This document shows positions 1 through 45,692 of a DNA stretch of 45,692 nucleotides, piece by piece (position 1 is the first letter of the stretch; every line of letters begins with the position of its first letter). The DNA lies in IMG/VR virus record IMGVR_UViG_3300036770_003106, positions 1 to 45,692 of that record; one strand, written 5' to 3'. The position numbers and the translations under genes are program-made. The notes under the pieces are model-generated. The model was not told the DNA's origin, searched no databases, and saw only the letters and a list, made by a program, of their open reading frames with translations. This DNA is from a virus.

Positions 1-2992
1 TGAAAGCATTAAAAACGCCGCATCATTCAACGATGCTTATGCGATAGCGCGGAAAGAATTTGGCCCCAACGCTACTTTCAATTATGGCGGCAAGCTCTAC
101 AGCACGGCTACGGCAGAAGAAAGGCCCGATTTAACGGGCGCGACTAAAACTACGACACCTGCGGCAGTTACCGACACACCTTATGTTGCTCCTAATGGTA
201 TGCATAACCGCGCTGCGTTTATTGCCGCAGGCGGCGGTACAAGCGATGCTGATTACGCTAAATATGTGCAGGCGGTTAACGCTGTTATTGCCGAAGGCAA
301 ATCAGGCACGCTAATCACACCTGCATCAGTCAATAGCACTGGCAAAGAAATGCCTTCTACTACTGGCACAGTCACAATGGAAAAGCCAAGAGTAGACTCA
401 GTGCTTGGAAGCGTTGCCGCGCAAGGTGTTGCGAGTTTTGGCGCTAATTCGATTGCTGGCGTGTTGAGTGCCTTAGGCTTTACAGATGCTGGAGCAGCAG
501 TACTTAATAAAGCAACTCAGATTGCAAATGCTGCTACTGCAGCAGAAGGCGCTGACATTACCAAAGGTAAAGCCGACATCAACGCTGCAATTCAGAAGGT
601 TGGCGAATCATCTGGTATTAGAGACTTTGCTGCGAATGTTGGAAATTTAGTTTCAACTGCATTTAACAATCCCAAGGCTTTTGGCGCAGCCGTTGGCAGT
701 GAAGTTGTTGAAGAGGTTTTGCAGCTTGCAACGATCAAGTTCCCAGGAAGTTTTTTAGTCAAAGAAACTGTTGCATCGGCTTTAGAAAATGGCGGCGCTG
801 CTTACAACACTGAATATGAATCTCAAATTGCCAAAGGCGCATCCAAGGAAGATGCGCATCAAGCTGCCCAAAAAGCTGCCGGCACGGCCGCAGGCGTCAC
901 TGTAGCCCTAGCGGGCGGTGCTGCTGGTTTAAGCAAGGTGGCCGGCAAAGTCTTTGGTAGCCAGGCTGATGAAATACCTACAAGTGGCGTAGGGCAAGTT
1001 GGCAAGACCACGCTGAAAGAGTCAGCGCAGGAAGTGATCGAGGAAGGCAGTATTGCCGGGTCGATAGATTTGGCTTTAGGCAGGCCTGTTGACGCTGCAA
1101 ACGCGCTCACTAACATGACTGGTGGCTTTTTGTATGGCGGCGTTACGGCAGGGTCCATGCAAGGCACTAAACTTGATACGCTTGATCAGGCCGCATCAAC
1201 ATCGATTGGCTCAGGTGTTCAAGCCTCATTTAATGACACGCTCGCTCAGACTGGCGACATCGTGCAGGCATCGACCGGCTCGGTTACGACTGCGATAAAT
1301 AATGGTCTTGCCCCTGGTGCAGCGGTTTCAACCGTGATTAACGCAGCCGCAAAGTCTGGCGGTGACATGTCAGCCGTTATTACTGCTTCAATTGACACGG
1401 GTCTTTCGACTGCTTTAAGCAGCGGTGCGGATGCCTCAACAGCCGTCAGCACGATTGTTGCAGGCTCCGTTACCGCGTCGCTCAACAACGGCGTTGACGC
1501 TTCGATGGCGGTCTCCTCAACCGTTGGATCTTCAGTTGCATCAGGCTTGGCCGCCGGGGCAGACGCCTCGACCGTTATCGCATCATCGGTAGCTGCGGCC
1601 GTCTCGACGGCTACGCAGAGTGGTGCCAATGCGACAGCAGTCGTCGTAGGTTCGACGAACACGGCCGTATCAACAGCAATCGCAAACGGCGTTGATGCAG
1701 GCACCGCTATTAGTTCTGCGGTTGACTCGGCCACTAATGCAGGGGCTAACGCTTCAACTGCTACAGCATCTTCCATTACGGCTGCGGTCGCTGCTGGCAC
1801 GGATGTAAACACGGCTATCACGGCAGCTACGAATGCGAACTCAAACATCACGGCAAATAGCACAACAAACAACAATGTCACATCAACCGTTGCAACGGAT
1901 GCTAGCACGGGCGTAACAAGCCAGACTGTGGTTGACAGTACAAGCAATACGTCAACGACCACAACAACTAATAACAACGTCACCACACAAGTAACGACTA
2001 GTGGCAGCACGACCACCACAACCACAAGCGATGTAAGCACAGGTGTGACCACTCAAACGACAGTTGACGGCACTCGCTCAACAGACGTTACGGTTGACAC
2101 CAACACAAACATCACGACGCAGGTTGTTACAGACACAAACACGAACACCAAAGTGACTGTGACTTGGAGCCCTGACGGAGACACTAAAGTAACGTATACA
2201 GATCCTGAAGGTCGGGAAACTGTTTTTGAGGATCTTGACGTTGGCGATCCCCCCAAGATCGACATTATTGCACCGCTTGAGCCCGTCAAAGCAGAAGTTA
2301 GTCCTCCGGAAGAACCCGTCAAGGAAATCAAACCCAAGACATCTCAATCGGGTAGCGGGTCCGCTATGATGCTGCCCGCAATGATGGGGGCTGCGGCTGC
2401 GGTCGATTGGTTAGGTCCACAGTTTTTGAAGTCTAAGGAGCGTAATACGTATCTTGATCCGCTCGCTGAGTTTCAAGCCTTGCAACAACCCGCCGAGCAG
2501 CAAGATTTGCTCAAACAGATACAACCCGAACTAGCTAATGTTTTAACGGAGCGCGGTGCTATGCCCTATTACGCCTATGGCCAAGAGCCCTCGATTGATG
2601 AAGTTCTGGGCTTGCCCGATGAAGAATCTTCAAGCTATAATGAATCGGACTACGTTCCGGTGTTCAAATCAGGCGGGAAAGTATCCCCGTTGAACATTCA
2701 AATGATGTACGCCAAAGGTGGGCACACACGTGAAGACTTCCGCGATGGTAAGCATGTGGCTGGCCCCGGTGACGGGCAGTCGGATGATATTCCGGCGTGG
2801 CTCGCTGATGGGGAGTTCGTGTTCCCGGCGGACGTGGTCAGCGCCCTCGGAAACGGCTCCACTAAAGCCGGAACCAAAAAGCTATACGAAATGATGCATA
2901 AGATCAGAGACCGGGCTCGCTCAAAGCACCCGAAAGACCTCCCGCCGCCGGCGCACAAAAGCCCGCTCGATTACCTGAAGAAAGGCAAATAA
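1..2992 (+). CDS. Large repeat-rich virion protein, 5' partial
   Basis: The reading frame is open from base 2 to the stop at 2990-2992, so the gene starts left of the window; 996 residues are visible. The first in-window ATG at 200 is internal. From about base 1150 to 1850 the protein is an Ala/Ser/Thr/Val-rich run of imperfect units of about 20 residues built around G-(A/V)-DAS-x-A-x-S. A Thr/Asn-rich stretch follows (bases 1850-2170). The C-terminus, from base 2665, carries two GG-(K/H) motifs and a GPGDGQSDDIPAWLADGEFV block, a conserved segment I associate with virion proteins of environmental phages. It is probably a tail, injection or internal virion protein, since it heads a block ending in a lytic transglycosylase. 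The exact role is unknown. Confidence 0.75.
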   Translation, partial: ESIKNAASFNDAYAIARKEFGPNATFNYGGKLYSTATAEERPDLTGATKTTTPAAVTDTPYVAPNGMHNRAAFIAAGGGTSDADYAKYVQAVNAVIAEGKSGTLITPASVNSTGKEMPSTTGTVTMEKPRVDSVLGSVAAQGVASFGANSIAGVLSALGFTDAGAAVLNKATQIANAATAAEGADITKGKADINAAIQKVGESSGIRDFAANVGNLVSTAFNNPKAFGAAVGSEVVEEVLQLATIKFPGSFLVKETVASALENGGAAYNTEYESQIAKGASKEDAHQAAQKAAGTAAGVTVALAGGAAGLSKVAGKVFGSQADEIPTSGVGQVGKTTLKESAQEVIEEGSIAGSIDLALGRPVDAANALTNMTGGFLYGGVTAGSMQGTKLDTLDQAASTSIGSGVQASFNDTLAQTGDIVQASTGSVTTAINNGLAPGAAVSTVINAAAKSGGDMSAVITASIDTGLSTALSSGADASTAVSTIVAGSVTASLNNGVDASMAVSSTVGSSVASGLAAGADASTVIASSVAAAVSTATQSGANATAVVVGSTNTAVSTAIANGVDAGTAISSAVDSATNAGANASTATASSITAAVAAGTDVNTAITAATNANSNITANSTTNNNVTSTVATDASTGVTSQTVVDSTSNTSTTTTTNNNVTTQVTTSGSTTTTTTSDVSTGVTTQTTVDGTRSTDVTVDTNTNITTQVVTDTNTNTKVTVTWSPDGDTKVTYTDPEGRETVFEDLDVGDPPKIDIIAPLEPVKAEVSPPEEPVKEIKPKTSQSGSGSAMMLPAMMGAAAAVDWLGPQFLKSKERNTYLDPLAEFQALQQPAEQQDLLKQIQPELANVLTERGAMPYYAYGQEPSIDEVLGLPDEESSSYNESDYVPVFKSGGKVSPLNIQMMYAKGGHTREDFRDGKHVAGPGDGQSDDIPAWLADGEFVFPADVVSALGNGSTKAGTKKLYEMMHKIRDRARSKHPKDLPPPAHKSPLDYLKKGK

Positions 2993-2993
2993 C

Positions 2994-4070
2994 ATGGCCG
3001 GATTATTTGAAGGTTCCGCTCCGGATCCCGTCGAACTAACTAAGACCTCGGCCGCGAAAGCGCCGGAGTATCTTACTAATTACCTGACCTCGTTGTCTCA
3101 GGCGGGAATGGGTGCGCTGGGTACCGTGACTCCCGGCACCCCGGCCACCGAAACAACTCCAGGCACCGCACCTACGGTTAAGCCGTTTACCGGTCAGGAA
3201 CTGATTGCGGAACTGCCTGATTTTTACAAAACTCTTATGACCCCGGCGGCGAATGCTAATCTGCCTGAGCTGTCCGATCTGACCCGTTATCAAGGTGTGT
3301 TGGATCAGGCGCTCGCGACCGGGAAGGCTGCTGGCCGCAACATCGGACTCACGTATGACGCTCAAGGTAAGCCGGTTTTTTCAGATGAGTTGAGGTCGTT
3401 TTACGACCCCTACCAACAGCAAGTCATCGATGAGATGCAGAAGCAGTCTGATATCAACGTGCAGCGTAATGTGTTGCCCGCGCTCAAGGCGTTGGGTGTG
3501 AGCGGTATGGGCGGAGCGCTCGGGAGCGCACGCACCGGCTCAATAAGCGGTCAGGCGCTAGCCGATATCGCCGCTAACCTTCAGGCGCAGCAGACCGCTG
3601 CTCGCTCCAAAGGTTTTCAAACCGCGCTGGACGCCGCCCTCAAACAGCAGCAAAACCTCACCGGCGCTACCACAGCTCTGAGCGGCCTAGGATCGCAGGA
3701 ACAGCAGGCCGCCACTTCAGGGCTCAAGACGTTGAGTGACGTAGGCGCAGCCAAGTTGGCTTACGATCAATCCAAGGTCGAAGCACCGCTCAAGCGAGCC
3801 TTGAACGTAGCTGAAATCATGCGCGGTTACACTTACCCGACGAGCTCAACTGAAACCGCTGAGACTATACCAACCGTAATGGGTCCGTCTCCGTTGTCTC
3901 AAATTGCCGGTCTAGGTACGCTAGTGGGTGCGGCCTTTCCGACAGGTGGTCAAGGTGTGGGTAATAAAATTATCGATGTTATTGGAAATATATTCAAAGG
4001 TACTGAAACTCAATATCCAGAAATTGCGTACCCTGGCGACGCTCCGATTATTGACCGAAGCGGAGGATAA
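2994..4070 (+). CDS. Unknown virion-cluster protein
   Basis: A 358-residue protein whose ATG lies one base after the preceding stop; an AAAGG before it serves as ribosome site. The N-terminal third is Thr/Pro-rich, with GTVTPGTPATETTPG-like linkers. The middle (about residues 120-270) is Gln/Ala-rich and predicted helical, containing DPYQQQVIDEMQKQ and QALADIAANLQAQQTAARSKG. The C-terminus is Gly-rich and hydrophobic. No enzyme motif is visible. Its place between two long virion-type proteins and upstream of a transglycosylase suggests an internal or ejected virion component, by analogy with podoviral ejection proteins. I do not recognise a named family. Confidence 0.6.
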   Translation: MAGLFEGSAPDPVELTKTSAAKAPEYLTNYLTSLSQAGMGALGTVTPGTPATETTPGTAPTVKPFTGQELIAELPDFYKTLMTPAANANLPELSDLTRYQGVLDQALATGKAAGRNIGLTYDAQGKPVFSDELRSFYDPYQQQVIDEMQKQSDINVQRNVLPALKALGVSGMGGALGSARTGSISGQALADIAANLQAQQTAARSKGFQTALDAALKQQQNLTGATTALSGLGSQEQQAATSGLKTLSDVGAAKLAYDQSKVEAPLKRALNVAEIMRGYTYPTSSTETAETIPTVMGPSPLSQIAGLGTLVGAAFPTGGQGVGNKIIDVIGNIFKGTETQYPEIAYPGDAPIIDRSGG

Positions 4071-4073
4071 CCT

Positions 4074-5657
4074 ATGAGCACATCAAAAGGCGCTCTGCAA
4101 TCCCCTTCGCTTTACGCCGCCAACCCGGCAGAGCAGAAGAGCCTAGACGACTTTTTACGTATTCAAGACGAACTTGAGAAAGCCCTAACCAACCGGCAGC
4201 AGCTCTTTGACCCGGTGCTGCTCGCGATGGCGCAGGGGTTTCTGGCTCCTACAAAGACCGGCAAGTTCGGCGAGTCGATTGCTAACGTAGCGGCAGCGGT
4301 CGGCCCCGCGCAGCAGGCCGAAGAAAAGCGCATGCTGGAAAACATCGCGATGCGTAAAGACCTCGCGGCGGCTAAGTTGGGCGCTCAGCAGGCCAGCCGC
4401 GATGAGGCTATGTTGCGCGTAATGCTCAAACCGCCCACCGCCGCCCCAGCGGCTGAAGGAGCAGCGGCCCCGGCGACGGCTGAAGGAGCCCCGGCGGCCG
4501 AACCCGTTGCGGGTGCGCCGTTAGCGCCCCGACCGACTGAAGCAACCCCAACCCTCGCTGCTGCCAGAGGCCCGCAGGAAGGTTCAACGCTCGACCAACT
4601 CACCGGCCCGCAGCTGAGTGCGATGGCTATAAGCAACAACCCACGGGTTCAGGCGCTGGCTAAATTTGTTTTGAACCTGCGCGAAGATGAGCGTAAAAAC
4701 CTCATGGTGGTGGGCGGGAACCTCGTTGACACGCGCACAAGAGAGGTGGTGTTTACGGGGCCGGAAGAACAAAAGCCCTACAGTTTCCCCGGCATTGAGG
4801 GTCGGTTTTGGATGACGCCGAGCGAGTACCGTAAAATCGTTGGGCAGATTGGCGGGTTGACCGGCGAGGCGCAAGTGCAAAAGGTTAGAGGCCTTCTCGC
4901 GGGACGGCAGACTCAGGAAGATCTCGAGGCCTCCGGCGAGCGGGCTAGGGAACGCGCTAAAGGTGACGTCAAACTTGAAGAGTCAATCGCTGCGGATGCT
5001 AAAGTTGCGCCCGACCTCATCCGCAGTGCTGATACGCTCATTCAACTGGCTAGCAATCCGAACACCAAACGTACATTCGGCATTCTGGCTCAGTCGGGAT
5101 TCCTCGGCGCGTTGGGGCAACTGGGTGAAAATACGTTGCGTGTCGGGTCGTACAATATCGGCATCCCTTCGATCGAGCAGGCCATTCGCACCGCCACCCG
5201 CACACCAGCTGAGATACGCGCCGCTGAGCTCGCCTCAGCTGCCTCGACTACGCTGGAGCTTAATTTTAGGAAGTTGTTTTACAAGGGTGAAGGTAGTGTT
5301 TCAAATATGGAAGCCGAGGTTGTTCGCCAACTGGGCGGGTCTATCAAAGACACCCCAGAGGGTATAGTCGCCAAGGCACAACTGATTAAGCTACGCGCTG
5401 AGTTTGACAAAAAAGCAGCTGATATCTTCCGCGCTGCGCAGAAACGCGGCGTCAGTGTGCGCGACTTCAAAGATACCGACGAGTATAAGGCGGCGGTCAA
5501 GGAGTACGATGACAGTATTCAGGGTGTTCGCGACTCGATTATGAACTTTCAGCCTTCTTCTGCGGGGGGTAGAAGCGGTCAAGCGCGGCGCTCATCTGGT
5601 ACTTCTGATTACAGCGCGGCCAACGCCGCAATGGACTCAATTTTGAAAGGCAGATAA
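4074..5657 (+). CDS. Unknown virion-cluster protein, possible internal virion protein
   Basis: A 527-residue protein starting four bases after the previous gene, with GGAGG before the ATG. The N-terminal 110 residues are helical and charged. An Ala/Pro-rich linker (about residues 118-165, many PAAEGAAAPA-type units) follows. The rest is helical and charged, with a small hydrophobic patch near residues 335-355 (GILAQSGFLGALGQLG). The C-terminus ends in a Ser/Gly-rich tail. Position directly before the transglycosylase gene is typical of ejection proteins that cross the envelope with the DNA. No catalytic motif was found, so the role is inferred from context. Confidence 0.55.
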   Translation: MSTSKGALQSPSLYAANPAEQKSLDDFLRIQDELEKALTNRQQLFDPVLLAMAQGFLAPTKTGKFGESIANVAAAVGPAQQAEEKRMLENIAMRKDLAAAKLGAQQASRDEAMLRVMLKPPTAAPAAEGAAAPATAEGAPAAEPVAGAPLAPRPTEATPTLAAARGPQEGSTLDQLTGPQLSAMAISNNPRVQALAKFVLNLREDERKNLMVVGGNLVDTRTREVVFTGPEEQKPYSFPGIEGRFWMTPSEYRKIVGQIGGLTGEAQVQKVRGLLAGRQTQEDLEASGERARERAKGDVKLEESIAADAKVAPDLIRSADTLIQLASNPNTKRTFGILAQSGFLGALGQLGENTLRVGSYNIGIPSIEQAIRTATRTPAEIRAAELASAASTTLELNFRKLFYKGEGSVSNMEAEVVRQLGGSIKDTPEGIVAKAQLIKLRAEFDKKAADIFRAAQKRGVSVRDFKDTDEYKAAVKEYDDSIQGVRDSIMNFQPSSAGGRSGQARRSSGTSDYSAANAAMDSILKGR

Positions 5658-5659
5658 AA

Positions 5660-7105
5660 ATGGCCGATTCGCAAGCAGAAGCCGCAGGCCTGACTGCCGA
5701 GCAGCAGCGCGTAGCTGAAATGGTCCGCCGCCAAGCCGAATCACTCGGTGTTAACCCTCGCTTAGCGATGGCGTTGGCGTATCGCGAGAGCGGTTTCACG
5801 ATGAAACCCGGCGAACTTGACGAGATCGGTATCATGCAGGTGCGCCCCGGCACCGCCAAGCAGTACGGGTTTTCACCTAAAGATCTTCTTGATGAAGAAA
5901 AGAACATCAACATCGGCCTAACCATTCTGAAAAGCCACCTTGAGCGTTTTTCAGGTCTACCCAATCAGTCGGCCATGGCGGTGGCGGCATACAATACCGG
6001 CCCTGATCATCCGTTCTTTTCTAACCCTGAGAAGAACCCCCTGCCCGAAAAGACGCAGTCTTACGTAAAAGACATTTCCGGACTCAGGGCTTTTGAACAG
6101 CCCGGCCTGCTCGGCTCTGAAGAACCCGCAAGCTCTGAAGAAACCAGCGGCGGCCAACTCACCGATCAACAACGGCGTGATAAGCTCGTCGAGGAAGTTA
6201 AAGAGCTTCCCGGAAAAGTGGCTCAAGAATACCCTACCGCTACTCGCGCTGCTATTGATGTTGCGGGGGCTAGCCTAGGTGCGCAAGCAGGCCGGTTCGC
6301 CGAAACGGGTAGGGAACGGGCAGCGCAGGCCGCAGCTGATCTGCTACGGAGTTCGGCCCAGCCCGCCGCTCCGGCGGTTCAACCGACCGCCACCCCTCCA
6401 GCGCCGATACCCACGGATCCGATGCACACCCGGCAGATGCAAGGCACCACGAATGCAGGGACTACGGGTCTTGCGAGACAACAGACTTACAACGTAGGCA
6501 CCTCCCAGCAGGCTGCCGCCGCTAATGAGCAGGCCAAAGTCATCGAGCAGCTCAAGCGCCAAGGTCTTGTGTCGGGTGACGCGAAGTCCCTGCTCGCGAA
6601 AGCCCCCGGTCTCACCTCGACGCCTTCAGGGGTCTTGCTACCTTCGAGTCAGGTTTATGCGGACATTCCGCCACCTCAAGGCACAGCCCCCGCACCTCCC
6701 GCACCTGCGCAACCCCCGCAGCGTCCGTCGGCCCTGTCACGCGTAACGGGCGGCATGTCACGCGGTATGCAGATAGCGCCTCGGGCGTTTCCCGGACTTA
6801 CGGGAATGCTAGGTGGCCTGGGCGCAGCGGAGTTGGGCCAAGAGGCTTTCCGTCGAGGTTCTGAAGGTGACGTCATCGGCTCGATGATCGCCGGGGGCGG
6901 CGCGTTGGGCTCGGCGGCGTCGTTGTTGCCGTTTCCGCAGACCCGCGTCGGTGGGCCCGCCGTGGCGATGGTTTCGCCGCTGGCGCTTTACTTATACGAC
7001 AAAGCCAAAGATCGCGCAGTTTCTCAAGCCAAAGGGTTCGGTGCGTTAGCGAGCGGAGCCCAGCTCCCCGCACCGTCAATATACTCCGGCTTTACTGGTC
7101 CCTGA
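5660..7105 (+). CDS. Virion-associated lytic transglycosylase
   Basis: A 481-residue protein whose first 130 residues are a soluble lytic transglycosylase domain (GH23 type). AYRESGF holds the likely catalytic Glu (near residue 36); GIMQVRPGTAKQYGF and AVAAYNTGP are the usual conserved SLT blocks. Such domains cleave the MurNAc-GlcNAc bond to open peptidoglycan for DNA entry. The remaining 350 residues are Ala/Pro/Gln-rich, then Gly-rich and hydrophobic near the end (GLTGMLGGLGAAELG; MVSPLALYLY), which could contact membrane. There is no signal peptide, as expected for a packaged protein. It is the last gene of the rightward operon and sits just before a strong terminator. The family assignment is secure; packaging in the virion is inferred. 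Confidence 0.88.
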   Translation: MADSQAEAAGLTAEQQRVAEMVRRQAESLGVNPRLAMALAYRESGFTMKPGELDEIGIMQVRPGTAKQYGFSPKDLLDEEKNINIGLTILKSHLERFSGLPNQSAMAVAAYNTGPDHPFFSNPEKNPLPEKTQSYVKDISGLRAFEQPGLLGSEEPASSEETSGGQLTDQQRRDKLVEEVKELPGKVAQEYPTATRAAIDVAGASLGAQAGRFAETGRERAAQAAADLLRSSAQPAAPAVQPTATPPAPIPTDPMHTRQMQGTTNAGTTGLARQQTYNVGTSQQAAAANEQAKVIEQLKRQGLVSGDAKSLLAKAPGLTSTPSGVLLPSSQVYADIPPPQGTAPAPPAPAQPPQRPSALSRVTGGMSRGMQIAPRAFPGLTGMLGGLGAAELGQEAFRRGSEGDVIGSMIAGGGALGSAASLLPFPQTRVGGPAVAMVSPLALYLYDKAKDRAVSQAKGFGALASGAQLPAPSIYSGFTGP

Positions 7106-7153
7106 GTGTCTGTGGGGACTCCTCGTCGCCCTTTCGTCCATGAGGGCGGCTTC

Positions 7154-7184
7154 ACCCTCAAGTTGAAAAACTTGAGGGTTTTTT
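7154..7184 (+). terminator. Rho-independent terminator of the late operon
   Basis: A perfect 11-bp stem (7154-7164 with 7169-7179) with a GAAA tetraloop is followed by a run of six T from 7179 to 7184. It lies after the transglycosylase stop and ends one base before the stop codon of the convergent resolvase gene. There is no A-run on its left side, so it looks one-directional and would stop rightward transcription before it enters the minus-strand operon. Confidence 0.9.
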
Positions 7185-7661
7185 CTACCTATGCTTTGAC
7201 ATATAAAGCCATCGCGCCATGAGGAGCGCCTCGGCCCGGTCGGCGTATTTCTTGAGGTTGAGCGGTGCCTCGGGGTAGGTCCTGATCGCGTACGCTCGGC
7301 ACAGCTCTTTATCAGAGCTCAGTTGAAAATACTTTTTCCAAGCCGCAGGGGTTACGTATACAATATGAAGTCGCGTGGCGGAAACCGCTGCTCGAGCCAC
7401 ACCGAACGAGTCCCCAAGACTAAAAACTGAACTCACCCCCTGGCCGGGCATAGCGTTGACGCGCTCAAGCGCAACTTCCGCGTCTTCGTCCGCTGGGGCA
7501 TAGTGTCTCAGAAGCTTCAGAAGCCCCACCGCGTCAACTTCGCTTTTAACGCTACCCGAACCCTTAGCGACGGTGGGCATGTCCTCGACGGCGACGAATC
7601 GTCCGTTTTTAAGTATCCCCACCGCCCCGCTCAAGCCGGGGTCAATGCCGATTGTGATCAT
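7185..7661 (-). CDS. RuvC-like Holliday junction resolvase
   Basis: A 158-residue RNase H-fold nuclease. The acidic residues of RuvC are visible: D7 in GIDPGLSGA, E66 in ALERV, and D141/E144 in YADRAEALLMA. Phage RuvC homologues resolve branched DNA before packaging. The start chosen is the ATG at 7661, which overlaps the upstream TGA in an ATGA and has an AGG seven bases before it; a GTG seven codons earlier would sit deep in the upstream gene. It is the last gene of the leftward operon. The length is typical of RuvC (about 160-170 residues). Confidence 0.87.
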   Translation of the reverse strand: MITIGIDPGLSGAVGILKNGRFVAVEDMPTVAKGSGSVKSEVDAVGLLKLLRHYAPADEDAEVALERVNAMPGQGVSSVFSLGDSFGVARAAVSATRLHIVYVTPAAWKKYFQLSSDKELCRAYAIRTYPEAPLNLKKYADRAEALLMARWLYMSKHR

Positions 7662-8494
7662 AACGCCTCGTAGTGTTCGCACCCGGCCCGCTGCTCGTCG
7701 AGGGTGAGGGTGTTATTGTTGAGTTCGCACACCCACCGGCCTTCCGGCCCTGGGGTGCACATACGGCAGGTGCGGCAATGGCGCAAGGGTTCAACCTCAC
7801 GGGTGCAGACGGCTTTCATGCTACAGAACTTGCAGCCGAAACCCGACCCATCATCGCTGATTCCGGCCGGGCGTAGTCGAGCCTCCGTGAGTTTGATGAT
7901 TCGCGCTTTTAGCCGGCCCTGCTCGGCGGGGTCTTCCCGAATACGCTCGACGTAGAACTGCTCGTCGTCCTTGCAGACCGCCACATACAGCGCCCGCTTA
8001 AAGCCGCCGAGCGCCATACTGATCTGAACCTGAGCGTAATGAGAAGGTTTTGAGTCAGCTACGCCTTTCTTTAACAGCGAACTGAAGCTGTTCTTGTTGT
8101 GCGTCTTCACCTCGAGCAGGTGCGGTTTGTCGCTCTCCGGCACATCCCTGACCACACCGTCCACTTTCGTAATGAAGTGTCCGGTGGGGTCGCCGAACTC
8201 ATACTGACGTCCGTCGGGTTGTTTGTCCCAGACCGCGAACCCCGCACGGCGCAAATCCGCTACGATTCGCGCCTCCTGAAGGTGTCCCGTCTCAAAAAGG
8301 CGATGAAGGCGTCCGTCAAACTGCTCACGGGCAAAGCCTCGCCAGTTGAGCCACACCTGACGAACGCACTCCTCGCCTATCCCCGACGAGCCAAGCCGCC
8401 CCAAGTACAGTTCAGAATCTGCTTTCTCTTTTTGAATAGCGTCATAAATACGGCTAATGACCTGCTGCTCGGGTTTGGGCGGGATGGCTACCAC
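7658..8494 (-). CDS. Cas4/RecB-like PD-(D/E)XK nuclease with Cys cluster
   Basis: A 278-residue nuclease. D112 (TKVDGVV) and E128/K130 (LLEVKTH) form the PD-(D/E)XK core, and a QVQ-type helix motif follows (YAQVQISMAL, residues 153-162). C43 near the N-terminus plus C221, C224 and C230 match the split four-Cys iron-sulfur arrangement of Cas4 and AddB-type nucleases. A further Cys group (C240, C243, C246, C256, C272) at the C-terminus may bind zinc. It likely acts as a recombination or end-processing exonuclease next to the DUF669 and Sak4-like genes. The start is a GTG five bases after the upstream stop; no better ATG is near. Confidence 0.8.
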   Translation of the reverse strand: MVAIPPKPEQQVISRIYDAIQKEKADSELYLGRLGSSGIGEECVRQVWLNWRGFAREQFDGRLHRLFETGHLQEARIVADLRRAGFAVWDKQPDGRQYEFGDPTGHFITKVDGVVRDVPESDKPHLLEVKTHNKNSFSSLLKKGVADSKPSHYAQVQISMALGGFKRALYVAVCKDDEQFYVERIREDPAEQGRLKARIIKLTEARLRPAGISDDGSGFGCKFCSMKAVCTREVEPLRHCRTCRMCTPGPEGRWVCELNNNTLTLDEQRAGCEHYEAL

Positions 8495-8499
8495 GGCGC

Positions 8500-9003
8500 T
8501 CAGTCCCAGGGGTTTGCTGAAGCCGCCGGTGCCCGACTCGGCGCGGAGGCTTTAGGTGCGGCGGCCTTGGGCGCAGCGGTCTTGGGGGCTGCGGCGGGGG
8601 CTTCATCGCTGAACAAGAACGCTTTGATCTTGTTGCTCGCTTTGTAGCCGTTGCTAGCGGGCTCGATCGAAATCGCCGCCCGGAAAGGTTTCTCGAGCAG
8701 CTTGTCGGTGTCGTCGGCTTCGGGCTTGCCGCATGCCGTGGCCCAGGCGACGAGCTGCTGACGGCCGATGCGCTGCGCCTTTTCGCTCGGGTTGTTGATG
8801 TTGAAGTTCTGCCACAAGAGGCGGCCCGCATGTTCGCCCTTGACGACTTCAAACTTCGCTTTGATGTACGACCCGGTTCCGGCGCTAGTGGCTTTTTCCT
8901 CAGCGTCGAGCGCTTTCAAAATGTATTCACCCTCGGGAATGGGGTCATACTCGGCGGGGGCGGAAACATCAACTTCTGAACTATCAAATCCAAACTTTGC
9001 CAT
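8500..9003 (-). CDS. DUF669 family protein, possible ssDNA-binding protein
   Basis: A 167-residue protein of the DUF669 type: the N-terminal domain (about residues 1-110) carries the conserved IPEGEYILKALDAEEK, LWQNFNINNPSEKA and GRQQLVAWATACGK blocks. A low-complexity Ala/Pro/Lys linker (residues 134-160) leads to an acidic tip ending in NPWD. That layout (folded domain, flexible linker, acidic tip) resembles SSB proteins. DUF669 genes usually sit beside Sak4-like ATPases and exonucleases in phage recombination modules, as here. The ATG has a strong AAGGAG ten bases upstream. DNA binding is inferred from layout and neighbours. Confidence 0.78.
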   Translation of the reverse strand: MAKFGFDSSEVDVSAPAEYDPIPEGEYILKALDAEEKATSAGTGSYIKAKFEVVKGEHAGRLLWQNFNINNPSEKAQRIGRQQLVAWATACGKPEADDTDKLLEKPFRAAISIEPASNGYKASNKIKAFLFSDEAPAAAPKTAAPKAAAPKASAPSRAPAASANPWD

Positions 9004-9021
9004 GATAAGGGGCTCCTTTAA

Positions 9022-9786
9022 TTAAGCGGCAATGGGGATGAGTTTTTCGAGATTCTCAATCTTCATCTCAATCTCGTCAGGACAACCGTAACGGTTCTTT
9101 GCGGCATAGGCGGGATTCTCAACAAAGTGCAGCAGCCGCTCGCCGGTCGTCACGCCTCGGGTCTTTTGATTGTTGAACCCGGTGTCAGACTTGCGGATGA
9201 TGACTTTGAACGCCGCGAACGCTATGACGTCCGCCCACTCCTGCAGCAGCGCGTTGCAGCGGTTGGGGAGTTTGGGCTGATAACGGTCATACGGCTCGGT
9301 GCGAGGGTCTTCGAACTTCACCACCGCCGCATGCGCAATCAGCACCACGTTCATCCCGCGCTTGAGCCGTAGCACGTCTAGCCCCTGCAGGATCTCACGA
9401 AACTCCTCCGCGACGAGCATCTGCCCCTTGCCGTAGGCGAGGTCTTTAGCCTCATGCGAGGACTCCACATTGCTCACGATGAGCGGCTCAATCAGCCAGT
9501 CAACCGAGTCAACAACCACGGTTTTGAACTGATGGTCTTCTTTGATCAACGTCTTAATGCTATCAACCACGTCGCTGATTTTCATCGCTCGGGGAAAGCT
9601 CGTCACGTCTAGCGAGTCGAGACCGTCCTCGGTGCTAATGAAAATCGGGCTCGGAAACTGGCTAGCGAGCGTCGACTTACCTATCCCGTGACCGCCGTAA
9701 ATGACGAAACGCGGCGGAACGGCTTGCTTACCCCGGCGCAGCGTGTCCTGCCAACTGCTGGGGGCGGGTTGCTTCTCTTTTGACAT
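9022..9786 (-). CDS. Sak4-like RecA-fold ATPase (AAA_24 type)
   Basis: A 254-residue P-loop ATPase. Walker A is GGHGIGKST (near residues 31-39) and Walker B is TVVVDSVDWL. RecA-like sensor features include VVLIAHAAVV. Phage proteins of this type (Sak4 group) assist single-strand annealing with a partner SSB; the DUF669 gene next door is the likely partner. The start is the ATG at 9786, preceded by AAGGAG; a longer frame reaching 9864 would run into the neighbouring gene and lacks a ribosome site. The C-terminus (VENPAYAAKNRYGCPDEIE) is the usual end of this family. Confidence 0.85.
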   Translation of the reverse strand: MSKEKQPAPSSWQDTLRRGKQAVPPRFVIYGGHGIGKSTLASQFPSPIFISTEDGLDSLDVTSFPRAMKISDVVDSIKTLIKEDHQFKTVVVDSVDWLIEPLIVSNVESSHEAKDLAYGKGQMLVAEEFREILQGLDVLRLKRGMNVVLIAHAAVVKFEDPRTEPYDRYQPKLPNRCNALLQEWADVIAFAAFKVIIRKSDTGFNNQKTRGVTTGERLLHFVENPAYAAKNRYGCPDEIEMKIENLEKLIPIAA

Positions 9787-9814
9787 TTTGTTTCTCCTTT
9801 CTGAGTAGAGGCGG

Positions 9815-10186
9815 TTAGTCGTCCGCCGTTGCGAAATCGTCGTAGTCCTCGGCACCCTGCCCAAAGTCCCACTGATGTGTGATGTACTGGAACAGTTCGC
9901 GGTCCCAGCTCAAGAGGTTCAACTTGTAGTCCTGCTCGGTGACCAGCGCGGCGCATATGGCGCATAGCGACGGATCCCCAACCATCAGCAGGTAGTCCCC
10001 CGGCTCCCATTCGCTCAGCACCCGCCGCGCTTTAGCGATCATCATGCGAGTGTTGTACGGTTTGCGGGGGCGGCTAAACACCGCCCTCAGCTGACCGAAG
10101 CGCCGGGCGTCGCTGAGGTCTTTGCTGTTGTCGACCTGAACGACGAATACGGTGCGGGTGTTACCGGGTTGTTGTGATGTTGTCAT
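9815..10186 (-). CDS. Conserved phage protein of unknown function
   Basis: A 123-residue acidic protein starting at the ATG at 10186, with AGGAA upstream, and overlapping the end of the polymerase gene by 26 bases. The sequence has a TVFVVQVDNSKDLSDARRFGQL strand-helix start, then YNTRMMIAKARRVL, YLLMVGDPSLCAICAALVTE and a tail rich in Asp (EDYDDFATADD). I have the impression that similar proteins are common next to replication genes of environmental phages. The fold could be a small alpha/beta domain. No catalytic residues can be named. Linkage suggests a replication or recombination accessory role. Confidence 0.65.
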   Translation of the reverse strand: MTTSQQPGNTRTVFVVQVDNSKDLSDARRFGQLRAVFSRPRKPYNTRMMIAKARRVLSEWEPGDYLLMVGDPSLCAICAALVTEQDYKLNLLSWDRELFQYITHQWDFGQGAEDYDDFATADD

Positions 10187-12011
10187 TTTTGCGTTTCCTA
10201 GGTTGTTTAGGCGGCGGAGCGATGAGCGCGAGCTCTTCGGGAGTAAGATAGCTTTCGCAACCCACCGCCACTGCGATCTTGATAGCTTCTTTTCGATACC
10301 ACGTGTAGTCGAGATCAGCCGGGTGTTTAACAAAGTCCTCCACGGTCATGCAGGCTCGGGCACCGTCGGTCTTAGGCACTTTGTTATTGTTCTTGAGGTA
10401 GCGTATCGGCTCGAGCGCCGGGTCGTTTGATTGATACCACCGCACCACGCGACCCAAGTATTGCCCCGCCTGAGCGCCGCCACCCGTGACGTTACGCGCT
10501 GAGATGAAATCGCGAAACGGCGCAGCGTATATCGTGTCGAGCAGCGGGGTGCCTCGGGCCAACCACTGCCCCACGGCATCGGCGCAGACTTGCGCGGTGG
10601 GGTTTTTCTTGAGCGACAACGGCGCGTAAATACCTTTAACTTTTAGCGAACGGTCAGGTTTGACGGCGATGTAATTGTTGACGTCCTTTAGCGCAAGAAC
10701 ACGGTACGGCGTAAACTCGAACACAAACCGCGAAACCTCGCTAAAGCGACCGATGACTTTCTGAATCGTAGTCTCAAGCGACGCGTGATACCGAATAGCG
10801 ATTCCGTCGGTGTTGGCTGAGAGCGTCACAGCCCCCGCGAGCTCCAACCACTCGATGAGCATCAGCAACGTAAACTGACCCGTAAGGGTAACAGCCAACA
10901 TCAGGTCCGGCGAGTACAACACCGAGTATCGGCTAGCGAGTTTGCCGAACGTGCCGTTCAAAGAAATCTTGAGCGTCTCGCCCGTAGTCTTATCGCCAGA
11001 ACGCTTGGCTTCTAGCCGCCGTTCGTAGATCTTACGATACTCGCGTACGAAGTCCTCACCGAGCCCAGCAGGCACAAAACCGCACTCCAGAATGATACTG
11101 GGGTAGAAGCTAGCGGCGTCAATATCACAGATGACGTCGACCCCCGCAACGTGACAAACTTTTCGGTCATGAACACTGTGTATACCCCCCACGCCGAGTT
11201 GATACTCCCCGTGGCCGAACGGGATAGTGGTGTGCCCTAGGAACTCAGGCAGGACAACGTGCCCGGTACTGGGGTTCATCTCGAACGTGTGCGCCGCCAC
11301 GCGCTCAAGAAGCTGTTGAAGTGCCGCGTCTTGGAACTTCAAGAACTTAGGCGGTGTATAGCGCACGCTCTTCGGCACTTCGTTTTCGCGACGCTCGAGT
11401 CTCATGCTGCTGATATAAGCCTGCTCGGCCATTTGGGAATCGGACTTGCTGCGCATGTCGGTTCCATAACGCCGGCTCATCTCAACGCGCAGCAACACTT
11501 CTTTCTCAAGGTGCCGTAGAAGCTCCGCCGTGGTTTCTACGTCATTGTGGCAGTATTCTAAAAGAACCGTCTCCTGCTCGGGACGTATCAGGTCGTTATG
11601 GTGAATGGGCAAGTCTTGGAGCCGGGGCATATGCATCCGCGCCCCGTAGGCCTTTAGGCTTACGAATGACGGGGCTACCTCAATGAGGTCAATCCAATCA
11701 AATCGCACTTCGGGCAACATAAACTTACGCATCGCGGCCCAAGGCGCTAGGCGGTTGCTGATGATATCGTCGGCGATGCGTTTGATTTCAGCCTCTGTGC
11801 GGGTGTTGCAGAACGCCGCCACAATGATGTTGTCGAACTCCCGCGAGTTGAACCCTACAAACGTACCCCCAGAGGTGAGCAGCTTTTTGAGTCGCGCAGG
11901 AGCCTCTGGCTCGTGACGCCAAAGGTCGAACCACTCGCCGGTGTCTACGTTTTTGGCGCAGAACAACGTGCGGTTTCGGTAAGTCTCAGTATCAAACACC
12001 CAAGTGCTCAT
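10161..12011 (-). CDS. Family B DNA polymerase with 3'-5' exonuclease
   Basis: A 616-residue replicative polymerase. The exonuclease domain shows Exo I (D7, E9 in FDTET), Exo II (GFNSREFDN, residues 53-61) and Exo III (YCHNDVETT, 153-161). Polymerase motif A is DIDAASFYPSII (296-307) and motif B is TLKISLNGTFGKL (346-358). Motif C reads SANTDGIAI (398-406), so the usual YxDTDS is replaced by NTDG with one acidic residue kept. The length is that of compact viral family B enzymes. The ATG overlaps the stop of the upstream gene (ATGA), which indicates translational coupling. Confidence 0.88.
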   Translation of the reverse strand: MSTWVFDTETYRNRTLFCAKNVDTGEWFDLWRHEPEAPARLKKLLTSGGTFVGFNSREFDNIIVAAFCNTRTEAEIKRIADDIISNRLAPWAAMRKFMLPEVRFDWIDLIEVAPSFVSLKAYGARMHMPRLQDLPIHHNDLIRPEQETVLLEYCHNDVETTAELLRHLEKEVLLRVEMSRRYGTDMRSKSDSQMAEQAYISSMRLERRENEVPKSVRYTPPKFLKFQDAALQQLLERVAAHTFEMNPSTGHVVLPEFLGHTTIPFGHGEYQLGVGGIHSVHDRKVCHVAGVDVICDIDAASFYPSIILECGFVPAGLGEDFVREYRKIYERRLEAKRSGDKTTGETLKISLNGTFGKLASRYSVLYSPDLMLAVTLTGQFTLLMLIEWLELAGAVTLSANTDGIAIRYHASLETTIQKVIGRFSEVSRFVFEFTPYRVLALKDVNNYIAVKPDRSLKVKGIYAPLSLKKNPTAQVCADAVGQWLARGTPLLDTIYAAPFRDFISARNVTGGGAQAGQYLGRVVRWYQSNDPALEPIRYLKNNNKVPKTDGARACMTVEDFVKHPADLDYTWYRKEAIKIAVAVGCESYLTPEELALIAPPPKQPRKRKNDNITTTR

Positions 12012-12265
12012 CTGTCTTGATTGGTGTAGCTGGAAGTAGGCTCAGCACCTTCGGACTGCTCAGTGTGTCGAGCGATCTCGATATATTTCTCAAGGAAGTG
12101 TTGCGCTTTAAGCAGGTCCGTGAGACCGTTCTTACGTTTCCAACGTGTTACATACTTAGTGATCTGGCCCTGAAAGTAGTCAAGGTCGTTAGCGACGACA
12201 TAATCCCAATGCTGAATGCCTGAACGGTAGTGTGAGCCGGCGACTTGTTTTTCGTTAGCGCTCAT
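12008..12265 (-). CDS. DUF3310 protein
   Basis: An 85-residue protein with the DUF3310 signature: VAGSHYRSGIQHWDYVVAND followed by YFQGQITKYVTRWKRKNGLTDLLKAQHFLEKYIE. The family is widespread in phages, often called nucleotide kinase-like without proof, and lies near nucleotide metabolism and replication genes. The start is the ATG at 12265 with AAAGGG upstream; the frame extends further but without a ribosome site. It overlaps both neighbours, by 11 bases upstream and by ATGA with the polymerase. Confidence 0.82.
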   Translation of the reverse strand: MSANEKQVAGSHYRSGIQHWDYVVANDLDYFQGQITKYVTRWKRKNGLTDLLKAQHFLEKYIEIARHTEQSEGAEPTSSYTNQDR

Positions 12266-12749
12266 AACGTAACCCTTTAATGGTGTTGAAAAGGTCAAGC
12301 TCACGCCCTACCAAAATTAGCTCATGGGCGTAAGCAACATAACGGTCGTGGACTTCGAGCATCCGCCGGTTGCCGAGCTGAACCTCGCGTAGGCAAAACA
12401 CCGCCCCGTGAGCTATGTCGGCGAGCTTGAGCGTGCGCTGATCGCAGGCGTTGAGCTCGGGGTACGCGATTCCGGCATCGAGCATTAGCCGCCGCTCGAG
12501 TTTATCAACTTGATCGCCTATGCCGTATTCGCGTTTCGCCGGTGAGGGGATGTCGCCCGTGTGCTGCTCGGCGAGATCATGAAACAGCGCAGCCAAAATC
12601 AGCTGGCGGCTAGCGTCCGGGTTCAGCAGTAGAGTAAAACACGCAACACCATGCGAATGGTGACCGACGGTTTCGTTTTGCAGCGTTGTGAGCGTGTGAA
12701 AGCGTTTGACTTCGCTTCCGTTAATGATGAACTGAAGGGTTTTTCTCAT
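12255..12749 (-). CDS. HD-domain phosphohydrolase, YfbR-like 5'-nucleotidase
   Basis: A 164-residue HD enzyme. The metal-binding residues are visible in HHSHGVACF, LFHDLAEQHTGDIPSPAK and LKLADIAHGA. YfbR-type enzymes remove the 5' phosphate from deoxynucleoside monophosphates. In a phage that may replace thymidine, such an enzyme could drain dTMP or another competing dNMP; that is inference. It lies between the TS-family gene and the DUF3310 and polymerase genes. No strong ribosome site is seen before the ATG. A 72-base gap with a possible promoter separates it from the TS homologue. Confidence 0.84.
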   Translation of the reverse strand: MRKTLQFIINGSEVKRFHTLTTLQNETVGHHSHGVACFTLLLNPDASRQLILAALFHDLAEQHTGDIPSPAKREYGIGDQVDKLERRLMLDAGIAYPELNACDQRTLKLADIAHGAVFCLREVQLGNRRMLEVHDRYVAYAHELILVGRELDLFNTIKGLRYER

Positions 12750-12791
12750 TTCGGTAGTCTTGAGTTAAAAGTTATAAAGCTAGAGTATAAA

Positions 12792-12819
12792 AGTATAAGC
12801 CGCATTTCCTGAAACGCAA
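12792..12819 (-). promoter_or_regulatory. Possible leftward promoter before the HD and polymerase genes
   Basis: On the minus strand TTGCGT (12814-12819) and TATACT (12792-12797) are separated by 16 bases; a second TATACT copy lies at 12784-12789. This is in one of the few gaps of the leftward operon. The -35 match is weak, so the call is tentative. Confidence 0.3.
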
Positions 12820-12821
12820 AA

Positions 12822-13811
12822 TTAGCGTCTCCGAGCCGCTTCGCGTCGCTCAACCCAGTCCATAGCAGCGCTGCGCCAGTCGGTAGCACGAACCGAAGCT
12901 GCCTCAGCCCGGCCAGTCTCTCCTGCTCGCCGAGCCGCACTGACCATAGCCATCGGGCGGGCGACTTCGCTCAGGAAAGTGTTACGGTACGGGTTGTTAG
13001 CCAGCGGGTCAACGCAGAACCACTCGCATTCGTAAAGGAACAGTTGCGGGTCCGGCTCGGTCATCAGCGGGCGTGGTGTAACCATTCCCCGCCAGTAACG
13101 ATCAAAGTCACCGGCCTGGGGCGGTAGCGTAATGTACTGGTCAGCTTTGTAGAGATTGCGATAAAGGTGAAGATTCGCGCTCACTTGGCGGTAAACTCCT
13201 AATGGAACCTGAAGTGCTGTGGCGACAAACTCCTGCAGCACGCTAAAGTGAACAACATTAGCACCAAGCGCACCCCACCAGATGTCGTTGCTACGGTTCA
13301 GCACGGTCATGTCGAGCTGCCCGGCTTGAGTTTCAAAGATCACTTGCGTGTTGCAGGCTTTGTCGTTGGTTGTCCTTGTAAGATCGGCAGCGTCCCAGAT
13401 CTGCACCACCGCCTGACGACTTCGGGGGTCGCGACGTAATACGTCTATCACTGCGAGCAATTGGTCAAAGCCGAAGTGCCGACGCCATCGGTAACCGTAT
13501 GCAGCGTTAAACGTTACGCCGTCGTCGCTGTATTGCCGGATGCGGCTGTTAAACCGCTCCAGAAACGCGACGTCATTGCGCCCCGCCAACATCCAAATCG
13601 ATTCCATCAAATGGAAGATCGGATTGGCGTCGCGCCCTTCGTGGAACAATACGCGCTCTTGAGGCTTGAGGTACGTGATGATGAACGTATCGGTAAAAGT
13701 AATTGCCGGACCGTTACGCGTATTGCGCTCGTGTGTAGGATACGTGCGGAGCTTCCAGAAAACCTCCGCGAAGGCCTCGTTGACGTTCGTTGCGGTGATT
13801 GTGTAGGCCAT
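12822..13811 (-). CDS. Thymidylate synthase homologue, probable dUMP hydroxymethylase
   Basis: A 329-residue member of the ThyA family. C153 in KACNTQ is the nucleophile; NRSND (172-176) binds phosphate; N185 in WWGALGANVVHFS aligns with the base-contacting Asn that favours dUMP over dCMP. Blocks such as MESIWMLAGRNDVAFL and SDDGVTFNAAYGYRWR match phage TS homologues found in operons with 5-hmdU DNA kinases rather than cellular ThyA. In those phages the enzyme makes 5-hydroxymethyl-dUMP. The start is the ATG at 13811 with AAGGAG ten bases upstream, 4 bases after the previous stop. Plain TS activity cannot be excluded from sequence. Confidence 0.8.
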   Translation of the reverse strand: MAYTITATNVNEAFAEVFWKLRTYPTHERNTRNGPAITFTDTFIITYLKPQERVLFHEGRDANPIFHLMESIWMLAGRNDVAFLERFNSRIRQYSDDGVTFNAAYGYRWRRHFGFDQLLAVIDVLRRDPRSRQAVVQIWDAADLTRTTNDKACNTQVIFETQAGQLDMTVLNRSNDIWWGALGANVVHFSVLQEFVATALQVPLGVYRQVSANLHLYRNLYKADQYITLPPQAGDFDRYWRGMVTPRPLMTEPDPQLFLYECEWFCVDPLANNPYRNTFLSEVARPMAMVSAARRAGETGRAEAASVRATDWRSAAMDWVERREAARRR

Positions 13812-13815
13812 GGTT

Positions 13816-14733
13816 TTAGAACTCCTTTTCGGGCTTGTAACGAGTTTTAGGCACACCCTCTCCAACCACAGTGCGTGCATACTTGCTGTATTCGCACATG
13901 ACGTTCTGCACATCATGAAGTGTGAGGTCAGTAATATCGAGCTGGGTTTCGATTGCGTTTTTGATCTCGATCAGTTTCTTGTTGAACTGGACTTGGTTCC
14001 AAGGCATCGTTGACTTACGACCCGTAAGATAGTTGAGCCCTTTAGTGCTGCCGGGGCCGATCGGAGCGTATGTGTAGAGGTCTTCTGCCGTGCCGAGCTG
14101 TTTTTCGGTATAGGTGAGGTCGGCAGCAACCTGCCCGGCCATAAACGTACTTAGCCCAAATGAAGCCGACAACGTGCTTACAAAGTTCTCGATGCGTGGC
14201 CGCTCGTAGTTCAGCTCTTCGATCAGCTGAGCATTGAGTTCGATAGCCGGTTCGATGATGTGCCGCGCCAATGCAAGACTTTTTATCCCGGCAGGTTCTT
14301 TGTTGGTAGGGTAGACCATATATGCCCCACCGTAAATCTTATCAACCTTGCGGCGATACGCTTCGATAAGGGCACTAAACACCTCGGGTGAAAACTTCTC
14401 AGGCGACACGGGTAACATTTTCTCGTAAACCAACACGCGCAGCGTAGGTGGCCAGTTGATCAGCCGCGCTATCAAAAGCGTAAACCACAAATCTGGCCGA
14501 TCGGCGTCAGGTTCTATGATGTGTTTGATGATCCATTTAGACACTCGGTCATCACGGCGGCGGATGTTCGTAAACTTGTAATCGCGCAGGGTGGGGTCCT
14601 CGGTCCATGGGGGCGGCAGTTTGTTTTCACGTGAAATGCGGATTACCTCTCGCTCCCAAACAAAATACAGCAACCCTTCGATTGACGCGATTTTATCGGC
14701 GGTGGGCGGCCCGTAGGGGCAGTCTTCGATCAT
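13816..14733 (-). CDS. HMUDK helical-domain / aGPT-PPlase-type DNA base hypermodification protein
   Basis: A 305-residue protein. The N-terminal block (residues 21-70) reads LLYFVWEREVIRISRENK, PPPWTEDPTLRDYKFTNI and RRRDDRVSKWI. This is the signature of the family described by Iyer and Aravind as alpha-glutamyl/putrescinyl thymine pyrophosphorylase, also named the 5-hmdU DNA kinase helical domain. It is usually encoded with, or fused to, the 5-hmdU kinase and helps build modified thymine. The ATG overlaps the stop of the kinase gene (ATGA), so the two products are made together. Its exact reaction is not settled; the family assignment is strong. Confidence 0.8.
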   Translation of the reverse strand: MIEDCPYGPPTADKIASIEGLLYFVWEREVIRISRENKLPPPWTEDPTLRDYKFTNIRRRDDRVSKWIIKHIIEPDADRPDLWFTLLIARLINWPPTLRVLVYEKMLPVSPEKFSPEVFSALIEAYRRKVDKIYGGAYMVYPTNKEPAGIKSLALARHIIEPAIELNAQLIEELNYERPRIENFVSTLSASFGLSTFMAGQVAADLTYTEKQLGTAEDLYTYAPIGPGSTKGLNYLTGRKSTMPWNQVQFNKKLIEIKNAIETQLDITDLTLHDVQNVMCEYSKYARTVVGEGVPKTRYKPEKEF

Positions 14734-15296
14734 GCTTCGAACTCCTCGAAAATAGTCATCAGCTGAGGGTGAGGGTCAGCGTAGTCAATGAGTCGCACGT
14801 CGTAACCCGCATTGCGTAAATTTTTGTAGCAGTTCACTACCGAATGGAACTTTTCGACAAGATTCTTAGGGTCGAACGGTTTTTCGTTACCGGCAGTCAA
14901 GCGACGCTGTTTGACGCGCTCAATACACAGCTCGAGCGGTGTGTTCATAAACGCATATACCGCGCAGCCTGTGGGGTGCACGGCTTGGGTGACTTGTCCG
15001 CCTAGTCCGCTGTTGGAGACCAACGCCCCTTCGTAAAGCACATGTCCTAATGGGTGAGCTTTCAACACGCGCTGAGCTATTTCAGCTTGAGTTTTGATCG
15101 CGTCAGTGCCGCCGCAAACATTGTCATATTTGCCGATGACGTAAACCGGGGTGCGTAGGGTGGGAACGTCTACACGATAGCCGGCTATCTTATCTTTGCT
15201 CATTAACGCCTCAGCGCCGTAGTCAAGAAACCGCCTAACGGCTGTGGTTTTACCTGAACCGAACGTGCCTGATATGCGCAAGATGACATTTCGCAT
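14730..15296 (-). CDS. 5-hydroxymethyl-dU DNA kinase (HMUDK)
   Basis: A 188-residue P-loop kinase. Walker A is GTFGSGKT (10-17). The segment GKYDNVCGGTDAI (55-67) and YEGALVSNS match the phage 5-hmdU DNA kinases, which phosphorylate the hydroxymethyl group of 5-hmdU in DNA so that an amino acid can be attached. The C-terminal half has the usual kinase LID-like RVKQRR and the FEEFEA end. It lies upstream of the helical-domain protein with ATGA overlap, and 21 bases downstream of the transferase gene. Ordinary nucleotide kinases lack the CGGxD block, so the specific call is favoured. Confidence 0.82.
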   Translation of the reverse strand: MRNVILRISGTFGSGKTTAVRRFLDYGAEALMSKDKIAGYRVDVPTLRTPVYVIGKYDNVCGGTDAIKTQAEIAQRVLKAHPLGHVLYEGALVSNSGLGGQVTQAVHPTGCAVYAFMNTPLELCIERVKQRRLTAGNEKPFDPKNLVEKFHSVVNCYKNLRNAGYDVRLIDYADPHPQLMTIFEEFEA

Positions 15297-15317
15297 GTTA
15301 GTTTTCCAGTTGTTTCG

Positions 15318-16322
15318 TTATAAAAAGTGTTCAGCGCGATAGGGCTGACCTGTAGTTGGAAATATACGCGCTTTTTCTTTCAAAGACAATCGCTTTGTTT
15401 CACATTCAGCGCGTAACCATTCAGGCAGCTCCAGACTACGTATGTCTTTGAACACCGCCGTGACTTCGCTCAAACCTCGGGCATCGGCCCACTCGATACG
15501 CTCCCAAGCCATATCGGCGTAAACGCCGGGGTAACGCCGCCCGAAGAAATGATTTTTAAATGTGCACAAGTTGCTCTCGAGCGTAAAGTTATTTACGTTC
15601 GGAATGTCATGGTTCTGTTCAGAAAAGTCAAAAAGAAGGTTGTCAGCCTCTCGACTCATCCACGTGCACATCCCTTCAAAGTTGAAATAGCTGCCGTCAA
15701 AACCGTTGCCCGCTCGCTTGTCCCAGACTAACTGGTCGTTACCCGTTAGAAACAACATACCGTTACGATGGGAACGGCTGCCTGATTTGTCGCTGAAAAG
15801 CAAGTCATCGCAGTCAGCCCCGAACCCGTTTAGGTAAACGTACTCGAGGTAAGAAAACGACGATAGTCGCCCAAACGAGTGGTATCGTCCTCGCACCAAC
15901 GCCCACAACTCGGCGTAGGTTTTTCCGCTGAGCATGGCGGCTTGCGAACCGCCGTGTTCAGCAACAAGGTTGGCGTAAGTTCGAATGGCTTCAGGGGTGT
16001 GTGTTTTCTGGTATCGCCGGTCGGTATCAAACTGTAACCGGTCCCACTCTGAATTAAACCAGTCGCTGAACTGCGTCAGCTTTGCATCAGGGGGTGGGAC
16101 TGACGGGAGACGTTTCGCAAGACTTATTGAAGTTATAGGGTTTTGCGTAAGACCATTTAAAAACGCAAACCAAAGACGCTGCTCAGCATCCCAATCGTAA
16201 CGTCGCGCCAGCTCCGGCATGTACAGGTATACCAACCCCGGCATCACACCGTAAGTCAAGTTCAGACCGTAGAGTTTGTCGAAATATTCGCGGCGGTTTT
16301 CCCGCAGTCGGTAATCGTTCAC
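15318..16322 (-). CDS. aGPT-PPlase2-type amino acid:DNA transferase candidate
   Basis: A 334-residue protein. WFAFLNGLTQNPITS (51-65) and FSDKSGSRSHRNGMLFLTGND (176-196) match blocks I associate with the aGPT-PPlase2 group. In phages ViI and M6 members of that group act as amino acid:DNA transferases, replacing the phosphate of phosphomethyl-dU with an amino acid. The start chosen is the GTG at 16322, which overlaps the stop of the upstream small gene as GTGA; a GTG four codons earlier is possible. It is likely co-translated with the kinase and helical-domain genes. The group is recognised from motifs only, with no alignment, and the amino acid used cannot be read from sequence. Confidence 0.7.
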   Translation of the reverse strand: MNDYRLRENRREYFDKLYGLNLTYGVMPGLVYLYMPELARRYDWDAEQRLWFAFLNGLTQNPITSISLAKRLPSVPPPDAKLTQFSDWFNSEWDRLQFDTDRRYQKTHTPEAIRTYANLVAEHGGSQAAMLSGKTYAELWALVRGRYHSFGRLSSFSYLEYVYLNGFGADCDDLLFSDKSGSRSHRNGMLFLTGNDQLVWDKRAGNGFDGSYFNFEGMCTWMSREADNLLFDFSEQNHDIPNVNNFTLESNLCTFKNHFFGRRYPGVYADMAWERIEWADARGLSEVTAVFKDIRSLELPEWLRAECETKRLSLKEKARIFPTTGQPYRAEHFL

Positions 16323-16474
16323 AGCAGCCCCCACCCGAAGTTAAACAACGCCGACATGACGCGGCAAAACGCTCCGGCCAGAACTGTACCCGCCGCGATA
16401 AGCGCCACCCAACTCAACAACCAGAGGGCGAAAAACCCTCCGCTGTCAAAAACGCTTCGACTACGACGGTTCAT
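16319..16474 (-). CDS. 51-residue membrane peptide inside the hypermodification operon
   Basis: A short gene encoding 51 residues, starting MNRRSRSVFDSGGFF and ending NFGWGLL. The start is basic (three Arg in the first six residues), followed by a hydrophobic helix (about residues 14-37, ALWLLSWVALIAAGTVLAGAF) and an aromatic amphipathic end. The ATG overlaps the upstream stop (ATGA) and its TGA overlaps the GTG of the transferase gene, so it fits exactly between two genes and leaves no spare bases. That tight fit is the main evidence that it is real. It could be a holin-like or membrane-anchoring peptide; the function is unknown. Confidence 0.65.
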   Translation of the reverse strand: MNRRSRSVFDSGGFFALWLLSWVALIAAGTVLAGAFCRVMSALFNFGWGLL

Positions 16475-16950
16475 TTTGGAGTTCCTGATAAGCTGACGAG
16501 CTCAAACGAACGTCCGTTAATTTGAACCGTAGCCGGCTCGTTGGCTTTAGCTGCGGTATAAAGCTGTCGCGTTAAACGGTTTAACTGACCGCTACTCATC
16601 CAATCAGGATGAGCGCGGCGCATCCTCAAAGCGTTTTCCCAGACTTCGCCGGTTTCGATACAACGCACTCTTCGATCGGGCAGCCGTAATGAGTCACTCA
16701 TTGCAGGGCGTTTTACGTTACTAGAGGGGCGACGTTCCTTGGCTTTTACAACTTTGCCTGCAACTGACACTTGAAGTTTGTCCCACAACTCACGACAACG
16801 GTCAACGGCTCGCTGACGGTCTGAAAACGCCCGTACGCGGCGCTCAGCATACTTGTTGTGAAACTCGATGAGCTGCTCGATTGAGGCGGTCTCGAGCCAC
16901 GCGTAAAGTGATTCGCTAGTTTCGGTTTGATGGGGTTCGATGTTAAGCAT
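16471..16950 (-). CDS. Unknown early protein
   Basis: A 159-residue basic protein. The N-terminal half is helical and charged (LIEFHNKYAERRVRAFSDRQ, AVDRCRELWDKLQ); the middle is a Lys/Arg-rich linker; the C-terminal 60 residues (RCIETGEVWENALRMRRAHP, GQLNRLTRQLYTAAKANEP) look like a small helical DNA-binding-type domain. The start is the ATG at 16950, which has AGGAG nine bases upstream; a TTG eight codons earlier is less likely. It precedes the small membrane gene with an ATGA overlap. I do not recognise a named family. Confidence 0.6.
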   Translation of the reverse strand: MLNIEPHQTETSESLYAWLETASIEQLIEFHNKYAERRVRAFSDRQRAVDRCRELWDKLQVSVAGKVVKAKERRPSSNVKRPAMSDSLRLPDRRVRCIETGEVWENALRMRRAHPDWMSSGQLNRLTRQLYTAAKANEPATVQINGRSFELVSLSGTPK

Positions 16951-16970
16951 TTCAGTAATCTCCTGTGGTT

Positions 16971-17189
16971 TCAAAATGGTGCTTCTTCAAAATCTTCGAC
17001 ACTTGGGGGTGACTTGGGGGTGGGCACGGCTTTTATTTGCGAGATGTGGAGGACGACCCACTGCGGAAATGGCCAGTTGTTCTCTTGATTGATGAGCCTC
17101 ACTGAACACCCCCCGTCAGCGTGAACTGCCTCCAGCACGCCCAGGCCTGAAGGCGTCATCACACGATCGCCTTGTTGATGGTAACGCAT
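16971..17189 (-). CDS. Small KOW/SH3-like protein
   Basis: A 72-residue protein. GDRVMTPSGLGVLEAVHADGG followed by SVRLINQ and WVVLHISQI gives the alternating hydrophobic pattern of a small SH3-like barrel. This fold is common in nucleic acid or protein contact domains. The tail is acidic (SVEDFEEAPF). The ATG lies four bases after the preceding gene. The fold is inferred from pattern; the role is unknown. Confidence 0.55.
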   Translation of the reverse strand: MRYHQQGDRVMTPSGLGVLEAVHADGGCSVRLINQENNWPFPQWVVLHISQIKAVPTPKSPPSVEDFEEAPF

Positions 17190-17192
17190 CGT

Positions 17193-17384
17193 TCAAACCC
17201 TTTCAACGACGTACTCAACATCGAGCGGAGCGTCAATAGCTGAGAGATATTCTTCGACGGCTTCTTGCTGCGTAGCGCCATGACCCACCGGGTCGCCGGG
17301 TTCGTAATCAGGGCCAAAGGCTGTCCAATCAAAGCAACGCACTGGAACCGGCGGCGTAACGTGTAAAGTTAAAATTTTAATCAC
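17193..17384 (-). CDS. Small unknown protein
   Basis: A 63-residue acidic protein with LTLHVTPPVPVRCFDW at its start and the acidic helix TQQEAVEEYLSAIDAPLDV near its end, a layout common in small phage proteins. The start chosen is the GTG at 17384, which has GAGAGG eight bases upstream and overlaps the previous gene by 8 bases; another GTG lies five codons earlier. The function is unknown. Confidence 0.55.
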   Translation of the reverse strand: MIKILTLHVTPPVPVRCFDWTAFGPDYEPGDPVGHGATQQEAVEEYLSAIDAPLDVEYVVERV

Positions 17385-17655
17385 GGCGAAACCTCTCACT
17401 CAACAAATGTTGAACCTCGGTTCGGATCTCTTCGTCTTCGGCCCAGGTGGCTTTGGCGGCTAGCTCGGGAGACAACTGGCCGTCTTCATCAAGCACGTGC
17501 CACTCGCAGTCAAACCAGCCGTGGTAGTCAAGGTCGCTGGCGGCGTTGTGGCTGAACGTGCCGCGTACGCTCTCGTAGGACAACACGCCAATGGTGCACG
17601 GAACACCGCCGATGCGGTGCTCGAACGTGAGGAGGTACTTGTTCGGGGTGGTCAT
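17377..17655 (-). CDS. Unknown early protein
   Basis: A 92-residue acidic protein. The ATG has GAGGAG eight bases upstream. The sequence alternates short strands (YLLTFEHRIGGVPCTIGVLSYE) and aromatic loops (DYHGWFDCEWHVLDEDG), then a charged helix (EEIRTEVQHLLSERFRRD). This looks like a compact alpha/beta domain. No family is recognised. Confidence 0.6.
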   Translation of the reverse strand: MTTPNKYLLTFEHRIGGVPCTIGVLSYESVRGTFSHNAASDLDYHGWFDCEWHVLDEDGQLSPELAAKATWAEDEEIRTEVQHLLSERFRRD

Positions 17656-17660
17656 TTGAG

Positions 17661-17846
17661 TTACTCCTCGACGGTGACTTCAAGCTGAGCAGCTTCGATC
17701 GCGTGCTTCAGAGGCCACACCGCTAACCAGGCTTCGGCCTGCAACGCGCCGACGTACTGTGGATCTTGAAACGTTTTCATGCTTGCTTTTTCGATCTTGC
17801 TGAGCACTTCGATCACTTTAACGAGTTGACTGAGTTGTACTTTCAT
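17661..17846 (-). CDS. Small helical protein
   Basis: A 61-residue, mostly helical protein starting MKVQLSQLVKVIEVLSKIEK. The ATG has AAAGGA upstream within the recurrent CTCAA-rich leader of this operon. It could form a small helical bundle. The function is unknown. Confidence 0.5.
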   Translation of the reverse strand: MKVQLSQLVKVIEVLSKIEKASMKTFQDPQYVGALQAEAWLAVWPLKHAIEAAQLEVTVEE

Positions 17847-17878
17847 TTTGAGTTCCTTTGAGTTGTTGAGTTAGATTG

Positions 17879-17897
17879 AGGGGGCGGTTGACCCCCT
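17879..17897 (-). promoter_or_regulatory. Intercistronic G/C hairpin
   Basis: AGGGGG (17879-17884) pairs with CCCCCT (17892-17897) around a 7-base loop, between two small genes of the leftward operon. No T-run follows on the minus strand, so it is not a classic terminator; mRNA processing or stability control is possible. Confidence 0.5.
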
Positions 17898-17908
17898 TGA
17901 AATGAATC

Positions 17909-18241
17909 TTACCTTGAAGTTACTTTTACGGCAAATACGGCGGAAACCTTGGTGTTCTCGGCGACAAGATTGTTGATGACGCTTTTGATGTCGACCTGAG
18001 GGTTCTGCTGCTGGATGAGGTCAGCGAGCACCGTTACGATAGATTTGTAGTCAACGCTTGCGCGGTTGCTCTCGCTGTACGTTGCTTTGAACAACACACC
18101 TTCAATCACGCGGGGGCCGCCGGCACTGGCGGCTTCTTTGATTTGAGCTTTGATTTCCTCAGCACGGGCCTCGAGGTTCTTGATCTCAGCGAGCAACGCG
18201 CCGAGCTGGTCAACACTGGTGAGTTTAAGATCGTTTAGCAT
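17909..18241 (-). CDS. Unknown protein with N-terminal coiled coil
   Basis: A 110-residue protein. Residues 7-40 form a heptad-like helix (SVDQLGALLAEIKNLEARAEEIKAQIKE), then a strand segment (VIEGVLFKATYSESNR) and a second helical part. The ATG has GGAGAA upstream in the usual leader of this operon. I recall similar proteins next to replication modules in many phages, without a known function. A role as a small host- or nucleic acid-directed factor is possible but not shown. Confidence 0.6.
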   Translation of the reverse strand: MLNDLKLTSVDQLGALLAEIKNLEARAEEIKAQIKEAASAGGPRVIEGVLFKATYSESNRASVDYKSIVTVLADLIQQQNPQVDIKSVINNLVAENTKVSAVFAVKVTSR

Positions 18242-18283
18242 TTCAGTTCTCCAGTTAATCAGTTATGAGGTACAACGGTTTAT

Positions 18284-18313
18284 ATTAAACCTCATTCCAC
18301 CATTGATTGGCAA
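18284..18313 (-). promoter_or_regulatory. Possible promoter in an early-operon gap
   Basis: The 83-base gap between the wHTH gene and the coiled-coil gene is AT-rich. On the minus strand TTGCCA (18308-18313) and TTTAAT (18284-18289) are 18 bases apart. This could restart transcription of the downstream small genes and the hypermodification cassette. The match is modest. Confidence 0.3.
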
Positions 18314-18324
18314 ATAATAACCCT

Positions 18325-18678
18325 TCATTTTGGTTGGGTATTAACCCGCTCTCTTCCCCGCCCCAAGTTGAACGGGTCGTTGAACATTGAGGGTGACGTC
18401 TTCGGGCGCACTTTTTTCGACGGGATAGGTTTTGTGGCTTTGTAGTAGCCGAGCCGCGAAAACTTTCCCGCTACGGAGGTCTGCTCCAACTTGAAATGGC
18501 GCTCAACCTCACCCGCCATCAGCAGCGGGCGCAGGTTACTCGTTATGCTCGCTGTGGTGACTCTGAACCGCTGGGCCAGTGCGGCGGTTGAAATAGGGGT
18601 GCTGCGGTTCTTCAGGTAGTTCAGTAGCTCACGTTGCCGAGGGTTAAGCACAAGCGTGGGTAGCTCCTGCTCGCTCAT
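18325..18678 (-). CDS. Winged helix-turn-helix protein
   Basis: A 117-residue basic protein. Residues 12-65 (LNPRQRELLNYLKNRSTPIS, TAALAQRFRVTTASITSNLRPLLMAGEV) form a MarR-like winged helix with a clear recognition helix. The C-terminus is a basic tail (KKVRPKTSP). The start is the ATG at 18678 (ATGA overlap with the upstream gene) with GAGGAG upstream. It is the only clear transcription-factor fold in the window, so it is a candidate binder of the iterons at 28.2-28.7 kb; that is speculation. It sits directly downstream of the primase-helicase module. Confidence 0.7.
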   Translation of the reverse strand: MSEQELPTLVLNPRQRELLNYLKNRSTPISTAALAQRFRVTTASITSNLRPLLMAGEVERHFKLEQTSVAGKFSRLGYYKATKPIPSKKVRPKTSPSMFNDPFNLGRGRERVNTQPK

Positions 18679-18881
18679 GATTGGGGCTCCTCGACGAGTT
18701 GCCACCGGCGGTAGGTTTCGTGTTTGCGCATCGTCGCGGGGCACTCCCTTGACGGCGGCACCCAGCCGTGCTTGCGCCAGACGTCCTCAACGGGCAAGCA
18801 CCAGTTGCCCGGTTTGATCTGCCGGTTAAATTCCTCAAGCCACGCGGGCGGCTGGGGTTGATCGGGGTTGAAATTTTCCAT
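18675..18881 (-). CDS. Small unknown protein
   Basis: A 68-residue protein rich in Pro and Trp (QPQPPAWLEEFNRQ, IKPGNWCLPVEDVWRKHGW, PATMRKHETYRRW). The ATG at 18881 follows the primase stop by one base and has GGAG nine bases upstream. It overlaps the wHTH gene by ATGA. The function is unknown. Confidence 0.55.
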   Translation of the reverse strand: MENFNPDQPQPPAWLEEFNRQIKPGNWCLPVEDVWRKHGWVPPSRECPATMRKHETYRRWQLVEEPQS

Positions 18882-18882
18882 T

Positions 18883-21045
18883 CTAAAGTTCTCCATCTTC
18901 AGGGTTAAAAACACGTAACGAGCCGGGCTCGGTGGGGTAATGTTGCGCGATGAGCTCCTCATTGAGCCGCACGTAGTGATTGGCGCGGCCCTGGGGTTTC
19001 TCAAGCTCAACGCGCTCGACTAACCCGTCCGCAAGCAGGGAGTTCATCAGGCGCTCGCGCCGTTCTTGCGAGCACTTCAGGCCGCCGTCCGCCGTCGTAA
19101 GGCGCTCAAAGTAACTGCGGGCGCGGTTGGGGTTGGCGCGTATGAGTTGGATCATCTGCTGGGTGAGGGCGTTCCAGTTGCTGCGTTCGCGTTCCTCTTT
19201 TACTTGCGTTTTTAGGGCGGTGCGTTCGCCGGCTTTCAGCGGGCGGGCCACGGCGTGCGCGAACCAGATATCACGCGGGGTGCCGAGTACGTCCGGGTGG
19301 CGCTCGCGGTTGCTGACGAGCTCGAACACGAGTTCGGGGTACGCGGCCGGGAACCGCACTTTTATCGTCTTCAGCACTCGGGGGGCGTCGGCGTCTTCGC
19401 CGTCTTTAAACACCGCGTACACGCCCTGCGCGTCGCCGGTCCAAGCCGAAGCGCCTCGGGGTCCAAGGTTAGAAGCCTCCTGCGAGCCTAGGATTTTTGA
19501 AGTGTGACTGACAATGATCACCGGAAACGCTGAAAATGACTGCTTGATGGCGGCCATTGCGCGACCCACTTCGGCGTTGTCATTTTCGTTTTCGAGGTCA
19601 AATACGGCGTTGGCCGTATCGAACACAACGAGGGGCAGCGCCTCAAAGACGGTGTCGGGGTTGTCGGTGCGGGGGTTCTGAACTGTCCACGTGCGGTACT
19701 CGGCCGCAACCGCCCCCACCACTTTGGGGTCAAGACGTTGGGCCGCCAACACCCGCACCCGAGCCTCAAAGTCGGCGGTGCTTGCGCCTGTGAATCCCCA
19801 GCTGTACAGCGAGTAAATGGTGCGTTGAACCTGCTCGACGGACTCGGTGATGATGATGACGTTGCGGCGCACCGTGGGGCGCATCATGTAGTCGGCCGGG
19901 CACAAATGCGCCACCGCCAACGCCAAAGGTATGACGAGGGTGGTTTTGCCGACGCCGGGCGCTCCCGCCACCACGTTGACGCCGGTGCTCATGAAGTCGT
20001 CGAAAATATATTCAAAAATCGCTACGCGGTCCGCCCCGGTAAATACCGCCCGGCTTAACGCAAAGGGGTGTGCGGCCTTTTCAGTTGAGCCGGCCGAGGT
20101 GACGGTGTTATTGTTGCCCGGCCAACCGGCGTCAATCGCTAGGCGGAAAATCGAACGATACGTAATGCTGTGCGGGTTGGTCAGGTCGCGTTCCCATTTC
20201 TTGCGTTGCGCGGCGGCGTTGAACTTTTCGCTCTGCGCCGACCATTCGGTCCAGATTTTGTAACCGTTCTCGCCGTACGGACGCAGCGCCATCCCCACGT
20301 TGACCCACGTTGTGTAGTCGTCGGCGTCGACGTGTTTCAGCGCCGAGCGCAAGTCGTCAAAGGTTTGCGCCGTCGCCACCGGCACGCCGCCCCGCTCCGT
20401 CAAGGCGTAAGTGACCGGGCTCCGCGCTCGGGAGCGTATCATATCGGGCAGCGGCGAAGGTTCGGCGGGTGAGGTGCGGCTCAGGGGCGACCGCCCTTCG
20501 GCCCAGCGGTACTCGCCCGACGGCCCCAGCGTGGGCGCGACGCAAATGTAACCGTTGTGTTTCAGGTCAAGCCCTTTACCGAGCGAGCCGGGGTAGCTCA
20601 TTTCGGGGTCGGCGCGGAAGATGCGATGCTCCCCGCCGCCCTGCGTAACCGCCGTGAGGTCTGAGTGCAGCACGCCGTGCTCGGCCTCCAGAGCCGAAAG
20701 ACTTTCAGCGCCGCCGTTTTGCGGGTCGATATCAAGGGCGAGCAGCCCCGAATCCGCCAAGCTCACACCTACCCCGGCGGCGGGATCCGTCGACCACCAC
20801 TGCTTGATGCGCTCCTCGTCGGTTGTGGCGTCCTGGTGACCGTGGGGTACGAGTTGCGCTTGGGGGTGTTTGCCGGGCTTGTGGCCGGTCTCGGCGTTGG
20901 GGCGGCCGCAGCGGCACTGCCCGTGCGCATCAACGGACCACACCGGCAACACCGCCCACCCAAGCCGCGCATACGCCAACGCGTAATCAAGGGTGGTGGG
21001 GGCGCGGTCCACGGCCCACAGCTGTTTATCAGTTTTCCTACGCAC
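18883..21045 (-). CDS. Primase-polymerase and RepA-like helicase fusion
   Basis: A 720-residue replication protein. The N-terminal Prim-Pol (archaeo-eukaryotic primase) domain has LALDIDPQNGG (D105, D107) and GGGEHRIF with its His (136-143). A PriCT-type linker (about residues 230-300, DDYTTWVNVGMALRPYG) follows. The C-terminal half is a RecA-fold helicase with Walker A AGAPGVGKT (360-368), a Walker B-like PLVVFDTANAVFD and a VIIVSHTSK sensor. A small winged-helix-like domain may close the protein. It would prime and unwind DNA for the family B polymerase. The start is the GTG at 21045 with GGAGGAG upstream, overlapping the helicase gene by 8 bases. Confidence 0.82.
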   Translation of the reverse strand: MRRKTDKQLWAVDRAPTTLDYALAYARLGWAVLPVWSVDAHGQCRCGRPNAETGHKPGKHPQAQLVPHGHQDATTDEERIKQWWSTDPAAGVGVSLADSGLLALDIDPQNGGAESLSALEAEHGVLHSDLTAVTQGGGEHRIFRADPEMSYPGSLGKGLDLKHNGYICVAPTLGPSGEYRWAEGRSPLSRTSPAEPSPLPDMIRSRARSPVTYALTERGGVPVATAQTFDDLRSALKHVDADDYTTWVNVGMALRPYGENGYKIWTEWSAQSEKFNAAAQRKKWERDLTNPHSITYRSIFRLAIDAGWPGNNNTVTSAGSTEKAAHPFALSRAVFTGADRVAIFEYIFDDFMSTGVNVVAGAPGVGKTTLVIPLALAVAHLCPADYMMRPTVRRNVIIITESVEQVQRTIYSLYSWGFTGASTADFEARVRVLAAQRLDPKVVGAVAAEYRTWTVQNPRTDNPDTVFEALPLVVFDTANAVFDLENENDNAEVGRAMAAIKQSFSAFPVIIVSHTSKILGSQEASNLGPRGASAWTGDAQGVYAVFKDGEDADAPRVLKTIKVRFPAAYPELVFELVSNRERHPDVLGTPRDIWFAHAVARPLKAGERTALKTQVKEERERSNWNALTQQMIQLIRANPNRARSYFERLTTADGGLKCSQERRERLMNSLLADGLVERVELEKPQGRANHYVRLNEELIAQHYPTEPGSLRVFNPEDGEL

Positions 21046-22576
21046 CGAACCTCTCCTCCAAAACATTCCAGTACCGCCCACGTTTTATAACGCGAATCTC
21101 CCTGGGCTGGCGCGGCGCATTACGCAACGCCCACAAGACATTTTTCGCCGGCGAAGGCAGCCGCACCGCCAACGCCCGCTCGTTGAAAAACCGCACCGCC
21201 CGCTGATCAGGCCGGGCAGGATTGATGAACTGCGACGCCTGAAGCCGAGCGCCTTCGGGGGTGGTGCAGTTGTAATTGACCATCAGCACCGGGGTGGCGG
21301 GGTCGCGCCGCGTTGTAATCGCCACACTGTTGACCGTTTGAACTTGCGCCGTAAGCACTGCGCCGTCTTGCGCCTCTCGGCCCGTCATCGGGTCAATGGG
21401 GGTAAGCGTTATCAAGCCCGGCCGCAGTTCCCTCTCGCCGCGTTCTCGGGGCGTGGCGGGGACCTGCTGAAGTTGATCGGCGTCGCCTTTCTCGCGGTAA
21501 TACGTCTCCATCATATCAACGCCGCCCAGCCGGATGAGGTTGCCGACGTAATCCAAGATGAGGCAGTTGCGCTTGCTCGCGTGCAGCCGGGTGCCGCGCC
21601 CCTGCATCTGAACCCACAGCGATGAGGACGTCGTGGGGCGCAGGCACACGATGCAGTCCAGCGCCGGGTGATCGAACCCGGTCGTGAGCATATCCACCGA
21701 GCACAACACCCGTGTTTCCCCGCTCATGAACCGGCCCAGCACGGCTTGGCGTTGCTCCTCGTCGAGGGCGCTCGTCAGCACCTCGGTCGACCAACCCGTC
21801 ATGGCCCCGATGACTAGCGCCGCCCGGTCGGCCGCCGCCACCGTGGGGCAGTAAACGGCAACGTGCCGGCGGCGCGACGCCAACTCACCGATCGACCGCG
21901 CCACGCTAATGAGCCACTCCTGAGTCTCGAGCGACGCCACCTCCGACTGAACGTAGTCGCTGTCGATTCGAACCCCACCCACGTCAAGCTGAACGGCGGT
22001 CTCAACCCCCACCAAGGGGCAAAGGTAGCCTTCCTGCACGGCGCGGGGCACGTTGTAAGAATACGCCAAGCGGTCGAACCAGAACCGATCCCCTTCGCCG
22101 TGAATCACTCCGTTATCCATGCGCCACGGGGTGGCGGTCATGGCGATGCGGCGGGCTTGCGGTTGCCCGCTCAGGACGCGCTCATACTGCGTGGGCTCGC
22201 CGTGATTGTGCGGAACGCGGTGTGCTTCGTCAATGATGATGAGCTCGGGCGAGGGCATACGCTTTGTGGCGCTGATAACGGTCTGAATCGTGCCGTAGAC
22301 TACGGGCGCATCATAGTCGCGGCGCTTTAGCCCGGTGCAAACGATGCCCGGCTCCGCGCCCGTATGCCGAGCGTAGGTGGCGGCATTTTGCCGCACGAGC
22401 TGCTGAACGTGCGTGAGTACCCACGTTCGACCGGGCAGCCGACGGCGAGCCACCTCCGCTATGATGAGGGATTTGCCGGTGCCGGTGGCGAGCTGCAACG
22501 CCGGGTTACCTCCCGCGTTGAGCGCGTCGAGCGCGGCCTCGACCGCCTCAAGCTGATAGGGTCTTAGGGTCATCAT
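21038..22576 (-). CDS. Superfamily 2 DEAH-box DNA helicase
   Basis: A 512-residue helicase. Motif I is ATGTGKS (30-36), motif II IIIDEAHR, motif III TATPWR, motif V-like TTGFDHP, and motif VI QMQGRGTR. The last 120 residues form an extra domain (VLMVNYNCTTPEGARLQASQF) common in phage SF2 enzymes. It may act in origin opening, fork remodelling or recombination. Two ATG codons start the frame and no Shine-Dalgarno is visible. A good promoter lies 36 bases upstream, so it probably opens a sub-operon with the primase. Confidence 0.85.
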   Translation of the reverse strand: MMTLRPYQLEAVEAALDALNAGGNPALQLATGTGKSLIIAEVARRRLPGRTWVLTHVQQLVRQNAATYARHTGAEPGIVCTGLKRRDYDAPVVYGTIQTVISATKRMPSPELIIIDEAHRVPHNHGEPTQYERVLSGQPQARRIAMTATPWRMDNGVIHGEGDRFWFDRLAYSYNVPRAVQEGYLCPLVGVETAVQLDVGGVRIDSDYVQSEVASLETQEWLISVARSIGELASRRRHVAVYCPTVAAADRAALVIGAMTGWSTEVLTSALDEEQRQAVLGRFMSGETRVLCSVDMLTTGFDHPALDCIVCLRPTTSSSLWVQMQGRGTRLHASKRNCLILDYVGNLIRLGGVDMMETYYREKGDADQLQQVPATPRERGERELRPGLITLTPIDPMTGREAQDGAVLTAQVQTVNSVAITTRRDPATPVLMVNYNCTTPEGARLQASQFINPARPDQRAVRFFNERALAVRLPSPAKNVLWALRNAPRQPREIRVIKRGRYWNVLEERFGA

Positions 22577-22611
22577 AAAGTTATTTGTTATTGGGGGTTG
22601 AACGATTTTTA

Positions 22612-22640
22612 ATTATGCGCAAACCCCGCCGAGAAGGCAA
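22612..22640 (-). promoter_or_regulatory. Leftward promoter of the helicase-primase operon
   Basis: On the minus strand TTGCCT (22635-22640) and CATAAT (22612-22617) are 17 bases apart, just upstream of the helicase ATG at 22576. The 94-base gap here also contains a GCGGGG/CCCCGC inverted repeat (arms near 22623-22629 and 22659-22665), which may stop upstream transcripts. The spacing is ideal and the match is 9 of 12. Confidence 0.5.
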
Positions 22641-22670
22641 GCTATACCCAACCGCCGTGCGGGGTCTTTT

Positions 22671-22892
22671 TCAATGGATTGCGCCGGGGCCGTCGAACAT
22701 ACGCTGCCGCACCGCAGCGGCTATCGCCAGTGTCCCGAACCCGTCGGTGCCCATGCGTTCGATGAGCCGGGCGCAGTGTTCGTTCTCGGCGGCGGCCGAG
22801 GCAAACATCAACATGTTCACGTTGGCGCGTAGGGCTGCTAGGGTCTGTTTGATGTCTTCCAGATCCCGCAGCGCCCGTTCGTAGTCGGTCAT
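22671..22892 (-). CDS. Small helical protein
   Basis: A 73-residue protein, mostly helical (YERALRDLEDIKQTLAALRANV), with an alanine-rich middle. The ATG at 22892 overlaps the upstream stop (ATGA). It is the last gene of the small-gene run before the helicase promoter. The function is unknown. Confidence 0.5.
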   Translation of the reverse strand: MTDYERALRDLEDIKQTLAALRANVNMLMFASAAAENEHCARLIERMGTDGFGTLAIAAAVRQRMFDGPGAIH

Positions 22893-23248
22893 GACTCGCC
22901 CCTTGCTTGGATGATGTTCTTGAGCCGATCTTCGATCTGCCACTCCAACTCTTTCAGCAGGTCTTCAATGCTATCGCCGTGACCTGTGGCGTAGCCTTGT
23001 CGCATCATCCATGCGGCTACCTTCTCACGCCCTATAACAACGGCTTCCTCAAGCTCCTTGATGTAAGCGTTTATCCTCTCGATCTCTGGAGCATTTGCAG
23101 CGATGATGCGCTGACGCTCGGCAGCAACGGCACGTTGATAGAAGTCCGTTATTTCACTTATCCCCCACCTCGCTGGCTCGGTGTAATGTTCACCTGCTCG
23201 AATGAGTCCGGCTTCTTGTGCAAGTTTGATGATGTCTTCGCGGTTCAT
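22889..23248 (-). CDS. REDIIK-type accessory protein, long copy
   Basis: A 119-residue protein starting MNREDIIKLAQEAGLIRAGE, then AVAAERQRIIAAN, a helical insert, and an ending IIQARGES. The start and end match two other genes at 23245 and 23669, so it is one of three paralogues. The middle has an extra coiled-coil segment (about residues 50-115) absent from the short copies. The function is unknown; I associate the family with phages of Burkholderiales. Confidence 0.6.
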   Translation of the reverse strand: MNREDIIKLAQEAGLIRAGEHYTEPARWGISEITDFYQRAVAAERQRIIAANAPEIERINAYIKELEEAVVIGREKVAAWMMRQGYATGHGDSIEDLLKELEWQIEDRLKNIIQARGES

Positions 23249-23469
23249 TTCTCACCCCTTGCTCGGATTCGCCCAGCCGCTTTAATCATTATCAGTCCAT
23301 CGCTACCACGAGCCAATCCATCAGCCTCAACCAACTTTGCACACGCATCACGCTCATGTGCTGCGACAAGGGTGGCGAAGCGTTCAAATAATTCGAGGTT
23401 TGCGCCCATGTATGAGACTGGGTTAAAACCAGCCTCTCTCGCCATCTTGATAATGTCGTCTCGTGTCAT
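23245..23469 (-). CDS. REDIIK-type accessory protein, short copy
   Basis: A 74-residue protein starting MTRDDIIKMAREAGFNPVSY, followed by ELFERFATLVAAHERDACAKL and ending AAGRIRARGEK. It shares all three blocks with the gene at 23669. It overlaps both neighbours by ATGA. The function is unknown. Confidence 0.6.
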   Translation of the reverse strand: MTRDDIIKMAREAGFNPVSYMGANLELFERFATLVAAHERDACAKLVEADGLARGSDGLIMIKAAGRIRARGEK

Positions 23470-23672
23470 TGCTCACCCCTAGGATAAAAAGTAACAACAT
23501 CGTCTCCGGGATAAATCGTGGCCGTACACCCTAACTCTTTGCACACGCCGTCAACCCAATGCTGCACATATCGCAGCGAAGGAACCTCATCTGGCAATCC
23601 TCGTTCTAGTAGTGCGAGGCTGATCGTAGCCGCTTCGTTATTTCTAATTTTGTTATGAATCCACGCTTTCAT
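23466..23672 (-). CDS. Small unknown protein
   Basis: A 68-residue protein lying between two REDIIK paralogues with ATGA overlaps on both sides. Recognisable parts are LRYVQHWVDGVCKELGCTA and DDVVTFYPRGEQ; the GEQ end echoes its neighbours. No family is recognised. Confidence 0.5.
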   Translation of the reverse strand: MKAWIHNKIRNNEAATISLALLERGLPDEVPSLRYVQHWVDGVCKELGCTATIYPGDDVVTFYPRGEQ

Positions 23673-23881
23673 TGCTCACCCCTTGCTCTGATGGCGGCGG
23701 CGCACAACTGCCCATCAAGACTTGGTGCTTCTTCAAGGCACACCTTCGCACACGCCTCACGTTCAACAGCGGCAACAAGGGCGGCGAAGCGGACAAGCTC
23801 TTCGTGAGTGCAAACAACATCGGTCAGCATCCCCTGCATCCCGGTCTGCCGCGCCATCTTGATAATTTCTTCTCTATCCAT
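23669..23881 (-). CDS. REDIIK-type accessory protein, short copy
   Basis: A 70-residue protein starting MDREEIIKMARQTGM, with ELVRFAALVAAVEREACAKV and an ending IRARGEQ. It is a paralogue of the genes at 22889 and 23245. The conserved Cys in REACAKV is shared with the 23245 copy. The function is unknown. Confidence 0.6.
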   Translation of the reverse strand: MDREEIIKMARQTGMQGMLTDVVCTHEELVRFAALVAAVEREACAKVCLEEAPSLDGQLCAAAIRARGEQ

Positions 23882-24542
23882 GATTCTTCTCCTTCAGCTT
23901 CGCCTCAATCGCCCTTGCGAACGCAAAAGCTTCACTGCTGGCTAATGTCAATTCATCTGCTTCTATGTCGCAAATTTCTATCTCCGTCAGTCCAACCCAT
24001 TCCTTCTTTTGTGGTGCGGTGTAAAGTGGCACTGTGTGGTGCAGGTCAGGACCTGTCCGCACTTTCATGTCAAAGTTTTGCAGGTCAAATGAATTGGCCC
24101 ACGCCGCTGGCTCTTGCTTTTGTGGTGCGTAAACCAGCAAGTGCTGCCAAACACGCGGATCAACAGTGTCAGCCTCAGACCCCAACCGATCAACGCAGTC
24201 CATCAATTCATCGGTCAATGAACGCGCCTGGGGGCGGGTGTCGTCGGCATCGACTTCCTTCGGTAGCAGTTCAAAATGGTCAGCCACCTGCTGGTTCGTG
24301 TACTGACCGACATACCCATCAGGAAATTTCACATACTGACGATCCGTTCCGCTAATGTGGATGACGCAGTACTCTTCCGTCTCTAGGCACAAGAGCCTGT
24401 CACCTCGGCGGTATTTAGGTTTCTCAAGTGCTTGGCGCAAGGCCGTTGTAACCTTTTCTAGCCGCTCGTAGTCATCCTTGTTTGACATGTACGGCACATC
24501 CTCCAACGCCTCAAGCGCCATCTGCATAGCTTCTCTGCTCAT
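23874..24542 (-). CDS. MSREAM-type accessory protein with inserted domain
   Basis: A 222-residue protein starting MSREAMQMALEALED at the ATG at 24542, which has AAAGGAG upstream. The ends match the two genes upstream: an EPAAWANS block and PLYTAPQKKEWVGLTEIE near the C-terminus, then AIEAKLKEKN. Between residues 45 and 130 is an extra segment (YRRGDRLLCLETEEYCVIHI, YVKFPDGYVGQYTNQQVADH) that looks like a small beta domain. It is the longest of three tandem paralogues. The function is unknown. Confidence 0.6.
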   Translation of the reverse strand: MSREAMQMALEALEDVPYMSNKDDYERLEKVTTALRQALEKPKYRRGDRLLCLETEEYCVIHISGTDRQYVKFPDGYVGQYTNQQVADHFELLPKEVDADDTRPQARSLTDELMDCVDRLGSEADTVDPRVWQHLLVYAPQKQEPAAWANSFDLQNFDMKVRTGPDLHHTVPLYTAPQKKEWVGLTEIEICDIEADELTLASSEAFAFARAIEAKLKEKNHG

Positions 24543-24555
24543 GTGTTCTTCTCCT
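24501..24555. repeat. 55-bp direct repeat, copy 1
   Basis: Identical to 24875-24929 except at one base (24513 against 24887). It spans the start codon region of two tandem paralogous genes, including the leader and the first codons. This points to a recent duplication or gene conversion of the gene start. A more diverged version lies near 25241-25285. Confidence 0.85.
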
Positions 24556-24916
24556 TTAGCTTGGCTTCGATAGATTCCGCAAAATCCTCCACGTTCTGAT
24601 GTTCGTAACAAATATGAAACTCCACAGCACTGCCACTCGCTTTGTTGCATTCCCAGATTTCATCTGTGGTCAGCCCCACCCATTCTCGCTTTGGTGGGGA
24701 TGTGTAGAGAGGTGTCCATCGCTCGGGATGACGGCCAATATCTGCTGGTATGTGCGTGATGACATTGCCTTCAATAAAGGTGTGCATCCACGCCACCGGC
24801 TCTTGCTCTGTCTCCAGTGCTTGACGCAGGGCTTCTTCAGCGTCACATGCACGCTGATCGACGCCGCCATATCTCTCCAACGCCTCTAGCGCCATCTGCA
24901 TAGCTTCTCTGCTCAT
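24539..24916 (-). CDS. MSREAM-type accessory protein
   Basis: A 125-residue protein starting MSREAMQMALEALERYGG, then EALRQALE, EPVAWMHTFIEG, PLYTSPPKREWVGLTTDEIW and the end IEAKLKEKN. It is a paralogue of both neighbours. The family is built from a helical N-terminus, a short EPVAWMH strand block and a WVGLT helix. The function is unknown. It overlaps both neighbours by ATGA. Confidence 0.6.
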   Translation of the reverse strand: MSREAMQMALEALERYGGVDQRACDAEEALRQALETEQEPVAWMHTFIEGNVITHIPADIGRHPERWTPLYTSPPKREWVGLTTDEIWECNKASGSAVEFHICYEHQNVEDFAESIEAKLKEKNT

Positions 24917-24929
24917 GTGTTCTTCTCCT
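24875..24929. repeat. 55-bp direct repeat, copy 2
   Basis: Second copy of the repeat at 24501-24555, 374 bases away, 54 of 55 bases the same. It covers the start region of the middle MSREAM gene. Confidence 0.85.
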
Positions 24930-25275
24930 CAAGGAACTTGTCTATGGCGTTAATGAGCTCCGCCCTGTCAGTGTATTTGTCGTAGAAATCTTCTGCTTCA
25001 TTTAGCGTCAACCCAACCCATTGCTTCTTTGGTGGTGCGGTAAACACAGGCTGCGGGTTGAACACCTTGTCCTGTGGCTTTTTGCGGAAGTACGCGTGCC
25101 CGGTTCCGGTTGTGTGCATCCACGCAATTGGCTCTTGCTCAGGTTGCGCTAGTGCTTGGCGCAGGGCATTACGCGCTTCGCGTACTTTCTGATCGCAAAC
25201 GTCATCGTAATCTTCGTCTTCGTACTGAGCAAAGACCAGCGCCTCAAGCGCCAACTTCATAGCTTCACGGCTCAT
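24913..25275 (-). CDS. MSREAM-type accessory protein
   Basis: A 120-residue protein starting MSREAMKLALEALVFAQYED, with an acidic insert, then ARNALRQALAQPEQEP, IAWMHTTG, PVFTAPPKKQWVGLTLNEAE and the end FLEEKNT. It is the most diverged of the three tandem paralogues. ATGA overlap on both sides indicates a single translation chain. The function is unknown. Confidence 0.6.
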   Translation of the reverse strand: MSREAMKLALEALVFAQYEDEDYDDVCDQKVREARNALRQALAQPEQEPIAWMHTTGTGHAYFRKKPQDKVFNPQPVFTAPPKKQWVGLTLNEAEDFYDKYTDRAELINAIDKFLEEKNT

Positions 25276-25463
25276 GATTTACCTCCTGCGGTTTTGAGCA
25301 TTTCAGCACCATGGCGCGTTAAAAGCTCGGCGGCTTTTAAGCGATCGCGTGCGGGGGTGTTCTCATCACGCATGATGCTGAGTAGGGTTTCAAAAATCTC
25401 AAGTTGAAGTTTGTTTTGAAACTTCAAAGCGAGCTGCCGAGCGGGTTCTGGTAGAGCGTTCAT
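25272..25463 (-). CDS. Small helical protein
   Basis: A 63-residue protein starting at the ATG at 25463, which has AGGAG seven bases upstream. It is two helices: ARQLALKFQNKLQLEIFETL and DRLKAAELLTRHGAEML. The second helix resembles segments seen in small phage DNA-binding proteins, but no family is certain. Confidence 0.55.
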   Translation of the reverse strand: MNALPEPARQLALKFQNKLQLEIFETLLSIMRDENTPARDRLKAAELLTRHGAEMLKTAGGKS

Positions 25464-25714
25464 GCGGCGTCTCCTGCGTGTAGTTTCCACTGCTCAACGA
25501 GTTCGGGCTGCCGGGCATACCCCGCCGGGAGCATCTCCGCTTTTATGTGCTCGGGTATGAGCGGCAACGGTGCCCAGGCCAACGCCCACGCACCCCAGGT
25601 CCCAATCACGCATACGCCCCCTCGGTTCAGGAGGAGCATCTTCACCCCTAACGGCGGGGACTCTTCGGCGGGCAGTCGCCACGTGGTCTGACCCGCGACG
25701 TAACTTTTCACCAT
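25460..25714 (-). CDS. Unknown small protein
   Basis: An 84-residue protein starting at the ATG at 25714, which has AGAGGAG upstream; the longer open frame is Arg-rich and has no ribosome site. It contains TTWRLPAEESPPLGVKMLLL, a hydrophobic Trp-rich stretch (GTWGAWALAWAPLPLIP), and a helical end. Strand-rich, possibly a small beta domain. The function is unknown. Confidence 0.5.
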   Translation of the reverse strand: MVKSYVAGQTTWRLPAEESPPLGVKMLLLNRGGVCVIGTWGAWALAWAPLPLIPEHIKAEMLPAGYARQPELVEQWKLHAGDAA

Positions 25715-26022
25715 CTTTGTTTCTCCTCTTTGTGCGTGAGTGCGACCACCCGATCGCGCAGCTCGTCCAACTGAGCGAGCAGTTCCTGTAGCTCCGTGGC
25801 GTGCACCATGACGTAGTCGTCGCGTTGCGCCAGTTGGCGCACCACCGCCAACGAGCCGTCGTCTACAGAAGCGTCTAGGAACCCTTCGCAAAGGCACACG
25901 TAACGTCCGGCACTGTGGCTGGCGTTGCGGTCGAAACCGTGGGGGTGCGCGGGATCTTGTGAGCAGCTCGGCTCGTCATCGAGGTTGCCGGGGTCGCCGC
26001 GCATGTTGCGTTTCTTTTGCAT
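25708..26022 (-). CDS. Unknown protein with Cys-rich middle and coiled coil
   Basis: A 104-residue protein. The N-terminal half has Cys and His residues (SCSQDPAHPHGFDRNASH, VCLCEG), which could bind a metal. The C-terminal half is a helix with heptad character (ATELQELLAQLDELRDRVVALTHKEE). The ATG has GGAG upstream. Found directly after the PLP enzyme gene with 16 bases between. The function is unknown. Confidence 0.5.
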   Translation of the reverse strand: MQKKRNMRGDPGNLDDEPSCSQDPAHPHGFDRNASHSAGRYVCLCEGFLDASVDDGSLAVVRQLAQRDDYVMVHATELQELLAQLDELRDRVVALTHKEEKQRW

Positions 26023-26038
26023 TTTCAGTTCTCCATAG

Positions 26039-26950
26039 TTATCGTAAATCTCTTTTATCGTTCCAATCGCGTTGGCTATCGACGGGTATATCTTTCACGG
26101 CATCGTGTTGAGCTTGGATGATAGCGTCAGAACCAACGTTGATGAATATAGCACCGGGTGCTGCATACTGTTCGAAACTCTTCCAACACTTAGCATCATA
26201 GTTTACGGTGGAGTCGAACGGCGGGCGCAGCTCTTCGGCTACCGGTTTCAGGAACGGCAACGCAGATCCAATGATCTTTGCGTGGCCGATTTCGCCGGGT
26301 TGCATGTTTCGCGCAACCGCGATGCCTTTGCATTTAACATTCGGCCAAGCAATCTGAAACGCCCGGATAGCGGTGCCCGTCGAAACGCTCATCCAGACTT
26401 CGGTAGGGTCACCGCCGATTTGTTCGCTGATTTGAGCAGCCAGCTTTACAATGCCTGCGGTCACTAACGGTGCCTTGGACAAACCGGGCGGCAAGTACTC
26501 AGCACCGTGTTTTTCAGCCCATGCTTTTGCCCAACCGTTCAGGTTCGGCATGCGGACGATCTTGGCGAATCGCAGCTCAGCACCATGGTAAAGCAAAGCA
26601 CGTTGGTGCACCGACGGCTCTTTGGCTGCAGGGCAAAAGAAAACACATTTCTTGCCGTACAGCTTCCCGAGCGTGGCAATCGCGTTGGGGGCCATGCCGG
26701 CCCGAGGTGCTACGTAAACGAGTTTGTCGCTCTGGGTTTGTGCGATAAGCTGCTCGGCTCCATAACCTTTGAGGCTGATCTGGCTCAAATCGCCTCGAAA
26801 AATCCAGCGATTGCCGTGCGAGGTAACGACTGGCGGCGTTAGTTTAGACACGAACCCGCTACTCATCGACAAGTAATGTTCGCGTGCTCGATGCACGTCC
26901 ATTCCGGGCGGCATATCGCGGTTGGTGCGGTCTTCGGTTACTGTGAACAT
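26039..26950 (-). CDS. Fold-type II PLP-dependent enzyme, candidate hypermodification decarboxylase
   Basis: A 303-residue enzyme of the TrpB/ACC deaminase fold. K61 in LSQISLKGYGAEQL is the likely PLP lysine; PRAGMAPNAIATLGKLYGKK (82-101) is the asparagine-loop equivalent, with Asn at 89; SVSTGTA (188-194) is the phosphate-binding loop. PLP enzymes of this kind occur in phage thymine hypermodification systems, where one type removes the carboxyl group of the amino acid fixed to DNA. It lies 9.6 kb upstream of the kinase-transferase cassette in the same operon. The ATG has GGAG nine bases before it. A standalone amino acid enzyme is the main alternative. Confidence 0.72.
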   Translation of the reverse strand: MFTVTEDRTNRDMPPGMDVHRAREHYLSMSSGFVSKLTPPVVTSHGNRWIFRGDLSQISLKGYGAEQLIAQTQSDKLVYVAPRAGMAPNAIATLGKLYGKKCVFFCPAAKEPSVHQRALLYHGAELRFAKIVRMPNLNGWAKAWAEKHGAEYLPPGLSKAPLVTAGIVKLAAQISEQIGGDPTEVWMSVSTGTAIRAFQIAWPNVKCKGIAVARNMQPGEIGHAKIIGSALPFLKPVAEELRPPFDSTVNYDAKCWKSFEQYAAPGAIFINVGSDAIIQAQHDAVKDIPVDSQRDWNDKRDLR

Positions 26951-26964
26951 GCGGTTACTCCAGT

Positions 26965-26981
26965 GGGGGTCGATTGGCCCC
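26965..26981 (-). promoter_or_regulatory. Weak intercistronic G/C hairpin
   Basis: A short GGGG/CCCC stem with a loop of about 8 bases lies just upstream of the PLP gene's ribosome site. It resembles the hairpins at 17879 and 27590. Only four to five pairs form, so it is weak. Confidence 0.3.
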
Positions 26982-26986
26982 GATTG

Positions 26987-27373
26987 TCAGAACGAAGGAT
27001 CTTCATACTTCTCGCGATGCCCGAGCCGCAGCCCGCAGCTGCTAGCCTTTACGAGGCGCTTAGTCTCGGGGTTTACAAAGTGCTCGGCCCACTGGCCGTT
27101 CTTCATCTTGCGGAAGATCCGCTTGCAGTTGTCGGGGTTTTGTGTGTACTCGTATTGCTGCGACTCGCTCATGCCGTTGGAGTCAACGCGCTTGTAATCG
27201 TCGTCCTGCACGACAATGTAGCGCTTGGCCATGTTGACCTCGACAACCGTGCAGGGGTTGCGATCGGTCCACGAAAGCAAGGTTGCTGGCATCCCCACGT
27301 AAGGGGGCTCGCCCGTGGTGCGGCTTGAAAGAACGTGGTTGACGAGGCTTCCGGTTTGTGTGCCTAGTTTCAT
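26987..27373 (-). CDS. Conserved phage protein of unknown function
   Basis: A 128-residue protein starting MKLGTQTGSLVNHVLS, then VGMPATLLSWTDRNPCTVVE, RYIVVQDDDYKRVDSNGMSE, a Trp-rich strand block (KNGQWAEHFVNP) and a final SCGLRLGHREKYEDPSF. I recall similar proteins in many phages, always without a function. The pattern suggests a beta-rich SH3-like domain with a conserved C-terminal YxDPSF-type end. It lies immediately upstream of the PLP gene. Confidence 0.65.
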   Translation of the reverse strand: MKLGTQTGSLVNHVLSSRTTGEPPYVGMPATLLSWTDRNPCTVVEVNMAKRYIVVQDDDYKRVDSNGMSESQQYEYTQNPDNCKRIFRKMKNGQWAEHFVNPETKRLVKASSCGLRLGHREKYEDPSF

Positions 27374-27567
27374 GTTAGTGCTCCTTCAGATTTAGCGATA
27401 AGCGCATGGTGAGAGGCCCGCGAAAATGCGGTTCCAAACTGCGTGCAGCAGCCCACGACGCGATCGTCTTTGCTGTCGACGATGTAGTACAGGTTCTTGC
27501 CAGCGTGCCATACTTGAAAGCGACCATCGGCACCTTTGAACTTCCATGTTTTTCGATCGTCGTTCAT
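27370..27567 (-). CDS. Small unknown protein
   Basis: A 65-residue protein with TWKFKGADGRFQVWHAGKN and YYIVDSKDDRVVGCCTQF, alternating strands that suggest a small beta sheet. Its stop overlaps the next ATG (ATGA). The leader before its ATG holds CAGGAGAACTCATAAC, the common ribosome site of this operon. Confidence 0.55.
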   Translation of the reverse strand: MNDDRKTWKFKGADGRFQVWHAGKNLYYIVDSKDDRVVGCCTQFGTAFSRASHHALIAKSEGALT

Positions 27568-27589
27568 GTTATGAGTTCTCCTGAGTTGA

Positions 27590-27605
27590 GGGGGCCGTAG
27601 CCCCC
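27590..27605 (-). promoter_or_regulatory. Intercistronic G/C hairpin
   Basis: GGGGGC (27590-27595) pairs with GCCCCC (27600-27605) around a 4-base loop, between two small genes. No T-run follows on the minus strand; likely an mRNA processing or stability element rather than a terminator. Confidence 0.5.
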
Positions 27606-27610
27606 GAAGT

Positions 27611-27814
27611 TTACTTGTGGATGATGTTGGCGAAGCGGGTGCCCAACTCGACCTCTTTGACAGTGTCGTAGCCCCTCACACCGCAGTCACGCTCGTCAGC
27701 GAAGACGTAGTCTTCGTCGAGGGTCACGATGATGCTGTTGCCTTCAGCACGCTCATCATCGATATGCTTGACCCAGAGGCGGGTGTCGAGAATCTTCTGA
27801 AAGGTTTTGTTCAT
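27611..27814 (-). CDS. Small unknown protein
   Basis: A 67-residue acidic protein (WVKHIDDERAEGNSIIVTLDEDYVF; YDTVKEVELGTRFANIIHK). The leader holds CAGGAGAACTTATAAC before the ATG. Early position suggests a host-takeover or regulatory role, but nothing in the sequence proves it. Confidence 0.55.
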   Translation of the reverse strand: MNKTFQKILDTRLWVKHIDDERAEGNSIIVTLDEDYVFADERDCGVRGYDTVKEVELGTRFANIIHK

Positions 27815-27853
27815 GTTATAAGTTCTCCTGAGTTATTGAGTTAGATGTAGTCT

Positions 27854-28036
27854 TCAACGATCTTCGATGGATTCGATTGACTCGACTTCGATGTCGTGGT
27901 CGTCAGCGTTGGGGTAGTCACTATCGTAAAGCTCTTCGATGGCGAGCTCAGCAGCTGCTTCAGCATTCTCGGCTTCGACTTCGATACGCACAAAGCTGGT
28001 TAGACGCAGCTCGACTTTGAATGTTTTCTTTTCCAT
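27854..28036 (-). CDS. First gene of the leftward operon, small acidic protein
   Basis: A 60-residue very acidic protein starting MEKKTFKVELRLTSFVRIEVE, then AENAEAAAELAIEELYDSD and an acidic end. It looks like a strand pair followed by a helix, as in small ferredoxin-like folds. It is the first gene after the leftward promoter at 28087-28115, so it should be among the earliest expressed; strongly acidic early phage proteins sometimes mimic DNA, which is speculation here. Confidence 0.6.
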   Translation of the reverse strand: MEKKTFKVELRLTSFVRIEVEAENAEAAAELAIEELYDSDYPNADDHDIEVESIESIEDR

Positions 28037-28086
28037 GTTTAGTTCTCCAGTTAAGTTATTGAGTTGTTTCGTTTACCACTGAACGA

Positions 28087-28115
28087 ACTATAGTGCACTT
28101 TTGTGCGGTTGAAAA
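28087..28115 (-). promoter_or_regulatory. Leftward early promoter
   Basis: On the minus strand TTTTCA (28110-28115) and TATAGT (28087-28092) are 17 bases apart, 51 bases before the first leftward ATG. The spacer contains GCAC-TTTT-GTGC, a small inverted repeat that could be an operator. Confidence 0.55.
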
Positions 28116-28208
28116 GGAAATGATTCAAGCAGCCGCCGGGCGGTTCAATGGGGCGGTTGAGCGGCGTTGAATGACCCGCAATGAGCCTGAACGAGCAGCC
28201 GTTTGGGC

Positions 28209-28265
28209 GATCGTTCGGGGTGATCGTTCGGCCAAACGATCGACCAAACGATCGACCGAACGATC
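28209..28265. repeat. Iteron cluster 1
   Basis: Five exact copies of the 7-mer GATCGTT/AACGATC begin at 28209, 28222, 28235, 28247 and 28259, spaced 13, 13, 12 and 12 bases. The first two point one way and the last three the other. Two direct copies of AAACGATCGACC lie at 28234-28257. Spacing near one helical turn would put bound proteins on about the same face. Confidence 0.85.
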
Positions 28266-28369
28266 GGTTTCAGAGTGGCTAAAACGTTCGACGGTCAATG
28301 GTTGCCATTGGGGAGGTAGCATGTTGCCGCTGAGGACTTAAAAACGACCGTTCGAGGAACCCCAAAAGT

Positions 28370-28421
28370 GATCGTTCGTTTGGTTTGATCGTTCTTAAAG
28401 AAACCGACCAAACGAACGATC
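28370..28421. repeat. Iteron cluster 2
   Basis: Three exact copies of the same 7-mer begin at 28370, 28387 and 28415; the first two are GATCGTT and the last AACGATC. A related AACGGTC occurs near 28449. Spacing is wider than in the outer clusters. Confidence 0.75.
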
Positions 28422-28525
28422 GATTTTGAGGGTTGAAGGGAGATACCGAACGGTCGTGTTTGGGAGCTGAACGGCAGGGGTTGAATCTGTGCGTAAACGT
28501 TCCCTTGTCGCTCTGATCGGCTGCG

Positions 28526-28557
28526 GTGTGGGGGAGGCCTAAAGGCGCTCCCCACAC
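28526..28557. other. GC-rich hairpin in the control region
   Basis: The arms 28526-28539 and 28544-28557 form GTGTGGGG-AG-GCC against GGC-CT-CCCCACAC with one bulged G on each side and a TAAA loop. No T-run follows, so it is not a terminator. A structured origin element or RNA control site is possible. Confidence 0.6.
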
Positions 28558-28599
28558 ACACTCCGCACAATCCGAGCGCCTGAGCTTGCGGTGGCGAGC

Positions 28600-28657
28600 G
28601 ATCGTTCGGTCGGCTAATCGTTCGAACGATCGACCAAACGATCAAAACCGAACGATC
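28600..28657. repeat. Iteron cluster 3
   Basis: Four exact copies of the 7-mer begin at 28600, 28625, 28637 and 28651, plus a near copy AATCGTT at 28616. GAACGATCGACC and AAACGATCAAAA stand as adjacent 12-base units. The cluster ends eleven bases before the -35 box of the rightward promoter. Confidence 0.85.
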
Positions 28658-28667
28658 GAAAATATGG

Positions 28668-28696
28668 TTGCCGACTGCGAAAAACGTGGGTATAAT
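28668..28696 (+). promoter_or_regulatory. Rightward promoter before the terminase genes
   Basis: TTGCCG (28668-28673) and a perfect TATAAT (28691-28696) are 17 bases apart. The predicted start point, about 28702-28704, lies 2-4 bases before the TerS ATG at 28706, so the message would be nearly leaderless. Confidence 0.55.
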
Positions 28697-28705
28697 CCGG
28701 CGAAT

Positions 28706-29179
28706 ATGAAAGTAGAAAAACCCTTGCAAGAAAAAGCTCCGGGCGAAAAGCGCCGCTCTGGAGGTGCGCAGCCCGGTGCGGGCCGACCGGCGTTTGTGCC
28801 GACGAAGACCGAGCGGGAGCTGGTCGCGACGCTCTCGGGGTATGGGTTGCCGCAGGATCAGATTGCGATTTTGGTCCGCGAGGGCATCGACCTCAGCACC
28901 CTGCGTAAGCACTTTGAGCGGGAGCTGCTGCTCGGAAAGGCGCACGCCAACAGCAAAGTCGGCAAGACGCTTTTCACAAAAGCCGTTGAGGGCGACACGG
29001 CCTCGGCCATTTGGTGGTCGAAGACGCAGCTGCGTTGGGCCGAAACCCATCGCATCCAGCACGCCGGAGCGGACGATGGGCCGCTGCGGGTTGAGGTAAA
29101 CGTATTTGACGAGATTCTGAAAAACATCGAGCTCAAACGGCGCACGTCCGATGAGGGCGGCGGTAGTGGGCGCGGCTGA
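28706..29179 (+). CDS. terS: Small terminase subunit
   Basis: A 157-residue protein. The N-terminus is basic and flexible (EKRRSGGAQPGAGRP), a common lead-in for phage small terminases. Residues 35-100 form a helix-turn-helix region (LVATLSGYGLPQDQIAILVR, IDLSTLRKHFERELLLGKAH), and AIWWSKTQLRW is typical of the family. It recognises the packaging site and loads the large subunit. It overlaps the large subunit gene by 29 bases. The start is the ATG at 28706; no ribosome site is visible and an ATG at 28663 is an alternative. Confidence 0.78.
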   Translation: MKVEKPLQEKAPGEKRRSGGAQPGAGRPAFVPTKTERELVATLSGYGLPQDQIAILVREGIDLSTLRKHFERELLLGKAHANSKVGKTLFTKAVEGDTASAIWWSKTQLRWAETHRIQHAGADDGPLRVEVNVFDEILKNIELKRRTSDEGGGSGRG

Positions 29180-30623
29180 TTCGGCGCTCCGGGACCTGCT
29201 GCAAGACGCAAAGCTGCGCGAAGAGTTCGGCCGGCTACCGCTCGAGCGGCAAGCCGCCTGGGCGTGGCGGGCGCTGTGGCTTTCGAAGGCGCACCTGCAT
29301 CAGCTACTGCCCGAGGGCGAATGGTGGAGCATATGGTTGATGTTGGCGGGCCGGGGCGCGGGCAAAACCCGCACAGCGGCCGAGCAGGTCGGGTGGTGGG
29401 CGTGGACCTACCCGAAGACTCGGTGGCTAGTGGCGGGGCCAACCTCAGCTGACGTGCGGGGCACGTGCTTCGAGGGCGACTCGGGCCTTCTGACCGTGAT
29501 ACCCGAGCCGCTCGTCAGCGAGTACAACAAAGCGCTGCACGAGATCAAATTGATAAACGGCAGCCTAATTAAAGGCATTCCGGCCTCGGAGCCCGAGCGC
29601 TTTCGGGGGCCGCAGTTTCACGGCGGGTGGTGCGATGAGCTGGCGGCGTGGGAGTACCTTCAGGAGGCGTGGGATCAGATTCAGTTCGGGGTGCGCCTGA
29701 AGCTCCCCGACATGAAGTCCCGCCTGCTCATTACGACGACCCCCAAACCCCGCGACCTGATTGTTGACCTCATCAGTCGCGAGGGCGCGGACGTCACCCT
29801 GACCACCGCCAGCACGTACGCGAACGTTGAGAACCTGAGCGACAACTTCAAAGCTCAGATCCTGGCTTACGAGGGCACTAACTTAGGGCGGCAGGAGATC
29901 CACGCCGAGGTGATTGACCCGGAAGAAGGCGGCATCGTCAAGCGCGATTGGTTCAAGCTCTGGGCGGCGGGCAAAGAACTCCCGCGACTTGAGTTTGTGT
30001 TGCAATCGTACGATTGCGCCTACACTGAGCGGACGATCAACGACCCCACCGCTAGCATTACGTTCGGCGTGTTCAAGCCGCAGGACGGCCCCCTGAGCGT
30101 GTTGATCATTGACGCGTGGCAGGATCACCTCCAGTACCCAGACCTGAAGCCTAAGGTGATTGATGAGTATGAGATCATCTTCGGCGAGGGGCGTAACGCC
30201 AAGAAGGTCGACTTGGTGCTCGTTGAAGACAAAGCGGCGGGCATCGTCCTGATTCAGGACCTTCAGCGAGCGCACGTGCCGGTGCGGGCGTACAACCCCG
30301 GCAACGCCGACAAGGTGCAGCGGCTCAGCATCGTCGCCAACATCGTCCGGGCGGGCCGGGTCTACATCCCGGAGTCTAGCGTTCGGACGGGCTACGTCCG
30401 TGACTGGGCCGAGGGCATGATTACGCAGATATGTAGCTTCCCCAACGCCACGCACGATGACTTTGTGGATGCCTTCAGCCAGGCGCTCCGCTACTTGCGC
30501 GACGCCGGGTGGCTGAACATTGACCCCGCTCCCCGCGACGACTACGACCCCGAGGATTACATTGACGCCCTCAATGACTCGGACGACTACACCGGACCCA
30601 AGGTGAACCCCTATGCCGCCTAG
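29151..30623 (+). CDS. terL: Large terminase subunit (ATPase and nuclease)
   Basis: A 490-residue packaging motor. Walker A is AGRGAGKT (66-73); Walker B ends in D162-E163 (HGGWCDEL). ITTTPKP (194-200) is the coupling motif. The nuclease domain carries D288 (SYDCAY), E359/D360 (LVEDKAAG) and D436-D437 with D440 (HDDFVDAF). Length and motif order match full TerL proteins. It drives DNA into the portal and cuts the concatemer. It overlaps TerS and the next gene, which starts eleven bases before its stop. Confidence 0.93.
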   Translation: MRAAVVGAADSALRDLLQDAKLREEFGRLPLERQAAWAWRALWLSKAHLHQLLPEGEWWSIWLMLAGRGAGKTRTAAEQVGWWAWTYPKTRWLVAGPTSADVRGTCFEGDSGLLTVIPEPLVSEYNKALHEIKLINGSLIKGIPASEPERFRGPQFHGGWCDELAAWEYLQEAWDQIQFGVRLKLPDMKSRLLITTTPKPRDLIVDLISREGADVTLTTASTYANVENLSDNFKAQILAYEGTNLGRQEIHAEVIDPEEGGIVKRDWFKLWAAGKELPRLEFVLQSYDCAYTERTINDPTASITFGVFKPQDGPLSVLIIDAWQDHLQYPDLKPKVIDEYEIIFGEGRNAKKVDLVLVEDKAAGIVLIQDLQRAHVPVRAYNPGNADKVQRLSIVANIVRAGRVYIPESSVRTGYVRDWAEGMITQICSFPNATHDDFVDAFSQALRYLRDAGWLNIDPAPRDDYDPEDYIDALNDSDDYTGPKVNPYAA

Positions 30624-33384
30624 CCTACTGCCCCCCAGCCCCGAGGAACTCGAGGAGCTCCGTCAACGCCGCCGGGCCTCTCAGCTCAAGGGCTACGGCG
30701 AGGGGCCGGGCATGGGGCCGCTGCGCGAGGCGGCGGACGTGGGCCGTGGTCTGTTCGGGGCGCAGCCCATCACCCCCGGCGGCGAAGGCTACCGCACCGG
30801 GCAGGCCCTCGCCAACATGCCCGCCGTGGGGTTGGCCGCTGTTCCGGGCAAAGTGGCCTCCGCGCTGCCCGAAGTCACCGCCGGCCTCGGCGCACTGGGC
30901 GCAGCCGGAGTCATCAAGCCCAAGGGCGGCAACTGGCTCGCCGGGTCGGTTGAGCGGGCGCTCGAGCCGTTAAAAGCACCCGACCGCGTGAGACAGTGGG
31001 GCGGCGGTGATGACCTAACTCTTACGCAGGCTATGAATTGGCCCGGACTTGCGCCGGAAGCATCAAGAAATTTAGCCCTCAACAAGTGGATCGACACCAA
31101 GCTCACCAAGTACGTCAAGAACGAAATGGCGACGCCTGAAGACCCCGTCCGGGCACTCGCTGAGCGGGGTACACTGCACGTTCAGCCGGAAAATCTTATT
31201 TACGGTCGGCGCACAGTGCACCCTTCAGGCGAAATTACGTCGAAGCTAGGCACCTCCGAAACCGCCAAGGCCTGGGAAAACGCAGCTGATTACGCAATAA
31301 CGCCCGCAGAAGCGCGCACTTACCTGCACACCCGCTCCGGCGAAACGGGAGAGCCCACGCTCGCGCGTAACCCGTGGCTTGCAAAAATGCCTCCTGAAAC
31401 GCCCGTTTATGATCTGTCGGTTCGCGGCAGCGAACCTTCTGATCTTGGCTTCCCGCACATCATCGACGAGCTAACCAACGCCATGAACCCCAACTCGGGG
31501 TTGCCGGCGTCATTGCGGTTGACCCCGCAGCAGCTTGAGAAAGTCACGGTGCCGCAGGCCGTCGAGCGGGTCGCCAAGATCAACGAGTGGCGGGCGGCGC
31601 AAAAGGCCGAGGCCGACGCCCTCAAGGCGCGTAACCCCGCTACGTTTGAGCACCGCGCCTATGAGACCGTTCCGGGCACCACCGAGCCTAACGAGAAAGG
31701 CTTGCGTTGGGTGGAGCTGAGAGCCTCCACAGAGCCCGTCGACGTGAGCAGTATGCTGATTCAAAACGCCGGCAAGTACTCAATCCTTGAGCCGGGGCAG
31801 AAACTATCCTGGAAAGACCCTAAGACCGGGCGCGTGCTGTTTGACACACCCGAGAAAGCCGCCAAGGCTTACACCGAGCACAAGCATTACGCCTCACTCG
31901 AGGACGCCCTCAAGTACGAGGGCGACGTCATGGGCCACTGCGTCGGGGGTTACTGCCCGGACGTCATCGAGGGGCGCAGCCGCATTTACAGCCTGCGCGA
32001 CAAGAAGGGCGAGCCGCACGTAACGATTGAGGTGAGGCCCGGAATCATCGAGCCACGCATGAACGGCGACGTGAAGTTGCCCGACGAGATCGTCCAAATC
32101 AAAGGCAAAGCCAACCGCGCCCCCAAAGACGAGTACCTACCCTTTGTGCAGGACTTTGTGCGCTCGGGGCAATGGTCAGATGTTGGAGATTTGCGGAATA
32201 CTGGTCTTATTCGAAAAAGCGATTACGTGGATACATTTACCCCCGAGATGTTAGATTCGGTAGGGGTAGGTGAATACATGACTAAAGAGGAGTTCAACCA
32301 ATTAGCTGACAAGCTCGGCGGTATTAACAAAATGGCCGCCGGTGGCGCGGTGCGCATGAACGAGGGCGGCAAACCCCCTAAGCGTCGGGCGTCAGACCTG
32401 CCCGGTTACGGCGAGGGTTCCGCCGGAGCGTTGAGCGACGTGGTGCGCGGGTTCATGGGCGAGAAACCCGCCGAACCCACCAACCCCAGCGAGCTATTCC
32501 GACTGGCGCAAGCCCTCGGCGCGTTCCCCCCGGTGGCGGGAGCGGTGGGGGCGGTGAAGCGCCCTGCCGGAGCGGCGGCCGCGTTGCGAGAGCTGTTGAG
32601 GACTGAAGCCCCGGAGCAGGCCGCCGCTGCCCGAGAGGCGCTCCGCCGCGCCTACCGCACCGGCCACGAGCACTCCGTCGTGGGGCTGACGCAAGCCGGC
32701 GGCCCAGGGGAGGTTGTGACCTCGGGCAACCGCACGCGAGTCATCCCCAGTGCGGCGGACGTCAGCCGGACAGTCAACGACCCACAGCGCCGCGCCATAA
32801 TTGACTTTCACACTCACCCGAGCGACGTCAGCGGGTTGCGCGTTGCGCCCAGTGCGGATGACGTGGCGTTTTACGCCGACTATGAGCGGGGTCCTCACCC
32901 CCGGACGCTGAAGACTTTCATCGCCTCGCCGCCTTCGACCGGGGGTGGCCGAGCCTCCACGGCGTACAGCTTTTTCGAGACCGACGTGCCGCGTCGCGTT
33001 TACGACAAAGACCTTTTTGAAAAAGCCGAGTTGGAGCTGCAAAACGCGGGCCGGCTCGGTCGGTTTGACCGCGTGCGGCGCGACCCGGCGTTTGCGGCGG
33101 CGTTCGAGTCGGGCAGCGTGGATCTTCAAGACCTGCTCGGTGAGGCTGCCCCGTTGTTGCTGCTCGAGCGGCGGGCCGCTCAAGGGGCGGGGCGTCAGCG
33201 GTTGGACCTGGGCGCGAACGCCGTGGCCCCCAACGCCGAGTTGCGCGACTTCTACGAGATGATTCGCGAACCGGCTCAGGAGTTCTTAAAGAAGAACAAA
33301 CTCAAGGCCGGCGGCGCAGTTAAAATCGAAACCAACCCCACGCTCATGGCCGATGAGCTGTTGTTCAAGGGCTATAGGCGCTGA
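30613..33384 (+). CDS. Polyvalent protein with PcfJ-like and JAB-type peptidase domains
   Basis: A 923-residue multidomain protein. Around residues 425-540 is a PcfJ-like domain (GDVMGHCVGGYCPDV, then IYSLRDKKGEPHVTIEV and IVQIKGKANRAPKDEYLPFVQD). Around residues 700-800 is a JAB/JAMM metallopeptidase-like domain with H733 and H735 in DFHTHP and S747/D750 in PSADD. A module starting GYGEG and ending in a Pro/Ala/Val hydrophobic run occurs twice (about 27-81 and 598-650), one before each domain, and each half ends with an AGGAV motif. It looks like a fusion of two cargo-like proteins. Placed between terminase and portal, it may be packaged and delivered to the host; this is inferred. Confidence 0.7.
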   Translation: MPPSLLPPSPEELEELRQRRRASQLKGYGEGPGMGPLREAADVGRGLFGAQPITPGGEGYRTGQALANMPAVGLAAVPGKVASALPEVTAGLGALGAAGVIKPKGGNWLAGSVERALEPLKAPDRVRQWGGGDDLTLTQAMNWPGLAPEASRNLALNKWIDTKLTKYVKNEMATPEDPVRALAERGTLHVQPENLIYGRRTVHPSGEITSKLGTSETAKAWENAADYAITPAEARTYLHTRSGETGEPTLARNPWLAKMPPETPVYDLSVRGSEPSDLGFPHIIDELTNAMNPNSGLPASLRLTPQQLEKVTVPQAVERVAKINEWRAAQKAEADALKARNPATFEHRAYETVPGTTEPNEKGLRWVELRASTEPVDVSSMLIQNAGKYSILEPGQKLSWKDPKTGRVLFDTPEKAAKAYTEHKHYASLEDALKYEGDVMGHCVGGYCPDVIEGRSRIYSLRDKKGEPHVTIEVRPGIIEPRMNGDVKLPDEIVQIKGKANRAPKDEYLPFVQDFVRSGQWSDVGDLRNTGLIRKSDYVDTFTPEMLDSVGVGEYMTKEEFNQLADKLGGINKMAAGGAVRMNEGGKPPKRRASDLPGYGEGSAGALSDVVRGFMGEKPAEPTNPSELFRLAQALGAFPPVAGAVGAVKRPAGAAAALRELLRTEAPEQAAAAREALRRAYRTGHEHSVVGLTQAGGPGEVVTSGNRTRVIPSAADVSRTVNDPQRRAIIDFHTHPSDVSGLRVAPSADDVAFYADYERGPHPRTLKTFIASPPSTGGGRASTAYSFFETDVPRRVYDKDLFEKAELELQNAGRLGRFDRVRRDPAFAAAFESGSVDLQDLLGEAAPLLLLERRAAQGAGRQRLDLGANAVAPNAELRDFYEMIREPAQEFLKKNKLKAGGAVKIETNPTLMADELLFKGYRR

Positions 33385-33398
33385 GAGGAACCCGAATC

Positions 33399-35960
33399 AT
33401 GGCTATCGAATTTCCGCAACCGCAACTCGAAGACGACCTTCCGGCTGGGCCGCTCGCCGTCGAGTACGAAGAAGAGGAACTCGAGCTGGGCGACGCCGAG
33501 CTTGAGGAGCTGCCCGATGGGTCGGTGCTCGTCAATCTTGAGCCGGACAGCGGCCCGGAGGAGAACCCGGACTTCTACGCCAACTTGGCGGAGGTGTTTG
33601 ACCCGCTGGATCTTGATACGCTCGCCAGTCGGTACTTGGAACTCATCAAGAAAGACAAAACGGCGCGGGAAGATCGCGACAAGCAGTACGAAGAAGGTCT
33701 CAAGCGCACCGGAATGGGCAAGGACGCCCCCGGCGGCGCGACGTTCATGGGCGCGAGCAAAGTTGTGCACCCCGCGATGGCGGAAGCTTGCGTGGACTTT
33801 GCCTCCCGAGCCATAAAAGAGCTGTTCCCGCCCGACGGACCCGTTAAGACTAAGATACTAGGCACCAACGACGAAGAGAAAACCCAGCGTGCCGAGCGTA
33901 AACGCGACTGGATGAACTGGCAACTCACGGAACAAATCGAAGAGTTCCGCGACGAGCAGGAGCAACTCCTCACGCAGCTGCCCCTGGGCGGGTCGCAGTA
34001 CCTGAAGCTCTGGTACGACGACCGGCAAAAGCGCCCTTGCGCCGAGTTCTTGCCCATCGACAAGGTGTTGATACCCTTTTCGGCCACGAACTTCTACACC
34101 GCGCAGCGGGCCACCGAAATTCATGACATTAGCGAGTGGGAGTTCAAGCGCCGAATTGGCTCCGGGCTGTACCGCGACATCAGTTTGATACGCGCCACCA
34201 TGGAGCCCGAGGAAACTAAGGCCGAAAAAGCCAACAACAAGATCGAAGGCCGCAAGTGGGATGAGAACACCGACGGCGAACGCCGCGTTTTTCACATCTA
34301 CACGTGGCTCGAGCTTGAAGATGACCGGGAAAGCGGCGGCGAGATGGCCCCGTATATCTTGATGATTGACGAACTCGAGTCAGAAGTGGTGGGGTTGTAC
34401 CGGAACTGGGAAGACGGCGACGACACCATGACTAAGTTGGACTGGGTCATTGAGTACAAGTTCATCCCGTGGCGCGGGGCATACGCAATCGGGCTGCCGC
34501 ACCTCATCGGGGGGCTCTCGGCCGCCCTAACCGGAGCGCTCCGCGCCCTGCTCGACTCGGCGCACATCAACAACGCACCGGCGATGCTCAAACTGAAAGG
34601 GGCAAAGGTCAGCGGTCAGAGCCAACAGGTCGACATTACGCAGGTGGTTGAGATCGAGGGCGCACCGGGGGTAGATGACATCAAGAAAATCGCGATGCCT
34701 ATGCCTTTTAACCCCCCGAGCGCGGTGTTGTTTGAGTTGCTGGGGTGGCTTGACAAAGCCACTAAAGGCGTGGTGACCACGGCGGAGGAGAAAATCGCCG
34801 ACGTGAGCGCACAAACCCCCGTCGGCACTACGCAGGCGCTCATCGAGCAAGGCGCAGCGGTTTTTTCAGCCATTCACGCCCGGCTGCACGACGCACAAGG
34901 GCGACTTTTGAAAGTTCTGGGCCGCCTAAACCGCTGGCACCTGAGCGACATGCGTAAAGGCGAGGTGGTAGCAGACCTCGAGATCGAAGAAGATGATTTC
35001 ATGCGTAATACGGACGTGGTGCCGGTTTCGGACCCGCATATCTTTAGCGAAACCCAACGCATGGCCCAAATTCAGGCGGTTTTGGCCCGTGCGGACAAAG
35101 CGCCGGACCTGTATGACCGGCGAGCGGTGGAAGAACGGCTGCTGAAGCAGCTGAAAATACCCGGCTACAACGAACTGCTCAAGAATACGCCTTCGCCGGA
35201 TGAACTCAGCGCGGTTGATGAGAATGTCGCCATGGCGCTGGGGCAGAACGGCTACGCCTATATGCATCAAGACCACTTGGCGCATATTCAGACGCACTTG
35301 GACTTTGCTTTGAACCCCGCGTTCGGCGGCAACCCCATCATGGCGTCGATTTACCTGCCACGTGCGTTGGAGCACATCAAGCAGCACATGATCCTGTGGT
35401 ACCTGAACCGATCCCAAGGGTATGTCACCAAGCTCCGCGACGGAAAACCCGTGAGCGAGGAAGAGTACGAAGACAAAACCTTGACGGCGCAGATCGACCG
35501 GGTGTACGCGCTCGTTTCGCAGCACGTGAAGTCCGACGCCGAGCAGGCGTTCGGCAAGATCTTGCCCCTCGTCGGGCAGTTGATGCAAGCCATGAAGCAA
35601 CTCACCCCGCAACCCCAGTTGCCGCCCGAGGCGCAAGTGCTCAAGGAGACCTCGCTCGCCGAGACCCAGCGCCGTGCCCAGCGTGATCAGGCGGAGATGC
35701 AGCTCAAGGGTGCTGACATGCAGCAGCGGGGCCAGATCGACATCGCCCGGCTGCAGGGCGAGCAGCAACGCGCCGCCGAGCGGGATCAAATCGACGTGGC
35801 GTTGAACGCCTCAGACAACCTGACCCGCGAACGCATAGAAACCGCACGCCTGACCCAGCAGGACGACAGGCTGCGCACCGAGCAGTTGGAAACTGCAATT
35901 CGGCTTCAAAACGAAGCCCAACGTAACCTAGGAGCTAATCGTGGCCCAACCATCCAATAA
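33399..35960 (+). CDS. Portal protein
   Basis: An 853-residue protein. The acidic N-terminus leads to GASKVVHPAMAEACVDFASR and AIKELFPPDGPVKTKI, then LGGSQYLKLWYDDRQKRPCA and FLPIDKVLIPF, blocks I associate with podoviral portals of environmental phages. The helical core has the expected stem and wing character (LIGGLSAALTGALRALLDSA). The last 150 residues are Gln/Arg-rich coiled coil (AEMQLKGADMQQRGQIDIA), as in portals with a long barrel. It forms the DNA channel at the head vertex. AGAGGAA precedes the ATG. Confidence 0.85.
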   Translation: MAIEFPQPQLEDDLPAGPLAVEYEEEELELGDAELEELPDGSVLVNLEPDSGPEENPDFYANLAEVFDPLDLDTLASRYLELIKKDKTAREDRDKQYEEGLKRTGMGKDAPGGATFMGASKVVHPAMAEACVDFASRAIKELFPPDGPVKTKILGTNDEEKTQRAERKRDWMNWQLTEQIEEFRDEQEQLLTQLPLGGSQYLKLWYDDRQKRPCAEFLPIDKVLIPFSATNFYTAQRATEIHDISEWEFKRRIGSGLYRDISLIRATMEPEETKAEKANNKIEGRKWDENTDGERRVFHIYTWLELEDDRESGGEMAPYILMIDELESEVVGLYRNWEDGDDTMTKLDWVIEYKFIPWRGAYAIGLPHLIGGLSAALTGALRALLDSAHINNAPAMLKLKGAKVSGQSQQVDITQVVEIEGAPGVDDIKKIAMPMPFNPPSAVLFELLGWLDKATKGVVTTAEEKIADVSAQTPVGTTQALIEQGAAVFSAIHARLHDAQGRLLKVLGRLNRWHLSDMRKGEVVADLEIEEDDFMRNTDVVPVSDPHIFSETQRMAQIQAVLARADKAPDLYDRRAVEERLLKQLKIPGYNELLKNTPSPDELSAVDENVAMALGQNGYAYMHQDHLAHIQTHLDFALNPAFGGNPIMASIYLPRALEHIKQHMILWYLNRSQGYVTKLRDGKPVSEEEYEDKTLTAQIDRVYALVSQHVKSDAEQAFGKILPLVGQLMQAMKQLTPQPQLPPEAQVLKETSLAETQRRAQRDQAEMQLKGADMQQRGQIDIARLQGEQQRAAERDQIDVALNASDNLTRERIETARLTQQDDRLRTEQLETAIRLQNEAQRNLGANRGPTIQ

Positions 35961-36102
35961 CCTCAAAGACCAGGAAGCCGTCCCCTACCACAAGCGCATC
36001 GCTATGGGCGCGGCGCTCGACGGCACCAGCCTGAAGTCTAAAGGCTCAACCCCACCCGCTAAGAAAGGAGCCCCCGCGCCGCTAGCACGCAAAAACAAAT
36101 GA
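35941..36102 (+). CDS. Small basic protein
   Basis: A 53-residue protein encoded from the GTG at 35941, with AGGAG eight bases before it, overlapping the portal end by 20 bases and the next gene by ATGA. It reads MAQPSNNLKDQEAVPYHKR, then a Pro/Lys-rich tail. The tight overlaps and good ribosome site support it as real. The function is unknown. Confidence 0.6.
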   Translation: MAQPSNNLKDQEAVPYHKRIAMGAALDGTSLKSKGSTPPAKKGAPAPLARKNK

Positions 36103-36290
36103 CCCTAACCGTAACCCAGCTGATCGGCGCGTACCGGGCACGTCAGGCTGAGATAAGCCATTCCTTAGCGGTCGGCAACGCCGCGACATGGGAGGCGTAC
36201 CAGCGCATGGTCGGCGAACACATGGGGCTGCAGAAAGCCCTTGACATTATTGAGAACTTTATAGAGGAAGAAGATGAACATGATGACTGA
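36099..36290 (+). CDS. Small helical acidic protein
   Basis: A 63-residue helical protein (LIGAYRARQAEISHSLAVGN, GEHMGLQKALDIIENFIEEE) with an acidic tail. It is translationally coupled to both neighbours: ATGA at the start and a 17-base overlap with the co-chaperonin gene. The size and position suggest a small head-assembly factor; no family is known to me. Confidence 0.55.
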   Translation: MTLTVTQLIGAYRARQAEISHSLAVGNAATWEAYQRMVGEHMGLQKALDIIENFIEEEDEHDD

Positions 36291-36714
36291 CCCAGTAGCG
36301 TCGCAAGACGCTGAGATGGCTTGGGCTTTCCCGAGCGTGGATCCTGGTGCGCAGCCGTTGGGTGGGCGGATTTTGGTGCAGTTGCGCCGTAGCCGCAAAA
36401 AGACCACCCGTGCAGGAATTGTGCTTGTTGAGGAAACGAAAGAGACCGAAAAGTGGAACACGCAGGTCGCTCGGGTCATCTCGATCGGGCCGTTGGCTTT
36501 CCGCCATCGCGACTCGATGAACCCTTGGCCCGAGGGGTCGTGGTGTGCGGTGGGTGACTTCATCCGTGTCCCCAAGTGGGGCGGCGACCGGTGGGAGGTC
36601 AAAGTTCCGGGCGAAGATCACCTTGAAGATCCCGCCCTTTTCATGATCGTCAATGATCACGAGGTCATTGCGCGTATCACCTCAAACCCCCTCGAGACTA
36701 AGGCATTCCTATGA
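36274..36714 (+). CDS. GroES-like co-chaperonin
   Basis: A 146-residue protein with the Cpn10 pattern: PLGGRILVQLRRSRKKTTRA, GIVLVEETKETEKWNTQVAR, VISIGPLAF, then GDFIRVPKWGGDRWEVKVPG and a final FMIVNDHEVIARI. The segment between the first strands is the mobile-loop position that contacts GroEL. Phage co-chaperonins such as T4 gp31 replace host GroES to fold the capsid protein. The gene lies between portal and scaffold-like genes, which fits a role in head assembly. It is longer than GroES by about 50 residues, with an extra N-terminus and a modified roof region. Confidence 0.78.
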   Translation: MNMMTDPVASQDAEMAWAFPSVDPGAQPLGGRILVQLRRSRKKTTRAGIVLVEETKETEKWNTQVARVISIGPLAFRHRDSMNPWPEGSWCAVGDFIRVPKWGGDRWEVKVPGEDHLEDPALFMIVNDHEVIARITSNPLETKAFL

Positions 36715-37706
36715 GCACGAGCACAGATGTAAAAGAGCCGGATATCGAAATCACGGAGCAACCCGACGGCTCGGTTGCCGTGGAGCTGCCGGAGGACCTT
36801 GCGCCCCCCGTTGCCGATGATGACGACGGCGGCGATGACCGTTCCGCCAACGCTAAAGCCGAGGGCGGCCCCGCTGATGACCCAGCCGATGATGACGCCG
36901 ACGATGACACCGTGGCGCTGCGCAACGCCAAACGCGAACGCCGCCGCGCCAAGCGCGAGCTAGCCCGCAAAACCAGTGCGGAGAAAGACCAGCGCCTGCA
37001 GTTGCTACAGCGGCAGAATCAAGAACTCATGGAGCGGTTGAGCGTCGTTGAGCGCAAGACGCACGCCGGCGAGCTGGCCAAGTTAGACAAAGCTGTCGAG
37101 GACCAAGAGCTGCGGCTCGAGTACGCCAAGCGCAAGATCGCCGAAGCCACCCGCGCCCAGGACGGCGACGCCCTGGCGCAGGCGCAGGAAATGTGGTACG
37201 AGTCGAGGCAACAGCTCGAAGCGCTCAAAAACATCAAGAAAGCCAGCACCTCCCCCCGGCAGCAAAACAGCCTGCCCGATCCGAGGGTGCAGAAAATGGC
37301 CGCCGACTGGATCAAGCGCAGCGAGTGGTACGACCCCCAGCACCGCGACACCGATTCGAAGATCGTCAAACAGATCGACGAAGAGCTCACCGCCGAGGGT
37401 TGGAACCCCGCCACTCAGGATTACTGGGATGAGCTCGATGACCGGGCAAAAAAGTACTTGCCTCATCGGTATGAATTGAGCTATAATGCGCCGAACCAGC
37501 GTTCAAGGCCTCGGAATATGCAAACCAGCACCGGTCGCGAATCATCCAATAGTGGCGGCTCCCCACGGGGGCAATTCATGCTCGAGCCCGAGCAAGTACG
37601 CGCCATGAAGGATGCCGGCTTTTGGGACGACCCCGTCAAGCGCAACAGCATGATCAAGCGCTACGCGGCGGAAGCCCGCAAACGTGCTGCTGCAAACCCA
37701 CGCTAA
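36711..37706 (+). CDS. Scaffold-like protein
   Basis: A 331-residue protein. The N-terminal 70 residues are very acidic (many Asp in DDDDGGDD and ADDDADDD). Residues 70-175 form a long coiled coil (RNAKRERRRAKRELARK, EKDQRLQLLQRQNQELMERL). The C-terminal part has conserved aromatic blocks (MAADWIKRSEWYDPQHRDTD, DYWDELDDRAKKYLPHRYEL) and a disordered end with GGSPRGQFML. Acid plus coiled coil before the capsid gene is the typical layout of head scaffolds. The ATG overlaps the co-chaperonin stop. Confidence 0.65.
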   Translation: MSTSTDVKEPDIEITEQPDGSVAVELPEDLAPPVADDDDGGDDRSANAKAEGGPADDPADDDADDDTVALRNAKRERRRAKRELARKTSAEKDQRLQLLQRQNQELMERLSVVERKTHAGELAKLDKAVEDQELRLEYAKRKIAEATRAQDGDALAQAQEMWYESRQQLEALKNIKKASTSPRQQNSLPDPRVQKMAADWIKRSEWYDPQHRDTDSKIVKQIDEELTAEGWNPATQDYWDELDDRAKKYLPHRYELSYNAPNQRSRPRNMQTSTGRESSNSGGSPRGQFMLEPEQVRAMKDAGFWDDPVKRNSMIKRYAAEARKRAAANPR

Positions 37707-37722
37707 TTCAAAGGACGCAACA

Positions 37723-38271
37723 ATGGACTCAAGACTCAAGAAATCCCTCTCCGCCGGTGGACGTGAAAGCCGCGCAAGCGAAGACCTCGACCGCCTTCCG
37801 CCGGAGACTATGTTCGCCGCCTCACAGGACATCGACAAGATGTGGAGTGACGAGTGGACGCAAACCGCCCTGCCCAACGTGCCGGACCTGCCCGGTTGGC
37901 ACCTGTGCTGGCTTTCCACCACCAACAGCTACGACACCATTGACAAGCGAATCCGACTGGGGTACGTTCCGGTGACAGCCGATGAGTTACCCGGTTATGA
38001 GAATTATCGCGTAAAAGCGGGCGAGCATGTGGGGCACATCGCGTGCAACGAGATGTTGCTGTTTAAGATTCCGATGGAACTCTATCAGCGGGTCATGACT
38101 CATTTCCATTATCAAAAACCAATGGAAGCCACCCAGGCAATCATGGAACGTATGCAAGAGCTCCAACAGGGCGCTGACAGCTCAGGACACAAGCTCCTGA
38201 AAACGGAAGGCGAAGGCTTCGGCAATGTGGCGAAACAATCCGTCAACCGACCCCCGGTTTTCGAGGGTTGA
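37723..38271 (+). CDS. Unknown head-cluster protein
   Basis: A 182-residue protein starting at the ATG at 37723, which has AAAGGA upstream. Conserved-looking blocks are DKMWSDEWTQTALPNVPDLP, GWHLCWLSTTNSYDTIDKRI and LGYVPVTADELPGYENYRVK. I recall similar proteins directly before capsid genes in environmental podoviruses. It may be a head assembly partner; the exact role is unknown. Confidence 0.6.
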   Translation: MDSRLKKSLSAGGRESRASEDLDRLPPETMFAASQDIDKMWSDEWTQTALPNVPDLPGWHLCWLSTTNSYDTIDKRIRLGYVPVTADELPGYENYRVKAGEHVGHIACNEMLLFKIPMELYQRVMTHFHYQKPMEATQAIMERMQELQQGADSSGHKLLKTEGEGFGNVAKQSVNRPPVFEG

Positions 38272-38294
38272 ACCTAATTGGAGTTTAATTAATC

Positions 38295-38909
38295 ATGTCT
38301 GCAACCTTAGCACCCTTTGGTTTGCGGCCTGCGTATCACCCGAGCGGTCTTGACCGCGCTCAGGGACTTGCGAATGTTATCGAGAGCACTTACGCTCAGA
38401 ACATCCTCAAGGGTCAGGCTGTAAAACTCGACCCCGCCACGGGTTATGTTGTCCGTGCCGCGAGCGGAGACCCCATTTACGGCGTCTTTGATGGCGTCGA
38501 GTGGACCGACACCACGGGCCGTCGCCGTGTTTCGAACTGCTGGCCCTCGGGCACAGCGTATCAGGCCGGTTCGCTCATCGCTTACATCTGGACCGACCCC
38601 AAAGTGGTTTACGAAATTCAAGCCGAAGGCTCGATTCCGCAAACCGCCCTTGGCCAAGAGTACGACATCACCAACCCGTACAACCCCACCACTGGGGATC
38701 CGACGTTGGTGGGGCTGTCTCAGGCCACGATGGGTACATCCGCTGCGGCCGCCAACGCTACCAAGACCCTGCGTGTGGTGGACCTTGCGCCTTACCCCGG
38801 CAACGCATGGGGCGACGCCTACACGATCGTTCGTGTGCAGCTCGCCGAGTTCCAGTACGCTGGTATTTACGAAGGTGCGGCGATTGCATATCCCGTCACC
38901 GTAGCTTAA
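38295..38909 (+). CDS. Head decoration-like structural protein
   Basis: A 204-residue, beta-rich protein. It contains FGLRPAYHPSGLDRAQGLAN, QNILKGQAVKLDPATGYVVR and YGVFDGVEWTDTTGRRRVSN, a pattern of short strands like a capsid decoration or head fibre base domain. It sits directly before the capsid gene with AGGAGG between. The call is from context and strand pattern. Confidence 0.6.
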   Translation: MSATLAPFGLRPAYHPSGLDRAQGLANVIESTYAQNILKGQAVKLDPATGYVVRAASGDPIYGVFDGVEWTDTTGRRRVSNCWPSGTAYQAGSLIAYIWTDPKVVYEIQAEGSIPQTALGQEYDITNPYNPTTGDPTLVGLSQATMGTSAAAANATKTLRVVDLAPYPGNAWGDAYTIVRVQLAEFQYAGIYEGAAIAYPVTVA

Positions 38910-38923
38910 AGGAGGGCTAGATC

Positions 38924-39841
38924 ATGGCAGCCCCAATGCGCAGTACCGACTTTCGGAGCATCGTTGAGCCTATCCTAAACGAATGCTTCGACGGCGTCTA
39001 TGACCAGCGTGCCGATGAGTGGAGCCGTGTGTTCCGCGAGCAAGACGGCATCCCCCGTAACTATCATGAAGAACCCGTGTTGTACGGTTTCGGCCTGGCA
39101 CCGTTGCTCCCCGACGGCAGTCCGGTAACCTATCAGCAGGGCGGTGTGCTCTTCCTCAAGCGCTATGTTTACAGTGTGTATGGCCTGGCCTTCGCATTGA
39201 CCAAAGTGCTCGTCGAAGACGGCGACCACATCCGTATCGGTTCGGTCTACGCTCGGCACCTGGCACAATCCTTGGTGGAAACCAAAGAAACCCTGTGCGC
39301 CAACGTGCTGAACAACGCTTTCACGGGCGGGCAGTACGCCGGCGGTGACGGTGTGGCACTTAACAGTGCTTCGCACCCCATCGTGAACGGCACGTTCAGC
39401 AACCTGCTGACCAACGCAGCCGTCCTCAGCCAGACCTCGCTTGAGCAGATGCTCATTCAGATCCGTCAGGCCGTTGACAACAACGGTAAGAAGATTCGCC
39501 TCGTCCCGCGACAGCTCGTCGTCGCTCCGGGCAACATCTTCCAAGCCGAAGTGCTGCTCAAGTCTGTGTTGCGTGCCGGTCAGGCCAACAACGACATCAA
39601 CCCGGTCAAGTCGATTGGCTTGCTCGACGAGGGTGCCGCAGTGTTGTCGCGTCTGACTAGCTCGACCGCATGGTGGGTGCAGACCGACACGCCCGAGGGC
39701 ATGAAGCTCATGATGCGCCGTCGTCTTGAAAAGACGATGGAAGGCGACTTTGAAACCGACACGATGCGGTACAAAGCCACCGAGCGTTATGATGTGGGCT
39801 TTACCGATCCACGTGCGATGTACGGCACGCCCGGCGTCTAA
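38924..39841 (+). CDS. Major capsid protein
   Basis: A 305-residue HK97-fold-type capsid protein (Mu gpT-like group). LVETKETLCANVLNNAFTGG and RLVPRQLVVAPGNIFQAEVL, then RLTSSTAWWVQTDTPEGMKL and DFETDTMRYKATERYDVG, are the typical capsid blocks. AGGAGGG precedes the ATG, one of the strongest ribosome sites here, as expected for the most abundant protein. A hairpin follows the stop at 39848-39868. Neighbour order (portal, scaffold, capsid) fits. Confidence 0.88.
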   Translation: MAAPMRSTDFRSIVEPILNECFDGVYDQRADEWSRVFREQDGIPRNYHEEPVLYGFGLAPLLPDGSPVTYQQGGVLFLKRYVYSVYGLAFALTKVLVEDGDHIRIGSVYARHLAQSLVETKETLCANVLNNAFTGGQYAGGDGVALNSASHPIVNGTFSNLLTNAAVLSQTSLEQMLIQIRQAVDNNGKKIRLVPRQLVVAPGNIFQAEVLLKSVLRAGQANNDINPVKSIGLLDEGAAVLSRLTSSTAWWVQTDTPEGMKLMMRRRLEKTMEGDFETDTMRYKATERYDVGFTDPRAMYGTPGV

Positions 39842-39847
39842 ACCTCA

Positions 39848-39868
39848 GAGGGAGCTGAAAACTCCCTC
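39848..39868 (+). promoter_or_regulatory. Intercistronic hairpin after the capsid gene
   Basis: GAGGGAG (39848-39854) pairs with CTCCCTC (39862-39868) around a 7-base loop. No T-run follows. It may protect the capsid message from decay or partly reduce downstream transcription. Confidence 0.6.
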
Positions 39869-39889
39869 GTCTTCAAGGAGAAAGACGAA

Positions 39890-40918
39890 ATGGCTCTTAC
39901 AAACTTCCCTAATGGGATTACGAGCTTCGGGGTTCCTGTCATCGGCGGTATCGGCGGCATTCCATTCTCGGGAAATTGGTACTTTGTTGACCCGGTCAAT
40001 GGTGCTGACGGTAACGATGGTTCCGCTGACTACCCTCTAGCAACGCTTTACGCTGCGATCAACCGTGCTGTCTCAGGCAATAACGACGTTATTGTGCTGA
40101 TGAGCAACGGCGCTGCGAGTGGCACGGCTCGATTGTCTACGGCTCTGGCTCAGACGATCACACCTGCTGCAACTAGCGGCACCCTGAACTGGAACAAGAA
40201 TGCCACGCACTTGATTGGCATGGGCGCTCCAACTCGGGTAGGTCAGCGTGCGCGTATTGCGCCTCCCACAGGCACTTACACGGCTGCTACCTTTGGCGCT
40301 GATACCTTCATCAATGTCACAGGCGCTGGCTGCTTGTTTGCCAACATCGACATTTTTGTTGGATTCAGCACTGGATCGGCAAGCATGATTGGTGTGCTCG
40401 AGGCTGGTGGCCGCAATGCGTACCAGAATGTGAACATTCAGGGCATGGGTGATGCAGCGTCGGCAGGTGGTTCTGCTGCTCGGACGCTTAAAGTCACCAG
40501 CCAGGAAAACACATTCACTGACTGCGTGCTTGGTCTTGATACGGTAGCCCGTTCAGCAGCGAATGCAACGGTTGAGTTGGCTTCGGGCACTGCCCGTAAC
40601 AGCTTCATCGGCTGCACGTTCCCGTTCCAAACCTCGGCAGCAACTCCGCTGGGTGTCTTGGCATCGGCTGCTTCGGCCATCGATCGTTGGCAGTTGTTCC
40701 AGCAGTGCACCTTTATCAACAGCGTCCAATCAGGTTCCACAACCATGAACGGATTAGCAACACTGCCAGCTTCGGCGGGTGGCTTGTTGTTGATGAAGGA
40801 TTGCTCAATGGTCGGCATCACTGAATTCGGCACTGACGCGACCACTCGTGGTCAGATCTATGTCGATGGTGCTGCACCCACTGCTGCAACATCTGGCATT
40901 GCTGTCAACCCAACCTAA
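39890..40918 (+). CDS. Beta-helix structural protein
   Basis: A 342-residue protein with a short N-terminal segment (MALTNFPNGITSFGVPVIGG) followed by NWYFVDPVNGADGNDGSADY, the usual lead-in to a right-handed parallel beta-helix, and repeating short strands with Asn/Gly turns up to the end. Several pectate lyase-like rungs can be seen (NAYQNVNIQGMG, ENTFTDCVLGLDT, NSFIGCTFPF, FQQCTFINSV). No catalytic acid cluster is clear. It is likely a capsid decoration or spike on the head, given its place right after the capsid gene. AAGGAG precedes the ATG. Confidence 0.68.
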   Translation: MALTNFPNGITSFGVPVIGGIGGIPFSGNWYFVDPVNGADGNDGSADYPLATLYAAINRAVSGNNDVIVLMSNGAASGTARLSTALAQTITPAATSGTLNWNKNATHLIGMGAPTRVGQRARIAPPTGTYTAATFGADTFINVTGAGCLFANIDIFVGFSTGSASMIGVLEAGGRNAYQNVNIQGMGDAASAGGSAARTLKVTSQENTFTDCVLGLDTVARSAANATVELASGTARNSFIGCTFPFQTSAATPLGVLASAASAIDRWQLFQQCTFINSVQSGSTTMNGLATLPASAGGLLLMKDCSMVGITEFGTDATTRGQIYVDGAAPTAATSGIAVNPT

Positions 40919-40922
40919 GTTT

Positions 40923-40940
40923 CTGGCCCTTCGGGGCCAG
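40923..40940 (+). promoter_or_regulatory. UUCG-tetraloop hairpin
   Basis: CTGGCCC (40923-40929) and GGGCCAG (40934-40940) close a TTCG loop, a very stable RNA hairpin. It lies between the beta-helix gene and the next ribosome site, with no T-run. Confidence 0.7.
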
Positions 40941-40957
40941 TCTTGAAAGGACTAGAG

Positions 40958-41782
40958 ATGGGACAGTTTAAGCCAATGGTCAAAATGATGACCACCGAGC
41001 CTTCAGTCGAACTGAAGCTCAAAAAGGGCGGTGCGGTCAAGACGCCTAAGAAGATGATGAACGGTGGGGTGATGCGCGGTCTTGCGGCTGCGCCTTCGCC
41101 CGGTGCTCGAGGCGGGATGCCTCCGGCGGTGGCTCCGGCACGTCCTTCGATTGCTATGCGCCGTAAAGCAATGATGGCTCGCCCCATGATGAAAGAGGGC
41201 GGAGAAAGCAAGTCTGAGCATGCAGCTGAGATGAAAAAGATGATGGGCACTGAGGCTAAGCTCAAAAAGCATGCCTCGATGCCCGCTTCTAAAGCTCACA
41301 AAGGGCTCAAGACGGGCGGTGTGGTGATGGGTCAGGCAGGGTTCAAAGAAGGTGGAGTAATTGGCGTAGCGGCCTCTGAGAAGGGAGCTAAGGGTTATGT
41401 CAAGACCAAGATGGACACTGCTTCAGGCGAGCATCACACTCCGAAGAAGACTGGCGACGTGGCAATGGGCAAACCCGGCGGATACAAGTCCGGCGGCAGC
41501 GCCAAGTACGCAAAGGGTGGCGGGGTCGAGGGCAATGTTTCGACGTCAAAACCCGGCCCAACCAACACCACCACTGGCGAAGTGAAGAAAGGCAACGCCG
41601 GGGGCTTTAAGAAAGGCGGTGCGTTGGGAAAGCGTTATGCTACGGGGGGTCTAGTCGATAGCGGACGCGCCGTAGCAATGCCTCGTCATCCTGTGTCGAA
41701 GCCGGTGGCTAACGATCTGCAGTCCGGAACCTTCAAAAAAGGTGGCGGAGTACAGAAAAAAACTTACGGCGGCGCGTGCTAA
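40958..41782 (+). CDS. Basic Lys/Gly/Met-rich virion-cluster protein
   Basis: A 274-residue, strongly basic, low-complexity protein starting at the ATG at 40958 (AAAGGA upstream). It is built from repeats of GG-x-(V/A) flanked by Lys: LKKGGAVKTPKKM, LKTGGVVMGQ, FKEGGVIG, YAKGGGVEG, FKKGGALGKRYATGGLV, FKKGGGVQKK. It is probably disordered and may bind DNA or act as a tether inside the head. The same GG motif occurs in the polyvalent protein and in the protein at the left edge. The function is unknown. Confidence 0.6.
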   Translation: MGQFKPMVKMMTTEPSVELKLKKGGAVKTPKKMMNGGVMRGLAAAPSPGARGGMPPAVAPARPSIAMRRKAMMARPMMKEGGESKSEHAAEMKKMMGTEAKLKKHASMPASKAHKGLKTGGVVMGQAGFKEGGVIGVAASEKGAKGYVKTKMDTASGEHHTPKKTGDVAMGKPGGYKSGGSAKYAKGGGVEGNVSTSKPGPTNTTTGEVKKGNAGGFKKGGALGKRYATGGLVDSGRAVAMPRHPVSKPVANDLQSGTFKKGGGVQKKTYGGAC

Positions 41783-41785
41783 ACG

Positions 41786-41808
41786 GCAGGGGCTTCGGCC
41801 CCTGCTTT
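41786..41808 (+). promoter_or_regulatory. UUCG-tetraloop hairpin with short T-run
   Basis: GCAGGGGC (41786-41793) and GCCCCTGC (41798-41805) close a TTCG loop, followed by TTT. It could act as a partial terminator or as an RNA stabiliser between the basic protein gene and the next structural gene. Confidence 0.7.
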
Positions 41809-41825
41809 ACATTTGAAGGTTTGAC

Positions 41826-42608
41826 ATGACCACGATCATTTCCTCGATTACCCGGCAAGGGGCCTTTGAGCCTTTCGAGTTGCAAGTTGCTCGTGGGCAA
41901 ATCCAGGGCCACCGTAATGTTACGGTTTTCGGATTTAACCCTGATGTGGATACAACTCAGGTGTCGGTTTGGCCGCTGCCAAGCTTAATCACTTTCCCCT
42001 CGTCTGCAACTCAGATGACGGTCAGTTCATCCAGCACCGACGACACTTCCGCAGGCACTGGCGCACGCTCAGTTGTTGTGCAGGGTCTGGACGCAAACTA
42101 CAACGAGGTCTCAGAGACTGTCGTCATGAATGGTCAGACGGCTGTCACGATGACCGCGTCGCTCATTCGCATCAACTATGCGTATGTGCTGACAGCAGGT
42201 TCCGGCAACGGCGCCGCTGGTGATATTTATATCGGCACGGGTACTGTGACCTCAGGCGTTCCCGCGACCGTGTACGACATTATTAAGTTGGACTACAACA
42301 CCACGATCACTGGAAGCTACACGGTGCCTGCAGGCTATACCGCATACCTTTCGCAGGGCTTGTTCTCCACTGGCCAGGCCAGCGGGTCCACTCAGGTTGA
42401 GGGCAGATTGCTGACCAGGGGCACAGACAATATTCGTCGCACTGCTGCTGTAACCACGCTGAACAACGGCGTAGCGGATTACTTGTTTGAGTACCCACTG
42501 GCGATCCCTGAAAAGACCACGATTGAAGCAACAGCGATTGGCAGCGCCAACAACAATGCCGTGTCTTCGATGTTCATCTTTGTTTTGATCAACAACTCAG
42601 GGGAATAA
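41826..42608 (+). CDS. Virion structural protein, beta-rich
   Basis: A 260-residue protein rich in Ser/Thr/Gly with alternating strands. FELQVARGQIQGHRNVTVFG at the start resembles a conserved block I associate with virion proteins of marine phages. YVLTAGSGNGAAGDIYIGTG and AGYTAYLSQGLFSTGQASGS are further typical pieces. It is likely a head or neck protein, lying before the DUF6321-like and adaptor genes. The ATG lies in a GAAGG leader. Confidence 0.6.
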   Translation: MTTIISSITRQGAFEPFELQVARGQIQGHRNVTVFGFNPDVDTTQVSVWPLPSLITFPSSATQMTVSSSSTDDTSAGTGARSVVVQGLDANYNEVSETVVMNGQTAVTMTASLIRINYAYVLTAGSGNGAAGDIYIGTGTVTSGVPATVYDIIKLDYNTTITGSYTVPAGYTAYLSQGLFSTGQASGSTQVEGRLLTRGTDNIRRTAAVTTLNNGVADYLFEYPLAIPEKTTIEATAIGSANNNAVSSMFIFVLINNSGE

Positions 42609-42609
42609 G

Positions 42610-43014
42610 ATGCCAGCCAAGTCGAGAGCGCAGTTTCGGCTCATGAAGGCGGCAGAAAATAACCCAAAGTTTGCCAAGAAGGTTGGCATTCGCCCGGACA
42701 CCGCCGCCGAGTACACCGAATCTAACGTCAAGGGGAAAACGTATGCAAAACTTCCTGAAAGGCTTAAGAACGGTGGTCCGAGCCTTGCGATCGGTCGCGG
42801 TGAAAAGTTACCGGCGTCTCAGGGTGCGGGCCTCACGGCGAAAGGCCGCGCCAAATACAACCGAGCCACCGGCTCAAACTTGAAAGCTCCTCAGCCCGAG
42901 GGCGGCCCACGGCGCGACTCGTTTTGTGCCCGCATGGGACCGGTTGCAAAGAAATCTGAGCGCGAATCTCGAGCAAGAGCATCGATGAAGCGCTGGAACT
43001 GCCCAGGGTGGTGA
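42610..43014 (+). CDS. DUF6321-like basic protein
   Basis: A 134-residue basic protein. The N-terminus (AQFRLMKAAENNPKFAKKVG, EYTESNVKGKTYAKLPERLK) and the C-terminal block (DSFCARMGPVAKKSERESRA, RASMKRWNCPGW) match a conserved phage family I believe is DUF6321. Its two Cys and the Arg/Lys-rich end suggest nucleic acid contact. It starts one base after the previous stop. The function is unknown; a minor virion protein is likely from context. Confidence 0.65.
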   Translation: MPAKSRAQFRLMKAAENNPKFAKKVGIRPDTAAEYTESNVKGKTYAKLPERLKNGGPSLAIGRGEKLPASQGAGLTAKGRAKYNRATGSNLKAPQPEGGPRRDSFCARMGPVAKKSERESRARASMKRWNCPGW

Positions 43015-43015
43015 A

Positions 43016-44095
43016 ATGGCTTACTCAGATACTTACGGTCAGGTTTATCCAGTACAAGTCCTGATTGACCATGCCGCTCGCCGGTGTGGTAAGCTAGCCG
43101 AAGAACTCACTAGCGAGCAACTCGTTACAGCGCGTGAGGCTTTAGGTTTTGTACTGACCAATCTGATCAATATTGGCATTCAGTATTGGGCAATCAAAAA
43201 AGAAGTCATTGGACTGACCCCAGAAAAGTACATCTACTCTCTTCCCGTGGGTGCTAATGACGTGCTGAATGCGTTGTATCGCACCATGCAACGTCCTACG
43301 CCGAACTCTGGCGGGGGGTATTCTTCCTCAACTGGGATTGCGGGACTGGCGTTTGATAACAACATAAACACCTACACCCAACAATCCACCCCAAATGGCA
43401 ATATCGCAATCAACTATGGCACGGATAACGCTGTTTACGCTGGTTCGATTGGTGTTCTGCCTTACATTGCAGGCGGCGGTAGCGCCACATGGACCTACAC
43501 GCTTGAGTACTCGACGGATAACATCGCCTGGAACACCCTGGAGGATGTGGGCACGACGCTGGTGACGGACAATCAGTGGCATTGGTATGACATTGACCCC
43601 GGTCAACTGGTGCAGTATTACCGAATTAGGGCTTACAGCGGCACGACGTTAGCCTTGCGTGAGTTTTACGTGGGTAATCAGTCGCGTGAGATCACGATGT
43701 CGCGTCTGAATCGTGATGATTACACCAACCTGCCTAACAAAAACTTCACGGCTAACCAGCCCTATCAGTTTTGGTTCAACCGCACTATCCCGCAGCCTGA
43801 AATTTACCTTTGGCCAGTGCCTTCTGAGCCATTTGTTCAGATGGTCGTGTGGTATTCAAAGCAGATCATGGATGTGGGTGACCTGACCGATGATTTGCAG
43901 ATCCCTCAGAGGTGGTACCTGGCCACGCTCGCCATGCTCAGCCATCAGTTGTCGCTTGAGCTGCCCGCAGTTCCTCTTGATCGGGTTCAGTACCTCGAAA
44001 CGCAAGCCGAAAAGTACCTGAACCTGGCCGAACAGGAAGAACGCGACCGTTCTCCTATCTACTTCGCGCCGAATATCAGCGTTTACACGGCGTAA
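43016..44095 (+). CDS. P22 gp4-like head-tail adaptor with inserted discoidin-like domain
   Basis: A 359-residue protein. The N-terminal helical part (AREALGFVLTNLINIGIQYW, then KYIYSLPVGANDVLNALYRT) and the C-terminal part (FWFNRTIPQPEIYLWPVPSE, WYLATLAMLSHQLSLELPAV) form the gp4-type adaptor that sits below the portal. Between them (about residues 105-225) is an inserted beta domain with GLAFDNNINTYTQ, YTLEYSTDNIAWNTLEDVG and QYYRIRAYSG, the pattern of F5/8 type C (discoidin) domains, which often bind sugars. The insert may decorate the tail base. Confidence 0.76.
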   Translation: MAYSDTYGQVYPVQVLIDHAARRCGKLAEELTSEQLVTAREALGFVLTNLINIGIQYWAIKKEVIGLTPEKYIYSLPVGANDVLNALYRTMQRPTPNSGGGYSSSTGIAGLAFDNNINTYTQQSTPNGNIAINYGTDNAVYAGSIGVLPYIAGGGSATWTYTLEYSTDNIAWNTLEDVGTTLVTDNQWHWYDIDPGQLVQYYRIRAYSGTTLALREFYVGNQSREITMSRLNRDDYTNLPNKNFTANQPYQFWFNRTIPQPEIYLWPVPSEPFVQMVVWYSKQIMDVGDLTDDLQIPQRWYLATLAMLSHQLSLELPAVPLDRVQYLETQAEKYLNLAEQEERDRSPIYFAPNISVYTA

Positions 44096-44096
44096 C

Positions 44097-44444
44097 ATGC
44101 CTATCTTCCTTGACACCACCGGATACTCATCGCTAGCGATTGCGATTTGCGACCGCTGCCGGATGAAACGTCCGTATTCGGTGTTGATGAATGACCCGAA
44201 CTTTGCGGGTTTGAGGGTTTGCAATGAAGGTTGCGCGGATCAAAAAGACCCTTACCGGCTCCCGGCGCGGCAGACCGAGCGCATTAACTTGCGTTTTCCA
44301 AGACCTGACGTTTCGGTAGCAGTTGATCCCAACTCAATCTTGACCAACGGGGTGCAGCAGATCGTACTTTCCACAGAGCAGAACACCGAAACACCTGAAA
44401 ATGACGGCAACGTCGACGGTATAAACCTTCAACCCAGTCCCTGA
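44097..44444 (+). CDS. Zinc-ribbon-like structural-cluster protein
   Basis: A 115-residue protein. CDRCRMKRPY and RVCNEGCADQ give a CxxC...CxxxC metal-binding pair, followed by PYRLPARQTERINLRFPRPD. The end is Asn/Gln-rich. It lies between the adaptor and the fibre gene with one and two base gaps. I recall similar small proteins next to gp4-like adaptors in podoviruses. The role may be tail assembly. Confidence 0.6.
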   Translation: MPIFLDTTGYSSLAIAICDRCRMKRPYSVLMNDPNFAGLRVCNEGCADQKDPYRLPARQTERINLRFPRPDVSVAVDPNSILTNGVQQIVLSTEQNTETPENDGNVDGINLQPSP

Positions 44445-44446
44445 AT

Positions 44447-45692
44447 ATGCCTAATCAGACGATCACGCAACTCCCGATCGCAGCCGCGCTGACTGGCACT
44501 GAGCAGGTGCCGATTGTGCAGAGCGGGGTGACTGTGCAGACCACGGTCGGTGACATTGCGGCGGTTCCTGTTACGGGTTACAGCTTTGTCACGGCAACCA
44601 GTGAAGGCTCGCTTTCGCAGTCACGCCAATTAAGCACTTCAGGCGGCGGTCTAACGCTCACGGACAACGGTGCTGGCTCAACCCTTAATCTCAGCCTCTC
44701 TGGAGCGGCTGCAAGCCTCGTATCAGCGGGAACGGGTATTCAGGTCAAGACCAGCGCAACAACGCTCACAGCGCGTTCTATCGCGGCTGGAACGACAGGT
44801 CTGAGTGTGGCTGATGGTAGCGGGGTTGCGGGTAACCCAACGATCTCCTTAACGGGTATGCCGCTTTACCTTGCGCAGTCCACTGGGGTCGGGCTACTTA
44901 CCCGGACTAGTGGTAACAGTGTAGGTGTTGTGACGCTGCAAGGTACGGCTAATGAAATTGACGTATCCAACGGCACAGGAAATGCCGGTGACCCCACGGT
45001 TGGCTTAGCGGACAACCCCACGATTCCTGGAACGGCGGGTATGCTTGTTCCAGTAGGAACCACAGGGCAACGGACCGGACTGCCCTCAAATGGCATTATT
45101 CGATACAACTCCACAACGCAGACCTTTGAGGGTTATGCAAATAGCGCCTGGCGGGACTTTGCGCTCACAGGTGGGGTAACGTCTTTTAGTGCTGGAACAA
45201 CGGGTTTAACGCCAGCGGTGGCTACCACAGGTGCTATCACGCTCAACGGCATCCTGATTGGCGCTAACGGTGGTACAGGCGTAGCCAACACGGGCAAGAC
45301 CATTACGCTGGGGGGTTCGTTAACGCTTTCCGGTGCGCATGACTTAACGCTCACGCAGACCGGCGCAACCAATGTGACACTTCCCACCACGGGAACCCTG
45401 GCAACGCTGGCCGGATCTGAAACGCTGACTAACAAGACCATCAGCGGTGCAAACAACACGCTGAGTAATATTGGCAATGCAAGCCTGACGAATAGTTCGG
45501 TGACTTACAACGGCGTCACGGTAGCACTCGGAGCCTCGGGAACTATCACGGCAGCTAATCCTAATGCTTTGACCGTAAGCACAGGGCTGCAACTCAACTC
45601 CGGTACGACTTACGACGGCTCGGCAGCCCGAACGATTAGCATCGACTCGACTGTTGTCACGCTGACGGGTTCTCAGGTCTTGACAAACAAGA
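44447..45692 (+). CDS. Tail fibre protein, 3' partial
   Basis: An open frame of 415 residues from the ATG at 44447 to the window edge with no stop. It starts MPNQTITQLPIAAALTGTEQ and continues as Gly/Thr/Ser-rich strand repeats. LPSNGIIRYNSTTQTFEGYA-type and repeated LTNKT/LTNK segments are common in phage fibres. No hydrolase or chaperone domain is reached before the edge. It follows the adaptor gene and is probably the first tail fibre or spike gene. Confidence 0.75.
   Translation, partial: MPNQTITQLPIAAALTGTEQVPIVQSGVTVQTTVGDIAAVPVTGYSFVTATSEGSLSQSRQLSTSGGGLTLTDNGAGSTLNLSLSGAAASLVSAGTGIQVKTSATTLTARSIAAGTTGLSVADGSGVAGNPTISLTGMPLYLAQSTGVGLLTRTSGNSVGVVTLQGTANEIDVSNGTGNAGDPTVGLADNPTIPGTAGMLVPVGTTGQRTGLPSNGIIRYNSTTQTFEGYANSAWRDFALTGGVTSFSAGTTGLTPAVATTGAITLNGILIGANGGTGVANTGKTITLGGSLTLSGAHDLTLTQTGATNVTLPTTGTLATLAGSETLTNKTISGANNTLSNIGNASLTNSSVTYNGVTVALGASGTITAANPNALTVSTGLQLNSGTTYDGSAARTISIDSTVVTLTGSQVLTNK

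Follow-up and report, generated by a model that had tools for sequence, protein, structure and literature searches.

The window, the whole 45.7-kb stretch of viral DNA analysed here, carries a gene of the thymidylate synthase (TS) superfamily within an operon of predicted DNA-modification genes. A sequence-only reading had located the TS gene at 12822-13811; these coordinates are right, but the plus-strand frame is broken by stops, which rules it out, and the gene lies on the minus strand, with its ATG at 13811, a stop codon ending at 12822 and a coding part (12825-13811) specifying 329 aa. Upstream of TS lie genes for a P-loop kinase with its helical partner and for an amino acid:DNA transferase, downstream those for an HD nucleotidase and a DNA polymerase; a further candidate enzyme is encoded some 10 kb away:

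10161..12011, minus strand: phage DNA polymerase (phrog_1252), downstream of TS, with gene order as in M6
12255..12749, minus strand: HD-domain, YfbR-like 5'-deoxynucleotidase, adjoining TS in almost every relative
12822..13811, minus strand: predicted dUMP hydroxymethylase of the TS superfamily with 329 aa: nucleophile C153, D150 as the Asp for water activation, N185 as the Asn for uracil selection, and R173-S174-N175-D176
13816..14733, minus strand: putative 5-hmdU DNA kinase helical partner (PF18723 HMUDK_hel, 146.6 bits; homologue of M6 gp55, 33%)
14730..15296, minus strand: putative P-loop 5-hmdU DNA kinase (PF18748, scoring exactly at the Pfam cut-off; 34% to PaMx11 gp49, 29% to the ViI kinase)
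15318..16334, minus strand: putative amino acid:DNA transferase of the ViI/actinophage class (PF18724; predicted fold matching the PaMx11 gp46 glycinyltransferase)
26039..26950, minus strand: PLP-dependent enzyme of PALP fold, candidate tailoring enzyme (PF00291), confined to the window's lineage

The record has no terminal repeats, and most of its longer near relatives measure 50-61 kb; the window is thus probably a fragment of a phage genome. A DNA-level search of positions 9000-18000 against named phages returned zero matches, and the phage is a member of a large uncultured group related to Yuaviruses. The nearest named homologues of the 329-aa protein, which matches Pfam family PF00303 (1e-21), belong to Yuaviruses and related phages (M6, YuA, Bordetella FP1), with 45-47% identity over 98% of the length; those of M6 and YuA are annotated as thymidylate synthase/deoxyuridylate hydroxymethyltransferase.

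The active-site residues of the TS superfamily are all aligned in the window enzyme (C153, R132, R173, S174, D176, H215 and Y217). The catalytic cysteine closes a D150-K-A-C153 motif, and an aspartate at this -3 position is found in all 85 distinct relatives as well as in SPO1 gp29, M6, PaMx11, ViI and T4 gp42, whereas leucine takes its place in E. coli ThyA (Leu143) and in the T4-like Td of KpV477. In the dCMP hydroxymethylase of T4, the aspartate three residues before the catalytic cysteine, a leucine in thymidylate synthases, activates the attacking water, and the C-terminal tail of thymidylate synthases is lacking (PMC6400193). The ThyA tail is also absent from the window enzyme, an unrelated extension standing in its place. 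The position of E. coli W80 is occupied by Ile91 (a methionine in M6 and SPO1 and an alanine in ViI), and that of ThyA R127 by Gln133, as in SPO1 and ViI.

One position of these enzymes holds Asp when the substrate is a cytosine nucleotide and Asn when it is a uracil nucleotide (PMC5175136; PMC6400193). N185 of the window enzyme aligns with E. coli N177 and is invariant in the 85 distinct relatives, which bears out the earlier argument that its retention favours dUMP over dCMP. The same reading had leaned on the one-residue shift of WWGALGAN (residues 178-185) against ThyA; the shift is a real insertion, found in every dUMP-type phage enzyme examined, those of M6, PaMx11, SPO1 (gp29), ViI, Montesquieu and Serratia 2050H1 among them, but it only marks the dUMP-hydroxymethylase clade and is not itself decisive for the chemistry, to which D150 is the better guide. 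Across the 85 distinct relatives, RSND, W178, G180, GAN, D150 and C153 do not vary and W179 is kept in 84; the motif pattern is thus not due to chance. A second part of the hydroxymethylase signature, a Ser or Thr two residues before the active-site Tyr (S94/Y96 in T4), has been proposed from the dCMP enzyme (PMC6400193). The window enzyme has A103 and Y105 at these places, the residue equivalent to A103 being Thr in MilA and Gly in M6 and PaMx11; since the Ser/Thr is missing from enzymes of known 5hmdU phages too, it is taken as unneeded for uracil enzymes, and this part of the signature may be specific to cytosine enzymes.

Phylogeny, proposed by the earlier reading as a check with SPO1, ViI, M6 and ThyA, places the window enzyme with the 5hmdU phages and outside methylating ThyA. 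In a 40-row tree, it clusters with the SPO1, M6, ViI and phiW-14 enzymes (96/92) and methylating ThyA forms a separate clade (100/99); the grouping is kept when the very long T4 branch is left out (96/87), and an AU test rejects a topology in which the window group is forced together with methylating ThyA (p = 0.00175). The DNA of M6, ViI and SPO1 contains 5hmdU or 5hmdU-derived bases (PMC6449724). D150, C153 and N185, the missing ThyA tail, the shared insertion, the place in the tree and the AU test together give good support to the assignment: the window protein is very probably a dUMP hydroxymethylase, and the earlier view of a hydroxymethylase distinct from cellular ThyA holds. An ordinary methylating thymidylate synthase, serving only to raise the supply of dTMP, would account for the PF00303 membership, for the retention of most ThyA active-site residues and for matches to several NCBIfam ThyA models, although these score far under their cut-offs; it is nevertheless very improbable, as Leu143 of E. 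coli ThyA is replaced by Asp150 and W80 by Ile, the C-terminal tail is gone, the AU test speaks against it and the neighbouring genes are 5-hmdU-specific. A dCMP hydroxymethylase of the T4 gp42 type, deriving the modified base from cytosine, would fit the best PDB match, the CMP hydroxymethylase MilA (5b6d), and the Asp before the cysteine common to the window enzyme and T4 gp42, but is scarcely credible given the invariant N185 where T4 gp42 has Asp, the clade of uracil enzymes in which the protein falls, the downstream-pathway genes acting on 5-hmdU and the absence of a glucosyltransferase among the window proteins scanned. As the neighbours of the predicted dUMP hydroxymethylase resemble enzymes specific for 5-hmdU in DNA, the locus indicates a modified base derived from uracil and not from cytosine.

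The same signature positions can be read in other named phages. The "thymidylate synthases" of Stenotrophomonas phage A1432 (L182:322-1209) and Achromobacter phage 83-24 (L178:403-1263) carry Asp where E. coli ThyA has N177, and Asn three residues before the cysteine; they are probably dCMP-type enzymes, perhaps dCMP methylases. That of Lactobacillus phage ATCCB (L181:424-1233) has both the cytosine and the hydroxymethylase signatures and adjoins a beta-glucosyltransferase gene, so this phage probably has a T4-like glucosylated 5hmC system.

The genes accompanying TS form a predicted thymidine hypermodification set (PF18748, PF18723 and PF18724), and the kinase subunits and transferase keep the same order upstream of TS in most related contigs. 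PF18748 and PF18723 are both named for the 5-hmdU DNA kinase. The sequence-only reading had spoken of adjoining kinase genes; there is one P-loop kinase, at 14730-15296, and the gene next to TS encodes its helical partner, not a second kinase. The label "terminase small subunit" given to the 5-hmdU DNA kinase in PHROGs (phrog_800) and in the M6, PaMx11 and ViI records is a widespread misannotation, affecting 14730-15296 here as well as L001:9710-10273 and L006:38203-38865. The HD 5'-deoxynucleotidase would remove competing dNMPs such as dTMP.

A structure model of the transferase, built from 38 homologues (pLDDT 92.6), finds 8z2m/8z2n as its sole match in a Foldseek search of the PDB (prob 1.00, TM 0.54/0.62, although with an E-value of only 0.012); the PDB title of 8z2m names the glycinyltransferase (gp46) of PaMx11 acting on 5-PmdU (5-phosphomethyl-dU). 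In a tree of the transferases, the window protein groups with actinophage proteins and with ViI, the latter on a long branch, and a 100/100 split divides this group from the M6/PaMx11/phiW-14 class; a BLAST comparison with M6 gp51 gives no match, and membership of the M6/PaMx11 class is ruled out by both. A separate cassette (L146:300-5700) combines both transferase classes with a P-loop kinase, a ViI-like PALP and genes of ParB-like and TGT/DpdA-like type; TS and the helical partner were not found within 10 kb downstream of it.

The main departure of the window from its relatives concerns the PLP step. In 58 of the 67 informative relatives, a PALP resembling ViI orf226 is encoded upstream of the transferase, mostly as its direct neighbour, and the A1 profile recovers it from 26 of 36 records and, as a remnant, from G028. 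Neither the window nor its near sisters give a hit with this profile, and a search for a remnant upstream of the window transferase gave none. Instead, the window (26039-26950) and several close sisters have a different PALP, some 10 kb upstream and confined to this lineage; that of the window exceeds the Pfam cut-off for PF00291. Window-type and operon-type PALPs never occur at one locus in the records searched, as expected if one had replaced the other. A C-terminal motif, Y(D/E)xKxW...F(W/I)x(V/I/L)G, is common to the window PALP, M6 gp52 and ViI-like PALPs and, among 3242 ORFs, occurs in PALPs only. The nearest named relatives of the window PALP are domains of ParB-DNA methyltransferase fusions in Erythrobacter phages R6L and ZS04; a profile comparison with ViI-like PALPs, from shallow alignments, gives no match, and the structure model of the protein reaches a pLDDT of only 35.5. 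Taken together, distribution, Pfam match and shared motif make it likely that the PLP step has been replaced by the other PALP in the window's lineage. Radical SAM genes (PF04055) are absent from the window, which may be incomplete, and from 28 related contigs, and the 60.8-kb sister contig lacks one too; the same search finds one in M6.

The remnant in G028 (11010-11090; L074/L107) is a decayed copy of a ViI-like PALP, 27 codons of which remain upstream of the transferase. The 101.8-kb record IMGVR_UViG_3300047121_000347 (L019/L026) carries the whole locus twice, with a ViI-like PALP in one copy and a window-type PALP in the other, and looks like two related phages joined.

A pathway can be proposed from these genes. 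C153 would attack C6 of dUMP and methylene-THF would give its methylene to C5; water activated by D150, and not hydride, would then add to the exocyclic methylene, releasing 5-hydroxymethyl-dUMP and THF. Once phosphorylated to 5-hmdUTP, the product would stand in for part or all of the dTTP during polymerisation. The kinase pair (14730-15296 and 13816-14733) would then act on the DNA, phosphorylating the 5-hydroxymethyl group, and the ViI-class transferase (15318-16334) would exchange the phosphate for an amino acid. The amino acid used is Gly for M6 and PaMx11 and Ser for ViI, and the PLP enzymes of M6 and ViI are decarboxylases. As far as 5-hmdU in DNA and its phosphorylation, the proposed pathway follows the scheme published for M6, ViI and phiW-14 (PMC6449724). 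A PLP enzyme, probably the unlinked PALP at 26039-26950, may finally trim the attached amino acid. The first assignment, from dUMP to 5-hmdUMP, is the only firm one, as predicted from the residues and the tree; we infer the chemistry of the individual steps, the identity of the amino acid, the part played by the distant PALP and the final base.

An amino-acid-derived thymine hypermodification is a probable product, and trimming by the distant PALP stands at an even chance. Somewhat short of even is the possibility that the phage stops at the amino-acid adduct, with no decarboxylation, and that the PALP has another role. The 57.5-kb sister contig G003, in which neither kind of PALP was found, is consistent with such a stop, as are the distance of the window PALP from the operon, its kinship with fusion domains and its lack of a profile match to ViI-like PALPs; against it stand the mutual exclusion of the two PALP types, each at its own locus even in the joined contig, and the C-terminal motif that the window PALP has in common with M6 gp52. 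Under the proposed pathway, the final base has a likelihood of roughly one in three of being 5-NeOmdU as in ViI, the alternatives being the untrimmed amino-acid adduct or another product. That the lineage gave up the ViI-like PLP enzyme and took on an unrelated one (26039-26950), with the result that its DNA has a hypermodified thymine unlike 5-NedU, 5-NeOmdU, 5-NmdU and putrescinyl-thymine, is rather doubtful.

Base hypermodification is a known phage strategy to hide DNA from host nucleases. The locus extends thymidine hypermodification to a large uncultured group of Yuavirus-related phages with a different finishing set; as the PLP step is present, lost or apparently replaced among close relatives, the question of which gene decides the final base becomes testable. 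Such bases shield phage DNA from many restriction enzymes (PMC6449724).

In comparison with known systems, the SPO1 gp29 and M6/YuA enzymes share with the window enzyme the Asp at -3, the Asn at the base, the one-residue insertion and the lack of a ThyA tail, whereas the window enzyme belongs to a separate clade of uncultured phages. Yuavirus loci likewise have an HD protein, DNA polymerase, kinase and helical partner adjoining TS, and the M6 cassette for 5-(2-aminoethyl)dU (gp51-gp58) has TS, kinase gp54, helical partner gp55, HD protein and polymerase in the same order. However, the M6 operon also includes a glycine-class transferase and, between transferase and kinase, the PLP enzyme gp52 and the radical SAM enzyme gp53, all three lacking in the window operon. 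The PaMx11 glycinyltransferase gp46 (8z2m) resembles the window transferase in predicted fold, with 15% identity and membership of the other class, and the FAD enzyme and acetyltransferase with which its cassette continues are not seen in window-related loci. The set of ViI (Kuttervirus) for 5-(2-aminoethoxy)methyl-dU comprises TS, kinase orf67, transferase orf247 and PALP orf226. It agrees with the window group in transferase class (29% identity to the window protein), in that no radical SAM gene was found in that group, and in the orf226-like PALP of the window's relatives; it differs in that the ViI genes are scattered and the window's own lineage has a different PALP in place of the orf226-like one. 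The window cassette, as judged from its predicted genes, is thus a mix of a Yuavirus-like core and a ViI-type transferase with no radical SAM gene, a further combination of known parts in which the PLP gene is apparently swapped.
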